64,000 bases of DNA, taken from positions 2,949,208-3,013,207 of the forward strand of contig NZ_KQ031391.1 in the NCBI RefSeq assembly GCF_000966285.1, read 5' to 3'. Positions 1-64,000 of the stretch are shown here, piece after piece. The notes beneath the pieces were generated by a model, which saw only the letters and a program-made list of their open reading frames with translations, was not told where the DNA came from and ran no database searches. The stretch's first letter is position 1. Every line of letters begins with the position of its first letter. Source of the stretch: Pseudofrankia sp. DC12 (GTDB taxonomy: Bacteria > Actinomycetota > Actinomycetes > Frankiales > Frankiaceae). The position numbers and the translations under genes are program-made.

Positions 1-2
1 TG

Positions 3-725
3 CCGAGTCCGCGCCGCCCGAACGGTCGGAGCGCCGCCTACGCCAACCAGGTGTACCGCGGGCTCCAGCAATGGTTCGGCTGGCTGATCGCCGAAGACGA
101 GATCGAACGATCCCCGCTCGACCGGATGCGACCACCGGTCGTCCCAGACAAGCCGGTCCCCGTGCTGGAGGACGACCAAATCCGGGCGCTCCTGGCGACC
201 TGCGCGGGCAAGCTGTTCATCGACCGCCGCGACAACGCGATCATCCGAACCCTGATGGACAGCGGCGGCCGACGCGCCGAGGTCAGCAAGCTGGAAGTCC
301 CAGACGTCGACCTGGCGGCCAAGACACTGCGCGTCCTTGGCAAGGGCCGCCGCTTCCGCGACGTACCGATCGGGAACAACACGGCTCTGGCGCTCGGCCG
401 GTACCTGCGGGCCCGTGCCCGGGAGAAGGGCGCCAACCTCCCCGCGCTGTGGCTGGCGTCGAACGGCCGGCACGCCCTGACCGGGGACGGCATCGCCCGG
501 ATGCTCTACCGGCGCGGCGCGCTGATCGGCCTGCCTCGGCTGCACCCTCACCAGTTCCGCCACACGCTGGCAGATGACTGGCTGGAGGCCGGCGGGACCG
601 AGGGCGACCTGATGCGGATCATGGGCTGGAGATCCCGCCAGATGGTCGACCGGTACGCGGCCGGCGCCCAGGACCGCCGAGCCCGGAAGGCTCACGACCG
701 CCTGGGGCTCGGTGACCGGTTCTGA
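3..725 (+). CDS. Tyrosine recombinase/integrase, 5' end cut by the window
   Basis: Site-specific recombinase that would integrate or excise a mobile element. The frame is open to the left edge, so the true start lies outside the window. The first visible part (AYANQVYRGLQQWFGWL) matches the end of the N-terminal core-binding SAM-like domain. The catalytic domain follows: box I Arg in SGGRRAEVSKL (R followed by E), the HPHQFRHT box II with H-x-x-R, a GW near the usual G-H position, and the nucleophile Tyr in MVDRYAAG. It is followed within 70 bp by hicBA and then by a tRNA-Thr 3' fragment. This is the usual arrangement of an integrase next to its attachment site. Confidence 0.88.
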   Translation, partial: PSPRRPNGRSAAYANQVYRGLQQWFGWLIAEDEIERSPLDRMRPPVVPDKPVPVLEDDQIRALLATCAGKLFIDRRDNAIIRTLMDSGGRRAEVSKLEVPDVDLAAKTLRVLGKGRRFRDVPIGNNTALALGRYLRARAREKGANLPALWLASNGRHALTGDGIARMLYRRGALIGLPRLHPHQFRHTLADDWLEAGGTEGDLMRIMGWRSRQMVDRYAAGAQDRRARKAHDRLGLGDRF

Positions 726-793
726 GCGGCGTGCCCCCCGACCGGTCCGCGTCAGGACCTACGGTCGATGGCTTCCGGGCGTACAGTCGGGCC

Positions 794-1000
794 ATGAAGC
801 GGATGATCCAGATTCCGTATGAGCTGGAGCAGGAGGAAGACGGCACCTGGGGCGCCCATGCTGTCTTTCCGAAGGGCGGGGCTCACGGCGTCGGGGACAC
901 CCCGGAAGCGGCGGTCGCCGATCTCCACGAGGCGGTCACCCTGGTCATCGAGGAGCTGGGCGTCCCGTCGGTGCTGACCATCGTCCAGGACGTCGCCTGA
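794..1000 (+). CDS. hicB: HicB-like antitoxin
   Basis: Small (68 aa) protein with the HicB partial RNase-H-like fold pattern: IPYELEQEEDGTWGAHAVFP, then GDTPEAAVADLHEAV and a C-terminal helix. HicB binds and neutralises the HicA RNase and usually represses the operon. The ATG at 794 was chosen because the homologous strand begins there (MIQIPYELE); an upstream in-frame start would add residues unlike the family. The stop codon abuts the ATG of hicA, so the two are translationally coupled. Antitoxin-first order is the reverse of the E. coli hicAB order but occurs in other lineages. There is no obvious C-terminal HTH, so DNA binding may be weak or absent. Confidence 0.75.
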   Translation: MKRMIQIPYELEQEEDGTWGAHAVFPKGGAHGVGDTPEAAVADLHEAVTLVIEELGVPSVLTIVQDVA

Positions 1001-1228
1001 ATGCCTCCGCTCCCGTCAAGGCCCGGCGCGGACGTCGTCCGGGCCCTGGAGAAGGCCGGCTTCAAGCTGCTCCGCGTCAAGGGCAGCCATCACATGTTGA
1101 CCGGCCTCGGTGGTCGTTTCGTGGTCGTACCGGTGCATGCGGGTAAGGACGTCCCGCCGGGCACGCTCCGCCGGATCATCCGCGACGCGGACCTGTCGGT
1201 AGAGCAGTTCATCGAGCTTCTGCCGTAG
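1001..1228 (+). CDS. hicA: HicA-like mRNA interferase toxin
   Basis: 75 aa with the HicA double-stranded-RNA-binding-like fold: DVVRALEKAGFKLLRVKGSHHML, where the His in GSHH is the family's catalytic residue, then VVVPVHAGKDVPPGTLRRIIRDADLSVEQF. HicA toxins cleave mRNA and stop translation until HicB binds them. The start directly follows the hicB stop. The pair lies between the integrase and the tRNA-Thr attachment-site scar, which fits a stabilisation module carried by the integrated element. Confidence 0.82.
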   Translation: MPPLPSRPGADVVRALEKAGFKLLRVKGSHHMLTGLGGRFVVVPVHAGKDVPPGTLRRIIRDADLSVEQFIELLP

Positions 1229-1335
1229 CGGCTCGCCGCACGAACGAAGATCGATGAAGTCCTATCACCTTCGGGCGGAACGGGGTGCGAGCGACCTGCA
1301 ACGACGCAGGTCGGCTCACCGCTCAGGCGGTGTTA

Positions 1336-1379
1336 GCTCGTAAGCGATAGGTCGCGGGTTCAATCCCCGCCTTCGGCTC
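1336..1379 (+). other. 3' fragment of a tRNA-Thr(CGT) gene, putative attachment site (attR)
   Basis: The sequence reads as the 3' part of a tRNA. A CTCGTAA anticodon loop (1337-1343, anticodon CGT) is followed by a perfect T arm (stem 1354-1358/1366-1370, loop TTCAATC) and the acceptor strand CTTCGGC (1371-1377). No matching 5' acceptor (GCCGAAG) or D arm lies upstream, and the anticodon stem does not pair, so this is not a complete tRNA. A 3' tRNA fragment beside an integrase is the expected att scar. By geometry the element lies to the left and the chromosome to the right. Confidence 0.8.
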
Positions 1380-1986
1380 TCACCCTGCCCGACAAGGGCT
1401 TTGGCCCGTCAGGCGCTATCAGCCCTCCAGGCGCACCGTTCGCGCGGCTATCAACCTTTCGACGCCTCCCCCGTGCGTGGTGCGATGTTCTGACGCCCGG
1501 ACAGGTGGCGGACCGACGCGCCCGCCGAGCACGGCGCGCCAGCGCGGCGCGCAGGCGGCTTCGCCGCGGGCCGCCAGGTCCCGGCCGCGCGTGGCGGGTG
1601 CGGCGCGACCGAAGCGGGTGTCAGCTCGGACCGGCTCCGGGCTTGAGGCTGATCTCGAAGAAGTCAAGCAGGGCGTCGGCGATCAGCGGCGCCATCGCCT
1701 CGGCTGGCCGCTGCACCCCCCACCTGCGCCTCGATCTAGCATGCGATCACTCGACATAGTTGATCGAGAACATCGGCGCGGGCCCCCTCGCTCATGCGGC
1801 CGAGTATGCCCGTGGGCTACTAAACGGCCGGATCGAACGACGTCTCACTCGGAAGCCGGGCCAGCCGCCGCGGCCCGCCAGCCGCGCGGCGTCACCAGAC
1901 TCCGGCGCCATCGAGAAGGCCCCGGCTGGTTCGCGGAACCTGCCGGGGCCCTGCTGGATGCGCGGCCTGGTCAGGCCGCTGACAGT
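1380..1986. other. Intergenic, no gene recognised
   Basis: About 600 bp between the tRNA-Thr fragment and the 3' end of ppa. Open frames here have no recognisable domain and run antisense into ppa. Around 1514-1545 a GC-rich stretch resembles the inner part of the R2 repeats at 50710 and 51975 (GAGCACGGCGCGCCAGCGC), but it lacks the downstream half of R2. Confidence 0.5.
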
Positions 1987-2529
1987 TCAGGCCGTCTCGG
2001 CCTCGGTCTCGGCCTCGTCGACGACGGGGGCGTGCTCCGCCTCGTCGGTCTTCAGCCGCTTGATCGAGGCCAGGATCTCGCGCTCGGCGTCGGCGCGGCC
2101 GACCCAGCTGGCGCCCTCGACCGACTTGCCGGGCTCGAGGTCCTTGTAGACCTCGAAGAAATGCTGGATCTCCAGCCGGTCGAACTCCGGCAGGTGGCGG
2201 ATGTCGCGCAGGTGCTCCTGGCGGATGTCGGCCACGGGCACGCACAGGACCTTGTCGTCCGGGCCCTTCTCGTCGGTCATCTGGAACATGCCGATGGTCC
2301 GGCAGCGCACCAGGCAGCCCGGGAAGGTCGGCTCCTCCAGCAGGACGAGCGCGTCCAGCGGGTCACCGTCGCGGCCGAGCGTGCCCTCGATGAACCCGTA
2401 GTCGGACGGGTAGTGGGTGGAGGTGAACAGCATCCGGTCCAGCCGGATCCGCCCCGTGTGGTGATCCATCTCGTACTTGTTGCGCTGCCCCTTGGGGATC
2501 TCGATGGTCACGTCGAACTCGAGGTCCAC
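1987..2529 (-). CDS. ppa: Inorganic pyrophosphatase, family I
   Basis: Hydrolyses pyrophosphate to phosphate in the cytoplasm and so drives biosynthetic reactions. The 180-aa protein has the family I features: [18 protein letters not shown] near the N-terminus, [12 protein letters not shown], and the metal-binding signature DGDPLDALV. The core is typical of actinobacterial enzymes (about 160-170 aa), with an acidic Ala/Glu-rich C-terminal tail. It is divergent from dacB, as in other actinomycetes, with about 500 bp of upstream sequence between them. Confidence 0.97.
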
Positions 2530-3028
2530 GCCGCTCCCTGTCTCCTTCTTCTAGACAGCCCAGCCCCGAATGGGCCCGGCTTCTCTTCCGTCGGGCCGGT
2601 CTCCGCGAGTCGGATTCCGGCTTCGGTGCTCCGGCCGGCCCAGGACCGACCTGCGTTCGCCCGGCTACGACCAGAACGAGTCGTCGGATCGCACCAGGTT
2701 CGTGAATCGTGCCTTCGTCCAGTGTCGGAGGACATCGGATGGTCCGCAGCTCCGGCACTGTGGCCTGCCGCACCCCGAGGCTCCGGCCTCGAGGCCCGGC
2801 CCACCCTCCGGCCTCCGCAGTGGCCTCTCCATCACCTTCACTACCTGTTCCACGGGCGCTCACCCCGGAACCTCTACCAGCCGGCGTTCCGGGCACGACC
2901 TTCGCGGATATCCTGCCGGAGCGCCCAGACCAGCCGCGCACGAGGCCGCCCCGGGACATCCCCGCCAAAGGTCATCGAACGGGCCGCCCCGGCAGCCTGA
3001 CCGGGGCGAGCGCCCGTAGGCTCCATCC
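2530..3028. promoter_or_regulatory. Divergent promoter region of ppa and dacB
   Basis: About 500 bp between the divergent starts of ppa and dacB. No convincing gene is present. Promoters for both genes must lie here or nearby, but I could not pick -10/-35 elements with confidence. Confidence 0.4.
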
Positions 3029-4522
3029 GTGACAGCAGGTGCCCGGGTCGGCGGCCTCACCGCGCTGGCCGGCGCGCTGCTCGCCGGGTCGCTCACAGTC
3101 TCCTCCGGGCCGGGGCCCGACAAGGCGCTCAACGCGACGGTACCCCCGGTCAGCGCGGCGCCCCTGCCTGGTCTGGCCGCGACCCGGCCGGTTCCGGACC
3201 CGACCGCGCTTTCCGGTCGCCTCACCGGGCCGCTCGCGAACCCGCTGCTGGGCAGCCCGGCCGGGCTCGTGGTCGACGCCCTGACGGGAAAGGTCCTCTT
3301 CGACCAACGGGCCTCGGTGCCCACCGCGCCCGCCTCGACGCTGAAGACCGCAGTAGCCACCGCGGCGCTGCGCACCTTCTCCCCCGCAACCCGGCTGACG
3401 ACCCGGGTTGCCTACCTGCCACCCCCCACCGTGCCATCCACGTCGAATGGGGGGGTCCAACAAGGTGGCACGCTCTGGCTGGTCGGCGCGGGCGACCCGA
3501 CGCTGACCGCCGCGACCGACCCCGCCGGCTACCCGGCCAGCATCAGCGCGAGGCTGTCGGATCTGGCCGCCCAGGTCCACGCCGCCGGGATCACCTCCGT
3601 CAGCCGGGTCATCGGCGACGGAACACTCTTCCAGGGCCCAGGCACCGCGCCCGGCTGGAAGGACGTCTACGTGGCCGAGGGCGACGTCACGCCGGTCTCG
3701 GCCCTGGAAGTCGATGCCGGCCGGCCCACGCCAGGAGCCACCGGGCCCCGAACCGGCACCCCGGACGCCGCCGCCACGACCGCGTTCGCGACCGCGTTGC
3801 ACACCGCCGGCGTGGCCGTCGGCGCCGTCGGCACCGGGCCGGCCGACCCGGCGGCGAAGACGGTCGCGACGGCCGCGAGCCCCCCGATCCCGGTGCTGGT
3901 CGAGCGGATGCTGACCGACTCCGACAACGACATCGCTGAGAGCCTCGGGCGGCTCGTCGCCCGCGCCCGCGGGCTGCCGCCGACGTTCGCCGGCGCCACT
4001 GCCGCCGTCGGGCAGGTGCTTTCCCAGCTCGGGATCGACACCGCCGGGATGTCGCTGGCCGACGTGAGCGGCCTGTCCGTGGCCGACGCGATCATGCCGC
4101 GGACGCTGGTGTCGATCCTTCGTACCGCCACGCTGCTCGGCCACCCCGAGCTGCGGCCGCTGATCACAGGCCTCCCGGTCGCCGGGTTCTCCGGCACGCT
4201 CGGCGACCGGTACGGCGGGGCGGACACCGCGCCGGCCGCCGGCGACGTGCGCGCGAAGACCGGCAGCCTGAGCACCGTCACCAGCCTCGCCGGGCAGCTG
4301 GTGGACGCGGACGGCCGGCTGCTGCTGTTCGGCTTCTTCGCGCCGGTCAACGAGTCGACGGCCGCGAAGGCGAGCCTGGACCGGGTCGCCGCCGCCCTCG
4401 CCGGCTGCGGCTGTTCCGCCGGCCAGCCGAAACCCCCCGCCGCGACCACGATCGTCACGACCGCGCCGGCCCAGCCCGACAAGGGTGGCGAACCGCAGGC
4501 GGCCACGCAGGCCAGGCACTAG
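3029..4522 (+). CDS. dacB: D-alanyl-D-alanine carboxypeptidase/endopeptidase, PBP4 type (peptidase S13)
   Basis: Low-molecular-mass penicillin-binding protein that trims or cleaves peptidoglycan stem peptides outside the membrane. It begins at a GTG with an N-terminal hydrophobic signal segment (residues about 8-25, GLTALAGALLAGSLTVSS). The three serine active-site motifs are present and in order: SxxK at S103-TLK106, SxN at S298-D-N300, and KTG at K410-T-G412. Length (497 aa) fits the PBP4 family with its inserted domain between SxxK and SxN. The C-terminus is Pro/Thr-rich. It is followed by the DUF2342 and tilS genes in the same direction. Confidence 0.93.
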   Translation: MTAGARVGGLTALAGALLAGSLTVSSGPGPDKALNATVPPVSAAPLPGLAATRPVPDPTALSGRLTGPLANPLLGSPAGLVVDALTGKVLFDQRASVPTAPASTLKTAVATAALRTFSPATRLTTRVAYLPPPTVPSTSNGGVQQGGTLWLVGAGDPTLTAATDPAGYPASISARLSDLAAQVHAAGITSVSRVIGDGTLFQGPGTAPGWKDVYVAEGDVTPVSALEVDAGRPTPGATGPRTGTPDAAATTAFATALHTAGVAVGAVGTGPADPAAKTVATAASPPIPVLVERMLTDSDNDIAESLGRLVARARGLPPTFAGATAAVGQVLSQLGIDTAGMSLADVSGLSVADAIMPRTLVSILRTATLLGHPELRPLITGLPVAGFSGTLGDRYGGADTAPAAGDVRAKTGSLSTVTSLAGQLVDADGRLLLFGFFAPVNESTAAKASLDRVAAALAGCGCSAGQPKPPAATTIVTTAPAQPDKGGEPQAATQARH

Positions 4523-4629
4523 CCGCACCGACCACCAGCACTGGGGACGAACCCGCGGAGCGACGCCTGACCGATCGGCGGGGCGCCGATTCTCAAGATC
4601 GAATAGCGCCGAACGGGTAGCGTGGAACT

Positions 4630-5850
4630 GTGGCCGACGCGCAGCCCCAGGACGGCGAATCACGGGACAACGAATCCGAGGACAAGCGGGAATCCGAGGA
4701 CAAGCGGCCTGACGACGGGCAGCACGCGGACCAGCCCGTCGACTGGGATCTGGCGGTAGCGACGGCCCGCAAGCTGGTCCGGCCCGGTCCACAGCTCACC
4801 CGCGCCGAGGCCGACGAGGTCGTGAGCAGCCTGCGCAGGCTCGCGGTGGACGCCGAACGTCACGTCGAGGACTACACCCACCTACTGCCGCCGCCCGCGG
4901 CGGTGACGCCGATCGCCGTCGTCGACCGGCCCGAATGGGCCCGGTCCAACGTTGCCGGCCTCCGCATGATCACCACCCCGTTGCTCGACCGGCTGGCCGA
5001 CAACGCCAAGGGCTCCCTGTCGACGGCCGTCGGCCGCCGGGTCACCGGGGTTCAGCTCGGCTCGGCGCTCGCCTACCTCGCGGGCAAGGTCCTCGGCCAG
5101 TACGAGGTCTTCCTCCCGCCCGATGAGTACGGGCCGACCACCCCGGCGCGGGCGGACTGGGCCGACGGCGCGGGCCCGGTGGGCCGGCTCAGCCTGGTGG
5201 CGCCGAACATCGCGCACGCCGAACGGCGGCTGGGCGTCGTCCCGCGCGACTTCCGGCTGTGGGTGTGCCTGCACGAGCAGACCCACCGCAGCCAGTTCAC
5301 CGCTGTCCCGTGGCTGCGCGCCCACCTCGAGTCCGAGATCGGCGCCTTCATCGAGGCCACCGACCTGGACCCGGACGTGCTCGCGGATCGGCTGCGTTCG
5401 GCGGTCGGGGCCCTGCGCGGCGCTGTGCGCGACCGCGGCCCGGACGCCCCGAGCGTCGTCGAGGCGCTGCAGACGCCGGCCCAGCGGGCCGTGCTCGACC
5501 GGTTGCAGGCCCTCATGACCCTGCTCGAAGGCCACGCCGACCAGGTGATGGACGCCGTTGGCCCACAGGTGGTGCCGACGGTGGCCGACATCCGCTCGAG
5601 GTTCGACACCCGCCGTTCCGGTGGCTCGCCGCTGGACCGGTTCGTGCGCCGGCTGCTCGGCCTCGACATGAAGCTGCGCCAGTACCGGCAGGGTGGCGCG
5701 TTCGTGCGCGCGGTCGTCGCCGAGGCGGGAGTCGACGGGTTCAACCTGGTCTGGCAGTCCCCAGTGACCTTGCCGAGCCAGGCCGAGATCTCCGACCCAG
5801 GGGCCTGGATGGCCCGCGTCCTGGGCAGTCGCCCCTCCATCTCCGCCTAG
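4630..5850 (+). CDS. Zinc-dependent metalloprotease-like protein (DUF2342 / F420-biosynthesis-associated family)
   Basis: A 406-aa protein of the conserved actinobacterial family that sits between dacB and tilS. The central HExxH-type motif is LHEQTHRSQF, and the C-terminal half is largely helical with KLRQYRQGGAFV before the end. The residues are those of a zinc metalloprotease, but I know of no demonstrated substrate, and the name 'coenzyme F420 biosynthesis associated' comes from phylogenetic profiling. The N-terminus is a short acidic segment (ESRDNESEDKRESEDK). Translation starts at GTG 4630. The stop is directly followed by the start of tilS-hpt at 5851, so the genes are probably co-transcribed. 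Confidence 0.85.
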   Translation: MADAQPQDGESRDNESEDKRESEDKRPDDGQHADQPVDWDLAVATARKLVRPGPQLTRAEADEVVSSLRRLAVDAERHVEDYTHLLPPPAAVTPIAVVDRPEWARSNVAGLRMITTPLLDRLADNAKGSLSTAVGRRVTGVQLGSALAYLAGKVLGQYEVFLPPDEYGPTTPARADWADGAGPVGRLSLVAPNIAHAERRLGVVPRDFRLWVCLHEQTHRSQFTAVPWLRAHLESEIGAFIEATDLDPDVLADRLRSAVGALRGAVRDRGPDAPSVVEALQTPAQRAVLDRLQALMTLLEGHADQVMDAVGPQVVPTVADIRSRFDTRRSGGSPLDRFVRRLLGLDMKLRQYRQGGAFVRAVVAEAGVDGFNLVWQSPVTLPSQAEISDPGAWMARVLGSRPSISA

Positions 5851-7743
5851 GTGCCGCGGGTGACCAGTGCCGCGAGCCCGACCAGCGGCCGGCGGATCTA
5901 CCCGTCGGGATCGCCGGCGCCGGCCGTGGCCTCCATCCGGCTGGCCGTGCGGCACGCCATCGCCGACCTTCCGCCTGGAGCGCTGGTGCTGGTCGCCTGT
6001 TCGGGCGGACCCGACTCGTTGGCACTGGCGGCGGCGACAGCTTTCGTCGCGCCGCGCCGCGCGCTGCGCGCCGGGCTGCTGACCGTCGACCACGGCTGGG
6101 ACGACGCGTCGGGTAAGCGGGCCGAGTCCGTCGCCGCGCAGGGCCACGCACTGCGGCTCGACCCGGTGGAGCTGCTGGTGGCGCACTCGGCCCGCTCCGA
6201 GGGAGCCGCTCGGGAGGCACGACGGGCGGCGCTCGCCACGGCCGCCGAGCGGCTGGGCGCCGCCGCGTTGCTGCTCGGCCACACCCTCGACGACCAGGCA
6301 GAAACCGTGCTGTTGAGGCTCGCCCGTGGCGCCGGGGCCCGCTCGCTCGCGGGGATGTCCCCGCGCGACGGGCTGCTGCGCCGGCCGCTGCTGGGGCTGC
6401 GCAAGGAACAGGCCAGGGCCGCCTGCCAGGCCGAGGGGCTGGACGCCTGGGAGGACCCGACGAACGCCGACGCGGCCTTCGCCAGGGCTCGCGTCCGGCA
6501 TGCCCTGCTGCCCGCGCTGGAGGATCAGCTCGGCCCGGGCATCGCCGAGTCGCTGTCGCGCAGCGCCGACCTGCTGCGCGCCGACGCCGAGGCGCTCGAC
6601 GCGCTCACCGATGACGCCTATGCGGCGGCCACGGCGGATTCATCGCCCGGCCCGGGGCTGGTCGAGCTCGCCGTCGAGGCGCTCGGGGCGTTACCGAGCG
6701 CACTGCGGACCAGGGTGCTGCGCCGGGCCGCGCTCACGCTCGGCGCCTCGGCGTCCGCGCTGCGCGCCGAACACGTCTGGGCCATGGAGGAGCTGGTGAC
6801 CCGGTGGCGCGGGCAACAGCCGGTCCCACTGCCGTCCGGCGTCACCGCGCGGCGCCGAGGTGACAGGATCAGCGTGGCCGGACCGGGCGAGACCAGGTCC
6901 GGACGCCGCGGGACGGCGGACGGCGGCGACGCCGCGCCAGGGCCGACCGGCCCGCGACCATCGCCGCGCCGGCCCGACGCCGCGCGGTCCGACGCCGAGG
7001 AGGGCATGCCGGTGAGCCACGCCGAAGTGACCGCACCCGACTCCGCCGATCTGAGCCAACCCGGCTCTGCCGATCTGAGCCAACCCGGCTCTGCTGATCT
7101 GAGCCAACCTGGCTCTGCCGATCGGAGCACACCCGGCTCGGGGAGCGCTCCCCGAACGTCCGCCGACACGCCACCCTGGCACGCCGGTGACATCGGCGAG
7201 GTGCTGGTCAGCGAGGAGGACATCGCAGCGCGCATCGCCACGCTCGCCGCGCGAGTCGACGCCGACTACGCCGGACGCGAGCTGCTGCTGGTGGGGGTGC
7301 TCAAGGGCGCGGTCATGGTCATGGCCGACCTGTCGCGGGCGCTGCGGACCGCGGTGACCCTGGAGTTCATGGCCGTGTCGTCCTACGGCTCGGCGACGTC
7401 GTCCTCCGGTGTGGTCCGGATCCTCAAGGACCTGGACCGGTCGATCGAGGGCCGGGACGTACTGGTCGTCGAGGACATCATCGACTCGGGACTAACCCTG
7501 TCCTGGCTGCTCAAGAACCTGCGTTCGCGCAACCCGGGCTCGCTCGAGGTGCTGACGCTGTTCCGGAAGCCGGAAGCCATCACCGTCGATGTCGACGTCC
7601 GATATGTCGGTTTCGACATCCCAAGCGCCTTTGTGGTCGGTTACGGCCTTGACTATGCCGAGCACTACCGAACGCTCCCGTTCGTGGGGACACTCACCCC
7701 GGAAGCAGTCGCCCGCGGTCCCCGGCCGGGGACCAGGCACTGA
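5851..7743 (+). CDS. tilS-hpt: tRNA(Ile)-lysidine synthase fused in frame to hypoxanthine phosphoribosyltransferase
   Basis: One uninterrupted frame encodes two enzymes that are usually separate neighbours. Residues about 40-360 are TilS: the N-type ATP pyrophosphatase loop S51GGPDS56, [18 protein letters not shown], and DPTNAD. TilS makes lysidine at C34 of tRNA-Ile(CAU). Residues about 440-630 are hypoxanthine phosphoribosyltransferase for purine salvage, with [15 protein letters not shown], the PRPP-binding loop VVEDIIDSG (E541-G547), and a C-terminal [15 protein letters not shown]. The linker is hydrophilic and carries an eight-residue tandem repeat (DLSQPGSA). There is no stop between the parts. 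An internal ATG at 7006 has a strong Shine-Dalgarno sequence, so free HPRT could also be made. ftsH and folE follow, the usual order in actinobacteria. Confidence 0.9.
6997..7008 (+). promoter_or_regulatory. Internal ribosome binding site and ATG before the HPRT domain
   Basis: GAGGAGGG lies immediately before an in-frame ATG at 7006-7008 (residue 386 of the fusion, MPVSHAEV). It is a better Shine-Dalgarno than many real starts in this window and sits at the N-terminal border of the HPRT half. It could be the ancestral hpt start, retained after the tilS stop codon was lost, or it may still be used. Confidence 0.5.
7045..7140 (+). repeat. 24-bp tandem repeat, four units, in the TilS-HPRT linker
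   Basis: Units at 7045, 7069, 7093 and 7117 each encode eight residues (A-DLSQPGS). The first three differ by only two bases and the fourth has diverged (DRSTPGS). The repeat lengthens a disordered linker between the two enzyme domains. Confidence 0.9.
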
Positions 7744-7996
7744 GCGCCCCCGGGGGCGTCACCCGCGGGCACGGCCTGCACGGCCCTGGTGACCGAATCG
7801 TCACCCCCGGACCTGCGACCGGCTTGTCCCGGCGTGGTGGGGTGCAGGCGGAACACGGCGGGCCGGCGGACCGTTCCTCAGCTGTACGCGTGGGTGACAT
7901 GCGCGTGCCGGCGGTACCCTCGGCACAAGGGAATCCCGATCGAGGGCAGTACACACGTCAGGAGGGTGGAGCGCGCGTGTCCAGCGCTCCAGGCAG

Positions 7997-10153
7997 ATGA
8001 CTCCAAGAAGAATCTTCCGCGGCTGGGTGGTCCTGGCGCTCCTGGTCCTGCTTGTGATCTTCCTGACGACCAACGTTCTGTCTGGTCCCAAGGAGTACAG
8101 CAAGCAGAACCTGCACTTCATCCAGGACAAGATCGCCACGAGCCAGGTCGAGAGCGCCACGATCGAGGACTCCAAGCAGATAGTCCAGATCAAGACCAAG
8201 GACGACAAGAAGTACGAGTCGAGCTACGTCACCAACCAGGCGGTCACTCTGGCCGCCCAGTTGAACGACAAGGGCGTCCCGTACGAGGTCAAGGTCGAGC
8301 GCAGCAACGTCCTGGTCTCGCTGCTACTCAACCTGCTGCCTCTGGTGCTGGTGGTCGCGTTGTTCCTGTTCCTGATGAACCAGATGCAGGGCGGCGGCAA
8401 CCGCGTGATGAACTTCGGCAAGTCCAAGGCCAAGCTGGTCAACAAGGACACGCCGAAGACGACATTCGCGGATGTGGCCGGCGCCGACGAGGCACTGGAG
8501 GAACTCCAGGAGATCAAGGAGTTCCTGGAGAATCCAGGAAAGTTCCAGGCCATCGGGGCCAAGATCCCCAAGGGCGTGCTGCTGTACGGCCCGCCGGGCA
8601 CCGGTAAGACGCTGCTGGCCCGCGCGGTCGCCGGCGAGGCCGGCGTCCCGTTCTACTCGATCTCCGGCTCCGACTTCGTCGAGATGTTCGTCGGTGTCGG
8701 CGCGAGCCGGGTGCGCGACCTGTTCGAGCAGGCCAAGGCCAACGCCCCGGCGATCATCTTCGTCGACGAGATCGACGCCGTCGGCCGCCACCGTGGCGCC
8801 GGTCTCGGCGGCGGCCACGACGAGCGTGAGCAGACCCTCAACCAGCTGCTCGTCGAGATGGACGGCTTCGACGTCAAGGGCGGCGTCATCCTGATCGCCG
8901 CGACGAACCGGCCGGACATCCTCGACCCGGCGCTGCTGCGCCCGGGCCGGTTCGACCGGCAGATCGTGGTCGACCGCCCGGACCTGCTGGGCCGCGAGGC
9001 GATCCTCAAGGTCCACGCCAAGGGCAAGCCGATCGGCGCGGACGTCGACCTGCTGGTGATCGCCCGCCGTACCCCCGGCTTCACCGGCGCGGACCTGGCC
9101 AACGTGCTGAACGAGGCCGCACTGCTGGCCGCCCGCGCGGACCAGAAGATGATCTCTTCCGACCTGCTGGAGGAGTCGATCGACCGAGTGCTCGCCGGCC
9201 CGGAGCGCAAGACCCGGGCGATGAGCGAAAAGGAGAAAAAGCGGATCGCCTACCACGAGGGCGGCCACGCCCTGGTGGCACACGCGCTGCCGAACTCCGA
9301 CCCGGTCCACAAGATCACGATTCTGCCCCGTGGCCGGGCGCTCGGCTACACGATGCAGCTCCCGCTGGAGGACAAGTACCTGTCCACCCGGTCGGAGATG
9401 CTCGACAAGCTCGCCGTGCTCCTCGGCGGGCGGACCGCGGAGGAGGTCGTCTTCCACGAGCCGACCACCGGGGCGAGCGACGACATCGAGAAGGCGACCC
9501 AGATCGCCCGCGCGATGGTCACCCAGTACGGCATGTCGGACAAGCTGGGCGCGCTGAAGTTCGGCGCCGAGTCGGGCGAGGTGTTCCTCGGCCGTGAGGT
9601 CGGACACCAGCGCGACTACTCCGAGGCCGTCGCCGGCGAGATCGACAACGAGGTCCGCAAGCTCATCGAGGCCGCGCACGACGAGGCCTGGGAGGTGCTG
9701 AACACCTACCGCGACGAGCTGGACAACCTGGTCCTGAGGCTGATGGACATCGAGACCCTCAGCAAGGACGAGGTGCTCGAGATTTTCGCCACCGTTCATA
9801 AGAGGCCGGTTCGTGGCTTCTACACGGGCGTCGGCCGGCGGGTACCGTCGGATCGTCCGCCCGTGCAGACCCCTGCTGAGCTGGGCCTGGTCGCGTCCGA
9901 CGTGGCCGACCTGGTCAAGGGCAACGGGAACGGAAACGGTCACCCGACCGGCAACGGCGCGCCGAGCCTCACGAAGCCGGCTTCCGCCCCCGGTGAGGGT
10001 GCCGACACCGGTCACGGCCCGGTCTCCGGGCCCGTCAACGGCCCGACCGGGCCGGCCGGGCCGCCGGCCACGCCCCCGCCGGATGCCCCACGGATCTCGA
10101 ACCCGTGGGCGCCCCCGGTGTGGCCGAACGACGACGAAAGGAAGCACCGTTGA
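7997..10153 (+). CDS. ftsH: ATP-dependent zinc metalloprotease FtsH
   Basis: Membrane-anchored AAA+ protease that degrades unassembled membrane proteins and some soluble regulators. It has an N-terminal transmembrane helix (about residues 10-30, [16 protein letters not shown]), an extracytoplasmic domain and a second helix (about 105-127). The AAA module has Walker A G198PPGTGKT205, Walker [12 protein letters not shown] and the second region of homology (RPGRFDRQI). The M41 peptidase motif is H420EGGH424. The 718-aa length includes a Gly/Asn/Pro-rich C-terminal tail of about 100 residues, as in other actinobacterial FtsH proteins. The last bases overlap the folE start. Confidence 0.97.
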
Positions 10154-10854
10154 CGTCCGAAGCCGGCCTCCTGTCCGCTGATTTCGGCCACCTTGATGAC
10201 GAGGGTGGTTCGGCGGCGGGGCCAGGGTCAGTTTCCGGCGCAGCCGTCGCCGAGTTCCGGCCGGGCAACGGCCGGGTGCGCCCGTTCGACCACGACCGCG
10301 TCGCCGCGGCGGTGCGGGAACTGCTGATCGGGATCGGCGAGGACCCCGACCGCGAGGGCCTGCGCAAGACGCCCGACCGGGTCGCGCGTGCCTACGCGGA
10401 GGCCGTCGAGGGTCTGGGCCGCGACCCGGCCGACGTGCTGACCACCGTCTTCGACGAGGGTCACGACGAGATGGTGCTCGTGCGCGACATCGACTTCTCG
10501 TCGCTGTGCGAGCACCACCTGGTCGTCTTCTCCGGGAAGGCGCACGTCGCCTATATCCCGAACGAGAACGGCCAGATCACCGGCCTGTCGAAGCTGGCCA
10601 GGCTGGTCGACCTGTACGCCCGCCGGCCGCAGGTGCAGGAGCGCCTGACCTCCCAGGTCGCCGACGCGCTGGTGGACGTCCTCAAGCCACGCGGCGTCAT
10701 GGTGGTCGTCGAGGCGGAGCACCTCTGCATGTCGATGCGCGGCGTCCGCAAGCCCGGCGCCTGCACGGTCACGTCCGCAGTCCGGGGCCAGTTCCTCTCC
10801 CCGGCGACCCGCAACGAGGGCATGAGCCTCATCCTGAGCAGCCACCGCCGGTAA
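10150..10854 (+). CDS. folE: GTP cyclohydrolase I
   Basis: Converts GTP to 7,8-dihydroneopterin triphosphate, the first step of folate synthesis. The zinc ligands are visible as C120-E-H-H123 and C193 (HLCMSMRG), and the core motif [19 protein letters not shown] is present. The TTG start at 10150 was chosen because TTGA overlaps the ftsH stop and GGAAG lies just upstream. An upstream GTG/ATG would add only residues encoded within ftsH. The N-terminal 35 residues are non-conserved. A long perfect hairpin follows the stop. Confidence 0.95.
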
Positions 10855-10870
10855 CTCCTCAACACCAGTC

Positions 10871-10910
10871 ACGACGAAGCCCCCGGGGAACTCCCCGGGG
10901 GCTTCGTCGT
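10871..10910. terminator. Perfect 40-nt hairpin between convergent folE and hisG
   Basis: Two 19-nt arms are exactly complementary, with AC at the centre (ACGACGAAGCCCCCGGGGA and its reverse complement). It lies 16 bp after the folE stop and between convergent genes, so it can act in both directions. There is no long U tract, which is common for terminators in high-GC actinobacteria. Confidence 0.75.
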
Positions 10911-11068
10911 CGGTTCCGTCAAGGTGACGGGCATCAGCGAGGCGCCAACGCAACCACCTCGCCGGGTCAGGATCGCGCTAACGACGCCAAATACCTAAGC
11001 CAAGATCCACATTGTCGGGCGCCTGGGCGCCCGACGGCGGGCGCCCAGCGCCCGCCGCAGCGCCCGCC

Positions 11069-11920
11069 TCAAAGGCGGCAGGCCTGGATGCCGGAGACGA
11101 GGATGCCGCGGGCGCCGAGCTCCCACAGGTCGTCCATCGTGCGGTTGACGTCGTCCTTCAGGACCATCGCCCGGACGGCGACCCAGCCCTCGCGGGCCAG
11201 CGGCGAGATCGTCGGCGACTCGAAACCCGGCGTGATCTCGCAGGCCTTGTCCAGCACGGCGGTCGGCGCGTCGTAGTCCATCATCACGTACCGACGCGCG
11301 ACCAGGACGCCCTGCACGCGGCGCAGCAGCCGCTCGTGCGCCGGCGCGAGCTCCGCGCCCAGCTTTGTGATCATGATGGCCTCGGACCGCATGACCGGCT
11401 CGCCGACGAGCTCCAGGCCCGCGGCCCGCAGCGTCCGACCGGTCTCGACCACGTCAGCGACGGCATCCGCGACGCCGAGCCGCACCGCCGTCTCGACCGC
11501 GCCATCCAACGTGACGATCTGCGCGGTCAGCCCACGGGCCGCGAAGTCCGCGCGGACCAGCCCGGGAAACGAGGTGGCGATCCGCCGACCGCCCAGCTCG
11601 GCGACGTCCGAGACCGCGCCCTCCGGGGCGGCATACCGAAACGTCGAGTGCCCGTAGCCGAGGGCGACCAGTTCCCGGGCCGGAACCTCGCTGTCCAGCA
11701 GCAGGTCGCGACCGGTGATGCCGACGTCGAGGAGCCCGGAGCCGACGTAGACCGCGATGTCCCGCGGGCGTAGGAAGAAGAACTCGATGTCGTTCTCGAC
11801 GTCGGCGACGACGAGCTCGGCGCCGTCCCGCTTCACGTGGTACCCGGCGTCGCCGAGCAGCTGGCTGGAGGCGACGGAGAGCGCGCCCTTGTTCGGTACC
11901 GCGATTCGCAGCATGTCCAT
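11069..11920 (-). CDS. hisG: ATP phosphoribosyltransferase
   Basis: Catalyses the first step of histidine synthesis, joining ATP and PRPP. The 283-aa protein begins MDMLRIAVPNKGALS and contains DIAVYVGSGLLDVGITGRDLL and the family region ATSFPGLVRADFAARG. The extra C-terminal part (residues about 210-283, YVMMDYDAPTAVLDKACEIT) is the regulatory ACT-like domain of the long, self-sufficient HisG type that is inhibited by histidine. It lies downstream of hisE on the same strand, separated by about 120 bp, and is likely co-transcribed. Confidence 0.96.
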   Translation of the reverse strand: MDMLRIAVPNKGALSVASSQLLGDAGYHVKRDGAELVVADVENDIEFFFLRPRDIAVYVGSGLLDVGITGRDLLLDSEVPARELVALGYGHSTFRYAAPEGAVSDVAELGGRRIATSFPGLVRADFAARGLTAQIVTLDGAVETAVRLGVADAVADVVETGRTLRAAGLELVGEPVMRSEAIMITKLGAELAPAHERLLRRVQGVLVARRYVMMDYDAPTAVLDKACEITPGFESPTISPLAREGWVAVRAMVLKDDVNRTMDDLWELGARGILVSGIQACRL

Positions 11921-12042
11921 GTCCGTGTCATCTCAGGCCGGTGGCGGCCGCCGGTGTCATCTCACGGGGCAAGAGTGCGACGTGAACCCACGTCGCCGGA
12001 AACCCGCGCCATCCCAGGGGCAGACGACACCCGGGTGCGGGG

Positions 12043-12306
12043 TCAGAGATGGAGGTAGACGTCGTCCGGGGTGAGGCCGCGGGAGATCATCATGAGCTGG
12101 ATCCAGTAGACCAGCTGGGAGAGCTCCTCGGCGGCCCGCTCGCCCGTCTCGTACTCGGCCGCCATCCAGCTCTCGGCGGCCTCCTCGACCAGCTTCTTGC
12201 CGATGTGGTGCACGCCGGCCTCCAGCGCGGCGACGGAGCCCGAGTCCGGGGCCTTGTCCCGCCACTTCGCGGAGAGCTCCACGAACAGCTCGTCAAAGGT
12301 CTTCAC
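12043..12306 (-). CDS. hisE: Phosphoribosyl-ATP pyrophosphatase
   Basis: Hydrolyses phosphoribosyl-ATP to phosphoribosyl-AMP in the second step of histidine synthesis. The 87-aa protein is an all-alpha MazG-type fold: [35 protein letters not shown] and [14 protein letters not shown] carry the acidic metal ligands. The GTG at 12306 was chosen because it begins the conserved helix; a longer in-frame start would add an Arg-rich non-family segment. It heads the hisE-hisG unit and is divergent from the HAD gene. Confidence 0.94.
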
Positions 12307-12488
12307 GGCCGGCGACCCTCGGCAGCGGAAGCGGTGACGCCACCGCATGCGCCCAGGCTCGCGCGCGAGCAGCCGACAGACCTCATGAACCGCATGTTAC
12401 CTGGGCGGGGCCGCGGCCTCGGGCGTCCGCTGGCCGACCACGAGATGGCCATGGTGCGAACGGCCGCACGCTGGTTGACTGGGTCGCT

Positions 12489-13277
12489 GTGCCCCCTCCC
12501 GCGATCGTCGCCACCGATCTGGACGGAACCCTGATTCGGTCGGACGGCACAGTGTCGGAGCGCACCCGCCGGGCGCTGCGCCGGGTGCGTGAGCACGGCG
12601 GGACCGTTGTTTTCGTGACCGGCCGGCCAATCCGCGTAATGGCCGACGTCGTCGCGAAGACCTCGGTCGCCGGCATCGCCGTCTGCGCGAACGGCGCCCT
12701 CGTCTACGACCTGGACGCACAGACGACGGTCAACCATCGCGAGCTCGACCAGCAGGCCGCGCTGCGGCTGGCCCTGGCCATTCGGGAGATCGTGCCGGAC
12801 GTCGCGTTCGCGGTCGAGAGCGGGCTGAGGTTCGGCCGGGAGCCCGCGTTCCGCACGATGTGGCCGGACCCACTGGAGCTGGTCGCCGACCTGGCCGACC
12901 TCCTGGTGACGCTGCCGCCGATCAAGCTGCTCGTCCGCCGCAGCGGTGAGTCGCTCGCACACGTGTACGAGAAGGTCGTGGACCTCGCGGGCGCCGAGGC
13001 GGTGGTGACCCGGTCCACCGAGACACTGATCGAGATCGCCGGTGCCGGCGTCTCCAAGGCGGTCGCGCTGGCCGAGGTCGCCACCGCTCACGGGGTCACC
13101 GCGGCGGACGTCGTCGCGTTCGGCGACATGCTCAACGACCTGCCGATGCTCGCCTGGGCCGGCCATTCGGTCGCCGTCGCCAACGCGCATCCCGAGGTCC
13201 TCGCGGCCGCCGACGAGATAACCGCCTCCAACGACCACGACGGCGTAGCCCTCGTCCTCGAACGTCTCTTCGACTGA
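12489..13277 (+). CDS. HAD-superfamily phosphatase, Cof type (HAD-IIB)
   Basis: Small-molecule phosphatase of the Cof/YidA group. Motif I is D10LDGT14 (ATDLDGTLIRSDG), motif II is VVFVTGRP, and motif IV is GDMLNDLPML near residue 212, with the C2B cap between them. The N-terminal GTG follows the short gap shared with hisE. The substrate cannot be told from sequence. It ends just before the convergent XRE gene at the edge of the accessory block. Confidence 0.9.
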   Translation: MPPPAIVATDLDGTLIRSDGTVSERTRRALRRVREHGGTVVFVTGRPIRVMADVVAKTSVAGIAVCANGALVYDLDAQTTVNHRELDQQAALRLALAIREIVPDVAFAVESGLRFGREPAFRTMWPDPLELVADLADLLVTLPPIKLLVRRSGESLAHVYEKVVDLAGAEAVVTRSTETLIEIAGAGVSKAVALAEVATAHGVTAADVVAFGDMLNDLPMLAWAGHSVAVANAHPEVLAAADEITASNDHDGVALVLERLFD

Positions 13278-13302
13278 CGGGCGCCTGACCGCGACCGACG
13301 GC

Positions 13303-14217
13303 TCAGGGCTTGGGCCTGGCCATGTCGGCGTACCGCATCTTGTAGCGTTCGAGGACTTCTTCGAGGTCGGCGGTCGCGAGCTCGCGGTAGCTCTCGAAGA
13401 AGTGGGTGTAGAACTCGACGCTGCGCCGGTCCTGGTAGACGGTCGCGTCCAGGGACTCGGTGACGACCACATCGTCGTCGAAGATCATAAAACCGTGACT
13501 CGGCGGCAGGCCGAGCTGAGCCGTCATCGGAACCACACGCACAGTGACGTTCGACAGCTTCGCGATCTGCTCGATCCGGTCGACCTGCGCCAGCATGTAC
13601 CCCGGCGTGACATACATGTTGTTGAGCAGGTTCTCCAGCAGGATGAACTCGAACGTCTTGTTGGTGTCGTAGAGCCGCTCCTGGCGCTGGAGCCGCTGTG
13701 TCACCTTCGCCGCCGTCTCGGCCCACTTCGACTCGTGGTCACCGATGTCGACCGCATGGAACGCATTGATCACCCGACGGGTGTACTCGCTGATCTGCAT
13801 CAGGCCTGGCACAGTGATCGGCTCGAAGTCACGCACCAACGTTGCCCGACCTTCAAGATCGGCGTAATCCTGCTGGTTGACCGGGCCACGGCGCGGCAAC
13901 CGCGGACGGCTACTCAGGGACTGCAGCTCGGTCGCCTGCCCCACCAGCTCATGCAGCGCGTCCTTCGAGCCATCGAGCGCCAGCACGATCTTCTCAACGT
14001 CCAGGGGGCTCGGCCGCAGCACGCCCCGCTCGATCTTCGAGATCTTCGCCTGACTCGCGCCGATCGCCCGGCCGAGCTCCTCCCCCGTCATCCCCTTGCG
14101 CTTACGCAAACCAGCGAGAGCGCGACCGAGCTCCCCAGCCAGAGTCGAGGAGCCCGGATCCGCACCGAGCGAGGCAACGCCAAGCGACGGAACGACATCC
14201 ACCACATCGTCCGTCAC
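13303..14217 (-). CDS. XRE-family regulator with C-terminal DUF5753 domain
   Basis: A 304-aa DNA-binding protein. The N-terminal helix-turn-helix (about residues 25-85) reads LGRALAGLRKRKGMTGEELG...ASQAKISKIERG. The rest is DUF5753 (LVRDFEPITVPGLMQISEYTRRVI ... ERLYDTNKTFEFILLENLL ... VVVTESLDATVYQDRRSVEFYTHFFESY). In streptomycetes such proteins pair with small DUF397 proteins and control differentiation. Here the small neighbour upstream belongs to a different family. The GTG at 14217 has GGAGG six bases upstream. Confidence 0.88.
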   Translation of the reverse strand: MTDDVVDVVPSLGVASLGADPGSSTLAGELGRALAGLRKRKGMTGEELGRAIGASQAKISKIERGVLRPSPLDVEKIVLALDGSKDALHELVGQATELQSLSSRPRLPRRGPVNQQDYADLEGRATLVRDFEPITVPGLMQISEYTRRVINAFHAVDIGDHESKWAETAAKVTQRLQRQERLYDTNKTFEFILLENLLNNMYVTPGYMLAQVDRIEQIAKLSNVTVRVVPMTAQLGLPPSHGFMIFDDDVVVTESLDATVYQDRRSVEFYTHFFESYRELATADLEEVLERYKMRYADMARPKP

Positions 14218-14299
14218 GACGGTCCTCCGCTTCCGCGAGAACTACTACTCCGGGTCGAGTCTCAGTACACCGGATCGACGGCCCAGCTGCTCGGCCCGA

Positions 14300-14512
14300 C
14301 TACTGCCCATCCCAGTCTGGCAGACTGCGCGCCGCTCTGATGAGCAGGTCGCGAGGAATCTGCACCCGAGCCTCCCCGTCCGGCACCCCATCAACGTAGC
14401 GCTGCGTAGGCACAACATAACCCTGAACGACTACGGAACCATCAGATGCCTCGAAGACACCCGGGCAGGCCGATGTCCCGCAGCTGGTCTGGGCAAGCGG
14501 CACGAGCTCCAT
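14300..14512 (-). CDS. Small CG[ST]xxC-family protein A, probable partner of the XRE gene
   Basis: About 70 aa with the core CGTSACPGVF and VVVQGYVV and a C-terminal VQIPRDLLIRAARSL. I do not recognise a named domain. Three more relatives occur within 4 kb (at 14971, 17351 and 18062). The ATG at 14512 was chosen because the paralogue at 14971 aligns from this Met (MELVPL versus MRLTPL) and AGGAG lies just upstream. The gene is 82 bp before the XRE-DUF5753 gene on the same strand, the position DUF397 genes occupy in Streptomyces. Function unknown. Confidence 0.6.
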   Translation of the reverse strand: MELVPLAQTSCGTSACPGVFEASDGSVVVQGYVVPTQRYVDGVPDGEARVQIPRDLLIRAARSLPDWDGQ

Positions 14513-14970
14513 TGCTCCTACTTCCTCATCCGGCGCGTTCAACATCAAGTATCCGCGGCCGGCAATGACAGAGTGAATATTAGCGATCTTGGAGTGGGCA
14601 TGATCTCCCAGGCCCTGAATACTAGACCGGCCACGCCAAGTCGCCAGTCGGGGAACTCGGCCGGCGCGTCGAGCTGGAGCCGCTAAGCCGCCCATTCGGG
14701 CACCCCCTGCGCAAGAACACTCGCCTGAATCAACAATCGCGCACGCGAAGGGTGTCTACCTGGCAATTCGCGCCTGCAGGTGGTCCGCCACGGTTCCGGA
14801 TGTGGGCTCTGTTGGCCGCGTATATCGGCGGCGTGTTCGGCGATTGCGTGCTCAAATCGAGGAACACGGTCCTGTCCGCCGACGGGGCGATCCCCGGTCG
14901 GCCGGGTCGCGCGGCGCCAGCCCGGCGTTCGCCGCGGGGATCCGGGGGCACCACATGAAAGGGCGGGTAC
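14513..14970. promoter_or_regulatory. Divergent intergenic region between two small-family genes
   Basis: About 460 bp between the minus-strand gene A and the plus-strand gene B. No convincing gene is seen. It should contain both promoters; no element could be fixed with confidence. Confidence 0.3.
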
Positions 14971-15174
14971 ATGCGCCTTACACCCCTGACCGACCAGCAC
15001 TGCGGAACCAACTCGTGCCCTCAGGTCTATGCCAGCGACCACGGCACCATCGTCGTCCAGGGCACGCTCGTGACTGACGACACCGTTCAGGCGGCTCCGG
15101 GCGAGGTTCTCGTCGAGATTCCGGCGGAAATCTTTCGGGCCGCCGCGGCGGCGGTATCCGACGGGCCGGCCTGA
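14971..15174 (+). CDS. Small CG[ST]xxC-family protein B
   Basis: 67 aa: MRLTPLTDQHCGTNSCPQVY, then GTIVVQGTLV and VEIPAEIFRAAAAAV. It aligns along its full length with the protein at 14300-14512. The two Cys residues with the intervening CGTxxCP spacing could bind metal or form a disulfide, but nothing in the sequence settles this. No XRE gene directly follows it on the plus strand; the next plus-strand gene (15714) is an unrelated hypothetical. Confidence 0.6.
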   Translation: MRLTPLTDQHCGTNSCPQVYASDHGTIVVQGTLVTDDTVQAAPGEVLVEIPAEIFRAAAAAVSDGPA

Positions 15175-15713
15175 CAGGGTCAGTCTGCCGCTGTCGGCGG
15201 ACTTGCCCATCCCAGCCGGCCCGGCGACGCTGACAGACCCGCCGGCCTCGACCGGGCGGGGCCCGTCTGCCGCGCCGGAAGGCACAACGGCCAGGCCGGA
15301 CCCGCGCGGCCATCTCGACGTCACGTCGCCACCTGTCCCACCATGCCGGTCCCGTACGCCGGACTGGATCGCGGGCCCGCTCGCGAACGGGGGCCGAACC
15401 GGCGATGTCCCCTGCAAGGACTAGAGTATTCCTCTCAACCATCCACATGTAAAGATCTTGGACTATATTCTCAAGTCGCCTTGTCGGCGCTGTCCCAGTC
15501 GTTTACCGTCTGCTCATAGGTCCAGTCGACCATCGGTCACGGGCCTCGGAAGCAGGAGGTGCGTCGGAATATGCCGCACGCGGGGGGTCTCACCACTGAT
15601 TCCTGTGGAGTACCCAGGTGGGGTATGGCCACCTCGGCCATCGCAGCCCACCCCACGGCCGGGGGCGCCGGCCATCGCCTGAATGGCACGAAGATCCAGC
15701 TGGACGTGATCGC
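15175..15713. other. Intergenic, nothing recognised
   Basis: About 540 bp between small gene B and the hypothetical gene at 15714. Local AT-richer patches (about 15420-15480) may hold a promoter. Short open frames have no family resemblance. Confidence 0.3.
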
Positions 15714-16286
15714 ATGTCAATGCTGACCGCTTACGCGACTCTCACCGGCACCAACCGCGAGCAGCTGCACAGCCGGCTGTCCTGGCTCGCCCGCCAGTAC
15801 CTGCGCTACACGGTCACGAAGCCCGGCCGGCCGGCCCGCCTGGACGCCTTCTCGGACGAGGCCCGATCGGTCGCGGATGCCTTGGGCGCCGCGGCCCGCA
15901 TCATGGCCGAACGCGACCAGGCGGCCTCGCGGACCGCGCTGGTCCTCGCCGTCCGGCGTGCGGAGGACAGCTGGCAGAAGGTGCAGGTCGACCTTCACCG
16001 AGCGGGAACCACCTGGGCGGACCTGCGGGTACGCCCCGGCTACCGGCGCGAGTATCCGGTACATGTCACCAGCGGCGAGCGGCCCCAGCGCCTCACCCTC
16101 GTTCACGACAGCCGGACCGTCGAGGCCGCCCGCCTCGCCGAGGCCCGCCTCGCGCAGGCCCGCGCCGCCGCGGGCCGAGCGACCGAGCCGCCCATCACAG
16201 GCCGGAGCGGAAGCGACAGCCGCATAGCCGAAAAGGTCACGGCCGGCCCGGCGGGGCCGCGCCGAGAGCTCACCCGGCAACGGTAA
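15714..16286 (+). CDS. Hypothetical protein, about 190 aa
   Basis: Predicted soluble, mostly helical protein. The core reads HSRLSWLARQYLRYTVTKPG, then SVADALGAAARIM and AVRRAEDSWQKVQVDLHRAG. The segment around RRAEDSWQKVQVDL resembles REAERRWTQVKLRL in the membrane protein at 18894-19640, so the two may be distant relatives. The C-terminus is Ala/Arg-rich. Start chosen at ATG 15714 (a second ATG follows at 15720). No known domain; it may belong to the accessory regulator block. Confidence 0.55.
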   Translation: MSMLTAYATLTGTNREQLHSRLSWLARQYLRYTVTKPGRPARLDAFSDEARSVADALGAAARIMAERDQAASRTALVLAVRRAEDSWQKVQVDLHRAGTTWADLRVRPGYRREYPVHVTSGERPQRLTLVHDSRTVEAARLAEARLAQARAAAGRATEPPITGRSGSDSRIAEKVTAGPAGPRRELTRQR

Positions 16287-16336
16287 GCGGACCACCTGGC
16301 CCGACCGCCGACGGAGCCGGCCGGGCCAGGTGCCGC

Positions 16337-17281
16337 TCAGGCGTCCGGCAGGTCGGGCGCGGAACTGATCGCTTCTCCGAGCAGCTCGGCCTTGTAGCGC
16401 TTCAAGATTGGTAAGACGTCGTCGGTGCCGAGCTTCCAGAACTGGTCGAACGCGCGGATACCGACGTCGATCTTCTTGCGCTCCCGGTCTCGACGGCCAC
16501 CACCGAGCGTCGACTCGGTGAGAACGACCGAGTCGTCGACGATCGTGAACGCCTCGACCGGCGGGCAGCTCAGAATCGCCGCTTCGGGCAATATCCTGAT
16601 CGACACGTTCGGCAGGTCGACGGCGGCCTCGATCCGCTGGATCTGATTGGCCATCAGTATCGGCCAGTCGTCCTCGCCGAAGCGGAACCTCATTACCTGT
16701 TCCATGATGACGAACTCGTACGTCACCGCGGTGTCGTAGAGCCGCTCCTGGCGGGCAGCTCGCACCCTGAGGACCGCGGCCGTGCTTGGCCAGGTCCGGT
16801 CGTCGTCGCCGTATTCCACCGAATGGAAGCCGTTCAAGATACGCCGGGCGTACTCACTGGTCTGCAAAAGCCCCGGGACCACGATCGGTTCAAAGTTGCG
16901 GATGCGGCTGGCCCTGATCTCCTCCCCCATCCAGTCCTCCGGCCTGATTTCCTCCTTCGGGCTGGGCGCCGAACTGACGAGTCGCTTCGCGCTACGCGCG
17001 CGGTTGGCCTCGAGCTTGTCGTGCCGCGCCTGCTCGACGAGCAGGTTGGCCACCTCTCCCGGAAGCTGGAGCGCGCTTGTGATCTTGCTGATCGCGTCGG
17101 GGGATGGCGTGATCTGGAGATTCTCGATCTTGGAAATCTGGCCCTGGCTGACACCGGACTCTCGCGCCAACGCCGAGGTGGTCAGGTCACGTTCCTGGCG
17201 AAGCCGAAAAAGCAGGCGCCCGAGCGGCTCGTCCAGCTCAAGGGATGGCTCGCGGGCCGAATGCTGCTCACCGGCCGTCAT
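16337..17281 (-). CDS. XRE-family regulator with C-terminal DUF5753 domain (second copy)
   Basis: About 314 aa. The HTH is at about residues 15-75 (LGRLLFRLRQERDLTTSALA...VSQGQISKIEN). DUF5753 follows, with RNFEPIVVPGLLQTSEYARRIL, QERLYDTAVTYEFVIMEQV and VVLTESTLGGGRRDRERKKID. It is clearly paralogous to the protein at 13303-14217. The ATG at 17281 was chosen over an upstream start because GGGAGGAACG directly precedes it. A small CG[ST]xxC-family gene lies 69 bp upstream on the same strand, repeating the small-gene-then-XRE order. Confidence 0.88.
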   Translation of the reverse strand: MTAGEQHSAREPSLELDEPLGRLLFRLRQERDLTTSALARESGVSQGQISKIENLQITPSPDAISKITSALQLPGEVANLLVEQARHDKLEANRARSAKRLVSSAPSPKEEIRPEDWMGEEIRASRIRNFEPIVVPGLLQTSEYARRILNGFHSVEYGDDDRTWPSTAAVLRVRAARQERLYDTAVTYEFVIMEQVMRFRFGEDDWPILMANQIQRIEAAVDLPNVSIRILPEAAILSCPPVEAFTIVDDSVVLTESTLGGGRRDRERKKIDVGIRAFDQFWKLGTDDVLPILKRYKAELLGEAISSAPDLPDA

Positions 17282-17350
17282 CGTTCCTCCCTGTAGACGG
17301 TGTCTCTCGGGTCCGGCCGCCACGCAAAGCTCAGCGCGGCGGCCGGCAGA

Positions 17351-17590
17351 TCAGCCCTCGTTCAGGAGCTTGCGGACCGCCTCAAGCAACGTCTCCCGAG
17401 GGAGAACGACCATCTGCTCCCCAGTCGGCAGGCTCTGGGCCAAGTGGGGACCGGCTATCCACCCCTGCACGACCAGATCGTCGCTGTGCCCCGCGGGGGC
17501 GTATACGGCCGGACAGTGCGCGGAGCCGCACTGATAGGTCGCCAGCGGGGTCAGCTCCAGGGAAGTCGACTCCGAGGGAGTCAGCCGCAT
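17351..17590 (-). CDS. Small CG[ST]xxC-family protein C, upstream of the second XRE gene
   Basis: 79 aa: ELTPLATYQCGSAHCPAVYA, then DDLVVQGWIAG and VVLPRETLLEAVRKLL. It matches the proteins at 14300 and 14971 in the CG[ST]xxCPxVY core, the VVQG segment and the C-terminal [IL]P-plus-helix part. The N-terminus is about 12 residues longer. GAGGA lies upstream of the ATG. It precedes the XRE-DUF5753 gene by 69 bp. Confidence 0.62.
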   Translation of the reverse strand: MRLTPSESTSLELTPLATYQCGSAHCPAVYAPAGHSDDLVVQGWIAGPHLAQSLPTGEQMVVLPRETLLEAVRKLLNEG

Positions 17591-18061
17591 TGCCGTCCTC
17601 GTCTCCCGGCTCCCGGAAGCTACACCCCGAGACGCCGATTAGCAAATATGTTGGAATATTACGTCACGGACCCCGCCAGCAATCATGATCAAGGGATGCG
17701 GGCGCGCCGCGGGGCTCCGACCGCGCCGAGCCCATGCGGTCACCGCAGGAGACGCGCCCCTGAGTGTGACTGCACGGATGCTACGCACCAAGTCGTTGGA
17801 CGACGCGACGAGGCCTCCGGCGGACAACGATTCCAGCCGGAACGTTCAGAGACGACGACCGCCGAGCGGCCTCGGCGGCACGCGGCCAGGGCCTTCCGAG
17901 ATCAAAGATCACTTCGGCTGGCAAACCGGCGCCGGCGGGGGCAACGTTGGGGCCGCGTCACGATACGGCGTGGAATACGTGGCAAAACGGCCGTCGGCCG
18001 CAGTCCTTGCCCTGAAGTTCGATAGATGTCGGAACTGGCCGGCAGGCCGGCGGGTACTTCG
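17591..18061. other. Intergenic, nothing recognised
   Basis: About 470 bp between two minus-strand small-family genes. It contains an AT-richer patch at 17640-17660 next to the start of gene C that could be its promoter. No credible gene. Confidence 0.3.
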
Positions 18062-18454
18062 TCAGCGAAGCCCAGTCGCGGCCAAGGCGCGCACCACGAC
18101 GGCTTCAACTCGCCGGACGACGATCAACTGTTCGTGTGGCGCCACGCCGATCGTAGGCGGGGCATCGGCACGAGGCTCGCCAGCGACGCATACGCCATTG
18201 ACGGTGACCCAGGCGGGAAGCAGATCTCCGGACGCAAGACCAGGGCGATCGCATTCCGCGGCGAGCCGAAGAGCGTTCGCGGCCTTCGCATACACCGGCA
18301 GCGCGACCTCGACCACCGCCCAGGCCCGGGCGTCTCCACGGGCCGGGGTTACCGACTTCCGGTCGCCGACGACGAGGAGGTCCCCCGACTCGGGATCAAC
18401 CCAGACCCCGTGACACTGGGAGGACCCACACGCCGCCTTGGCCAGTACGAGCAT
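18062..18454 (-). CDS. Divergent CG[ST]xxC-family protein D with C-terminal extension
   Basis: About 130 aa. The N-terminal part MLVLAKAACGSSQCHGVWV, LLVVGDRKS and VEVALPVYAKAANALRLAAE parallels the other three small proteins, but the Pro after the second Cys is His-Gly here. A C-terminal extension of about 50 residues has no recognised domain. The start at 18454 was chosen by alignment. The frame stays open upstream to 18739, so a longer protein is possible. No XRE gene adjoins it. Confidence 0.45.
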   Translation of the reverse strand: MLVLAKAACGSSQCHGVWVDPESGDLLVVGDRKSVTPARGDARAWAVVEVALPVYAKAANALRLAAECDRPGLASGDLLPAWVTVNGVCVAGEPRADAPPTIGVAPHEQLIVVRRVEAVVVRALAATGLR

Positions 18455-18893
18455 TCCAGGCCCTCTCTCTGCCTCGACCCGTAGCCAGCGCTGGACGCGG
18501 TCGGTCACTTGGTCGACCCCAGGTGGTGGTCGCCGATCGCCAGACGTCAATTTCAACACAATTGCCGCGCACGCTCGTAACGTTCTCGGAACATCAGGCC
18601 GACCGTCGCCGGTCCTCTGAGCATGGCGCTGTGCGCTTCCAGGGGGCAGCCCAAATCTCTGGAATGCCGGCTTAGCGGTATTCGTGCGACTACGCCCCGA
18701 GATAGGGCGTTCGGTAGCCACGTGGCGTCCGACTCGCAAATATTCCCGAAAGCCGCTTGTATGGCCCGGTGTCGTGGCTCATATTCGAACTAGGCCAGTC
18801 GATCGACCGCTGGTCGCCTAGTCAAGGAGGTGGCCATGCCTCGCTTGATGACACCGTCGTCACCCAGCGCCAGAGACCTCCAAGGCGTCCGAC
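18455..18893. other. Intergenic, nothing recognised
   Basis: About 440 bp upstream of gene D and of the membrane protein at 18894. A purine-rich AAGGAGGTGG at about 18824-18833 precedes an out-of-family short frame. I would not call a gene. Confidence 0.3.
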
Positions 18894-19640
18894 ATGCCCG
18901 GCCACGGACCCGTCGGGCGTGCGAAATCCGAAGTGCCACTGCGGTTGGGGGGATACTACGTGCCTGATGTGACCTTGCTAGGCCTCGGATCCGGAGTGTC
19001 AGCGAATGAACTGGCTGAAGCCGGACTCGGCCTGACCGCCGTGGCGATCTGTGCCAGAAAGTCCAGAATTGCACTATTCGCAATTATTCCGACCGTGCTG
19101 GCCGCGGGCGGGAGCCGTCATCCGGCCTGGTCCGGCTGGCTTTTCGGAACCGCGGTGCTGACGGCGGCCGGACTGATCGGCGTGCTCCTCGTCACCGCCT
19201 ACGTCCGGGCCCGCCGCGAGGATTTCGTCCTCGGCTACACCGGCGACGAGCCGGCCTGGGCCCAGCCCGACGAGTCCTTCCTTCCATACCCAGACGAACC
19301 CGCTGCGGGCCCACGTCGGCATCCCGACTGCGGCGATCCGGTCGATCCGAACTCGGTCCGGATGAACGTCCTCGCGTACGACTTCCTGTCCCATGTCTGC
19401 CAGCGGGACGACGGCCCTGCCCTGGTCGATATCCACGAGCCCATGACCCAGAGGTTCCTGACCGCGTTCACCGACGCCACCGGCCTGTTCCTCACGGAGG
19501 GATCGCGGGACCCTCGGCTGTTGTCGACCACCATTCGGGAGGCCGAACGTCGTTGGACACAGGTCAAGCTCCGGCTCGGCCGCTGCTCCCGCGACGAGGG
19601 CCAGTACGGCAGCGATGCCTGCGGCCCCGACGGTCAGTAA
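18894..19640 (+). CDS. Hypothetical membrane protein
   Basis: About 248 aa; the exact start is uncertain (an ATG at 18894, other starts downstream). Two hydrophobic segments are visible, IALFAIIPTVLAAGG and WLFGTAVLTAAGLIGVLLVTAYV, followed by a soluble domain. The C-terminal FLTAFTDATGLF...REAERRWTQVKLRL is distantly similar to the protein at 15714-16286. Function unknown. It is the last gene of the accessory block before tldD. Confidence 0.55.
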   Translation: MPGHGPVGRAKSEVPLRLGGYYVPDVTLLGLGSGVSANELAEAGLGLTAVAICARKSRIALFAIIPTVLAAGGSRHPAWSGWLFGTAVLTAAGLIGVLLVTAYVRARREDFVLGYTGDEPAWAQPDESFLPYPDEPAAGPRRHPDCGDPVDPNSVRMNVLAYDFLSHVCQRDDGPALVDIHEPMTQRFLTAFTDATGLFLTEGSRDPRLLSTTIREAERRWTQVKLRLGRCSRDEGQYGSDACGPDGQ

Positions 19641-19916
19641 CGACCCGATGGGACCGCATCACGTGAGCGCCTGACGGCGACGCGTACTCCTGACCGGCCG
19701 GCACGAGGGGACGCCCGGAGGGAAACCGCGAACAGACCGTCGGCGACCGAATCCGCACAGAGCGACGCAGGAACACGACACAAGGCGACTGGCGCCAGCC
19801 GCCGAGGCACCTCGGCTCGTCCTCGGGGGGCGGGCCGCGGCTCCTGCGCGTACGGAGCGTGGTTCCGGCGGCGCCCGGCGCGCCGTTGCGGGGACGGGCG
19901 GTACAGGATAGGACGC

Positions 19917-21482
19917 ATGCCGACAGCCGATTCCGCCGCTGCGCCCAGGACGCCGCCGCAAGAGGTCGATCCCGAGTTCCTCGCGTTGCCGCGGGCGGCT
20001 CTGACGGACGCGGCGCTGCAGACGGCCCGCGATCTCGGCGCCAGTCACACGGACATCCGGATCGAGCGGCTGCGAGACGGCTCGCTGTCGTTCCGGGACG
20101 GAAGCCTCGAGACGAGTCATGACGGCTCGACCGTCGGCTTCGCCGTGAGGGTCGTGCACGAGGGCACCTGGGGGTTCGCGGCCGGCGTCGACCTGACCAC
20201 CGACGAGGCCGTCCGGGTCACCAGGGAGGCCGTCGAGATCGCGCGGGTGGCTCGCCCGTTGAACACCGAGCCGATCGAGCTCGCCGACGAGCCGGTGCAC
20301 GCCGACGCCACCTGGGTGTCGGCGTACGCGGTGAACCCGTTCGCCATCGACACCCGCGAGAAGGTCGACCGGGTCGGCGGCCTGTGCCGGACGCTGCTGT
20401 CCGCGGCCGACGTCGACCACGTCGACGGCCAGCTCAGCGAGGTCCTGGAGAACAAGTACTACGCGGACCTGAGCGGTACCTCGACCACTCAGCAGCGGGT
20501 GCGCCTGCTCTGCCAGATCGAGGCGACCCGGGTCGACCCGGGTGGCGGCTTCGAGACGATGCGCACGATCGCGCCGCCGGCCGGCCGCGGCTGGGAGTGG
20601 CTGGTCGCGGGCCCGGCGGCCGGCTGCTGGGACTGGGACGCCGAGATAGAGACGATTCCGGGCCTGCTCGCCGAGAAGGCGAAGGCGTCGTCAGTCGAGC
20701 CGGGGCGCTACGACCTGGTCATCGACCCATCCAACCTGTGGCTGACGATTCACGAGTCGGTCGGCCATGCGACCGAACTGGACCGGGCGCTCGGCTACGA
20801 GGCCGCCTACGCCGGCACCTCGTTCGCGACCATTGACCAGCTCGGCACCCTGCGCTACGGCTCGCCGCTGATGAACGTCACCGGCGACCGGACCGCGCCC
20901 CATGGGCTGGCCACGATCGGGTACGACGACGAGGGCGTCGCCGCCGGCCGATGGGACATCGTCCGCGCGGGCACGCTCGTCGGCTACCAGCTCGACCGCC
21001 GGATGGCGGCGGCGAACGCCGAGCGCCTCGGCGTCACCCGCTCGAACGGCTGCGCGTTCGCCGACTCCGCCGGGCACGTGCCGATCCAGCGGATGGCCAA
21101 CATCTCGCTGCGGCCTACGCCCGGCGGGCCGTCCACCGAGGACCTGATCTCCGGGGTCGACCGCGGCATCTACATCGTCGGGGACAAGAGCTGGTCCATC
21201 GACATGCAGCGGTACAACTTCCAGTTCACCGGCCAGCGGTTCTACGAGATCCGCAAGGGCCGGATCGTCGGCCAGCTGCGTGACGTCGCCTACCAGGCCA
21301 CGACGACCGATTTCTGGGGCGCACTCGACGGGCTCGGCGGTGAGCAGACCTACCTGCTCGGCGGCGCGATGAACTGCGGCAAGGGCCAACCCGGCCAGGT
21401 CGCCGCCGTCAGCCACGGCGCTCCGTCGACGCTGTTCCGCGGGATCAGCATCCTCAACACGCGGCACGAAGCGGGCCGGTAG
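19917..21482 (+). CDS. tldD: Metalloprotease TldD
   Basis: Catalytic subunit of the TldD/TldE zinc protease, which degrades unfolded or modified peptides and matures some microcins and RiPPs. The 521-aa protein has the family HExxxH motif (HESVGHATELDRALGYE) and the downstream AYAGTSFAT and NGCAFADSAGHVPIQRMAN segments. C-terminal residues (GGAMNCGKGQPGQ) carry the expected third zinc ligand region. The start has AGGA upstream. The partner tldE follows after 85 bp on the same strand. Confidence 0.93.
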   Translation: MPTADSAAAPRTPPQEVDPEFLALPRAALTDAALQTARDLGASHTDIRIERLRDGSLSFRDGSLETSHDGSTVGFAVRVVHEGTWGFAAGVDLTTDEAVRVTREAVEIARVARPLNTEPIELADEPVHADATWVSAYAVNPFAIDTREKVDRVGGLCRTLLSAADVDHVDGQLSEVLENKYYADLSGTSTTQQRVRLLCQIEATRVDPGGGFETMRTIAPPAGRGWEWLVAGPAAGCWDWDAEIETIPGLLAEKAKASSVEPGRYDLVIDPSNLWLTIHESVGHATELDRALGYEAAYAGTSFATIDQLGTLRYGSPLMNVTGDRTAPHGLATIGYDDEGVAAGRWDIVRAGTLVGYQLDRRMAAANAERLGVTRSNGCAFADSAGHVPIQRMANISLRPTPGGPSTEDLISGVDRGIYIVGDKSWSIDMQRYNFQFTGQRFYEIRKGRIVGQLRDVAYQATTTDFWGALDGLGGEQTYLLGGAMNCGKGQPGQVAAVSHGAPSTLFRGISILNTRHEAGR

Positions 21483-21566
21483 CCCCGCCGGGCCACCAGG
21501 CCGAACCACCAGGCCGGGCATCACCAGTCCGCACCACCACCCGAGTCCACGAATGGGAGGGCAGCG

Positions 21567-22970
21567 GTGCCCGAGGCGTCGCACGAGATCGTCGAACGAG
21601 CGCTGGCCGCGTCGCGCGCCGACGGCTGCATCGTGATCGCAAGCGAGTCCAGCACCGTCAACCTGCGCTGGGCGAACAACACGCTCACCACGAACGGTGC
21701 CGCCCGAGACCGGTCGGTCACCGTCGTCAGCATCGTCGGCCGCTCGTTCGGAGTGCGGTCGGTGAGCACGATCGAGTCCGGCGCGACCGGGGTCGACAAG
21801 CTGACCGAGCTGGTCCGGGCCGCCGAGGGCGCGGCCAAGGACGCCGACGACGCGGAGGACTACACCGAGCTGCTGACACCCGGTCAGCCCGGCGTGGCGA
21901 CCAGCCCGGAGCCGTTCGACGCCGTGGCCGAGCGGACCTCGACGTCGGTGTTCTCGACGTTCGCGGCCGACCTCGGCGAGGCGCTGCGGGCGGCGCGGGC
22001 CGAGGGCCGAGGCCTGTACGGCTTCGCCGAGCACGACCTGACGACGACCTGGCTGGGCACCTCGACCGGTCTTCGGCTGCGGCACAGCCAGCCGACCGGC
22101 TCGGTCGAGTGGAACGCCAAGAACGGTCAGCCCGGCGGTTCGGTCTGGCACGGCCAGTCGACCCACGACTTCTCCGACGTCGACGTGGCCGCGACCGACG
22201 CCGAGCTGCGCCGCCGGCTCGGCTGGTGCGCCCGCACGATCGAGCTGCCGGCCGGCCGCTACGAGACGCTGCTGCCGCCGTCCGCCGTCTCCGACCTGAT
22301 CCTCGACGCCTACTGGTCGGCGGCCGGGCGGGACGCCGCCGAGGGCCGCACGGTCTTCAGCCGGTCCGGCGGCGGGACGAGGCTGGGTGAGGCGTTCGGC
22401 CCCGCGGGGATGACGCTGTACAGCGACCCGGCCGACCCCGAGCTGGGCTGCACGCCGTTCGTAGCCTGCGGTCACTCGTCCGCGACGTCGAGCGTCTTCG
22501 ACAACGGGCTGGGGCTCGGGCGGACCGACTGGCTCGAGGACGGCAAGCTCGCCGCCCTGGTGCACACCCGTTCCTCCGCGCGTGCCGCCGGCGCGCGGCC
22601 CACGCCGTTCGTGGACAACCTCACGATGGACGCCGGCGGAACGGCCACCCTCGACGAGATGGTCGCCTCGACCACGCGCGGGCTGCTGTTGACCTGCCTG
22701 TGGTACATCCGCGAGGTCGATCCGGAGGTGCTCCTGCTCACCGGGCTGACCAGGGACGGCGTCTACCTCGTCGAGAACGGCGAGGTGACCGGGGCGGTGA
22801 ACAACTTCCGGTTCAACGAGTCGCCGGTGAGTATGCTCGGCCGGATCACCGAGACCGGCGCGGCGAGCCGCACCCTGGGCCGCGAGTGGGCCGACTGGTT
22901 CAAGCTCTCCCGGATGCCGGCGGTACGCGTCCCCGACTTCAACATGAGCTCGGTCAGCCCGGCGAGCTGA
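21567..22970 (+). CDS. tldE: TldE/PmbA subunit of the TldD/TldE protease
   Basis: 467-aa non-catalytic partner of TldD. It has the fold signatures of the PmbA family (NLRWANNTLTTNG near the N-terminus; TRDGVYLVENGEVTGAVNNFRFNESP near the C-terminus) but lacks the zinc HExxxH motif, as expected. The GTG start is preceded by GGGAGGGCAGCG. It lies directly downstream of tldD and is likely in one operon. Confidence 0.9.
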   Translation: MPEASHEIVERALAASRADGCIVIASESSTVNLRWANNTLTTNGAARDRSVTVVSIVGRSFGVRSVSTIESGATGVDKLTELVRAAEGAAKDADDAEDYTELLTPGQPGVATSPEPFDAVAERTSTSVFSTFAADLGEALRAARAEGRGLYGFAEHDLTTTWLGTSTGLRLRHSQPTGSVEWNAKNGQPGGSVWHGQSTHDFSDVDVAATDAELRRRLGWCARTIELPAGRYETLLPPSAVSDLILDAYWSAAGRDAAEGRTVFSRSGGGTRLGEAFGPAGMTLYSDPADPELGCTPFVACGHSSATSSVFDNGLGLGRTDWLEDGKLAALVHTRSSARAAGARPTPFVDNLTMDAGGTATLDEMVASTTRGLLLTCLWYIREVDPEVLLLTGLTRDGVYLVENGEVTGAVNNFRFNESPVSMLGRITETGAASRTLGREWADWFKLSRMPAVRVPDFNMSSVSPAS

Positions 22971-22973
22971 CCC

Positions 22974-23160
22974 CGTCTCTGGTTCGCGGCGTCCGGGCGC
23001 CGGCCTACAGCCCCAATCCTCGCTTCGCTGCGGTCGGGACCTCCGGCCGGCGTCCTCCGCCGCGAACGGGCTTCGCTCCGTCCGGTGGGCCAGTCAGGCC
23101 GGTCGCTTCGCTCCGGCCTGCTCGCCCACCGGACTACGCGAAGCGTCTCTGGTTCGCGGC
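22974..23160. repeat. Structured convergent intergenic region with a 17-bp direct repeat
   Basis: CGTCTCTGGTTCGCGGC occurs at 22974-22990 and again at 23144-23160. Between them are several short inverted segments built on CTTCGCT(C/G) words. The region separates convergent tldE and bpa, so at least part may serve as a terminator. The exact repeat is unexplained. Confidence 0.55.
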
Positions 23161-23215
23161 CTTGCCGTTCGCTGAAACGCCGGCGCGGGGGCCACAGCGC
23201 CGGCCCCGCTAGCAC

Positions 23216-23761
23216 TCAGAGGTAGGTGCCGCCGCCGAGCCCCTCCTGGCCGGGCTGGCCGCTGGGCAGGGCACGCCGGCGCATCTCCTCCAGCTGGGCG
23301 CGAGCGGCCATCTGCTGGGCGAACAGCGCCGTCTGCAGGCCGTGGAACAGGCCTTCCAGCCAGCCGACCAGCTGGGCCTGGGCGATCCGGATCTCGGCGT
23401 CGCTGGGCGTCTGGCTGTCGTCGAACGGGAGGCTGAGCCGGTCCAGCTCGTCCTTGAGCTCGGGCGCGAGGCCCTCGGACAGCTCCCGGATCGAGCTGCG
23501 GTGGATCTCGCGCAGCCGCAGCCGGCTCGCCTCGTCCAGCGGCGCCGCCCGGACCTCCTCGAGCAGTTGTTTGATCATGGTACCGATCCGCATGACCTTG
23601 TCCGGCTGCGACACCATCGAGGAGATGGCCGTGCGCGGGTCGGGCGAGCCCGATCCATCGTCGGCTGGGCGGTCCCGGTCCGCGCCGACGCCGCCCAGCG
23701 GACCGCGCAGCCGGCCGTCCGGGCCTACGACCACCACCCGCGGTTCCGGTTGATCTGTCAT
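23216..23761 (-). CDS. bpa: Bacterial proteasome activator (Bpa/PafE, DUF2587)
   Basis: Ring-forming, ATP-independent activator that opens the 20S proteasome gate in actinobacteria. The helical core is very well conserved: VMRIGTMIKQLLEEVRAAPL, SIRELSEGLAPELKDELDRL and AQLVGWLEGLFHGLQTALFA. The C-terminus ends GGGTYL, where Mycobacterium has GQYL; the penultimate Tyr that docks in the proteasome pocket is kept. The ATG at 23761 (MTDQPEPRVV) was chosen; an in-frame ATG at 23779 is also possible. The core proteasome genes are not in the window. Confidence 0.92.
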   Translation of the reverse strand: MTDQPEPRVVVVGPDGRLRGPLGGVGADRDRPADDGSGSPDPRTAISSMVSQPDKVMRIGTMIKQLLEEVRAAPLDEASRLRLREIHRSSIRELSEGLAPELKDELDRLSLPFDDSQTPSDAEIRIAQAQLVGWLEGLFHGLQTALFAQQMAARAQLEEMRRRALPSGQPGQEGLGGGTYL

Positions 23762-23835
23762 GTCCCCATCCAACCGCATTCCGGCTCCCCCTGGTTCGGG
23801 CCGCCGCGAGACCGTCTGGACCCTCGACGCGGCGG

Positions 23836-24822
23836 CTAGACCGCGAGCAGCACCTTGCCGACGTGCCCGAGCGACTCGACGACGCGGTGCGCCTCGGCCG
23901 CCTCGCGCAGCGGGAGCACCCGGTCGATCACCGGCCGGATCGCGCCGGCCTCGATCGCCGGCCACACCTCGGCCCGCACGCCGGCCGCGATCGCCGCCTT
24001 CTGCTCGGCCGGGCGATGACGCAGCGACACGGCGTGGACCGCGCCCCGCTTGGTCAGCAGCGTCGCCAGGTTCAGCTCCGCCCTGATGCCGCCCTGCATG
24101 CCGATCACCACCAGCCGGCCGTCGGGCGCGAGCACATCGACGTTGCGGGCCAGGTACTTCGCGCCCATGTTGTCGAGTACGACGTCCGCGCCGCGGCCGC
24201 CGGTCGCCTCCTTCACCCGGGCCACGAAGTCCTCGTCCCGGTAGCTGACGGTGACGTCGGCGCCGAGCTCACGGCAGCGTTCGAGCTTTCCCGGGGAGCC
24301 CGCCGTCGTCGCGATCAGCGCCTTCGGCCGCAGTGCCCGGACGGCCTGGATCGCGAAGGTGCCGATCCCGGAGGCGCCGCCGTGTACGAGGAACGTCTCG
24401 CCGTCGGCGATCGCAGCCCGCTGGAACACGGTCGAGTAGACGGTCGAGGTGACCTCGGGCAGGCCGCCGGCGGTGACCAGGTCAACCCCGGACGGGACCG
24501 GGAGCACCTGCCCGGCCGGGACGACGACCTTCGTCGCGTACCCGCCGCCAGACAGGAGCGCGCAGACCTCGTCCCCGGTCCGCCAGCCGTCGACGTCCGC
24601 GCCGACGGCCGCGATCCGCCCGGAGCACTCCAGCCCGATGATGTCCGAGGCGCCCGGCGGCGGCGCGTAGAGACCTTGGCGCTGGAGCAGGTCGGCCCGG
24701 TTGACCGCGGTGGCGACGACGTCGATGACCACCTCGTCCGGCCCGGGGGCGGGCGGGTCGTCCACCTCGCGCCACTTCAGCACCTCGGGACCACCGGGGC
24801 CGTCCAGCGTGACCGCGTACAC
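23836..24822 (-). CDS. NAD(P)H-quinone oxidoreductase, zinc-independent MDR family
   Basis: 328-aa medium-chain reductase of the PIG3/quinone oxidoreductase type. The GroES-like N-terminal domain contains NRADLLQRQGLYAPPPG and GLECSGRIAAVG. The Rossmann fold has VHGGASGIGTFAIQ (the GxxGxG-like nucleotide loop) at about 147-160. Zinc ligands of true alcohol dehydrogenases are absent. It lies upstream of bpa on the same strand, separated by about 75 bp, an arrangement I recall from other actinobacteria. The natural substrate is not known. Confidence 0.92.
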   Translation of the reverse strand: MYAVTLDGPGGPEVLKWREVDDPPAPGPDEVVIDVVATAVNRADLLQRQGLYAPPPGASDIIGLECSGRIAAVGADVDGWRTGDEVCALLSGGGYATKVVVPAGQVLPVPSGVDLVTAGGLPEVTSTVYSTVFQRAAIADGETFLVHGGASGIGTFAIQAVRALRPKALIATTAGSPGKLERCRELGADVTVSYRDEDFVARVKEATGGRGADVVLDNMGAKYLARNVDVLAPDGRLVVIGMQGGIRAELNLATLLTKRGAVHAVSLRHRPAEQKAAIAAGVRAEVWPAIEAGAIRPVIDRVLPLREAAEAHRVVESLGHVGKVLLAV

Positions 24823-25024
24823 CCGCCAACCTTAGTCCCGCTGGAAGCGGCGGAGCCCGCGACGGACCTGTCCGAACTGGCAGCGCCGGTGATAGACCCG
24901 CCCGGAGCGGCGGAGCCTGCGACGGGCTCGGCCCGGTTCGCCCGGCGGCGCGGCGATCGCCCGGGGTCGGTCGTTTCCGGATGCGCGGCGTTTCCAGGTT
25001 GGGACCACGGGTACGGCCCTGACC

Positions 25025-25387
25025 ATGGAGGCCTTCACGGTCGGGGTTGTGCGGGCGCATGGGCGCCCGGCGATTCCTACGTCCCCAGCCGATCTGTCGA
25101 CCCACTCGGAAGGGCTCCGGCCTGCCTCGGGCCACGGAGCACATACCCGGGCCGCAGGCACCAGAACCCGACCGACCGCGGCCCAAGCGGCCAGCCCCGG
25201 CGGAGTCGGAACGGCGGCCCGGCCACCGGATCCGCCGCCGCTCGATCCCGATGCGCCGATCCCGGACGACCCCGGCCCACTGCTGCCGGACAGTCCGGGC
25301 GATCTCCCGCCGGCCCCGCACGAGCCATCCCCGTTCACCGAGCCCGCGCCGACCGACCCGTCGACGCCGGAGCCAGAGCCGGTCTGA
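25025..25387 (+). CDS. Proline-rich hypothetical protein
   Basis: 120-aa frame with a Pro/Asp-rich second half (DPDAPIPDDPGPLLPDSPGD). Codon choice in that half looks coding, but there is no family match and the N-terminal half is poor. It lies in the 860-bp gap between the oxidoreductase and the sigma factor, which otherwise shows no gene. Low confidence. Confidence 0.3.
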   Translation: MEAFTVGVVRAHGRPAIPTSPADLSTHSEGLRPASGHGAHTRAAGTRTRPTAAQAASPGGVGTAARPPDPPPLDPDAPIPDDPGPLLPDSPGDLPPAPHEPSPFTEPAPTDPSTPEPEPV

Positions 25388-25681
25388 GCCGGGCCCCGCA
25401 CCACCTGTCGGCACCGGATCGCCGCGGCGATCCGGCGATCGGCACGTGCGGACACAGCACTCGGCCTGTAGTCAGGGGACGGATGGACCGCCGGTTCGTC
25501 CTGGCCCGGCCGATCCGACCGGAGATCATGGCGAACACGGAAACCTCCGGAAGCCCAGATCCTCGCCGATATTCGCCGAATTCCCAGACTTATCAAGGTT
25601 CCCGAACGTCGTCAGCCTTCTACGCACCGGCCCCGACGGGGTACCGTGCCGTGAGCTTGCCGATGCCGTGGGGAGCGTGCC

Positions 25682-26530
25682 GTGTACATCGACGACGTGA
25701 GCCTCAACGAGCTGGGCGGCCCGCGTCACGGGTCGGCGTCACGATCAGCGGCGCGGGCCAGGTCCGTGAACCCGTCGAGGGTGACCGCGACGCCGTCGCG
25801 TCCGGCCAGCCGCGTGTTTCCGCCATCCGGCACGACCCCAGGACGCGCGGGAACCGGCGCGCTTCGTCCCGCCGCGGGCCCGGCCCAGGCCGAGGAGTTC
25901 CCGGAGCCGCCAACCGCGGACCGGCACCCGGCCGGCGCGGGCGGTCGGCCGGCCCAGGCCGAGTTCGAGCGCTTCTTCGAGGCGCACCACCGCGAGCTCG
26001 CCCGCTTCGCCTATCTGCTCAGCGGCGACCGGGACGCGGCCGAGGACATCACCGCCGAGGCGCTCACGTCGGCCTGGGTGCACTGGGACCGGGTCCAGGC
26101 GGCCGACAACCCGCTGGCCTACGTGCGGCGCAGCGTCGCGAACCTCGCCGCCGGCCGGATCCGCCGGACCGTCCGGGAGCGCAACGTGCTCGCCAAGCTC
26201 GGCCGGCAACTGCCGATCCAGGCCACGAACGGGCCGGACGTCCCCGCCGTCCTGGACCTGGAGTCCGCCCTGCTCCGGCTGCCGCTGCGCAAGCGCCAGT
26301 GCGTGATCCTGCGCCATGGCCTCGACCTGTCCGAGGCGGAGACGGCCGACACGCTCGGGATCTCCATCGGAACCGTGAAGAGCCAGACCTCCAAGGCGGT
26401 CAGCGAGCTGGAACGACTGCTGGCCGCCGGTGGCCCCGGCGTACCGGCGGCGAACAGCGCAGGGGCGAGTGCGGCGGCCAGGAAGAGGCCACGTATTCGC
26501 CGGGTGGCGCTGCGGGGAGGGGAGGCGTGA
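25682..26530 (+). CDS. RNA polymerase sigma factor, SigE-type ECF group
   Basis: 282 aa. After a non-conserved N-terminal part of about 95 residues, region 2 is EFERFFEAHHRELARFAYLLSGDRDAAEDITAEALTSAW-like and region 4 is LPLRKRQCVILRHGLDLSEAETADTLGISIGTVKSQTSKAV-like (both seen in full at about 97-240). This is the actinobacterial SigE-like ECF type. The C-terminal tail is basic. The GTG at 25682 follows GGAGCGTGCC. Its stop overlaps the next start (GTGA), so the downstream membrane protein is translationally coupled and is probably its regulator. Confidence 0.88.
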   Translation: MYIDDVSLNELGGPRHGSASRSAARARSVNPSRVTATPSRPASRVFPPSGTTPGRAGTGALRPAAGPAQAEEFPEPPTADRHPAGAGGRPAQAEFERFFEAHHRELARFAYLLSGDRDAAEDITAEALTSAWVHWDRVQAADNPLAYVRRSVANLAAGRIRRTVRERNVLAKLGRQLPIQATNGPDVPAVLDLESALLRLPLRKRQCVILRHGLDLSEAETADTLGISIGTVKSQTSKAVSELERLLAAGGPGVPAANSAGASAAARKRPRIRRVALRGGEA

Positions 26531-27894
26531 ACATCTGTGGCAGGCGCGTCCCCAGCTCCACGACGGTCGACGGTCCGGACAAGACCGATGACGCCGCTCC
26601 GACGAGGCAGTCGGCCAGCGACTTCACGATCGCCGGGCTGACGGCAACGGACCTCGCCCACTCCGACCCCGTGTTCGACGACTACGGCGCCGGCAGCCCG
26701 GTCGTGGCCGCCCGCACGTCGGGGCCCGCGGAGCCGTCGGGGCCCGCGGAGCCGTCAGGGCCCGCGGAGCCGTCAGGGCCCGCGGAGCCGTCAGGGCCCG
26801 AACCGCTCGCCGAACAGTTCACGCAGGCCCTCGGGGAGTACGCCGTCGACAGTGCGAGCCTGCGGGCTCGGGTGCTGACGGCCACGACCGCGGCCCAGCG
26901 CGATCTCGCCGCCGGCAAGCGCGCGGCGGACGCCGCCCGGCGGCGCCCGCGCACCCGGCCGCACTCGACCCGCCCGGCCGGCGGACCGGTCGGCTCCCGT
27001 ACAGCCGGAGCACACCGGGCGGGCCCCGCGCGGCCGCGCCTCGTCACCGCCGGCGCCCTCGCCGCCGTGGTCAGCGTGATCGGGGTCAGCGCGGGCATCG
27101 CGAGCGTGGTGCAGAGCGATTCGAAGCCATCGCGCGTGCTGGTGACGCCGGCGCCGCGCGGCCTGGTCACGCAGCCGGCCGCGCCGCTGCCGGCCCCCGC
27201 GACACCGCCGCCGGACGCGCCCAGTGTCGCGCCGTCGGCCGGCCAGAACCAGTCGGCCGCCAACCCGACAGCCGACAACAGTTCGCCTGGCCGCGCCAGC
27301 ACCAGCCAGCAGCCCGGCACGGGGCCCGGGCGGGGCGGCCAGGTCCCGCCCGGTCAGGCCGACTGGCCGCGCGCCGTGCTCGGCTGGGGGGTCACCTCGT
27401 TTCGCTCCGGCAGCGACCTCGTCCTGCCCGGCCGGAACACGACCGACTGGGTCGTGTTCGGCGACGGCCACGGTGGGGTCGCGGCACGGGCCGCCATCCC
27501 GTTCCAGCTCCTCGACGTCAGCAGGATCGCCGGGGTCGGGTCGGCGCAGCGCGGCTATCCCACGAGCGTGAGCTGGACCTGGGGGACGCCGCGCCCGCAG
27601 GCCAGCCATTCCACCACCCGGCTGCGGATTCCCGGCGGCCGTTCGGCCACGATCACGGCGTACCGCGGCCCGCATGTCGGAAAGCTCTCGCTCTATGTGG
27701 GCGGAGCCGCGAGCCTGCGGGTGAACGTGTCCGCGGCCGGGCTGCAGTCGAGCAGCTTCGCGGTCACGCTGCCAAGCTCGACGGCGGTGGTCACGATTGA
27801 CCTCGGCGGGCTGCCGTACTGGACACCAGCGATGATCAGCATCACTGGCGGAGGCGGAAGCTCGTTCTCCTTCGCGGCCGCCGTCCTCAACTAA
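26527..27894 (+). CDS. Membrane protein coupled to the sigma factor, probable anti-sigma-type partner
   Basis: 455 aa from the GTG at 26527. Residues about 65-95 are a GPAEPS repeat. A cytoplasmic segment follows, with LAEQFTQALGEYAVDSASLRARVLTATTAAQRDLAAG broken by basic runs. One transmembrane helix lies near 178-200 (LVTAGALAAVVSVIGVSAG). A long Pro/Ala linker then leads to an extracytoplasmic domain rich in beta residues (WPRAVLGWGV ... TITAYRGPHVGKLSLYVGG). No zinc-binding anti-sigma HxxxCxxC is seen, so anti-sigma function is inferred only from position and topology. Confidence 0.65.
   Translation: MNICGRRVPSSTTVDGPDKTDDAAPTRQSASDFTIAGLTATDLAHSDPVFDDYGAGSPVVAARTSGPAEPSGPAEPSGPAEPSGPAEPSGPEPLAEQFTQALGEYAVDSASLRARVLTATTAAQRDLAAGKRAADAARRRPRTRPHSTRPAGGPVGSRTAGAHRAGPARPRLVTAGALAAVVSVIGVSAGIASVVQSDSKPSRVLVTPAPRGLVTQPAAPLPAPATPPPDAPSVAPSAGQNQSAANPTADNSSPGRASTSQQPGTGPGRGGQVPPGQADWPRAVLGWGVTSFRSGSDLVLPGRNTTDWVVFGDGHGGVAARAAIPFQLLDVSRIAGVGSAQRGYPTSVSWTWGTPRPQASHSTTRLRIPGGRSATITAYRGPHVGKLSLYVGGAASLRVNVSAAGLQSSSFAVTLPSSTAVVTIDLGGLPYWTPAMISITGGGGSSFSFAAAVLN
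26719..26800 (+). repeat. 18-bp tandem repeat, four units plus a partial
   Basis: Units at 26719, 26737, 26755 and 26773 (TC[GA]GGGCCCGCGGAGCCG) encode SGPAEP. A partial unit ends near 26800. It lies in the cytoplasmic N-terminal part of the sigma-factor partner. Confidence 0.9.
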
Positions 27895-27956
27895 GACCTG
27901 GGCGCGGAGATCCGCGGGTAGCGAGACTGTGACCGCGTGAATGTCGTCAGAACCTC

Positions 27957-28052
27957 GGAGGGGACGGCACGCGAGCCGCGAGCTCCTGCGTGGCGTCCCC
28001 TCCGGGAGTACCGCTGCCGCCCGGGCGGGAAGGGGGGGCCGGGCGGCAGCGG
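27957..28052. terminator. Two consecutive strong hairpins after the sigma-partner gene
   Basis: Stem one pairs 27957-27966 with 27994-28003 (10 bp, perfect). Stem two pairs 28011-28024 with 28039-28052 (14 bp, perfect; CCGCTGCCGCCCGG). They start about 60 bp after the stop at 27894. The rest of the 510-bp gap to 28406 shows no gene. Confidence 0.6.
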
Positions 28053-28405
28053 TTGGGGATGGAAGGTCCGCCTGCCAACGGACGTTCCGATCGCCGGTGC
28101 GGCCAGGCGGGTGCCTGGCGATGCCTATCTGGTTTAGGTGGCCCGCTCGCCCGGCTGGGGGGGGTTAGCGGGGGAACAAGCGGGCCAGAACACCGACCGA
28201 ACCTCCTGGCGCGAACTCCGTTCGGCATTCAGGTAGTAGTTGCTCGAGCGGCCCGCCAGGTTGCCGCCAATGACAAGATTTTTCCCGGCTGGTTCGTCGA
28301 CGCCCTGATGCACGTTCGTCGGCACACCCGGCTGGCGGCCGGCGGCAGGTGAGGCGTGAGCTACCACCACATCCCGCCGGACCGGGTCGGGGGTAGCGTC
28401 AGGGT

Positions 28406-28897
28406 GTGCGCAGGGTGCTCAAGCTGTTCTCGCCAGCGTGGCTGTTGCGTCACCTGCTAGCGCTCGGCCTCATCGCGTTCTTCATCTACATGGGCCGCTG
28501 GCAGTGGACGAAGGGCGAGTCCAGCCACGGCACCCTGCAGAACCTCTTCTACGGCATCGAATGGTGGATCTTCACCGCGTTCGTGCTGTACCTGTGGGGA
28601 AAGATGATCGGCGAGGAGATCCGCCCGAGCCAGCAGAGTCCCGGGCCGGCCGCCGTCGCGGGCGCCGAGCCAGCCGTCACCGCGACCGGCTCAGCGGTGG
28701 CGGGCCTGGTGCCGGTTACCGGCCTGGACGGCGCCACCTCGGCGGTCGCCCGCGCCGACGCCCCGCTGGTCTTCGCCGCCGTCGCCGTACCGGCGTCGCT
28801 CGCTGCGACCCCGCCCGACAACGAGGACCCCGAGGACGAGGATCTCGCCGCGTACAACGACTACCTGGCCACCCTGCGCACCCGCGACTCCGCCTGA
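28406..28897 (+). CDS. Conserved hypothetical membrane protein
   Basis: 163 aa starting at GTG. Two hydrophobic helices (LLRHLLALGLIAFFIYMG at about 13-31 and WWIFTAFVLYLWGKMI at about 52-68) enclose RWQWTKGES...LQNLFYGIEW. This pattern recurs in actinobacterial hypothetical proteins encoded next to DUF3817 genes. The C-terminal half is Ala/Val-rich with an acidic end (DNEDPEDEDLAAYNDYLATL). No function known. A DUF3817 gene follows 84 bp downstream. Confidence 0.7.
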   Translation: MRRVLKLFSPAWLLRHLLALGLIAFFIYMGRWQWTKGESSHGTLQNLFYGIEWWIFTAFVLYLWGKMIGEEIRPSQQSPGPAAVAGAEPAVTATGSAVAGLVPVTGLDGATSAVARADAPLVFAAVAVPASLAATPPDNEDPEDEDLAAYNDYLATLRTRDSA

Positions 28898-28981
28898 GCT
28901 CCAGATGACCCCCGCCTACCAGGCCGCACCCGTCGCTCCCGTCGCACCGGTGCCACCACGACGATCACGCCGGAGAACACG

Positions 28982-29404
28982 ATGACCGCACCCAGCCAGG
29001 ACCCGGCCGCCGTCGCGACCGCGCCGCCCGTGCCCGGCCCGCCGCCGGCCACGCCCAGCCGAGCGGGCGCGGCTCCGGAGGCACTCGCGAAGGCCTACAA
29101 GCCGTACCGGATTCTCGCCTACGTCGTCGGCGTCATCCTCGTCGTACTGGTGCTCGTCGCGGTGCCGCTGAAGTATGCCGCCGGCGTCCCGCAGCTGGTC
29201 CAGACGATCGGCCCGGTCCACGGCGTGCTCTACATCGTCTACCTGCTCGCCACGTTCAACCTGGCGACCAAGGCGAAGTTCTCGCCGGGACGAACGATCC
29301 TGATCATGCTCGCCGGCACGATCCCGTTCGTGTCCTTCGTGGCCGAGCGATCGGTCACCCGCGAACTGAAGCCTCGGCTCACCGGCGCCGTCACCGAGCG
29401 CTGA
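28982..29404 (+). CDS. DUF3817 membrane protein
   Basis: 140 aa. After a Pro/Ala-rich N-terminus, YRILAYVVGVILVVLVLVAVPLKY, GPVHGVLYIVYLLATFNLA and ILIMLAGTIPFVSFVAERSVTRE give three membrane helices and the conserved GPVHG motif of DUF3817. The molecular role is unknown. It is likely co-transcribed with the gene before it. Confidence 0.88.
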   Translation: MTAPSQDPAAVATAPPVPGPPPATPSRAGAAPEALAKAYKPYRILAYVVGVILVVLVLVAVPLKYAAGVPQLVQTIGPVHGVLYIVYLLATFNLATKAKFSPGRTILIMLAGTIPFVSFVAERSVTRELKPRLTGAVTER

Positions 29405-29450
29405 CGGTGCCTGGCCCGTCCAGGCTGCGGCCGAGGTCGTGACGCCGGGC

Positions 29451-30470
29451 TCAGCCGCGCTCAGGCTGGCGACGGTCGGCATCGTCGAGCCCTGGCGCCC
29501 AGGCTGGGCGCGGCACCAGCCGTAGGACGGCCGGCCCAGACGGGCGCGGGCCGCGACGAACCGCCGTCACCGAGATCGAGATCCCCTCGCCGGCCGCCAG
29601 CCGGCGTACCAGCCGGTGCGGCCGGCCACCTCCGCCTGGCTGCGAGCCGCCGGGCTGGTCGGGGGAGAACGACACCTCGGCCAGCCGGCCGTGCGCCCGG
29701 TGGACGTCGGGGAGGCCACCGTCCCCGAACGGAGCGCTCGGCGCCCGGGGGTCCGGCAGCCGCGAGTACGGAACTCCGGGCCGAGGGCCTGCGACAGGCG
29801 CCCGGAACGGGGCCAACAGCTGCGCCGGCTCGGTGCCGAAGGCGACGTGGCGCCCGTCCGACCAGGTCAGCAGGTCGACAGCGAACCGCCCGGTACGGGT
29901 GACCAGCAGCCGGCGCGCCCGCGAGTCCCAGACGAGCACGAGCCGGTCCGGTGGCAGCTGGCGCAGGCAGCGCTCACCGATCGCCCGGTAGGCCGCGGCC
30001 ACGCCCCAGGCCGTGGTGTCCTCGTCCCGTGCCACCCCGCTCGGCTCCGCGACGCTCCCGGGCTCCTGCGGCCCGCCCGGACCGCCCGGACCGCCCAGAC
30101 CGCCCGGACCGCCAGGCCCGCCCGGACCGCCCGGACCGCCCGGACCGCCCAGACCGCCAGGCCCGACCGCCTCGGCCGCGTCGTGGTGGAGGCCCGTGCC
30201 GCCAGGCCGGGCCGCGGGGCAGGGCGGCCAACCGGCGAGCCGCAGGTGGCCGCGGGCCGCGAGCGACACGACCATCAGCCCGCTGTCGTCCACCGCGATC
30301 GGCGGAATCGGGCGGCCCGTGTTTCCGGCGGCGGTGACGACCCCGAAGGGGCCGTCGAGATGGACCCCGCGGGCCGCCGGCAGGCCCAGGGAGGATGAGG
30401 CGAGCATCGCCGTCAGGGTGGACCGGCGGACGTCCGCTCCGTCCAGCCGCAGCAGGCCGCACAGGGTCAC
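29451..30470 (-). CDS. Class II glutamine-amidotransferase-like protein (asparagine-synthase N-domain type) with Gly/Pro repeat
   Basis: 339 aa from the GTG at 30470. The N-terminus reads TLCGLLRLDGADVRRSTLTAML. A later segment (LVLVWDSRARRLLVTRTGRFAVDLL, then HVAFGTEPAQLL) resembles the Ntn glutaminase domain of asparagine synthetases. The nucleophile Cys would be residue 4, not residue 2, so normal Met removal would not expose it. No synthetase (ATP-PPase) domain follows. A collagen-like GGPGGPGG stretch is inserted at about residues 102-134. It could be a degenerate or non-catalytic homologue. The start has GGAGG eight bases upstream. Confidence 0.5.
   Translation of the reverse strand: MTLCGLLRLDGADVRRSTLTAMLASSSLGLPAARGVHLDGPFGVVTAAGNTGRPIPPIAVDDSGLMVVSLAARGHLRLAGWPPCPAARPGGTGLHHDAAEAVGPGGLGGPGGPGGPGGPGGPGGLGGPGGPGGPQEPGSVAEPSGVARDEDTTAWGVAAAYRAIGERCLRQLPPDRLVLVWDSRARRLLVTRTGRFAVDLLTWSDGRHVAFGTEPAQLLAPFRAPVAGPRPGVPYSRLPDPRAPSAPFGDGGLPDVHRAHGRLAEVSFSPDQPGGSQPGGGGRPHRLVRRLAAGEGISISVTAVRRGPRPSGPAVLRLVPRPAWAPGLDDADRRQPERG
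30071..30168 (-). repeat. 9-bp tandem repeat encoding GlyGlyPro
   Basis: About ten units of CCGCCCGGA (with CCCAGA and CCAGGC variants) on the plus strand, read as GGPGGP... in the minus-strand gene. Slippage-prone, so copy number may vary between strains. Confidence 0.85.
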
Positions 30471-30777
30471 GCCCGCTTCCTCCCGTCCGCCATGGCACCG
30501 GCCGCGCGGGCGGCGCAGCAACGAGTGGACGCGCGCCGCGACTACCCAGACGGCCAGGCGACGGCTACCGCGCCGCCATCGGCCCTAGCACATGCTCAGC
30601 GACGGAAAGTAGCAGGTAGTCGGGTCGCCGTCCGGCTCCTTGACCGAATTGAGGTCGCCATTTCCGATCGCGGCGAGCCGGTGAGTCCGTGCCTTCCGGT
30701 GGTCTCCCCCGAGCCAAGATGGTCGCGTCCGGGATAGGACACACAGTGACAACGATGTCACCGAGCAAGGAATCGCC

Positions 30778-32760
30778 ATGACTGTTGCCGCCGCTGTCCC
30801 TTTTCCTCACCTGACGTCGCTCGCGTCCGGGCTGGCGGCAAAAGATCAACTCTCGTCGTCCTGCGGTCCGAGCATCGCCGTCTCCTACCTGCTCGCCTCC
30901 GCGGCCGCGCTGGCGGCGCTCGCCTGCGCCGCCAGAATCCGGCTGACGCCGCGCGGCCGGAGGTCCCAGGCGGTGCGCAACGCAGGCTGGACCGCCACGG
31001 CGGCCGTCGCGGTCGGAGCGGCGGTCTGGTCGACCCAGCTCGCCGGCACCGTCTCCTGCGCGTATGGCGGGACCGCGCTGTTCGACCTGCGCCTGATCGT
31101 CATGAGCGCGCTGGTCGTGCCGCTGGCCACCGGAGCCGGCCTGGCGATCGTCGCGACCAACCCGGCCAGCTCGCGGCGGCTCGTCGCCGGCGGAACCCTG
31201 AGCGGGGCCGGCTGGTCGGCCGCCTCCTTCATGACGATCAACGCGTTGCGGGCCACCGGAACGCTTGGCTACGACGCCGTACTGGCGGTCCTTTCCGTGG
31301 TGATGAACGTGGCCACCGCGACCGTGCTCTGCTGGGTGGCCTTCCGTCCGGGCGAACGGTACCTGCGGGCCCTCGTGGCCGCCATGCTGCTCGGGGCCGC
31401 CATCCGAGGTGGCTACTACACCGCCCTGTCCGCGACCAGAACCATCCCCGACGCGAGGGGCAGCCGGTCGCCGGGACTGGACCCGTTCGCGCTGGGCCTC
31501 GTGACCGCGGCCGGGTCGACGATCGTCCTGATGTTCATCGCGGTCGCGGCCGTGGGCGGCCTCCTGCAGCCCCGCGTCGCCGGATTCGGCACCACGACCC
31601 GGCTCTGGGCCCCCCGCCGCGGCGGGACCGCAGGCGGCCGGCTGACCACCGACGTCGGTCCGGAGGACACCCAGCTCACGCGACGAGACGACGGTCCCGC
31701 GCCTACGGGATCGGAGCCACCGACCACCCCGGCCCGGCTGGCGGGCGCCTCTGCTGGAATCCCGACCGGGCGCCCGTCTGAGGACCTGTCGCCCCGGGCG
31801 CCAACCAGGACCGGCGCGCTGGCGGCCACCCGGGACGCGGCCACCTCGCCGCCCGGACGGGTGCCGGTGCGGGAGCCAGGCGCGCCCCTCGCGCACGCCG
31901 AGCTGACCTTCGAGGAGCTCGCCTACGTCGGTCGGGCCTTCACCGGCTCGGTGGATGACGCCGTCGATCTGCTCGAACTCGACGACGAGGACCCGGCCGA
32001 CGAGCGCGCGGCCCCAGTCCAGGCCGCGATCGACGATGTACCGACCGTCGACCCCGGCGACCTCGCACCTTTCGACGACCTGGGTGGAACGACCGCGGTC
32101 CCGGCGGGCCCGCGTCCGGCCGCGACGCCGGCGCCGGTGAGTCGCGGGCTGCCGGCCGCGGGCCCGCCGGCCCGGACCGCCGGCCCTGATTCCGGCGAAC
32201 TGGTCGCGGTGCTGGTGCCGGCGCTCATTCGGGCCCCGCGGTCCGGGCCGCCAACGACGGGCGAGCAGGCCGACGGGCCGGCCACGACGACGACCCCGGC
32301 AGCCGGCCCCCCGCCGGCCCACCGCCCGGCAGTACTCACCCCAAGCTCGCCCGTCTGGACCGCCCCGCTCCCGGCCGGGGTACCGGCGGGACCGCCAACC
32401 GGGCTGGCAGCCCCGTCGGTACCGCCGATGCCGCTGGTCCCGCCACCGGCGCCCGGGACTGTCGTGCCAGCCGACGAACACGTGGCGCCGTGGCCCGCCG
32501 CCGATCCACTGGGGGTCTCCGTCACGGCCGCCAACGGCCCACGCCACGACGGCACGAACGTGCAGGCGGACGGCTCGTGGACCGGTGGCCAGTTCGGCGG
32601 GGTGGGACCCGCGCCGAGGTGGGCGGTGCCGCTGTGGTTCCCGCCTCCGGCCTGGTGGTTCCTGACGCCGGCCCTGAGCCGGCACACCACGACTCGCGCG
32701 GACGACCCGAGCGCTCCGACCAGGCCACTACGCCTCGCCCAGGCCCACCCCGACCACTGA
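30778..32760 (+). CDS. Polytopic membrane protein resembling a degenerate MHYT sensor domain, with long Pro-rich tail
   Basis: 660 aa. The first 260 residues hold about seven hydrophobic helices with the spacing of MHYT sensors: a repeat of VWSTQLAGTVSCAYGG, GWSAASFMTINALRATG and IRGGYYTALSATR. In true MHYT domains each copy has M-H-Y-T with a metal-binding His; none of these positions is His here. The remaining 400 residues are Pro/Ala/Thr-rich and likely disordered, with an acidic patch (LLELDDEDPADE). The MHYT link is an inference from spacing. Confidence 0.55.
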   Translation: MTVAAAVPFPHLTSLASGLAAKDQLSSSCGPSIAVSYLLASAAALAALACAARIRLTPRGRRSQAVRNAGWTATAAVAVGAAVWSTQLAGTVSCAYGGTALFDLRLIVMSALVVPLATGAGLAIVATNPASSRRLVAGGTLSGAGWSAASFMTINALRATGTLGYDAVLAVLSVVMNVATATVLCWVAFRPGERYLRALVAAMLLGAAIRGGYYTALSATRTIPDARGSRSPGLDPFALGLVTAAGSTIVLMFIAVAAVGGLLQPRVAGFGTTTRLWAPRRGGTAGGRLTTDVGPEDTQLTRRDDGPAPTGSEPPTTPARLAGASAGIPTGRPSEDLSPRAPTRTGALAATRDAATSPPGRVPVREPGAPLAHAELTFEELAYVGRAFTGSVDDAVDLLELDDEDPADERAAPVQAAIDDVPTVDPGDLAPFDDLGGTTAVPAGPRPAATPAPVSRGLPAAGPPARTAGPDSGELVAVLVPALIRAPRSGPPTTGEQADGPATTTTPAAGPPPAHRPAVLTPSSPVWTAPLPAGVPAGPPTGLAAPSVPPMPLVPPPAPGTVVPADEHVAPWPAADPLGVSVTAANGPRHDGTNVQADGSWTGGQFGGVGPAPRWAVPLWFPPPAWWFLTPALSRHTTTRADDPSAPTRPLRLAQAHPDH

Positions 32761-32783
32761 CGAGCGGGCCGGCCGGCGGCAGG

Positions 32784-32960
32784 TCAGGAGGCCTTGCGCG
32801 CCCGGCTGCGGGTCGGTGGCACGAACGAGACGTAGCTCGGGCACTCCGGCAGGTGCTCGTCGAAGCCGGCGAGGTCGGGCCAGTGGCCGTGGCAGCCTCG
32901 GCAGTGCGTCGCCGCCTCGTCGGTCCATCGCTGGTCGCAGCCGCCGCAGCTGGCGGTCAC
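32784..32960 (-). CDS. Small zinc-finger protein, FDxHR-like
   Basis: The conserved part is 58 aa: CGGCDQRW, THCRGCHGHW, then FDEHLPEC. The C-x2-C and C-x2-CH pairs followed by F-D-x-H match the small FDxHR zinc-binding family seen in actinobacterial and phage genomes. The start is uncertain. The frame is open upstream to 33620, but that part has no conserved sequence, so the GTG at 32960 was used. Confidence 0.6.
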   Translation of the reverse strand: MTASCGGCDQRWTDEAATHCRGCHGHWPDLAGFDEHLPECPSYVSFVPPTRSRARKAS

Positions 32961-33688
32961 CGGGACGTGCTTGGTGCGGCCCGGCTGGCCGAGGCCGCGC
33001 AGCGGCACGGGCAACGTCTGCTGGACGCCAGCCACGCGACGCGCCGGCCGGCCGGCGCTCACAGCGACCGTCCTGGCTGCTGACTCCCGATAACCCGCAG
33101 CCGAGGCTGACTGGGCCGGCGGGGACGCGACCGGCGGCGCTGACACCAGTGATGCGGACGAAGGGGACCGGCGGGCAGGCACCGGGCCATCCTGTCGCAC
33201 GGCTGCTCGACGGTCACGTGGCCCCCTCCCACTTCGGCCGCTTCGGCCGCCCCCATCGTGCCGGATCTCCGATATTTGGTCATATGTCGGCCAGGTGAGC
33301 GGAAGATCCGGCCGTCTTGATGCCTCCATCGGGCCCGCACCGGCCAGCCCAACCGTCGGACCATGGGCTTCGCCTGGGCCGCAGCACGAATGGCGCGATG
33401 TTACGTAGCCGGACCAACCCGTCCGGACGGACCGCCGGGACATCCGGGGTGAGCAACACCACGGGCTCACGCGAGGGTTCCGCGATCTCGCCGAGAGTCC
33501 GGACCACTCCCCCCGCCGACCTGCCGGCGGTGCCGCTGGACGACCGATTCGGACAACCCGCGGCGAAGTCACCGAACGGCACCGGGCACGATCGCAGGGC
33601 AGACTGCCACCAGGCGTCACGGCTTGGTCTCTTCTGCCCCAGAAGGCGGACGACCACCGGCGTTCGCGGCGCTACGAGCGGGAGAGTG
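32961..33688. other. Intergenic, no gene recognised
   Basis: About 730 bp between the zinc-finger gene and the ABC transporter. Both flanking genes point away from it, so it holds their promoters. Open frames here lack family resemblance. Confidence 0.35.
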
Positions 33689-34807
33689 ATGATCGACGCG
33701 CGTGGGCTGACCAAGCGTTACAGCCGCACGCTCGCGGTCGACGACCTGTCGTTCACCGTGCGGTCCGGCCGGGTGACCGGCTTCCTCGGACCGAACGGCG
33801 CGGGCAAGTCGACCACCATGCGGATGATCCTCGGGCTCGACCGCCCGACCGCAGGCGAGGTCCGCATCGGCCGCAGGCGCTACGCGGAGCTGGCCGACCC
33901 GATGCGCCACGTCGGTGCCCTGCTCGACGCGAAATGGGTCCATCCGAACCGGTCCGCCCGCGCCCACCTACGCTGGCTGGCCGCCGCCAACCGGCTGCCC
34001 GATCGACGGGTCGACGAGGTCCTCGACATCGTCGGGCTCACCGACGTCGCCCACCGCCGGGCCGGCGGCTACTCGCTGGGCATGGCGCAGCGGCTCGGCA
34101 TCGCCGGCGCGCTGCTGGGCGATCCCGAGGTCATGTTGTTCGACGAGCCGGTGAACGGCCTCGACCCGGAGGGCATCCTCTGGATCCGGCGGCTCATGCA
34201 CCGGCTGGCCGGCGAGGGCCGGACGGTGTTCGTCTCCAGCCACCTGCTGTCCGAGATGGCACTGACCGCGAAGGATCTCGTCGTCATCGGTCGGGGCCGG
34301 CTGATCGCGCAGACCACCACGACCGCGTTCACCGAACAGGCGTCCGGCGCGACGGTCCGGGTTCGCGGGCCGCAGCCACACCAGCTGCGGGCGGTGCTCT
34401 CCGCCGGTGGGCTGGCGGTCGAGGAGGTACCGGCGTCCGACGCGGGCCCCGCCGCGTTCGCCATACGCGGTGTGACCACCGAGAAGGTCGGCGAACTCGC
34501 CGGCGCGGCCGGCCTCGTCCTGCACGAGCTCGCCGTCCAGCGCGGCTCGCTGGAGGAGGCGTTCCTCCAGCTGACCAGCCGGGACGTCGAGTACCGCGCC
34601 GGCGATCGTCCGGACCACCCGCGCGGGTTCGGCGACGACGGCGGGACGGGGACCGCCGCGGACGCGGCCCCGCCCGGTTACGCGGCCCCGCCCGACTACC
34701 CGGACCCGCCCCACTACCCGGACCCCCCGGCATACCCGCAGCCGAGCGCCTACCCCGAACCGACGGGCGGACCGGCCTGGGAGGCGGATACCTCATGGTC
34801 AGCCTGA
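33689..34807 (+). CDS. ABC transporter ATP-binding protein (ABC-2 export type)
   Basis: Energises export by the membrane partner encoded next. Walker A is GPNGAGKST (about residues 37-45), the signature is YSLGMAQRLGIAGALL, Walker B is VMLFDEPVNGLDPEG, and the H-loop is VFVSSHLLSEM. The C-terminal 60 residues are an unusual Tyr/Pro repeat (PPDYPDPPHYPDPPAYP). The start is ATG 33689 (an in-frame GTG directly precedes it), with GGGAGAG upstream. The 3' end overlaps the permease start by 13 bp. The substrate is unknown; DrrA-like drug or lipid export is possible. Confidence 0.92.
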   Translation: MIDARGLTKRYSRTLAVDDLSFTVRSGRVTGFLGPNGAGKSTTMRMILGLDRPTAGEVRIGRRRYAELADPMRHVGALLDAKWVHPNRSARAHLRWLAAANRLPDRRVDEVLDIVGLTDVAHRRAGGYSLGMAQRLGIAGALLGDPEVMLFDEPVNGLDPEGILWIRRLMHRLAGEGRTVFVSSHLLSEMALTAKDLVVIGRGRLIAQTTTTAFTEQASGATVRVRGPQPHQLRAVLSAGGLAVEEVPASDAGPAAFAIRGVTTEKVGELAGAAGLVLHELAVQRGSLEEAFLQLTSRDVEYRAGDRPDHPRGFGDDGGTGTAADAAPPGYAAPPDYPDPPHYPDPPAYPQPSAYPEPTGGPAWEADTSWSA

Positions 34808-35562
34808 CACTGCTGCGGGTCGAGCGGATCAAGCTGTTCTCGACCCGGTCGCCCTGGTGGTGCCTGGCGATCGCCACCACCGCGACCATCGGGCTGTCCC
34901 TGCTGGTGGCCGCCACGGTCACCAAGGACGACCTGTCGACCTTCACGCCGGCCTCGACCCAGTTCGCCGGCAAGTTCGGTTCGATCATCATGATGGTGAT
35001 GGCCGTCATGTCGGTCACGACCGAGTACCGGTTCAGCACGATCCGGGTGACCTTCCTCGCGTTCCCGCGCCGCACCGACGCCCTGCTCGCCAAAGCCGCC
35101 GTCGTCGCCGGGCTCGCCGGGCTGGCGGGTGAGATCGCCGCCATCGGCTCCTGGGCGGCGTCGGTGCTGCTCCGGCCAGACGCCCCGCTGGCGCTGCGCT
35201 ATGCGAGGGACTTCCGGATCGTCCTCGGAAGCGGTCTGGTGTACGCGATCGCTGCGGTGATCGCCGTGGCGGCGGGCCTGCTCATCCGGCACTCCGCCGG
35301 CGCGATCGCCACCGTGGTGATCTGGAACCTGCTGCTGGAGGACCTGCTGCCGGTCATCCCCCGGATCGGGTCGCACGTCCAGCACTGGCTGCCGTTCACC
35401 GCCGCCACCAACTTCCTGTACGACGGCCAGCCACTCGGCACGGACGCGGCGCTAGAGGAGCACATGCCGCTGGGCCCGTGGGGCTCGCTCGCGTACTTCG
35501 CCGCCTTCGCCGCCGCGCTGCTGGCCGTGGGCATCATCGTGGCCAGGCGCCGAGACGCCTAG
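34795..35562 (+). CDS. ABC-2 type permease
   Basis: 255 aa with six predicted membrane helices. The first is WWCLAIATTATIGLSLLVAATV, then FGSIIMMVMAVMSVTTEYRF carries the TEYR motif typical of ABC-2 permeases with ABC partners of this type, and the last is YFAAFAAALLAVGIIVARRR. Starts at ATG 34795 within the ATPase gene, with GGGAGG upstream, so the two are translationally coupled. Confidence 0.9.
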   Translation: MVSLTLLRVERIKLFSTRSPWWCLAIATTATIGLSLLVAATVTKDDLSTFTPASTQFAGKFGSIIMMVMAVMSVTTEYRFSTIRVTFLAFPRRTDALLAKAAVVAGLAGLAGEIAAIGSWAASVLLRPDAPLALRYARDFRIVLGSGLVYAIAAVIAVAAGLLIRHSAGAIATVVIWNLLLEDLLPVIPRIGSHVQHWLPFTAATNFLYDGQPLGTDAALEEHMPLGPWGSLAYFAAFAAALLAVGIIVARRRDA

Positions 35563-35665
35563 GCGCCGCGCCTCCCAACTGGCACCCGTCCTCTCATGCG
35601 CCGTGGCGGCGGAACATGGAGTCGGCACCGCCAGACCGCCACGCGGCCTGAGCCGACGTGGTCGG

Positions 35666-36070
35666 CTAGGCGCCAAGGCCCCAGCGGTCGCGGCCGGCCC
35701 TGTCGCGTTCGGCGGCCTTCATCCGGGCCTCATGGACGTGGCGGCGGCCGCCGGTGAACGTGGTCCGGATGCGCTCGTCGCAAGCGACAAAGGGCTGGTA
35801 GTAGAGCTCGTCGTACTCCTCGACGATCTGGAAGGTCCACCGTCCGTCGAGCACGTTGCGCCCGTGCAGCTCGCGGCGCAGCTGGGCGGCCGCCCTCGGG
35901 TGCCCGGCCGCCGCCAGGTCCTCGATCGCCTCGGCGAGCGTCCGGTCCGCGTGGCCGGACAGCTGGTGGAACTCGTACAGCGCCCCTCGGGCACGTTCCA
36001 CCCACTCCAACGCCTCGCCGAGCTTCCCCACCGCCGCGCTGGTCGCCTCGTCCAGGCGCGGCACGGTCAT
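35666..36070 (-). CDS. Conserved hypothetical actinobacterial protein
   Basis: 134 aa, soluble and helical: ALEWVERARGALYEFHQLSGHAD, AAAQLRRELHGRNVLDGRWTFQIVEEYDELYY and a basic C-terminus. It is conserved among actinomycetes in my recollection but has no assigned function. ATG 36070 has GGGGG upstream. It lies downstream of the LigD-type polymerase gene on the same strand, about 200 bp apart; any link to end joining is only positional. Confidence 0.75.
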   Translation of the reverse strand: MTVPRLDEATSAAVGKLGEALEWVERARGALYEFHQLSGHADRTLAEAIEDLAAAGHPRAAAQLRRELHGRNVLDGRWTFQIVEEYDELYYQPFVACDERIRTTFTGGRRHVHEARMKAAERDRAGRDRWGLGA

Positions 36071-36273
36071 CTCGTCCCCCGGCCGGCCAACGCCGGACGA
36101 TGTCGCACTGCTAGTCACCCCCGGGCAGTACCCGCCGAGCCAACGCCCACACCGCGTGGACGGTGGGTTCGCCTGACCGGGCGAGCGCAGGAAGCCCACG
36201 ATCCGTCTGGTGGGCGCGTGAAACCGCGCGCTCATCCGGACGCTTCGGGCCGCCGCCGGCCGGGGGGCTACGG

Positions 36274-37338
36274 TCAGCCGCTCGGGCGGGCGCGGCTGGG
36301 CTGGACCCGGCGCGGCTCGCCGGCCATTTTCGGGTGGTCGGGCGGGTAGGGCATGTCCTCGAGGCCACGATCGCGCTGGTCGCGTTCCCACCACTCGAGC
36401 AGGGGCGTGAGGTCGTAGGCCTGTTCGTCGATGCCGGCCCACGGATCCGCCACACGGGCGAACCGGTCTGGCACGGTGCGCACCGTGCAGTCTCGCGGGT
36501 CGAGGTCGACGGTCAGCTCGTCCCACGTCAGTGGTGTGGAGACCGGCGCCCACGGTCTGGCCCGGGCGGAGTACGCCGAGGCGATGGTGCGGTCGCGGGC
36601 GTTCTGGTTGTAGTCCACGAACACCTTCTCGCCGCGCTGTTCCTTCCACCAGGCCGTCGTGACCAGGTCGGGACGGCGACGTTCCAGCTCGCGGGCGAAG
36701 GCGATCGCGGCGTGGCGCACCTCGACGAACGTCCAGCGGGCCTCGATCCGGACGTACACGTGCACGCCGCGGCCACCGCTCGTCTTGGGCCAGCCGGCCC
36801 AGCCCAGCTCGTCGAGCAGTGTGCGCGCCTCGCCCGCGACGGTGACCGCGTCGGCGAAGTCGGTACCCGGCTGCGGGTCGAGGTCGATGCGCAGCTCGTC
36901 CGGATGGTCGACGTCGGCCCGGCGGACCGGCCACGGGTGGAATGTGATGGTGCCGAGATTGGCCGCCCAGGCGATGACGGCCGGCTCGGTCACACAGATC
37001 TCGTCCGCGCTGCGGCCACTCGGAAAGGTGATCCGGACCGTCTCGACGTAGGGCGGGGCGCTCTTCGGCACCCGCTTCTGATAGAAGGCGTCGCCCGGAG
37101 TCCCGTCCCGCTGGGCGAGCCGGGCCCCCTCGACCACGCCTTTCGGCCACCGTTCGAGCGTCGTCGGCCGCAGCCGCAGCGCACGCACGATGCCGTCGGT
37201 GACGGCCAGGTAGTAACGAACAAGCTCGATCTTGGTCACCTCGGCCTCGGGGAACAGGACTCGTCCGGGGTTGGTCACCCGGACGGTCCGCTCGCCGACG
37301 TCGAGTTCAAGCGGGGCTCCGTGCTCGGCCACAGCCAC
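36274..37338 (-). CDS. LigD-type polymerase domain protein (AEP primase-polymerase)
   Basis: 354-aa stand-alone polymerase of the LigD PolDom type, which adds ribonucleotides during non-homologous end joining. The catalytic acidic pair is in RIDLDPQPG (D152 and D154), and SGGRGVHVYVRIE gives the conserved His-containing motif. The N-terminal VTNPGRVLFPEAEVTK and GVVEGARLAQRDGTPGDAFYQKR are typical. Ligase, nuclease and Ku genes are not adjacent. Several actinobacteria carry such unlinked paralogues. Confidence 0.92.
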   Translation of the reverse strand: MAVAEHGAPLELDVGERTVRVTNPGRVLFPEAEVTKIELVRYYLAVTDGIVRALRLRPTTLERWPKGVVEGARLAQRDGTPGDAFYQKRVPKSAPPYVETVRITFPSGRSADEICVTEPAVIAWAANLGTITFHPWPVRRADVDHPDELRIDLDPQPGTDFADAVTVAGEARTLLDELGWAGWPKTSGGRGVHVYVRIEARWTFVEVRHAAIAFARELERRRPDLVTTAWWKEQRGEKVFVDYNQNARDRTIASAYSARARPWAPVSTPLTWDELTVDLDPRDCTVRTVPDRFARVADPWAGIDEQAYDLTPLLEWWERDQRDRGLEDMPYPPDHPKMAGEPRRVQPSRARPSG

Positions 37339-37549
37339 GCGCCGACAGTAACCGCCACGGGGCCCGCCGTCCGGAATCCGCGGCGACTGTCGGCGGGATC
37401 AGCCCGGTTCCGGCGTGCTGGGGAAGTCCCGCTTGCGCTGGTACGCCGCGAGCGGCCGCGACGACTCAGCGGGCTCAGACGGCTGCGTCCTGTCGGCCAC
37501 GCGGTTCCTCCGAAGTGCGTCGCAGGCAAGAACGAGGCCGCGCAGCCGC

Positions 37550-37852
37550 GGTGACAGCTGGCTACGCGGAGCGCTCGGCGAAGCCGCCTCCTCCGCCGCA
37601 CGGTCGAAGACGACCTACCTGTCCGCCCACTACCGACGCATCGCCACCCGCCGCGGCAGCAAACGCGCCCTCGTCGCCGTCTCCCACACCATGCTCGTCA
37701 TCGCCTGGCACCTACTCCACGACCAGACCACCTACCGCGGCCTCGGCCCGGACTACTACCAGCGCCGCCAGGACCCCGACCGCCAGACCCGCAAGCTCGT
37801 CCACCAGCTCCAACAGCTCGGCCACCAAGTCACCCTGACAGCCTCACCCTAA
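37550..37852 (+). pseudogene. C-terminal remnant of an IS110-family transposase
   Basis: About 100 residues match the end of IS110 transposases: WLRGALGEAASSAARSKTTY, LSAHYRRIATRRGSKRA, VAVSHTMLVIAWHLL and YYQRRQDPDRQTRKLVHQLQQLGH. The catalytic N-terminal RuvC-like part is missing and upstream sequence is unrelated. It marks the left edge of the accessory region that carries the restriction-modification genes. Confidence 0.85.
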
Positions 37853-38141
37853 GCTACTTTCGACCAGGGCTGCGGCAAGATAACAGTCCGGATTGATCAA
37901 ACTACGCTTCCAGTCTGGTCGGGCCTGGAGAAGTACTTTGAGTTGATCCGGAAACCCAGTAACCACAGGCGGTTCACGTCGCTGCCGGCCTATCCGTGCC
38001 GACCGAATCCGACTACCTTGAGTTGCCACACGCTACCGAGAGCGATCTCGCCGCAGCCCTGACTTTCGACTCAGTACAAATGCAGTACGGAGCGGGACCA
38101 GAGGGCAGTCACGGAACGTCGAGCGGCTCGGCCAGCGGTGG

Positions 38142-39272
38142 TCAGATCGATCCTGGGACGAGTCCAGGCAGGTACTGGCGGAGTCGCCGGCTCAGCGTGT
38201 CGAGCACGGCGTCGCGTCCGGCTGAGTTCTCAATTGCCTTCCCGGGAGCGACGTCGAGTGCAGCGCGGCTGAGGGTCTGCGCGTCGGTGCCAATGATCAT
38301 GTTGATCTCGATGGGGGCTGGCCAACCGGGTGCGGCTGGCTCTTCGGCGATGTCGAAGACATAGATCCAGTTCGGTGGGGCGCTACTATGATCGTCCAAG
38401 AGGCGCCACGTGCCGTCGGGCTGCTGGTGCAGGTCGGGCTTGCCAAGGAACGGCTGCCAGGAATCCCAGACAGGCCGGGGTATCGAGAGGATGCAGCCGA
38501 CCGACGTATCCCGTCTCGTCACCTGGAACTTGAAGGCGACCTGGTAGAAGGTGCGTTTGAAGACGTTGGAGATGTTCGGTCCTTCGACCCTCCGGCCTGC
38601 CCACTCCTGATTCGCGGCGACCTGGGCTGGGAAGTCCCGCGGGTGAAGGTCAAGCGCGCCTCGCAGCGCCTCGACGGCGAGTTTGTAGGTCCCATGCGTA
38701 TCTGTGGTCTGGAGTTCGATGATGCCGTACCGGCCAAGCCGGACCTGGGTGCCGTCGGCTGACAGGAGGAGTTCCACCAGCGTGATGTCGAACGAGATCT
38801 CGGGCGAGGCCGCCGTCTTGGACAGGCTGATCTCGCCGCCAAGCTTGTCCTGGAAGTAGCAGAAGACACGGGTGCCGGTACCGTCTGTCAGGATCGCCTC
38901 AACCTGGTCCTCGGAGAGGGTCGATGCCGGCCGGATCGCGACTGGCTGTCCTGCAGCGGCGGAGAACAGCCGGCGTGTCATGGCCTCCAACATGGTCTCG
39001 TCCAGCGCCCGATAAGGGCAGACAAGCCAGTCCTGACGGTGGCCGTTGCTCTCGGCGCTGATCGAGCAGACACCTTTGCTGTTATCCGCCTTGACGCAGC
39101 TGTGCCGGCTTCCGACGATCTCCGAAAGGAAGGGGCAGCGGCCGTCTTTCTGGTCCGCAGTCGCCGTGGGGTGGGCTGCGACGATAGGGAAAACACGATG
39201 GCCATGCCACTCGGCCAGATGTGGGCGCTTGTTGGGGGTGGACGTTAACGGGTAGAAGGCTTCGTCGGTCAC
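38142..39272 (-). CDS. NotI-family type II restriction endonuclease
   Basis: 376 aa that resemble NotI (GCGGCCGC cutter) throughout. The four-Cys iron-binding motif is present (C46, C59, C69, C85: GRCPFLSEI, HSCVKA, GVCS, LVCPYRAL). QDKLGGEISLSKTAASPEIS leads into the nuclease core with D162, E186 and Q188 (GIIELQTTDTHGTYK), an E-x-Q variant of PD-(D/E)XK. EGPNISNVFKRTFYQVAFKF is also shared. The start is a GTG that overlaps the methyltransferase stop by 4 bp (GTGA). Recognition of GCGGCCGC is inferred from homology only. Confidence 0.88.
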   Translation of the reverse strand: MTDEAFYPLTSTPNKRPHLAEWHGHRVFPIVAAHPTATADQKDGRCPFLSEIVGSRHSCVKADNSKGVCSISAESNGHRQDWLVCPYRALDETMLEAMTRRLFSAAAGQPVAIRPASTLSEDQVEAILTDGTGTRVFCYFQDKLGGEISLSKTAASPEISFDITLVELLLSADGTQVRLGRYGIIELQTTDTHGTYKLAVEALRGALDLHPRDFPAQVAANQEWAGRRVEGPNISNVFKRTFYQVAFKFQVTRRDTSVGCILSIPRPVWDSWQPFLGKPDLHQQPDGTWRLLDDHSSAPPNWIYVFDIAEEPAAPGWPAPIEINMIIGTDAQTLSRAALDVAPGKAIENSAGRDAVLDTLSRRLRQYLPGLVPGSI

Positions 39273-40600
39273 GCGGCGCTATCCGTGAGTGTTGGGAGCA
39301 GGCTTCCTTGGGGGCCTAGGAACCTGATCGGCCGTCGCCGGAACGGGCTGTCCAGCTGGCGCGTGGGCTGGCCGTCAAAGCAGCGGCGGACTTCCTCGGC
39401 GATGCTCTGCGCCAGTTGGACAGGAACGGCGTTGCCGACTTGGTCGTACTGGCTGGATCGGCTGCCGTGGAAGACAAAGCTGTCGGGGAATCCCTGGATC
39501 CGGGCGGCCTCGCGGATCGAGATGGTGCGGTCCTGCTCCGGATGGGTGTACTCGCCGGTCTTCGGGTCGCGGAAGCGGGTCACGATCGTGCGAGGCACTC
39601 CGTCCCACGACATCCGCCGGTACCGACGGGTGTGGTCCTTGCGTAGCGCCCGCTGCATCCCGGAGGGCAGCAGGTCGAACGGCAGGTCGCGCCAGTCCTC
39701 CCCGGGCTTGAGCCGGGCGATACGGGCAAGGTTCGACTCGGAGAGCTTCGCGGCGTAGTGGTTCCACAGCTCGTCGTCCAGGCCGGCGCGCATCTGGCTC
39801 TGATAGACGGTCGTGGGCGGCCCGACATACCGGCCGGTCTGCTCTCCAGCGACGATCGGAGGCAGGTCCCCGATCGCGTCACGGGTGGTCAGGAAGCCGG
39901 CCGACTGCGACGCGGTGATCGTGCAGTTCGGAAGCAGGTCGCCGATCTCTCCACCGTGGGTCGGCGCCGGGAAGCCATAGCCGGCGGGGATACCGAGATC
40001 CTTGCGCCAGGCGACGATGACTAGCCGCCAGCGCATCTGCGGCGCGCCGTACTGGGCCGCGAGCAGCTCGGCACATGCCCCCGCATAGCCGACGTCGGAG
40101 AGCCCCTGAAGGATCGAACGGAGGTAGGCACCGCCCGCCAGCGTCACTAGCCCGGGGACGTTCTCGATCACTACACACTTCGGCTGGAGGTCACGGGCCG
40201 TTCGCAGCACCTCACGGAAGAGGTTGTTGCGCTCGTCCCAGACGACCCGCGACCCGATGATCGAGAAACCCTGGCACGGTGGCCCGGCGAACAACAGCGA
40301 CAGCTCGCCAGGCGCGACGTCGGCCGCTCGGGCGATCTTCTCACTGTCGACGTTGCGCAGGTCCCCGACCAGCACGTCGGCTGGCAGGTTGGCCTGATGG
40401 GTCGACGCGTACTCAGGGTCGATCTCGGCGGCGAGACGCAGGTCAGCGCCAGCGGCGGCCAGGCCCGCGGACGCGCCACCAGCACCAGCGAACAGGTCGA
40501 CGGCGCTGAAGGACCCATCCGTACGGCCAACGTGACCGCTGCCCGCACGACTGCTGAGCTCGGCGTGCCCGACCTGTGCGGCTTCCTCCGTGCTCTCCAT
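39269..40600 (-). CDS. C5-cytosine DNA methyltransferase, partner of the NotI-type enzyme
   Basis: 443 aa. Motif I is VDLFAGAGGASAGL, motif IV is GPPC109QGFS with the catalytic Cys, motif VI is E146NVPG, motif VIII region is QMRWR (QRR in most), and motifs IX/X are TRFRDPKTGEYTHPEQDRTISIREAARIQGFP and YDQVGNAVPVQLAQ. It methylates cytosine in the site cut by its partner, protecting the host. GAGGAGG precedes the ATG. Translation is coupled to the restriction gene, with methyltransferase first. Confidence 0.92.
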   Translation of the reverse strand: MESTEEAAQVGHAELSSRAGSGHVGRTDGSFSAVDLFAGAGGASAGLAAAGADLRLAAEIDPEYASTHQANLPADVLVGDLRNVDSEKIARAADVAPGELSLLFAGPPCQGFSIIGSRVVWDERNNLFREVLRTARDLQPKCVVIENVPGLVTLAGGAYLRSILQGLSDVGYAGACAELLAAQYGAPQMRWRLVIVAWRKDLGIPAGYGFPAPTHGGEIGDLLPNCTITASQSAGFLTTRDAIGDLPPIVAGEQTGRYVGPPTTVYQSQMRAGLDDELWNHYAAKLSESNLARIARLKPGEDWRDLPFDLLPSGMQRALRKDHTRRYRRMSWDGVPRTIVTRFRDPKTGEYTHPEQDRTISIREAARIQGFPDSFVFHGSRSSQYDQVGNAVPVQLAQSIAEEVRRCFDGQPTRQLDSPFRRRPIRFLGPQGSLLPTLTDSAA

Positions 40601-40678
40601 GGTGGCCTCCTCGGTAGAGAGGACGGTAGCGGACGGGTCCGACAGGTCGGCTCAGATGGCCCGTGGAAGGATCGGAAC

Positions 40679-40846
40679 GTGTCCGAAAGGTGGGTCTCGA
40701 CACCGGCAGCCGCCGGGCTGCGGGGTCGCCGCAACATCGACACCGAGCCGGAGATCCTGCTACGCCGTGCCCTGCACGCAGCGGGCGCCCGGTTCCGGCT
40801 CCGTCGAACGCTGGCGGCCGGCTGCAACCCCGACCTCGTCCGGTAA
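40679..40846 (+). pseudogene. vsr: Truncated very-short-patch repair endonuclease
   Basis: 55 aa matching the N-terminus of Vsr proteins: RWVSTPAAAGLRGRRNIDTEPE then LLRRALHAAGARFRLRRTLAAG and NPDLV. Full Vsr is about 140-150 aa and its nuclease residues lie after this point, so the product cannot be active. Vsr repairs T:G mismatches that arise from deaminated 5-methylcytosine and commonly accompanies C5 methyltransferases; it is divergent from the methyltransferase by 78 bp. The break falls next to the integrase fragment. Confidence 0.8.
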
Positions 40847-40868
40847 GCATTCAGGAGGTGTAGATCTT

Positions 40869-41174
40869 GTGCCGTCGGTGACGGCGGGCATGGCTATAAG
40901 CCGCGCCGGTGGCACTGGCGCGGCGGGTTCGGGCGGAGCGGTCTGGCTTACGTCGGCAGAGGTGACATCTCCGCTCGCGGGCACGCCCTACGACCTGCGC
41001 CACGCGGCCGTCTCGACCTGGCTGAACGCCGGAGTTCCGCCGACGCAGATCGCGGAGTGGGCCGGCCACTTCGTCGCGGTGCTGCTTCAGGTCTACGCGA
41101 AGTGCATCGTCGGCCAGGACGAAGCCGCGCGCCTGCGGATCGCCGCCGCGCTGGGCTTGGAGGGGGCAGCATGA
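40869..41174 (+). pseudogene. C-terminal remnant of an AICE-type tyrosine recombinase
   Basis: About 101 aa. From 40975 on it reads TPYDLRHAAVSTWLNAG, VPPTQIAEWAGH and LQVYAKCIVGQDEAARLRIA, the box II, G-H and nucleophile Tyr part of integrases from actinobacterial integrative conjugative elements. The SAM-like domain and box I Arg are missing. AGGAGGTG lies just upstream of the GTG. It ends 137 bp before a tRNA-Ser 3' fragment, the normal int-att order. Confidence 0.78.
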
Positions 41175-41310
41175 TCGCGACCGCGCATTGTCCGCAGCTA
41201 CTCGGCAACGGCCGGCTACGGCCGGGAATGGTCGGGTACGGCGAGCGTCCACGCGGGCCGGTAGAACGGCCCGATCATGCTCTCTACCAGCGTGATCCGT
41301 GACGTCAGAC

Positions 41311-41368
41311 GCGGAGGGCGTGGGATTCGAACCCACGATGAGGTTGCCCCCATAGCAGTTTTCAAGTC
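41311..41368 (-). other. 3' fragment of a tRNA-Ser(TGA) gene, putative attachment site
   Basis: On the minus strand: anticodon loop CTTGAAA (anticodon TGA at 41362-41364), a long variable arm as in tRNA-Ser, T arm GTGGG-TTCGAAT-CCCAC, and acceptor strand CCCTCCG ending at 41312 with C at 41311. No 5' acceptor or D arm lies on the 5' side (to the right). It is therefore an att scar. By geometry the element it bounds lies to the right; the integrase remnant on the left suggests more than one element used this site. Confidence 0.78.
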
Positions 41369-42161
41369 GGAAAACCGCTGGTCAGCGGGGGTGTCGCGGT
41401 ATGCCAGCGAGAGCCGAAAGGTGCCGGGAAGCCTCTGCCCCGCAGCATGATCGCATTCGGGCCGGCCCGTCGAGTGCCGGCCCGAACTGCGTCGTACCGG
41501 GGCTTCTACGCCCACCTCACGCCCACAATGATCTTCTGTGCGAGGTGCCAAAGCCTGTTGTGGAGGCGGCCCGCCGCGACAGGTTGTCGGACTTGGGGGG
41601 CTCGCCAGCGGCCGGAGCCGGCACGGCGACTTCACATCGCCCGACACGGGGCTGGATGTGGCGGGCCAAAGGGAGCCGACGCCACACCGCCGGGGGGCCT
41701 GGCCGGTCACGGCGCCGTGCGTGTCCATCGACGCCCAGGACGCTGCGACCGCTATCAGCAGGATCGCTGCACGGAGGGCTTCCGAACGCCAGCGTCCACC
41801 GCAGCGCGGAACCTCCTGTTCCGTAATTCTCGGAACCCTGTCCACGGACGCCCGACAGCGTCCGTCGGAGCAGGTCACGGGCTCGGCACCGTCTACCGGC
41901 GTCCATGGACGTCCGGCCGCGTTGCATTACAGATGCGGCATGGAGGTCAGGAAGGCGGTCGTCACAGAGCGTTCGTCTGACTGGTCGAACCGCATGTCGA
42001 GAGAAGCCAGTCGCACCGACTGTCCGCGGCCGCGGATGTCCGAGAGGTCTGTCGGGCACTCCGAAGGGTCTTACTGATGTCCTGGCCGTGTTGGGAGATG
42101 GGATGCTGCTCGGCAGCGTGACGTCCGTACTTCGGGTCGGTTCGGGCTGCTGGGGGGTGGC
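41369..42161. other. Intergenic, no gene recognised; contains a 20-bp repeat
   Basis: About 790 bp before the STAND NTPase gene. Long overlapping frames on both strands have no domains. It contains one copy of CGTCCATGGACGTCCGGCCG (41900-41919) and several related GTCC-rich words. Confidence 0.4.
41900..41919 (+). repeat. 20-bp direct repeat, copy 1
   Basis: CGTCCATGGACGTCCGGCCG, identical to 45900-45919 and starting with the perfect palindrome CGTCCATGGACG. Both copies lie next to GCAGGTCACGGGC words. The pair brackets the STAND gene and its neighbour. Confidence 0.9.
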
Positions 42162-44681
42162 ATGGGGACGGGTCTGACCGACAGGCAGATCGCTGCGCTT
42201 GCTGAGGTGTTTGCCGATCCGCTGTCGGCGCGGCAGGTGGTGCGGGAGGCCGGGATCGCCGTGGCAGATGTGCCGTGGAGTCCTGAGAGTCCGCGGGTGT
42301 TCTGGACGGCGGTCTCGGGGCTGCTCGCGCACGGTATCGCCGTTGGTGGCGTGGCGCGGTTGCTGGCGGTCGCTCGTCAGCGGTTTCCGGGTAATCCGGG
42401 TCTTGCTGCGGGGTCTGATGAGTTGCCGGCGGGTGGCTCGACCGGCGGGGTGGTGTGGGAGGTGAGCTGGCCACGAAATCCGCTGTTCACCGGCCGGGAG
42501 GAGGAATTGGCTGCGCTGCGGGAGCGGCTGGTGGGGTCGGGTTCGGCCGCCGTGCTGCCAGTGGCGCTGCACGGCCTGGGTGGGGTTGGGAAGACCCAGT
42601 TGGCTGTCGAGTACTGCTACCGGTTTGGCGCAGAGTACGAATTGGTGTGGTGGGTGCCCGCGGAGGAGCCAGCGTCGGCGTTGGCTGCCCTGAGCCGGCT
42701 TGCGGAGCGGGTCGGGATTGGGGCGGCTGGGTCCGCTGAGGAGTCGGTCCGAGCACTCGTGGCATCGTTGGCGTCGGGTGGTGCGTTCTCTCGCTGGTTG
42801 CTGGTCCTGGACAACGTGGGGGCGCCGGCGGACCTGTTTGGGGTGCTGCGGGCGGCCGCGGGGTCGGGCGGGCATGTTCTGGTGACGTCGCGCGATCACC
42901 GCTGGTCGGGGCTGGCTCGTACGGTCGCGGTCGACGTGTTGCCGTCGGTGGATGCAGTGGCGTTGTTGCGCTCGCACGTTGAGCAGATCGGTGACGAGGA
43001 CGCGGGTCGGATCGTTGCGGCGCTTGGGAATCTGCCGCTGGCGGTAGAGCAGGCGGGGGCCTTCTTGGCGGCCACTTCAATGGCGTCGGGTGAGTACGCG
43101 GGTCTCCTGGCGACCGAGCTTCGGCGGCTGATGGTCCGGGGCGCGCCAGGCGGCATACGCCCGGTCGCCGCGACGTGGACAGTGATCCTCCACGAGCTAG
43201 GCGACCCGGCTGTGGTGATGCTGGCTCGGCTGCTGGCCCAGTTTGGTCCTGAGCCGATACCACTGGACCTGGTCGGGCCGCACGTAGCTGGGATGCTGCC
43301 AGCCCCGCTGGATGACGTGGCAGCAGATCGGATCGCGTGGGCGGACACCGTCGGTCGGGTGTTGGCGTTGGCGTTGGTGGGTCGAACCGAGGCACCGGGG
43401 GCCGTGGTGATGCATCGGCTGGTCGCGCGAGTACTGCGGGATGACACGCCCGTCGAGTTGCAGCCGCTGTTGCGTACGGTGTCGCGTCGGCTCGTCGCTC
43501 GTGGGCATCCACAGGTGCGTGACCAGCCGGAGGCGTGGCCCCGATACGCCCTGCTGCACGCCCATGCGTTGGCCGTCGGGCTGGTGGAAGACAACGACGC
43601 GGACAGCCACGACATGATCACCTGGCTTGTCCGGTACCTGCGAGACCGTGGCGACTACCCGAGCAGCCGCGCGCTAGGCGAGCGCGCCCTAGCTCGGAGC
43701 CAGGTAGTCCTCGGCGAAGATCACCTGTCCACAATCGCTGCGACGCATGAACTCGCGCGTGTCGTGCGGGATCAGGGCGACTACGCCACCGCGCGAACGA
43801 TGTTCGAGGACGTCCTGGCCCGACGCCGCCGAATTCTCGGCGAGGATCACCCAGAAACGATCGCTGCTGCCCATGCGGTCGGCTTCGTTGTGCGGGATCA
43901 AGGTGACTATGCGACGGCACGGACGATGTTCGAGGACGTGCTGACCCGGTCTCGACGGACTCTCGGCGAAGATCACCTGTCCACAGTTGCTACCGAGCAT
44001 GAACTCGCCCGCGTCGTGCGGGATCAGGGTGACTACGCCACCGCGCGGACGATGTTCGAGGACATCCTTACCCGACGCCGCCGAATTCTTGGCGAGGATC
44101 ACTTGTCTACGATCGCTGCCGCGCATGCAGTCGGGTTTGTAGTGCGGGATCAGGGAGATTACGCCACCGCACGAACGATGTTCGAGGACGTGCTGACCCG
44201 GTCCGGTCGGATTCTTGGCGAAGATCACCCGTCAACGATCGCCGCTGCGCACGAACTCGCAGGCGTCGTGTGGGAACAGTGCGACTATGCCACAGCGCGG
44301 ACGATGTTCGAGGATGTGCTGACCCGGTCCCGTCGTCTTCTCGGCGCGGCCCACCCGGATACGATCTCCGCGGCGCAGAACCTTGCAGGAGTCGTGCGAG
44401 ATCAGGGTGACTACGGCACGGCGCGGACGATGCTCGAGGACGTGCTGACCCAACGCGCCCGGATTCTCGGCGAGGATCACCCGGACACGATTTCCGCCGC
44501 GTACGACCTCGCGGGAGTCATGCGGGATCAAGGTGACTACGCGACGGCGCGGACGATGTTCAAGGACGTCCTGAATCGCTACAGCCGGTCGCTCGGCGAG
44601 CAGCATCCAGACGCCCTTGCGGCCCGTCGAGCGCTGGCAGACATGGAGATCGACTTGGGCAGCAGCCCATCTAGTCCGTAG
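42162..44681 (+). CDS. STAND (NB-ARC-like) NTPase with N-terminal effector-associated-like domain and C-terminal TPR array
   Basis: 839 aa. Residues 1-80 (LTDRQIAALAEVFADPLSARQVVREAG ... GVARLLAVARQRFPGN) look like the small helical effector-associated domains described for NTP-dependent conflict systems. The NTPase has Walker A G138LGGVGKT145 and Walker B LLVLD (213-217), then VLVTSRD and LGNLPLAVEQAGAF (GLPLA-type motif). Residues 494-829 are eight 42-residue TPRs of the kinesin-light-chain type, nearly identical to each other. Such proteins sense an invader or stress and switch an effector. No effector with a matching N-terminal domain is visible nearby. Conflict role is inferred from architecture. 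Confidence 0.82.
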   Translation: MGTGLTDRQIAALAEVFADPLSARQVVREAGIAVADVPWSPESPRVFWTAVSGLLAHGIAVGGVARLLAVARQRFPGNPGLAAGSDELPAGGSTGGVVWEVSWPRNPLFTGREEELAALRERLVGSGSAAVLPVALHGLGGVGKTQLAVEYCYRFGAEYELVWWVPAEEPASALAALSRLAERVGIGAAGSAEESVRALVASLASGGAFSRWLLVLDNVGAPADLFGVLRAAAGSGGHVLVTSRDHRWSGLARTVAVDVLPSVDAVALLRSHVEQIGDEDAGRIVAALGNLPLAVEQAGAFLAATSMASGEYAGLLATELRRLMVRGAPGGIRPVAATWTVILHELGDPAVVMLARLLAQFGPEPIPLDLVGPHVAGMLPAPLDDVAADRIAWADTVGRVLALALVGRTEAPGAVVMHRLVARVLRDDTPVELQPLLRTVSRRLVARGHPQVRDQPEAWPRYALLHAHALAVGLVEDNDADSHDMITWLVRYLRDRGDYPSSRALGERALARSQVVLGEDHLSTIAATHELARVVRDQGDYATARTMFEDVLARRRRILGEDHPETIAAAHAVGFVVRDQGDYATARTMFEDVLTRSRRTLGEDHLSTVATEHELARVVRDQGDYATARTMFEDILTRRRRILGEDHLSTIAAAHAVGFVVRDQGDYATARTMFEDVLTRSGRILGEDHPSTIAAAHELAGVVWEQCDYATARTMFEDVLTRSRRLLGAAHPDTISAAQNLAGVVRDQGDYGTARTMLEDVLTQRARILGEDHPDTISAAYDLAGVMRDQGDYATARTMFKDVLNRYSRSLGEQHPDALAARRALADMEIDLGSSPSSP
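43641..44648 (+). repeat. Eight tandem 126-bp TPR-coding repeats
   Basis: Exact 126-bp periodicity. Units share RDQGDYATARTMFEDVL and [RS]ILGEDHP.TI. Units 1, 3 and 5 end HELA[RG]VV while units 2 and 4 end HAVGFVV, which points to duplication of a two-unit (252-bp) block. The near identity implies recent expansion and recombination. Confidence 0.92.
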
Positions 44682-44892
44682 TTTGATTTGGATCATCAAG
44701 GGGCGCAGACGGACGTCCGCAGCGTCCGCTCACCTGGGGTGTTGCGTCCACCGATATCCGTTGGCGTCCGGTCACTTCCGCTGGCTCGGCTGTCGACTTG
44801 GCTGTCAACTCTGATGCCCGGTCCCGCAGGCACGATCGGCCGCGGGCCGCCCGGTCTGCTCACCGCGTCGCGGAGGGTCGTGCCGGGCGGCC

Positions 44893-45609
44893 TTATGCGG
44901 GCTCCCACCGCCAGCCGTTGTTGTCGGTGCATACGATCGCCTCGCCATTTCCCGCGACGCCGTGCGCGCCGTGGTCAGCGTTGCGGCAGTACTCGCCCGG
45001 CTCATAGCAGTTCCCGCCGTTGGTCAGTGGGTGGCAAGTCGCGGCGGGGGCGGCGGCGGGCGGGTTTGCCGGAGCTGGCGGCGGCGCCTGGGTTGCTGGC
45101 TGAGTCGGTGGCGCGGCTGCTACGGATCTCGGCGCCGCGGTGGCGGGCGGGTTCGTGGGAGGTGGCGGCGGAGGCTGGGTTGCTCGTGCTGCGACGGGCC
45201 TTGGCGCTGATGTGTGCACGGCGACAGGACCAGGCGGAGTCGTGCGCGGCGCGAACGTGCCTGTCGTATGTGACAGGTCGGAAGGCGTCGGAGCCGGCGA
45301 CTCAGCTGGTTGCGTCTGGAGGGGCGTCGCCGCGTCCTGGCTTGTCTCACTCATGGCGGGAGGTGTGGTGATGCTGGCGACTGCGCGTGGGCTGTTCGAC
45401 AGCACATTAGAAGTGACGCTTGCCGCGGTGCCTGTGGCCGGGTTCTTTGGTAAGAGGAGTCCGACGACAATGAAGGCCACGACGCCACCGGCCGTGACGA
45501 GTCCTGCGGCACGCCTGTTATGGACGCGGGCCCAGTGCACGTGGCCAAGGGCCAACGCGACTAGCCCGAAAATGACGATCGAAAAAGCCATGACCGCTAA
45601 GAAACCCAC
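44893..45609 (-). CDS. Membrane-anchored protein with Cys-rich C-terminal module
   Basis: 238 aa. Two N-terminal hydrophobic helices (MAFSIVIFGLVALALGHVHW and GLVTAGGVVAFIVVGLLL) are followed by a Thr/Pro/Ala-rich stalk and a C-terminal module: CHPLTNGGNCYEPGEYC, then DHGAHGVAGNGEAIVC and GWRWEPA. The four Cys are spaced for two disulfides, and the same module ends many actinobacterial exported proteins. Function unknown. It is convergent with the STAND gene. Confidence 0.72.
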   Translation of the reverse strand: MGFLAVMAFSIVIFGLVALALGHVHWARVHNRRAAGLVTAGGVVAFIVVGLLLPKNPATGTAASVTSNVLSNSPRAVASITTPPAMSETSQDAATPLQTQPAESPAPTPSDLSHTTGTFAPRTTPPGPVAVHTSAPRPVAARATQPPPPPPTNPPATAAPRSVAAAPPTQPATQAPPPAPANPPAAAPAATCHPLTNGGNCYEPGEYCRNADHGAHGVAGNGEAIVCTDNNGWRWEPA

Positions 45610-45782
45610 GTCATCCCCCCGGTGGCCGCAGGGTAGCGACGTTAGCCTCCCGGGTCGGGCTCGTCATAGCTAGATCAGCACAACACACGATGGGGAACCG
45701 AGCGGGGCACAGAAGTGCCACTGGCAGCCGTCGCACCCTGCCGTACCGCGGACGGCGCCCGTCCGTGGCGGACGTAGGAACA

Positions 45783-45853
45783 GATCTTCGAGGGCAAACC
45801 GACCCGTACCGCAGGCGTGCCAGCGCCGAGGAACGGAAGCGGTGCGGCAGCAT
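45783..45853 (+). repeat. Dispersed repeat R1, copy 1 (71 bp)
   Basis: About 90% identical to 51277-51347. The best-conserved part includes CCGACCCGTACCGCAGGCG and CAGCGCCGAGGAACGGAAGC. Both copies lie just past the 3' end of a minus-strand gene or operon. The plus frame of both reads DPYRRRASAEERKR, so a decayed coding origin is possible. Confidence 0.85.
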
Positions 45854-45899
45854 CGTCCTTGACCCGCGGATAAAGAGATCTTGGTAATTTGTCCGTGGC

Positions 45900-45919
45900 C
45901 GTCCATGGACGTCCGGCCG
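45900..45919 (+). repeat. 20-bp direct repeat, copy 2
   Basis: Identical to 41900-41919. Followed within 2 bp by GCAGGTCACGGGC, which also occurs just before copy 1. Confidence 0.9.
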
Positions 45920-46103
45920 ACGCAGGTCACGGGCGGTTCGGCTTCATACAGCTCAATGCTCGTCCACGGTCGTCCGCCGGCTTGGCTGCCGCTCGCATCC
46001 CGTCCACCAGGAGGCCGGTGGGCGTCAAACGGCCCGACCTCTACCGCATGTCGCGATCCTGGATCGATCCCACTCATCGATGTTCGCCCAAGTTCGCGGC
46101 CTT

Positions 46104-46442
46104 CTATGTTTCCCGGCGACTGCGGCGGCCACCGTTACTTGACTCTATTTCGGCGAGTTCGGCCGCGCTGCGCGGGTCGCTCGGCGATGATTTCGAAAAT
46201 TCGCGCACATGTCGATCGGTCGCCTGTTCGCCCGAATAGGCCCAGTTGCGCCCCATTGTGACGAGGAGATCTAGATCTTCGCGAGCACCATTTTGCGAGA
46301 GATGGAACGCCAGAGTTCTGAAGGAGGCAGTCTCGCCTGCCCGGAGTCCAGGTACCAGCTTATCGATATATTTTATCTCAGCGCTTCTTTCAGATTCAGA
46401 GATTCTCGTTCGCAAACGGAAATATCCTTGCACCCTGTCGAC
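46104..46442 (-). pseudogene. C-terminal part of the membrane protein interrupted by the IS30 element
   Basis: 112 residues (VDRVQGYFRLRTRISESERS ... LVPGLRAGETASFRTLAFHL ... LDLLVTMGRNWAY) with no start of their own. Joining to 47530-47961 across the IS restores one frame of 256 aa (...PTDYL-VDRVQGYF...). GC is low for the window, as in the rest of this operon. No known domain. Confidence 0.78.
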
Positions 46443-46445
46443 AAG

Positions 46446-47529
46446 GGCGGCATCAAACGGTCATAGCGACGCCCCGATAGGATGATCGCGATGGTGTCGA
46501 GGGGCTGGATGGTGGATGGGCGTACGGGAGCGGTTGACGGTGGAGGACCGCGAGGTCATCTCGCGGGAGTTGAGTCAGGAGCGTTCGGCTCGGTATATCG
46601 CCGCTGTGCTCGGTCGTCATCATTCGGGGATCTCCCGGGAGATCGAGCGTAACGGCGGTGCCGCGGCGTATCGGGCGGTGGATGCGCAGGCACGGTGTGA
46701 TCTGATGTGCGCCCGCCCGAAGGAACGGAAACTCGTCGCGTCGAAGGAGCTGCACGACGCGGTGAACACCGGCCTGGTCGAGAAGTGGTCGCCGAAGCAG
46801 ATCAGCGAGAGACTGCGCACGGACTTTCCCGACGACGAGAGCATGCGCGTGAGCCACGAAACAATCTACGAGTGCCTCTACCTCCAGGCGCGCGGCGAGC
46901 TGCGGACGGAACTGAAGATCGCGCTGCGTAAGGGCCGGGCCAGGCGGGTCAACCGGTCGCGCAGCACCCTGACCAGGGGCGGGATCGTCGGCATGGTCAA
47001 CATCAGCGAGCGGCCGAAGGAGGCCGAGGACCGCGCCGTCCCCGGTTTCTGGGAGGGCGACCTGATCATCGGGAAGGGCAACAAGTCGCAGATCGCCACG
47101 CTGGTCGAGCGCACGACCCGGTTCGTGATGTTGGTGCGAATACCGTACGACCGTAACGCCGACAAGGTCGCCTACCTGCTGGGCAAGAAGATGGAGACCC
47201 TGCCCGAGTTCATGCGGAACTCGGTGACCTGGGACCAGGGAAAGGAGATGGCCCGGCACGCCGATTTCACCGTCCGCACCGGTATTCCCGTGTATTTCTG
47301 CGACCCGCACTCACCGTGGCAGCGCGGCTCGAACGAGAACACCAACGGGTTGCTGCGCCAGTACTTCCCGAAGGGCACCGACCTGTCCTTGCACACGCAG
47401 GAAGAACTTGATATGGTGGCCACGCAGCTGAATGGGCGGCCACGGCAGACGCTCAAATGGGCGACGCCGCTCGAGGTCTTTACCGAGCTGCTGGAAAGTC
47501 ATGTGTCGCCATGACCGCTTGATTCCGCC
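46446..47529 (+). mobile_element. Complete IS30-family insertion sequence (1084 bp)
   Basis: Bounded by 25-bp inverted repeats, 46446-46470 and 47505-47529, which match at 22 positions (GGCGG.ATCAA.CGGTCAT). Flanked by the 3-bp direct repeat AAG (46443-46445 and 47530-47532), the usual size for IS30. Contains one intact transposase gene. Inserted in the second gene of the NACHT operon. Confidence 0.92.
46516..47514 (+). CDS. IS30-family transposase
   Basis: 332 aa and apparently intact. An N-terminal HTH (LTVEDREVISRELSQERSARYIAAVLGRHHSGISREI) is followed by the DDE core: FWEGDLIIG for the first Asp, VTWDQGKEM for the second, and the PWQRGSNENTNGLLRQYFPKG block with the Glu. The stop lies 15 bp inside the right inverted repeat boundary. 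Confidence 0.96.
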   Translation: MGVRERLTVEDREVISRELSQERSARYIAAVLGRHHSGISREIERNGGAAAYRAVDAQARCDLMCARPKERKLVASKELHDAVNTGLVEKWSPKQISERLRTDFPDDESMRVSHETIYECLYLQARGELRTELKIALRKGRARRVNRSRSTLTRGGIVGMVNISERPKEAEDRAVPGFWEGDLIIGKGNKSQIATLVERTTRFVMLVRIPYDRNADKVAYLLGKKMETLPEFMRNSVTWDQGKEMARHADFTVRTGIPVYFCDPHSPWQRGSNENTNGLLRQYFPKGTDLSLHTQEELDMVATQLNGRPRQTLKWATPLEVFTELLESHVSP

Positions 47530-47961
47530 AAGGTAATCCGTTGGCAGTTTCTGCAACGCGGGGGCCGCGACGCCAATTAGCCAATTGGCGTCAGCCGAGG
47601 AAATATGCTTGTCAATCTTGTCGTCGCATACATCCCTTACTTTCTTATAGAAGGCTTCTGGCCCGATGCCTCGAACGACTCGCCCTTTACCTGTTACATT
47701 GAACTGGAGTCTAAGAAATGCCGGAGCACCGAGCCCCGCCGCTACCGAAGCCATCCACCAGGAGTATCGATGCGCCAGAACTGCGGCAGCTGCGGGATAG
47801 ACAGCCGCTGCGACGCCGGCATCCACGGCGATTCGGGCCACTACCCAAATGCGGACGCCCCATGGCGGCATCTTTCCTCGTACATTGAATACCTCATATA
47901 GCGAGAGCATCCCTCCCATTACCGAGGCGAGCGCAGGGCCGGCCCACACACTCCAGTTCAT
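47530..47961 (-). pseudogene. N-terminal part of a membrane protein in the NACHT operon, interrupted by IS30
   Basis: 144 codons from the ATG at 47961. Two or three hydrophobic segments: WAGPALASVMGGMLSLYEV, WVVARIAVDAGVAAAVYPAAAAVLA and WWMASVAAGLGAPAFL. A soluble part follows (RGIGPEAFYKKVRDVCDDKIDKHISSADANWLIG). The ATG overlaps the stop of the NACHT gene (ATGA), so the two were translationally coupled. Excision of the IS plus one AAG gives a 256-aa protein. The partner role is unknown. Confidence 0.8.
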
Positions 47962-48969
47962 CGGTGGTCAGCCTCCGAGGAGTCGGTGAGCATATAGCTC
48001 GGCTCCCCTGCATACTCGGCAAGCCTCGATATCAGGCCCGCACTCTCAAGGTGGTCGAGAGCCTCCGAAGTCTCTTGTGGTGTTAGCGCCGTCGCGCTGC
48101 CGAGCTCTGCTGCGCTATATTTTCTATCCGGCCGCATCGCATCCAACAAGATCCCCTGCCGCGCTCGAAGAGGAAGCGTCAAATAACCGCTGTCCGATGG
48201 GCGCCGCTTCACCTGGGCAATCGACGTTTGCCCAGTCTCTCGATCACGAAGGACGAGATCATAGCCCTGGTCGATTCCCCCGGTGCGCCCATCTGTTCCT
48301 CGACCTGGAGAGCTGAGTTCGATAGTTGAAAGATCGGTCAAATAGTCTTGGAAAGCAGGAATGGCGCTTGATCGGCAGCTGGCAATGCAGATTACCTCGG
48401 GGCGATCCTTGCGCCAGCTTTGAAATTCTTGCATTAGCCTTATCGGATCGGAAGATTCATCCAAACCGTCAAGTATCAATACAAGTTTATCCCCTTTCAT
48501 TGTTGAGGAATCCGCTAGCTTACGCGGTAGATCGTACGTCTTTGCGACATAGTCAGTCAGATCATCTTCAAACTCGCCTCGCGGAATTAGGCCGTGGGCC
48601 GCCACATAGATTGGCAGCGGGGCGGACTCTTCTACGAGCGTTCTTCGGGCAAGCTGAGCTGCGATCGCCCGCAACGTGAAAGATTTTCCTGCACCAGGCG
48701 CACCCGAGATCACAAAAGATGTTGACCGTCCGCCCATTGCTAGACCGCTAAGCTGATTGGCGTCCGGAGGTGAACTCGATCGTTCGATAGGCGGTATCAG
48801 CTCATCGCTAAGTTCAGAGGGAAGATCGCCAGAAAGATAGTAGTCTGATTCAGTCTCGCGGAAGACTCTGGTCGCCAGCTGCAACCGAACCTTAGCGGAT
48901 TCAAATCTTCCCCGCGGAATCTCTGCGGCGGCGTAATAGGCGGAGAGGACCAGGGCCAAGGGAAGATCA
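47958..48969 (-). pseudogene. NACHT-type NTPase, main part, separated from its N-terminus by ISAs1
   Basis: Walker A is VISGAPGAGKSFTLR and Walker B is LVLILDGLDESSD, where the small residues and second acidic residue after the Asp are the NACHT signature. Then CIASCRSSAIPAFQDYL (sensor-type Arg) and a C-terminal winged helix (KYSAAELGSATALTPQETSEALDHLESAGLISRL). A TTG at 48959 is the only start left. Joining to 50453-50681 gives a 411-aa protein with two N-terminal membrane helices. Low GC suggests transfer. Such proteins often act in anti-phage defence; here the role is inferred. Confidence 0.8.
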
Positions 48970-50452
48970 CTCCAGGTAGCGAACTATCGCTCTGAGTAAT
49001 CGTCACGATCGAGCTCTCGGTCCAGGTTTCGACGGGTCTCGCGGGTGCAGTTCCTTCCGGCCGGAATCTCGCCGCCCGCGCTTCCGAGCTATCGGAAATG
49101 ACGCCATCGGCAGCTACGAATGCCTACCCGAAAATCCGCCGCTGTGCGCCCAGTCGCCATGGCCGTTGAATTGACGAAAACAAGAGCCGCCGTTGCGAAA
49201 CGACGGCCTCCTGATCGGGACAATGAGAGTGCGAACAAACAATCCCCCGAGACAGAAGGCCGCCAAGTGTCATCATGCCAGACCGGCGCCGCTTTGTCGA
49301 GCGGCCTTGACAACGCCGGCAAAGAAAAAATCGGTCGACTTCTTGCCATGCTGCGTCTTGTGAAGGATTTCCGCGACGCCCGGGGCCGGGTTTACGACCT
49401 CGAGTTCGTGCTTGCCACGGCGACCGTCGCGACGCTCGCTGGCGCCACGTGTTACCGCGAGATCGGAAGCGAGGCGGCCGACCTCTCCCAAGGGCTCCTC
49501 GCCGCACTCGGCGCGCCCTACGGCTATTTTCGGGGCTGCTACACCGTTCCCTGCGAATCCACCATCCGCGAGACCCTCAAAGGAGTCAACTCGCATGTGC
49601 TGGACCTGGTCGTCGGCACCTGGCTGCACGAACAAGCGACCCGCGATCACAACGGCGATCTGGTGATCGCCCTGGACGGTAAGGTCTTGCGCGGCGCTTG
49701 GAGCACGGAGAACCAGCAGTTCACGCTGTTCTCTGCCATGACTCACAACCAGGGGGTCGTCATCGCCCAGACCAAGGTCCCCGCGGATACCAACGAGATC
49801 ACCCAGGTCGCGAACCTACTCAAAAACATCAAACACGAGCGCGGCCGAACCGTCATCACCGCAGACGCCGCGCACACGCAGGTCAAAACCGCGATCCTAC
49901 TCTGGAAAAAACGAATCGACTACGTGTTCACTGTCAAGGGGAACCAGCCGAAGCTCTTCCAGCAAATCTTCGATCGCCTCCTGCCGGTTATTCAGAAAAC
50001 ACCGGGGCATGAGGTCGAGGAATGCTCCCGCGGAAGTATCAAGCGCTGGACGACTTGGACGCGACCCGTGGATGACATCCGTTTCCCACGGGCCCGAACA
50101 ATAGCCGTCATCTGCCGCGAAGAATTCGATCTCACCGGCGCCCGTCTCAGCAAGGAATACGCCTTCATTGTCACCAGCCTGCGCGGTGAGCGCGCCGCTC
50201 CGGACGCTATCCACACCCACGTCCGAATGCACTGGGGCATAGAGAACCGTGTCCATTACGTCCGCGACACCACCTGGCGGGAAGATGCCTGCCAAGCCCA
50301 CCAAGAAAACGGCCCGCACAATCTCGCGATCCTCCGCAATCTCGCGCTCGGCCTACTACGCCTCCACGGCGTCACCAAGATCAAGGAAACTGTGCAGGAG
50401 ATTGGCCGCGACCGTAATAGAGCCGTCCAGTACCTCGCTACCTAGCGTAGCC
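48970..50452 (+). mobile_element. ISAs1-family insertion sequence (about 1.48 kb)
   Basis: Placed between direct repeats GATCA (48965-48969 and 50453-50457). Subterminal inverted repeats share AGGTAGCGA (48974 on) with TCGCTACCT (50435-50443). Ends are not exactly symmetric, and ISAs1 elements usually make 8-10-bp duplications, so the outer limits may be off by a few bases. Removal with one GATCA restores the NACHT frame. Confidence 0.75.
49120..50445 (+). CDS. ISAs1-family transposase
   Basis: 441 aa, apparently intact. After a charged N-terminus, DARGRVYDLEFVLATATVATLAG and the DDE motifs follow: LVIALDGKVLRGA (first Asp), VITADAAHTQ (second) and HWGIENRVHYVRDTTWREDA (Glu block with the conserved W.R/H pattern). 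An HWxIEN near the C-terminus is diagnostic for the family. Confidence 0.95.
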   Translation: MPTRKSAAVRPVAMAVELTKTRAAVAKRRPPDRDNESANKQSPETEGRQVSSCQTGAALSSGLDNAGKEKIGRLLAMLRLVKDFRDARGRVYDLEFVLATATVATLAGATCYREIGSEAADLSQGLLAALGAPYGYFRGCYTVPCESTIRETLKGVNSHVLDLVVGTWLHEQATRDHNGDLVIALDGKVLRGAWSTENQQFTLFSAMTHNQGVVIAQTKVPADTNEITQVANLLKNIKHERGRTVITADAAHTQVKTAILLWKKRIDYVFTVKGNQPKLFQQIFDRLLPVIQKTPGHEVEECSRGSIKRWTTWTRPVDDIRFPRARTIAVICREEFDLTGARLSKEYAFIVTSLRGERAAPDAIHTHVRMHWGIENRVHYVRDTTWREDACQAHQENGPHNLAILRNLALGLLRLHGVTKIKETVQEIGRDRNRAVQYLAT

Positions 50453-50681
50453 GATCAACACGCAGTGCGATCTTCGCGAGGCCCTGGGAGAGGACCGAAC
50501 CGAGCAGCACGATAACCGTCGCCGCAATGAGCCACACGGAACTTTCGTTGGAGGTCCATATGTTGGTTAACAGACCCGTTACAGCGGCCAACACGATAGT
50601 GACGGCAGGAACTGTCCGGTTTCGCACTCTGAGCCCCCGGCCTCGAGTAGTCTGCTGCGCTTCCGCGGAGGATACGCGCAT
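50453..50681 (-). pseudogene. N-terminal part of the NACHT NTPase gene
   Basis: 76 codons from an ATG at 50681 (MRVSSAEAQ). Two membrane helices, VPAVTIVLAAVTGLLTNIW and VWLIAATVIVLLGSVL, then SQGLAKIALRVD, which continues as LPLALVLSAYYAAA at 48964 once the IS is removed. An N-terminal pair of helices before NACHT is a common architecture. The start is uncertain; upstream codons run into repeat R2. Confidence 0.7.
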
Positions 50682-50709
50682 TTGGGGCGCTGGGAATAAC
50701 GTTCCAGTC

Positions 50710-50810
50710 GCGACGCGCCGGCGAGCATGGCGCGCCAGCGCCACGCGCAGCCGTCGCGCGGCGCGGTCTCGGCGCCGCAGTTCCCTTGATCCCAAACCGA
50801 GCAATTCGGC
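50710..50810. repeat. Dispersed repeat R2, copy 1 (101 bp)
   Basis: Matches 51975-52076. Conserved ends are GCGACGCGCCGGCGAGCA and CAGCCGTCGCGCGGCGCGG, followed by CTTGATC.CCAAA.CGAG and TCGGCAG. The inner hairpin (CATGGCGC-GCCA-GCGCCACG) keeps pairing although its sequence differs from copy 2. It starts 29 bp upstream of the NACHT start. Confidence 0.85.
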
Positions 50811-50927
50811 AGGCTGCGGGCCTCGCTGCTAGTCGCACGCGGGTGACGCCGTGCCGGTGGCTGTGCGGACCTGGGCGTTCGCTCGTCTGGGCTACATGTT
50901 GTCGGGTGGTCCGCTAGCGTTCGGCGG

Positions 50928-51235
50928 GTGGCTGGAGCCGACGACGGGCAGGTAGACGGGCTTACGTCGGCGGCCCCGCTGGACGAGGCGAATGCGACCC
51001 GAGTCCTGGCGGACGCCTGCGGGTTGGCCAGTCTCGATCCGGTCGACGCGGTGTTGATGCGGCTGGGTGAGCATGCGGTGTTCCGGCTCGCCGGGGCGCC
51101 CGTTGTTGCACGGGTCGGACGCTCGGTGGCGTATCTGGATGCCGCCCGGCGGGAGCTGGCGGTCTCCGCGTGGCTGGCCGCAGGCCGTGTGCCCGTGGCC
51201 CAGGTGGCCGACGTTCGTCCGGCGGCTTGGCTGTC
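50928..51235 (+). pseudogene. N-terminal fragment of an aminoglycoside-phosphotransferase-like kinase
   Basis: About 100 residues: LDEANATRVLADACGL, AVLMRLGEHAVFRLAGAPVVARVGR and LDAARRELAVSAWLAAGRVPVAQVADV. This is the N-lobe of the APH/phosphotransferase family, including the glycine-loop-like LGEHAVF and the ATP-binding Arg/Lys strand. The catalytic C-lobe (HGD.H..N) is missing; after about 51235 the frame runs into repeat R1 and unrelated sequence to 51491. Confidence 0.75.
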
Positions 51236-51276
51236 AGGTTGCTGTCAGATCGCCTCCAACTCCAGAGGTGACCGAC

Positions 51277-51347
51277 GATCTTCGTTGGCAAGCCGACCCG
51301 TACCGCAGGCGCGCCAGCGCCGAGGAACGGAAGCGGCGCAGCAGCAT
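51277..51347 (+). repeat. Dispersed repeat R1, copy 2 (71 bp)
   Basis: See the copy at 45783. This copy ends 46 bp before the stop codon of the minus-strand membrane protein gene at 51394. Confidence 0.85.
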
Positions 51348-51393
51348 GTCACTTCGATGAACCTGAGGTGGTCGGCCGCATCTCTCGGCCTGG

Positions 51394-51849
51394 TTACCCT
51401 GCGGTTGCGCCGTTCTGGGCTGGAGAAACTTGAGCGATCTCGTCCAACGTCGGCTGCTTTCGGACGGTCGAGATTCCGGCGCCGAGGATGAGTATTGCTA
51501 TGCCGACGATCACGGCGATGATGAGAAGCTTCCACCACTTGTTGGGCGGGAAGAGCCACATGATTGGACTTGCGATAATGAGGTCGAGGAAGATGGCTGC
51601 GACCAGACTTCCCCACTGATATGTGCGTTTTGCTGCGATCGTCTCTCGATTCAAGAGCTGCCGGGTTGTCAGTCCAAGAAGTGCGGCGATATTTTGGGCC
51701 GCTATCTCGAGCCCGTCTTCTTTCTTAAGGGTCGCGTAAAGTTTCGTGTATTGCATAACATCGCGGCGTTGTCTGGCCCCTTTCGACAAGCCAAGAAGCC
51801 TGGCGGCCGCTTGCGTGAGTGTGCTAACGAAGCCGAGTTCGATGGCCAT
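51394..51849 (-). CDS. Small two-helix membrane protein
   Basis: 151 aa. A soluble N-terminal half (QAAARLLGLSKGARQRRDVMQYTKLYATLKKEDGLEIAAQNIAALLG) precedes two adjacent hydrophobic helices (GSLVAAIFLDLIIASPIMWLF and KLLIIAVIVGIAILILGAGI) and a short tail. GC is lower than the surroundings. Flanked by R1 on its 3' side and R2 on its 5' side, in the same orientation as the NACHT operon. No family recognised. Confidence 0.65.
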   Translation of the reverse strand: MAIELGFVSTLTQAAARLLGLSKGARQRRDVMQYTKLYATLKKEDGLEIAAQNIAALLGLTTRQLLNRETIAAKRTYQWGSLVAAIFLDLIIASPIMWLFPPNKWWKLLIIAVIVGIAILILGAGISTVRKQPTLDEIAQVSPAQNGATAG

Positions 51850-51974
51850 GTTTCCCCCGGATTGGAACTCTGCGCCACCCTAGCGCGGCAGATGCGTCGG
51901 CTCGTCAAGATAGCAGAAGGGCTTTTAAAGCGGTGTTCCGGGTAGGCTTCCCGAATCAGGTATCTGTATAGCGG

Positions 51975-52076
51975 GCGACGCGCCGGCGAGCACGGCCCGC
52001 CAGGGCCGTGCTCAGCCGTCGCGCGGCGCGGCCCGTGCCGTCCGGCTCTTGATCTCCAAATCGAGTGAGTCGGCAG
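51975..52076. repeat. Dispersed repeat R2, copy 2 (102 bp)
   Basis: See the copy at 50710. Here the inner hairpin is CACGGCCC-GCCA-GGGCCGTG, perfectly paired, with the same GCCA loop. It lies 125 bp upstream of the start of the membrane protein gene. Confidence 0.85.
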
Positions 52077-52170
52077 CATGCGCCGACCCGTTTGCGCCAA
52101 GCGCGGCAGCCCATTCGCCACACTCCTTAGGGTTGGGGCGGAGGCCTTCCGTGCTTGGCGGAGCGGCCTG

Positions 52171-52217
52171 GGCGCTTGTGGCGGAGCCACAAGCGCCATC
52201 TGTGCCGGAGCAGATGG
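52171..52217 (+). promoter_or_regulatory. Two adjoining hairpins upstream of the NADAR gene
   Basis: Stem one pairs GGCGCTTGTGGC (52171-52182) with 52186-52197, 12 bp perfect with a 3-nt loop. Stem two pairs CCATCTG (52196-52202) with 52211-52217. The two share bases 52196-52197, so only one may form fully at a time. They lie about 140 bp before the gene. Either a terminator or a leader structure. Confidence 0.5.
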
Positions 52218-52357
52218 GCCCGGCTCTCGATCTTGGATGCGGGGTTCCGTTCCAGGGTGTCCGTGGGCTGGTGGCCGCAGGCAGTGGCTGTCGGTGCGGA
52301 GGACTCTTGGTGGTCGGGAAAAGTAGGTGAGGCTGGGCCCAGACTCGTGGAAGGATC

Positions 52358-52957
52358 GTGCTCGTGATCAGTGAGCCGCGAGAGCCGGTGCCTTTGGGGT
52401 CGCTCGGGCGTCCGCGTGCTGTGGAGGATCTGGTCCAGGCGGAGCTTGATGGTGTGGCGTTGTCGTTTCGATTCTTCTGGGGTCATCGGCCGCTGGCTGG
52501 TGGTGGGGTCGGGGCGAGCTGTCTGAGCCAGTGGTTTGCCTCGGCTTTCACCGTCGAGGGGCAGCGGTATGCCACGGCGGAGCATTTCATGATGGCGGGC
52601 AAGGCCCGGCTGTTCGGCGACGAGGAGACCGCGCAGGCGATCCTCGCCGCGCCGGACCCGGGCCGGGTAAAGGCGCTCGGCCGCCGCGTGGCTGGTTTCG
52701 ACGAGGCGACCTGGGAGCGGCACCGCTACGACATCGTCGTAGCGGGGAACCTCGCGAAGTTCGGACAACAGGACCGACTACGCGGCTTCCTGCTCGCCAC
52801 CAGCGACGATGTCCTCGTCGAGGCCAGCCCGCAGGACGCGGTCTGGGGCATTGGCGTGGCTGCCAGCGATCCACGCGCCGAGAGTCCGGTCGACTGGCCC
52901 GGTCTGAACCTTCTCGGGTTCGCCCTCATGGACGTCCGCGCAGCACTGCAGGCCTGA
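52358..52957 (+). CDS. NADAR-family protein (YbiA/RibX-like N-glycosidase fold)
   Basis: 199 aa. The family core is clear: LSFRFFWGHRPL, CLSQWFASAFTVEGQRYATAEHFMMAGKARLFGD, then RVAGFDEATWERHRYDIVVAGNLAKF and LVEASPQDAVWGIGV. NADAR enzymes hydrolyse N-glycosidic bonds in ADP-ribose-like or riboflavin-intermediate substrates, and some remove ADP-ribose from DNA as antitoxins for DarT-type toxins. No ADP-ribosyltransferase gene is adjacent, so the substrate is open. Starts at GTG 52358 (a second GTG at 52364). Confidence 0.88.
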   Translation: MLVISEPREPVPLGSLGRPRAVEDLVQAELDGVALSFRFFWGHRPLAGGGVGASCLSQWFASAFTVEGQRYATAEHFMMAGKARLFGDEETAQAILAAPDPGRVKALGRRVAGFDEATWERHRYDIVVAGNLAKFGQQDRLRGFLLATSDDVLVEASPQDAVWGIGVAASDPRAESPVDWPGLNLLGFALMDVRAALQA

Positions 52958-53434
52958 CCGCCCCCTCACCAGCCCCGGACGGCAAGCCGGCGGCAGTCGG
53001 TCCGCCAGCCGGAGTCGGCGGCGCGGCAGCGAGCACGTCACCGCGCCCGCTCCGACCGTGATCGGTGACCGCGCGGTCGTCAGGCGGATGTCGCCTCCAT
53101 CCCGGGCGCCGGCTAAGCAGGGTGTCCCGGCCCGGTCGACAGAGCCAGGCCTGGCCGCCAGCTGCACGGATGCCGTCCGCGATGACCCTCGTGGTGACAG
53201 TCGTAGTGACCGGGTGCGACGCGATGGCGCTCGCGGTGTCGTTCGCGATGGCCTTGGCGATGACGTCGGTCTTCAAGGTCGGTGGTAACCCGCGAGTTCC
53301 GGTGATGCCGGGACCGCTGTTGCCACTGATCGGAGCGTCCCTATGCCTGGCCGCGATCACCGCTCTCCCGCTCCTCGTCCGTCTCGTCGTCAGCCCGTCC
53401 AGGCGGGTGGTGCCTGGTGATCGCGACTGCGCGG
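52958..53434. other. Intergenic upstream of the relaxase, possible oriT region
   Basis: About 480 bp with no convincing gene. A perfect 12-bp palindrome GACCGCGCGGTC lies at 53067-53078. oriT is often next to the relaxase gene, so this stretch is a candidate, but no nic-site match was recognised. Confidence 0.35.
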
Positions 53435-56241
53435 ATGTTGCGGGTGCGGCCCAGGTCGCCGGGGGATCTTGGGCGGGCGGTGCGGGCGGTCGTCGCTTAG
53501 GTGGAGGGCGGTCAGCCTGGGGCGGCGGCTGGGCTGTCGGGCTATTACAACCGGGCGTCGGGCCTGGCGCGGGGGCAGCTCGCGGAGCTGGTCGGGCTGC
53601 GTGGCGAGGTCTCGTCCGAGGCATTGAGCCGGCTGTTGGAGGGCCGGCATGCGGTGTCAGGTCGGCGCTTGCTGACGGCAGCAGGGTCGGCGGCGCGGGC
53701 GCTGTCCGCCCGGGAAGCGACCGCGACCGCGGCCACAGGTGGCGCTGGGTCGGGTGAGGGTGGCGAGCTGTTGACGTTGACGCAGGCATCCGCGCTGGCC
53801 GGAGTCAGCGCGACCTACCTGCGTTCCCTCGTCAAGAAGACAGCTGCCCACGCCGGTCAGGCCGCCGTCGGCGACGACGAGGGATCGCCGGACGCGGCGG
53901 GAGGCGCCGAGGACGCCCGTGCAACCGGGCAACCCGCGACGGCCCGGCAGGCCGATGCGGCTGCGGATGGTCTGGTCGGGGTGAAGGGCGCGGATGGGTG
54001 GTGGCGGGTTCGCCGTGACGAGGTTCAGCGGTGGGTCGCGGCGCGGGTGGCGCCGGCGGCGGTGCTGGGTTTCGACGTGGTCTGCGCGGCGCCGAAGTCG
54101 GTCAGTCTGCTGTGGGCGTTCGGCGATGAGGCGCTGCGGGCGGATGTGGCGGCCGCGCTGGACGCGGCGGTCGACGCGACGATCGGCTACCTGGAGCGCC
54201 ATGCCGCTTTCGGGAAGGTCCACGGGCACAACCGGCCGTCGCGGGGCCTGGCGGTGGCGTCGTATCTGCATGACGTCTCGCGCAGCGTCGAGGCGCACCT
54301 GCACGTCCACAACATTGTGATCAACGCCGTGGTCGTGGCCGCAGGCGACGACGAGCCAGGCGCGTCGGGCTGGGAGTGGCGGGCCGTCGACGGAGAAGCG
54401 TTTCTCTCCCAGGTCCGTACGGCGGGGTTCGTCGGCGCGACGGTGCTGCGCCGCGAACTCGCCGCGCGCCGCGGCCTGGAGTGGGGGCCGGTCCGCAACG
54501 GAGTCGCGGAGCTGGCGGCTTTCCCCGCCGATCTGCTGGCGGCGTTCTCGACCCGCCATAGGGAGGTGATGGAGGAGTTCGCGCAGCTCGTCGCCGGCGG
54601 GCTCGAGCCGTCAGGGGCGACGATGACCGCCGCGCAGCGCGGCTCCCGGGCGCCGAAGACGGTGCTGGCCGACGAGACGGTCCGCCGGCTGCAGGTCGAG
54701 CGGCTGGAAGCGGCCGGCTGGACCGTCGGCCAGGTCCGCCAGCTTGCCGCGGGTGGCGAGCACCGGCCGCCAGCGATCGGCGACGACGACCTCGCCGAGC
54801 TGTTCACGCTGCTGGCAGGTCCGGCGGGATCGACGGAGAAGGCGACGACGTTCGGCCGCCGCGAGACCGTCCGCCAGATCGCCGCGTGGGGCCGAGATCG
54901 CCTCGACGGCGAGGCGATCGACCGGCTCGCCGACCGGTTCCTCGCCGACCGGCGAGTCGTGCACCTGCGGGCCACATCGCCAGGCCAACGGCGCCGTCAG
55001 GAACCGGAACCGCTCTACACCGTCGAAGACATGCTCGACGCCGAGCAGCGGCTTTTCGCGTTGGTCCGCCACGGTCGGGTCGCCGCCGGCGCCGCGCCCC
55101 ACGTTCTGGCCAGCCCTCGGATCGTTGACGCGTTCGTGGCCGCCACCCGCGGCTCTACCGGCTCGGCCCGGCCGGCTGTCCCGGACCGGCGCGGCGCGAC
55201 TGGCGCGCCCGACGCTGGGAGCGCCGGGCCGGTGCTGTCCGCGGAGCAGGCCGAGCTGGTGCGCCGGCTGCTCGCCGACCAGGACCTGGTCCGCCTCGCC
55301 GTCGGCGCCGCCGGGACGGGCAAGACCGAGGCGATGCGTGTCCTGACCGCAATCCTCCACGCCGAGGGCCACCCGGTGTTCGCGACCGCGCACGGCGGCC
55401 GTCAGGCTGAGGAGCTGGCCGACCGGATCGGTGTCCCGGCGCGGGTCGTCGCGAGCTGGCTGACCCTCCTGGACCACGTCGACGCCGACCCCGCCCGCAC
55501 CCTCGCCGACGCCTGGCCGGCCGGCTCGGTGCTGATCGTGGATGAGGCGACCCAGGTAGGGACCCGCGACGCCGAACGCCTCCTCGACTACGCGGCCCGA
55601 ACCGGAACCGTGGTGATCCTGCTTGGTGACCCGGCGCAGCTCGGATCGGTCACCGCCGGAGGCTGGTTCGGCCACCTCGTCGAGACGACCCCCGACGTCC
55701 CGACCCTGACGACGGTGCACCGCCAGGCCGGCGCCGGCATGGCGGCGATCCGCGCCGCGCTCGACGCGCTGCGCGCCGAAACCGGCACCCCGATCGCCGC
55801 CCTCGACCGGCTCGCCACAGCCGGGAAGATCCACCTGGTCGACGACCCCGACGCGCTGTTCACCCAGGCCGTCGCCGACTGGTACGCCGAACGCCGCCGC
55901 CAGCTCGACGCCACCCCACCACCGCCAGCCGACGGCGGGCCCGGTCCGGACGGTAGCCGGCCTCCGCCGCTCCGGCCACCGAAGCCGATCAGCACGCACC
56001 TGATGGCTGAACGCCACCGCGATGTCGAAGCGCTCAACCGCGCCGCCCGCACACTCCTGACCGCCGACGGCACCCTCACCGGCCCGGCCCTCACGGTCGC
56101 AGGCCGAGACTTCCAGGTAGGCGACGAGGTCGTGACCCTCACCCAGACCGGCCACACCCTTATCCCCACCGGCCGGCCCGGCTCGGCCTACATCCGCACC
56201 GGCACCATCGGCGTCATCACCGCCATCCACCTCGACCCTGA
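53435..56241 (+). pseudogene. MobF relaxase-helicase, N-terminal part; early TAG and split by transposon
   Basis: The frame from ATG 53435 (MLRVRPRSPGDLGRAVRAVVA) meets TAG at 53498-53500 and continues in the same frame from GTG 53501 to the transposon. The relaxase part has a Tyr pair (LSGYYNRAS, Y15-Y16 counted from 53501), an inserted excisionase-like HTH (TLTQASALAGVSATYLRSLV), GFDVVCAAPKSVSLLWAFG, and the metal triad H266-L-H268-V-H270. The helicase has Walker A AAGTGKT (ending T609) and Walker B LIVDEATQVG. It ends ...TAIHLDPD and resumes at 59640. Frame restoration across the transposon is exact. Confidence 0.85.
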
Positions 56242-56305
56242 TGTTAGGCGCCGCGCTGGATGTCCATGATGGCGTCGTTGACGGTGGGCATGATCTTGGA
56301 TGAGG

Positions 56306-56338
56306 AAGGCCCCGTCGGCGGGGTGCCGGCGGGGCCTT
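56306..56338 (-). terminator. Hairpin downstream of the transposon operon
   Basis: AAGGCCCCG (56306-56314) pairs with CGGGGCCTT (56330-56338). It lies about 50 bp beyond the stop of the ATPase gene, inside the transposon end. Confidence 0.6.
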
Positions 56339-56386
56339 GGTGCTCGGGTTGTCGTCGTGGTGCTCAGCTTGTCGCCGCCTTTGTGA

Positions 56387-57202
56387 TCATTCGGTGGTGA
56401 CCTCGGTGATGGCGGTGCGGGCGGCGGCGTGGTCGACGATGGTCTTGTTCTGGGCGTAGGTGGCGATGAGGGCTTGGATGGCGAGGTTGTTGACGGCGCG
56501 GGGCAGGCCGCGGGCGGTGGTGTGGATGAGGTCGATGGCGTCGTCGGAGAACAGGGTGTCGGAGCGGCCGGCGAAGCGGACGTGGTGGGTGATGTAGGCG
56601 CGGGTCTCGTCGGGGTCGAGGCCGGGCATGGTGTAGCGCAGGGTGATGCGCTGGTCGAGGGCGGCCATGTCGCCGAGTTTGAGGCGGCGCCGCAGGGTGG
56701 GCTGGCCGATCAGGAGGCAGGTCAGGGGGCTTGCGGAGTCCATGTCGGCGTTGGTGATCATGCGGACGGCCTCGAGTTGGGTGGTGTCGAGGAGGTGGGC
56801 CTCGTCGATGATCAGGATGACGTGGCGGCCGCGTTCGGTGGTTTCGGCGGCGAGGGCGTCGGCGGTCTGGGGGACGAGGGTGGCGTGGTGGAAGCGGGGG
56901 GTGACGCCGAGGGCGGTGACGATGGCGTTGTGGATGCCGCGGACGCCGACGGCGGGGTTGGGCAGGTAGACGACGGTGTTCCGCGACGGGTCGAGGGTGG
57001 CGGTGGCGGCGCGGGTGGCGGCGGTCTTGCCGGCGCCGACCTCGCCGGTGAGTACGCCGAGGCCGTGGGTGTGGATGAGCCAGCCGATACGGGCGACGGC
57101 CTCGTTGTGGGCGCGGTGGCGGTGCAGCGCGGAGATGGGTAGGTCGCGGCCGAAGGGCATGCGGGTGAAGCCGTAGTGGGCCTGCATCCGGTCGATGCTC
57201 AC
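56387..57202 (-). CDS. AAA ATPase of the TniB/ExeA type, transposition partner
   Basis: 271 aa from GTG 57202. It begins HYGFTRMPFGRDLP as in ExeA-like ATPases. Walker A is LTGEVGAGKTAATRA and Walker B is VILIIDEAHLLDTTQLEAVRMITN. LIGQPTLRRRL and LDQRITLRYTMPGLDPDETRAYI are also typical. In Mu/Tn7-like elements such ATPases choose target DNA and activate the DDE transposase. The start overlaps the stop of the small gene upstream by 4 bp. Confidence 0.88.
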   Translation of the reverse strand: MSIDRMQAHYGFTRMPFGRDLPISALHRHRAHNEAVARIGWLIHTHGLGVLTGEVGAGKTAATRAATATLDPSRNTVVYLPNPAVGVRGIHNAIVTALGVTPRFHHATLVPQTADALAAETTERGRHVILIIDEAHLLDTTQLEAVRMITNADMDSASPLTCLLIGQPTLRRRLKLGDMAALDQRITLRYTMPGLDPDETRAYITHHVRFAGRSDTLFSDDAIDLIHTTARGLPRAVNNLAIQALIATYAQNKTIVDHAAARTAITEVTTE

Positions 57203-57420
57203 CGGCTGGGTCCTTCCTGGTCGGGGTTTGGGTCCTCGATGCACTGGTCGATGAGGGTGGTGGCGAGGCGTTCGACGGCGAGGGCGGTGGTCAGGACGGT
57301 TTCGGCGATGAGGAGCTGGTCGTCGGTGTGGTAGGGGTCGGCGAGGGTGGCGGCGGCGTGGGCGAGGTCGGCGGCGCGGTGCGCGAGGGCGAGGGCGTCG
57401 TCGAGGTGGGCGCCGGTCAC
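57199..57420 (-). CDS. Small helical protein encoded between transposase and ATPase
   Basis: 73 aa: LDDALALAHRAADLAHAAATL, then LLIAETVLTTALAVERLATTLIDQC. Highly helical with heptad-like Ala/Leu spacing. It overlaps the transposase stop (GTGA) and its own stop overlaps the ATPase start (GTGA), so all three are translationally coupled. No known family. The tight coupling suggests it is a real subunit of the transposition machinery. Confidence 0.65.
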   Translation of the reverse strand: MTGAHLDDALALAHRAADLAHAAATLADPYHTDDQLLIAETVLTTALAVERLATTLIDQCIEDPNPDQEGPSR

Positions 57421-58781
57421 GGGGTGTCCTGGCCGGTGGGGGCGGTGGCCGCCGCGTAGCTGATGGTCGCGGCGGCGAGCTCGGTGTCGTGGGCGGCGGT
57501 GAGCAGGTCGACGTAGTCGATGCCGGTCGCCGCCGGTGGTGGGGTGGGCGGGGTCTCGGGGCGGGCTTTCGGGTGCGCGTGGCGGCCGATCACGGCGGGG
57601 ATCGCGACCCCGGCGGGGCGGCCCTGCCAGCGGATCTCGACGTGTGACAGGTCGAACGGGTCGTAGACGGCGGCGACGGTGCGCCCGACGAGGTGCGGTT
57701 CGACCTGGTAGGTGTTGCCGTGCAGGGAGATCGTCGCGGTCTTGCGGACCTTGCGGTGTTCCTCCCACTTGAACGCCTCGGCCAGGGCGGCGTCGCTGGG
57801 ATGGGTGAACGGGCCGCCGGCCTCGAAGCGGGCCAGCGGCGCCATCTGTGTTTCGGAATGCACCCGGCGGTGATAGACCGTCTCCACCCAGGCGGTGAAC
57901 GCGTTGTTCAACGCCGACAGGTCACCGAACACATGGGTGCCGACCGGGGCGATCTCGACGAGGAACTCGCCCCGAACAGTCTCGAAGAAACGTTCGATTT
58001 TCCCCCGGCCCTCGGGCCGGCCCGGGGTGGAATGTATGAGTCTGATCCCGAGGACTGCGCAGGCCCGGCGCAGCGCCGCGTCCACGAACGCCGAGCCGTT
58101 ATCCACGTAGACAGCGGCGGGAACACCGCGCGAGGCCAGCGCCCACCGCAACGCTACCGCGAGACGGACGGAGTCCTCGGCATAGCCGAACCGGTAGCCC
58201 ACCAGCGCCCTGGAACGGTCGTCAATGAAAGCGAAAAGGTAGGTCTTGCGGCCGGCGACCGGCGGCCCGTGCAACGCATCCCCGATCCACAGGTCGTTGG
58301 GACGATCGGCCTCGAACCGGCCGAACGCCGCCGGCGCCGTCCCGTCGGGCCGGGTATTGAGCTCCAGGGCTTCGAAATGCCGCTGCAGCGTGCGGTCCGA
58401 CGGCGCCCACCCCGAACTCGCGCGCAGTAGCCGCCCGACCTGCGCCGCGGTGCGCGCCGGGTTCTCCCGCTTGAGCGCGGCGGCCAACGCCAACACCTCG
58501 GCCGGGGTGCGCGCCTCCACCCGCCTGGGCGCGGGCACCAGCGCGTCGAACCCCCCGACCCGCCACGCCCGGATCCACCGGTCAAGCGTCTTGCGCGACA
58601 CCCGCACCGGCGTCCCGTCCGGCCCGGCATGCTCCCCAGCCGCCAACTGGCGCACCAGCCGGCCCCGCGCCCGCGCCGAGAGCCCCGGGTCCGCCGCCTC
58701 CCGCACCAGCCCGTAGCGGAACAGGCCCACCGCACGCGCCCGCTCCGCCCGCCGCGCCATCTCGGCGTCCGACACCGACAT
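57417..58781 (-). CDS. DDE transposase with Mu/TniA-like core
   Basis: 454 aa from ATG 58781, which has GGAGG six bases upstream. Two N-terminal HTH parts (RGRLVRQLAAGEHAGPDGTPVRVSRKTLDRWIRAWRVGG and RTAAQVGRLLRASSGW) lead to the catalytic domain: NDLWIGDALHG (Asp), AAVYVDNGSAFV (Asp) and GRGKIERFFETVRGEFL (Glu). A Mu-type beta-barrel follows (KTATISLHGNTYQVEPHLVGRTVAAVYDPFDL). It makes the strand transfer for the element. Confidence 0.93.
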   Translation of the reverse strand: MSVSDAEMARRAERARAVGLFRYGLVREAADPGLSARARGRLVRQLAAGEHAGPDGTPVRVSRKTLDRWIRAWRVGGFDALVPAPRRVEARTPAEVLALAAALKRENPARTAAQVGRLLRASSGWAPSDRTLQRHFEALELNTRPDGTAPAAFGRFEADRPNDLWIGDALHGPPVAGRKTYLFAFIDDRSRALVGYRFGYAEDSVRLAVALRWALASRGVPAAVYVDNGSAFVDAALRRACAVLGIRLIHSTPGRPEGRGKIERFFETVRGEFLVEIAPVGTHVFGDLSALNNAFTAWVETVYHRRVHSETQMAPLARFEAGGPFTHPSDAALAEAFKWEEHRKVRKTATISLHGNTYQVEPHLVGRTVAAVYDPFDLSHVEIRWQGRPAGVAIPAVIGRHAHPKARPETPPTPPPAATGIDYVDLLTAAHDTELAAATISYAAATAPTGQDTP

Positions 58782-58833
58782 CCACCACCTCCACAAGACG
58801 GTTGACAGCAACATCAACAGCCTTGCGGAACGA

Positions 58834-59439
58834 TCACCAGGTGGGCAGACGCGGACCCGTGTTGATCGACTCGGGGGCGAACGCAGGCAGAAGCAGACCG
58901 CCGGCCGTCACGAACGACACCAACTCCCAGGCCGACAACGTGGGCACCGCCCAGCGGCCCGCCGCCGCGTCGCGTACCGCGACGACCAGCGCCACCAGAC
59001 CCGCGAACAGCCCACCGCCGATCTCCAGGACCCGGGGGTCGACGGCCACCGCCCGCAGCCGCACCGCCAGCGCCGCCCGCAGCCGCGGCGCCCGCCCGGT
59101 CAGCCGGCCAAGCCAGCCCCGCACTGTCGAGGGCGCCCGGCCAACCGCCGCCGCGACCCGGCGCACCCCCATCCCCCCGGCCGCGAGCCCGACCGCCTCA
59201 CCGATCACCGCCACCGCGTCCGCCCGCCGCGCCAGGCACGACACCGGCAGCAGCACATGCGTCACCAGACAGCCCGAACACCGCCCCCGCCGCGGCCGGA
59301 TCTCCCCGTCGATCCCCCGCACCCGGCGCACCCGCGCCCACCCCCAGCCAGCCAGACCACTCCCGCACCCCGGACAGGTCAAGCCACCCACCGCCAACCG
59401 CCGTTCGACCTCGACCAGATCCACGTCTACGGTGAACAC
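58834..59439 (-). CDS. DUF6431-like protein, first gene of the transposon
   Basis: 201 aa from GTG 59439 (GGAGG upstream). The N-terminal zinc-finger-like part has CPGCGSGLAGWGWARVRRVRG and RRGRCSGCLVTHVLLP. An HTH follows (GEAVGLAAGGMGVRRVAAAVGRAPSTVRGWL). The C-terminus ends FAPESINTGPRLP. I recall this family beside DDE transposase/ATPase pairs in other actinobacteria. It may bind the transposon ends or repress the operon. Confidence 0.72.
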   Translation of the reverse strand: MFTVDVDLVEVERRLAVGGLTCPGCGSGLAGWGWARVRRVRGIDGEIRPRRGRCSGCLVTHVLLPVSCLARRADAVAVIGEAVGLAAGGMGVRRVAAAVGRAPSTVRGWLGRLTGRAPRLRAALAVRLRAVAVDPRVLEIGGGLFAGLVALVVAVRDAAAGRWAVPTLSAWELVSFVTAGGLLLPAFAPESINTGPRLPTW

Positions 59440-59634
59440 CAGCGCCTCCGCGCGCCTCGCACGGCCCTCCCCGAACCGGCCAAGGTGATCAGGGGAGGGC
59501 CGTCGCCATTTCCGACGTGCTCACCCTGTCGTCGCGCACCAACAAGAAACCCACCACAAGATCACAGTTGGCACATGCCCACGCACGATGGCGCCGACCC
59601 GCCTCGCCGTGCCCACCTAGAACGACGCGTGACA

Positions 59635-61542
59635 CCTGACACCCCGGCGGCCCAGACAGTGACGGTCTACTTCCCGTCCAAAGGCACCGTCGTCGTGCCG
59701 TGGACCTACCTGACCCACCAGTTCGACGATGGCCGCGACGGCGGCCTCGCCCACGCCTACGCCCTGACCGCGGCGAAAGCACAGGGCTCGACGATGGACA
59801 CCGCCCGCGCCCTCGTCACCGACGACACCTCACGCGCCGGCCTCTACGTCATGCTGTCGCGCGCCCGCACCGACCTCGCGGCCTACCTCATCCGCCGCGA
59901 CGACCTCACCGCCCGCGACGACGACGAAAACTGGCTCCCCGCGACCGCGGGGCCGCTCGACCCGATCAGCCGGCTCGCCGCCCACCTCCAACACTCCGAA
60001 CCCGAACACACCGCTGCCGCCCACGACCCGATCGCCACCGCCGCCCACCAGCTCCGCGCCACCCACACCCTCGCCCAGCTCACCGCCCTGCGCCTCTCCC
60101 AGCGGATCCCGCAGCCGCGCCTCGGCGCGCGCCGGCCGACGGCGATCGCGCCGACGACAACGCGCCCCGCCCGGCCCGGCGCGGCGCGCACCCCTGGCCC
60201 GTCGCGCCAGACCGCGCCGAACGCGCCGTTCGAGCCGAGCCGCACCGCGCCGAACGCGCCAGCCGAGCCGAGCCGGGCCACGCCGGTCGAGCCACAGCCG
60301 CGAGCCACCCCGAGCCGCCCGGCACACTGCGCGCCGAACAAGCCAGCCGACGCCCAGACCGGCGTGGCCGGGCCAGAGGCGCGATCGGCCGCGACCGCCG
60401 ACCACGCATACGGCAACGGCCAGGCCCTCAGCCGTCCGCCGTGGCAGGTCGTGCTCCGCCGCGCCGAACTCGCCGCCGAAGCCGCCATCCGCACCGCCGC
60501 CCTCGCCGACCCACCGGATGGACTCGTCGACCGGATCGGCCCCCGGCCCACAGCCGGGCCGCAGCGCGCGATCTGGGACGCCGCGGCCGGCGGACTCGCC
60601 GTCTACCACGCCCGCCACAAGCCCGCCGCCCCCAGCTGGACAGCCGGCCCACCGCCCGGCGCCACCCCCCACGACCGGGCACACGACCCCTGGCTCCAGC
60701 TCCACGACCAAGCCGTCCACCTCGCGGACGCCTGGGCCGCAACCTTTCCCGACCCCGTCCGGGCAGGGTTCACAGGCCCCGGCCAGACCGTGCCCCGCCA
60801 GCGGGCCATCGCCGGTCTACACGCCCTCCTCGACGCCGGCCACCCACCGGCCGACCTCGCCGCCACCCTCCGCCAAGGCCCGATCCACGACATCCAGACC
60901 GCGGCAGCGATCCTCGACCACCGCGTCACCGACCTCTGCCACCACGCCGGGATCGACCCGACGCTCTACGACCTACCCGCCCCCACCACCGCCCAGCACG
61001 AATGGAACACCACCTTCGACCTGCTCACCCGCGCCGAAACCACCCACCTCGCCACCCACCCCACCCACGACCTCGCCACCGAACGCCGCAGCCTCACCAC
61101 GGCACTCACCCGCACCGCCGACCACGCCGCCCCCGGCTTGGCTATGGCGGCCGATAGCGGCACGGCCCGGCGATTGGCCCAGGGGGAAAGGGCGGAGTTG
61201 GAAAACAGACTGCGCCGCGTCGAAGCCGCGCTTGACCGCCAAGTCACGGACGCCCTCCTCCACGCGCAGTCCGAACCCGCCGACTACCTGACGGCGCTAC
61301 TCGGCCCCCGGCCGCACGATGCCGGCGCCGATGCGATGAGCTGGGAGCAGGCAGCCGGACGCATCGAGCACTACCGCCACCACGCCCTCGGCCTGCCCTA
61401 CGGCACCCCCGCCCAGCCCGACACGGCCGACCCCACCCGCCACGCACTGGGCAACCGCCCCACCAACCCCGCCGACGCCGCCCACTACGACCAGGCCCAG
61501 GACATCGCGGACCTGCACGGCGGGCAACTGGCGATGGAATAG
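59635..61542 (+). pseudogene. MobF relaxase-helicase, C-terminal part
   Basis: Resumes in frame at 59640 (D-TPAAQTVTVYFPSKGTVVVPW). The conserved end of the RecD-like helicase is here (YALTAAKAQGSTMDTARALV and GLYVMLSRARTDLAAYLI), then a long Ala/Pro-rich region and a helical tail (AIWDAAAGGLAVYHARH, TERRSLTTALTRTADHA). Without the N-terminal part it has no start. The joined protein would be 1547 aa from GTG 53501. Confidence 0.85.
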
Positions 61543-61589
61543 CGCGACGCGCACCCAGACCCCGCTCGGTCTCTAGCAGGCATTCTGGA

Positions 61590-62006
61590 ATGGTGCTGAC
61601 GCTGCCTTCTACGCCGGGAACCCTCGTCCTGCGTGCCGATTTCACGGACGACGCAGCCTGGGCGACGGTCCAAGCCGTAAGTAGAGAGCCCTCGCCGGAT
61701 GGCTTTCTTGCGGACCTGTGGTTCGTCAGCGACCGGGCGTTCGCCGACCTGACCGTGACACAGGTGGCGGCGACGCCGTACCCGGCTCAGCACACCTTCC
61801 TGTTCCTCGTCGACCACAGTACGGTCCGCGATCCGGAGATGTCTCTGGTCGTCGTGGATCTCTATCGAGAGCCTGGTCGCTGGTTTCGCGTCGTGCCAGC
61901 CAAGCTCTGGAGCGTCGAGAACAACCTGTCGCTCGCGAACATGGACTTCCATGACTTCGCCGACAACGTCGCCCCTGACGGCGTCTTCCGCGGCTTCCCG
62001 ACCTGA
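61590..62006 (+). CDS. DUF6924-family hypothetical protein
   Basis: 138 aa: LVLRADFTDDAAWATVQAVSRE at the N-terminus, then QHTFLFLVDHSTV and LVVVDLYREPGRWFRVVPAKLWSVENNLSLANMDFHDFAD. This matches a widespread actinobacterial family of unknown function. The product is soluble and compact. It is unlinked to a clear operon; the relaxase remnant precedes it by 47 bp. Confidence 0.8.
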   Translation: MVLTLPSTPGTLVLRADFTDDAAWATVQAVSREPSPDGFLADLWFVSDRAFADLTVTQVAATPYPAQHTFLFLVDHSTVRDPEMSLVVVDLYREPGRWFRVVPAKLWSVENNLSLANMDFHDFADNVAPDGVFRGFPT

Positions 62007-62108
62007 CAGGCCCGTGCGGACACGCTCACGCTGGAGCAGCGCCACCGACGGGCTTGCCGGGCGGGGTCGCCCGCTCGGCGGGCTGCCTGGTCACCATGTC
62101 TGGCAGGC

Positions 62109-62384
62109 TCATCGGGACCTGCCGTGCCCCGGGCCTTCTCCAGACCCGTCCGGCCCGGACGCAGACGCCGGCGTGTCCGAGTCAACGGGGCGAAGCGCGG
62201 CGAGGATGTCGGCGGTGTGCACGCGATAGACCCCGCCCCGGCGGTGAACCGGGACCGGGAACTGCCCGGCGCGGGCGAGGCGGTAAGCGAGCGTCCGGCC
62301 GAGGTTGAGCGAGCGGCCGGCAGTGACCAGATCGACCGCGGCCGGCAGCGCCTCAATCTCGGCAAGAGTCAGCGGGTTGCGCAC
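62109..62384 (-). CDS. Excisionase-family helix-turn-helix protein
   Basis: 91 aa from GTG 62384. LTLAEIEALPAAVDLVTAGRSLNLGRTLAYRLARAG is the HTH_17-type winged helix, followed by PVPVHRRGGVYRVHTADILAAL. Such proteins bind DNA as recombination directionality factors or repressors in actinobacterial integrative elements. The C-terminal tail is Gly/Ser/Pro-rich. Confidence 0.78.
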   Translation of the reverse strand: MRNPLTLAEIEALPAAVDLVTAGRSLNLGRTLAYRLARAGQFPVPVHRRGGVYRVHTADILAALRPVDSDTPASASGPDGSGEGPGHGRSR

Positions 62385-62811
62385 GACCGCTCCTTCCAGC
62401 GGGCGTCCAGGCAGTCATCACCGACCACCTCCCGCCCGGCGTCTCCATGACACGTCACGGTCCGCACTGACCACATCCCTACCGACACCGCGAACGGCAC
62501 CCAAAAGGCCATCGCAGAAAACCCGTCATCCGCGGCAACATCGCGGAGGTCATCGCGACCACCCCCGAACCGCGAGGAGAACAGACCCCGCCACGAGCGT
62601 GCACAGGACGCTTCACGCGCGGGTCCTCGCGAATGACATCGCCGCAGGTCAGGGCCAATCCAAAAGTCGAGGCAGCCGAGCCGTCGCCGAGCGATCCGGC
62701 CTGGCATACGAGACCGCCCTGCCGTTCCCACTCCCTCGCTCCCACCCAGGCCTCGCGACGCTGTCCTGATCGCGGAAGGCAAGGCTCGGTCGGCATCCTC
62801 GGCACCCGCGC
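62385..62811. other. Intergenic, nothing recognised
   Basis: About 430 bp between two minus-strand element genes. Open frames lack family resemblance. It should contain the promoter of the excisionase-like gene. Confidence 0.35.
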
Positions 62812-63954
62812 TCAGGCGGCGCACTGGGTGGTGGCTTGCCGGCGCCATTCGGCCAGGTAGCGGCGAGCGGTGCCGGCGTGGAGGTCGAGGGCGGGCGCGA
62901 GGTCGCGGGCCAGGGCGTAGTCGGTGCGAGGGTCGTCAGGGGCGATGTCGCGCAACAGGACGGCGGCGAGGCGGGCACGTTTGCTGCCACGTCGCGACGT
63001 CTGCAAGACCCGGTCGAGCACGGCCCGCGAGATCGGCTCCGGCGCCTCGTCCCACCCGGCAGCGTCGTCTGGCCAAGGGGTGACGCCTTCCGGCAGCCAG
63101 TACGCGTCGTTGTCGGCGCGCGGGACAGGCGCCGAGTCAAGCTGGCTCGGGGCGGTCAGGTCTCCGGCGTGTCCGTCCGTTGATGCGGGCTGCGCGTGTC
63201 GGCGCCCGAGGAGATCGTTCTGGCCCGCAGCGCTCTGCATCCCGGTGGTCTCCACGCGCCCGTAGGAGCCGGTCCGCGGATCGCGGCCCGATGCAGAGTG
63301 TCGGGCGCCCTCCGGGCCGGGGCTGCCTCGACCGGCCGTCGTGTCTGGCCGGGGGCGGGCTTTGCGGATCTGACTCATGAGGAGTTCGTAGGACCCGATC
63401 AGCGCGGCCGAGGGCCACGCGGCAATCACGCGGGCGGCGAGGTCGGGTTGGGCGTGCATGACGTTGGCGGCGATGCTCGCGGCGGAAGCGAGGGTGAGTA
63501 GGGCGTAGGGCAGTGGGGAGCGGCGGCGGCCGGCGCGGCTGTCGGCGAGCAGGGTGAGGCTGGCGGCGACGATCAGTCCGTCGACGGAGATCGGCATGAT
63601 GGCAGCGGTGGTGTGGTCTTCGCCGTGTTCACGGGCGACGCCTGCCATGTGTCTGTAGGACACGATGCCAGCGATCAGCGCGACCGTGACGACGGCGGCG
63701 ACAGTCGCCAGCCGGATCCACAGCTCCCCGCTCCCCCATCGCGACCCGCGCGGCCGACCCGAGGGCGGGACGACGGCGACGTCGTCGCGCGGCCTGGCCG
63801 TCGGCGCAGCGCGGACAGCGGTTCTGTCAGCCGATTCTGTTCTGGCCGCCAGATGCGTCGACAGGCCGGCGGCGGTGCGCGCGACGACGGCCGGAGCTTC
63901 AGGGTCATCTGCTGGTCGGACAGTGCGGTGCTCGGTGCGGGTGGGAGGGGGCAT
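62812..63954 (-). CDS. DUF2637 membrane protein (Spd/transfer-associated type)
   Basis: 380 aa. After a polar N-terminus of about 75 residues, four membrane helices follow: WIRLATVAAVVTVALIAGIVSY, MPISVDGLIVAASLTLLA, PLPYALLTLASAASIAANVMHA and RVIAAWPSAALIGSYELLM. This is the DUF2637 pattern common in actinobacterial plasmids and AICEs, where it is linked to intramycelial spread of transferred DNA. A C-terminal helical domain (SRAVLDRVLQTSRRGSKRARLAAVLLRDIAP ... GTARRYLAEW) looks like a DNA-binding helix bundle. Confidence 0.85.
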   Translation of the reverse strand: MPPPTRTEHRTVRPADDPEAPAVVARTAAGLSTHLAARTESADRTAVRAAPTARPRDDVAVVPPSGRPRGSRWGSGELWIRLATVAAVVTVALIAGIVSYRHMAGVAREHGEDHTTAAIMPISVDGLIVAASLTLLADSRAGRRRSPLPYALLTLASAASIAANVMHAQPDLAARVIAAWPSAALIGSYELLMSQIRKARPRPDTTAGRGSPGPEGARHSASGRDPRTGSYGRVETTGMQSAAGQNDLLGRRHAQPASTDGHAGDLTAPSQLDSAPVPRADNDAYWLPEGVTPWPDDAAGWDEAPEPISRAVLDRVLQTSRRGSKRARLAAVLLRDIAPDDPRTDYALARDLAPALDLHAGTARRYLAEWRRQATTQCAA

Positions 63955-64000
63955 CTCGGCCTACCAAGCTGGTTGGGTCCTTACTTAGGCAGTGCGAATC

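Follow-up and report, generated by a model that had tools for sequence, protein, structure and literature searches.

This locus raises the question of whether a family of small proteins, here called SMALL, forms a second partner system for XRE-DUF5753 regulators in the window (the whole stretch of 64,000 nucleotides that was analysed). In Streptomyces, differentiation and antibiotic production are under the control of XRE-DUF5753 regulators that have DUF397 partners. SMALL looks like a second version of this regulator-plus-DUF397 pairing, present in many soil actinobacteria.

Small genes and regulators of the window

The original prediction placed four related small proteins at 14300, 14971, 17351 and 18062, and all four open reading frames were found to be present (Table 1). 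Two of them directly precede a same-strand XRE-DUF5753 gene, as had been claimed: S1 is separated from XRE1 by 82 bp, and S3 is separated from XRE2 by 27 bp from the listed GTG (17323) or by 69 bp from an internal ATG (17281). S2 and S4 have no adjoining XRE gene. Both regulators were found to contain PF19054 (DUF5753) and PF13560 (HTH_31) over cut-off in the Pfam scan, and both scored far under the cut-off of NF058600, the family of SCO1979, which with SCO1978 is described as an XRE/DUF397 pair (PMC10364602). The locus was found between hisG plus a HAD hydrolase gene and tldD in 16 of the 20 loci fetched from the window's family.

Table 1. Coordinates of the genes and upstream palindromes in the window
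Feature	Position	Strand	Remarks
S1, small partner of XRE1	14300..14512	-	70 aa; orthologues directly upstream of XRE-DUF5753
XRE1, HTH_31 + DUF5753 regulator	13303..14217	-	DUF5753 E 1.5e-27; SMALL-type clade
S2, small paralogue without an XRE pair, divergent from S1	14971..15174	+	67 aa; related loci have counterparts close to S1
S3, small partner of XRE2	17351..17590	-	79 aa
XRE2, HTH_31 + DUF5753 regulator	16337..17323	-	DUF5753 E 6.2e-23; SMALL-type clade; possible ATG start 17281
S4, diverged, apparently two-domain relative	~18062..18454	-	~130 aa; second copy without Cys
ORF190, unnamed gene conserved next to the cluster	15714..16286	+	no Pfam family
ORF248, unnamed neighbour related to ORF190	18894..19640	+	-
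GAATATTAG, upstream of S1	14575..14583	+	GAATAYTAG match
GAATACTAG, upstream of S1	14617..14625	+	invariant across 8-row intergenic alignment
GAATATTAC, one-mismatch copy upstream of S3	17654..17662	+	position read from sequence

SMALL is an unnamed protein family of about 65 residues, real and conserved, with S1 to S4 as members. As a single query against its own genome, S2 recovered S1 (E 5.0e-9) and S3 (E 9.2e-6) and did not recover S4. When S4 was left out of the profile, no S4 match of at least 15 bits appeared in the window; the same profile gave scores of 20-39 bits to the S4-like frames of loci L034, L035, L036 and L038, and S4 homologues were found by tblastn in L034, L035, L038 and L039. 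S4 belongs to SMALL only transitively, and by eye it looks like a two-domain version; its start codon was the analyst's choice, and its coordinates are approximate.

The family was found in 28/35 genomes of the window's family and in 92/393 of its class. The scanned members contained no match to Pfam, NCBIfam, PHROGs or PADLOC models; none of 28 members matched any Pfam family at E 0.01, two other scans gave only sub-threshold matches to families other than DUF397 (E 0.09 or worse), and the SMALL profile had no match among solved-structure sequences at E 0.1. Column counts showed conserved CPx[VLI][YF] and VVQG motifs. The proposed two-cysteine motif stood for its second Cys, conserved in 85/89 non-redundant members; the first Cys was present in 46/89, so it is not family-wide, and the family hallmark is the second Cys only. 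Relatives of a Nocardiopsis-type SMALL were found in 32 plasmid records, and this protein had no relative in the phage collection; S1 had no relative in the plasmid collection. The plasmid records mostly label the SMALL relative a hypothetical protein.

Gene neighbourhood and regulator tree

A SMALL gene was found directly upstream of a same-strand XRE-DUF5753 gene in 20/20 window's-family loci fetched for SMALL, with 26 of the 43 copies so placed and 17 not adjoining an XRE gene. Outside the window's family, all 67 copies of 60 better-scoring loci were followed by a same-strand DUF6879 and/or XRE-DUF5753 gene, as were all 81 copies of 80 named loci by DUF6879 and/or XRE (the two sets overlap by 11 copies and comprise 137 distinct copies), these loci having been chosen for holding SMALL, best matches first, which carries a selection bias. 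This bias is offset in part by an additional 40 loci, most of them weaker and 11 of them from the window's family, a subset of the class matches having been fetched; in these, same-strand DUF6879 and/or XRE was found downstream of 39/47 copies, 8/47 had neither, and 10 had DUF6879 without XRE. The order was reversed in locus L283, with XRE upstream of SMALL. The DUF397, DUF6879 and XRE labels come from profiles built for this analysis, which in the window's genome recovered 8/9 Pfam DUF397 places and 9/9 DUF5753 genes. A census of the 35 DUF5753 genes in five complete window's-family genomes counted 8 with SMALL upstream, 14 with same-strand DUF397 downstream, 2 with convergent DUF397, 11 with neither and 0 with both.

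DUF6879 (PF21806), a name for which no paper was found in the collection searched, followed SMALL in 55 of the 67 copies sampled outside the window's family. Eight loci have a single open frame that holds both SMALL and DUF6879, two of these frames being annotated as one protein, and no frame joining SMALL to XRE was found in the loci examined. Direct SMALL-XRE pairs account for 26 window's-family copies and 60/81 named copies; no DUF6879 gene separates the two genes in the window, nor in the directly paired loci of the window's family and Streptosporangiaceae. Some weaker SMALL or SMALL-DUF6879 loci were found to continue into an NB-ARC/TPR NTPase, which we take to be of the STAND type, without a DUF5753 gene; this arrangement, which is not that of the window, was found after SMALL-DUF6879 in L263, L266, L278 and L293, and protein fragments from L264, L274 and L276 had no NB-ARC match. 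The regulator is not obligatory, because some XRE-less SMALL loci run into such NTPases.

The tree of XRE-DUF5753 regulators was found to contain two clades, one with DUF397 downstream and one with SMALL upstream, separated by a single partner change (106 versus 33 rows, SH-aLRT 98; UFBoot 99 and SH-aLRT 97 on a 56-row subset) under strict same-strand partner labels, which leave 15/154 rows unlabelled. DUF397 was also found downstream of four regulators inside the SMALL clade. The number of changes rises from 1 to 3 when convergent DUF397 genes count as partners, because convergent DUF397 neighbours also occur in the SMALL clade. Distances of SMALL and XRE proteins were correlated (Mantel r 0.83), with 0/2000 permutations as high, even within groups, and 11/12 paralogous SMALL-XRE pairs segregate together. 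The link to DUF5753 whose absence would have told against the original prediction was very strong, and it tracks the split of the regulator tree. The claim of a parallel regulator-partner system gained support from these data and needs amending for the frequent DUF6879 gene in between and for the NTPase loci without DUF5753; the physical partnership itself is something that we infer.

Comparison with DUF397, DUF6879 and toxin-antitoxin pairs

SMALL might be a very diverged DUF397, and the system the known XRE-DUF397 pair rearranged, a reading that we regard as possible but on the unlikely side. The regulator domain is common to both systems, the AlphaFold models have a similar order of secondary structure, each with the Cys immediately ahead of strand 2, and the best local hhalign match sets CPxxY of SMALL against CVEV of DUF397 in the same register as the predicted structures. 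However, the hhalign scores of 7.4 and 8.0 were no higher than column-shuffled controls (means 8.7 and 8.4), with 146/200 and 76/150 shuffles scoring as high (136/150 in global mode); the two profiles do not merge, and it is a merger that would have spoken against the original prediction. DUF397 is described as carrying a CxE motif in its second strand and RDS behind its third (PMC7159879); both are missing from SMALL, in line with the earlier view that it is not DUF397 by motif. The SMALL model is weak (pTM 0.46); it shows three strands where DUF397 has four followed by a C-terminal helix, in a similar predicted order, so that a distant common fold may still link the two families. The model yielded no PDB chain with Z of at least 2 among 385 Foldseek-ranked chains and no viral structure at E 0.001 or better; a novel fold is not claimed because the model is too weak. 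The best fold matches of the DUF397 model were in the middling range (KhtT N-domain, Z 5.2; PC4 homologue, Z 4.6); among solved-structure sequences one DUF397 sequence had no match at E 0.1, and one DUF5753 regulator matched in HTH regions only. An assignment of SMALL to DUF397 is opposed by the lack of a Pfam match, of CxE and RDS and of profile similarity above chance, and by a gene position upstream of XRE instead of downstream.

The shared frames with DUF6879, set against none with XRE, and the frequency with which DUF6879 follows SMALL would also suit SMALL as primarily a DUF6879 partner (sensor or adaptor), with the XRE or NTPase behind it as an exchangeable output, as in the four loci that end in an NB-ARC/TPR protein. 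We consider this improbable, since SMALL and XRE are still paired without DUF6879 in the window, as they are in the direct pairs counted above. Another idea, likewise unlikely, is that SMALL and DUF6879 would form a sensing unit with either of two outputs: XRE-DUF5753 to control genes, or an NB-ARC/TPR NTPase for a possible cell-fate or defence response. If true, regulation of the development type and signalling of the conflict type would be linked in mycelial actinobacteria by one sensor family. Very improbable in our judgement is a type II toxin-antitoxin (TA) module with SMALL as toxin and XRE as antitoxin and operon repressor. Small gene and XRE gene do lie in one apparent operon in multiple copies, relatives are carried in the plasmid records, and the idea has been put forward for DUF397-XRE (PMC2701414), but 0/14 XRE/DUF397 pairs acted as type II TA in PMC10364602, the hisG/HAD hydrolase-tldD setting is unlike that of a mobile addiction module, the unpaired S2 and S4 would be unguarded toxins, and the four SMALL members scanned had no PADLOC match.

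Proposed module and upstream palindromes

The reading that we hold to be probable is a parallel, probably autoregulated XRE-DUF5753 regulator-partner module with SMALL upstream as the small partner. The data show gene order, conservation, co-duplication, the clade split, the frames shared with DUF6879 and the recurring upstream motifs, while protein binding, the direction of control, the targets and the signal are what we infer. S1-XRE1 and S3-XRE2 would be two copies of one co-inherited module. SMALL most likely binds the XRE regulator, or binds DUF6879, which would then act on the regulator, and its binding would change the DNA binding or activity of the regulator. The probable binding sites of the regulator are short AT-rich palindromes that lie upstream of SMALL, through which it would control its own operon, as well as further targets.

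This logic is the one reported for WhiJ with BldB/DUF397, except that the small protein is another one and the genes stand in reverse order, and WhiJ9 is described as binding repeats at its own locus (PMC10294661). XRE-DUF5753/DUF397 pairs (WhiJ-BldB type, Scr1-Scr2) are alike in regulator family, adjoining small partner gene, many paralogues, occurrence in actinobacteria and plasmid copies. They differ in that SMALL is unrelated by profile, lies upstream instead of downstream, is preceded by other motifs, belongs with regulators of a separate clade and is in many cases separated from the regulator by a DUF6879 gene. A second partner family that is recognisable independently and tied to a separate clade offers a natural comparison for how small partners work; it predicts the DUF5753 domain as the docking site, with the two clades differing at the contact surface. 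The pairing also gives context to a gene family mostly listed as hypothetical protein in plasmid records.

GAATAYTAG was found to have 2 matches in the window versus 0 in 100 shuffles. The GAATAYTA-type palindrome was present upstream of 8/21 window's-family XRE pairs, with 0.11 sites expected (this and the other expected counts derive from mostly coding DNA), and of 0/40 XRE-DUF397 pairs. GAATATTC was found upstream of SMALL in 14/96 cases, with 0.57 sites expected and 0/40 upstream of XRE-DUF397; nine of the 14 exact copies share a single position among related loci of the Nocardiopsis type, and the palindrome was absent upstream of 9 window's-family SMALL-DUF6879 modules. GCAATTGC was found upstream in 31/34 members of one closely related group, with 0.52 expected and 1/40 upstream of XRE-DUF397.

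The small genes and regulators of the window

SMALL, whose members have about 65 residues, proved to be a genuine family of small proteins for which the libraries searched contain no model, and its association with a separate clade of XRE-DUF5753 regulators is conserved. The window covers positions 2949208-3013207 of one 6.88 Mb contig, and the positions originally predicted for four small ORFs and two XRE-DUF5753 ORFs were confirmed by an ORF check and Pfam. The predicted spacing of 69-82 bp was found to hold for S1 to XRE1 (82 bp); from S3 to XRE2, 69 bp was obtained only from the ATG at 17281, the distance being 27 bp with the listed GTG start of XRE2. Kinship of all four was borne out in part, as a genome search with S2 alone matched S1 and S3 and missed S4, a longer, diverged and apparently two-domain relative recognised via counterparts in related loci. 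In each of five fetched loci (L170, L275, L291, L292 and L299), a single open frame was seen to encode two SMALL domains in tandem.

Features of the SMALL locus and a further protein of the window
Feature	Position	Strand	Description
Flank	11069-13277		hisG and HAD hydrolase; cluster lies between the flanks
XRE1	13303-14217	-	XRE-DUF5753 regulator, directly downstream of S1
S1	14300-14512	-	SMALL copy
S2	14971-15174	+	SMALL copy
190-aa ORF	15714-16286		unnamed, beside the cluster
XRE2	16337-17323	-	XRE-DUF5753 regulator, directly downstream of S3
S3	17351-17590	-	SMALL copy
S4	~18062-18454	-	diverged SMALL copy
248-aa ORF	18894-19640		unnamed, beside the cluster
Flank	19917-21482		TldD-type gene
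NB-ARC protein	42162-44681		EAD1-NB-ARC-TPR

The SMALL profile built from the four matched 28 of 35 genomes of the host's bacterial family, which we take to be Frankiaceae. Class-wide, 92 of 393 genomes matched at E 1e-5, 28 of these from the host family, and in a phylum-wide sample of 296 searched with a narrower profile, 12 matched at E 1e-6, of which two lie outside the class. The named hosts include Nocardiopsis, Nonomuraea, Streptosporangium, Herbidospora and Saccharopolyspora, and a relative of a Nocardiopsis-type SMALL was found in 32 plasmid-collection records (27 from Streptomyces). In 16 of the 20 fetched host-family loci, one flank consists of the same HAD hydrolase and hisG genes and the opposite flank of tldD, with gene names that Pfam confirmed; these constant flanks indicate an old chromosomal locus, a position long occupied in this family. 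The 190-aa and 248-aa ORFs matched the same stretches of related loci (e.g. L046:7133-7348), and these common targets suggest that the two are paralogues belonging to a second unnamed family at the locus.

Association with XRE-DUF5753 regulators

The predicted link with DUF5753 genes was upheld by the presence of SMALL directly upstream of XRE-DUF5753, on the same strand, in 20/20 fetched host-family loci and by XRE and/or DUF6879 neighbours elsewhere. Outside the host family, SMALL was followed by XRE-DUF5753 directly or by DUF6879 and then XRE, the identity of DUF6879 being Pfam-confirmed in the two cases tested. Among 60 such loci, all 67 SMALL copies (counted at at least 30 bits, none dropped below that) were followed by these genes: 48 by DUF6879 then XRE, seven by DUF6879 without XRE seen and 12 by XRE directly. 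At the same threshold, all 81 copies of 80 named loci had such a neighbour (60 XRE directly, 21 with DUF6879); both sets were picked by similarity, best first, and share 11 copies, leaving 137 distinct. In 40 more, mostly weaker loci, 11 of them from the host family, 39 of 47 copies had a neighbour (28 DUF6879 then XRE, 10 DUF6879 only, one XRE) and eight had none. By locus, 34 of the 40 had a neighbour (25 with XRE, nine DUF6879 only), one contained XRE upstream (L283) and five contained neither. SMALL and DUF6879 shared one open frame in eight cases; two of these frames each carry the annotation of one Streptomyces plasmid protein.

In a tree of 154 non-redundant XRE-DUF5753 proteins, one change parted 106 regulators with SMALL upstream from 33 with same-strand DUF397 downstream (SH-aLRT 98), DUF397 being the known small partner of such regulators (WhiJ-BldB type). 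The 15 unlabelled rows fell on the DUF397 side (11) and the SMALL side (four), and three changes were needed when convergent DUF397 genes were counted as partners. A 56-row subset under a mixture model also gave one change (UFBoot 99, SH-aLRT 97). Four SMALL-clade regulators were found to have DUF397 downstream as well. SMALL and XRE distances correlated with r 0.83 over 146 non-redundant pairs (of 195), a value reached in 0 of 2000 within-group permutations, and in six two-module loci the nearest SMALL and nearest XRE were of the same paralogue class for 11 of 12 pairs.

Relation to DUF397

As predicted, SMALL was found not to be DUF397 by sequence (profile comparison, Pfam), and by the tests made in this analysis it is not a member of DUF397. 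The genome of the window contained nine DUF5753 and nine DUF397 matches. Outside the window lay seven DUF5753 genes, of which four had same-strand DUF397 directly downstream, one had it convergent and two had none near; the DUF397 search of this genome found none near either DUF5753 gene of the window. In an open census of the 35 DUF5753 genes of five complete host-family genomes, eight were found with SMALL, 14 with DUF397, two with convergent DUF397, 11 with neither and 0/35 with both.

The predicted structure of SMALL contained E3-8, E18-22, E27-30 and H54-62 (pLDDT 73, pTM 0.46), and that of one DUF397 protein contained E11-14, E22-28, E31-36, E45-48 and H49-62 (pLDDT 78, pTM 0.59). The predicted orders are parallel, but the SMALL model is without the fourth strand; on these models, a remote common origin is therefore possible.

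SMALL most likely works as a DUF397/BldB-like regulator partner. PMC2701414 proposes DUF397 as toxin and XRE as antitoxin; in PMC10364602, 14 S. coelicolor XRE/DUF397 pairs showed no toxin-antitoxin behaviour and are described as pleiotropic regulators. For S. venezuelae, PMC10294661 suggests no DNA binding by BldB, reports binding of WhiJ9 to direct repeats at its own locus, and counts 129 BldB-WhiJ fusions. A literature search lying mostly outside subscription papers found no paper naming DUF6879 or giving any of five SMALL peptide motifs.

Upstream palindromes and loci with NB-ARC/TPR proteins

The word GAATAYTAG occurred twice in the window, both times upstream of S1 (0 in 100 shuffles), and GAATACTAG was invariant within an otherwise diverged eight-row intergenic alignment. 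The top enriched upstream words of two other groups were palindromes too: GAATATTC, upstream in 14/96 (nine of the 14 being related Nocardiopsis-type loci), and GCAATTGC, upstream in 31/34 of one closely related group. Upstream of XRE-DUF397 genes they were found in 0/40 and 1/40, respectively, and both were absent upstream of nine host-family SMALL-DUF6879 modules. Judged from sequence, the upstream palindromes are candidate operators.

A large NTPase-like ORF was seen after SMALL, mostly with DUF6879, in place of XRE-DUF5753 in eight loci (L263, L264, L266, L273, L274, L276, L278 and L293). Six of the nine DUF6879-only loci were inspected (L263, L264, L266, L274, L278 and L293); in L263, L266, L278 and L293 the ORF that follows DUF6879 matched the NB-ARC and TPR families of Pfam, and the fragments taken from L264 and L274 gave no match. 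L273 contained TPR alone in the ORF behind SMALL, and the L276 fragment matched weak HTH models only. An N-terminal VVQxGxxHGxxxx-like stretch was common, by eye, to six of the eight ORFs. Elsewhere, the window was found to contain an EAD1-NB-ARC-TPR protein.
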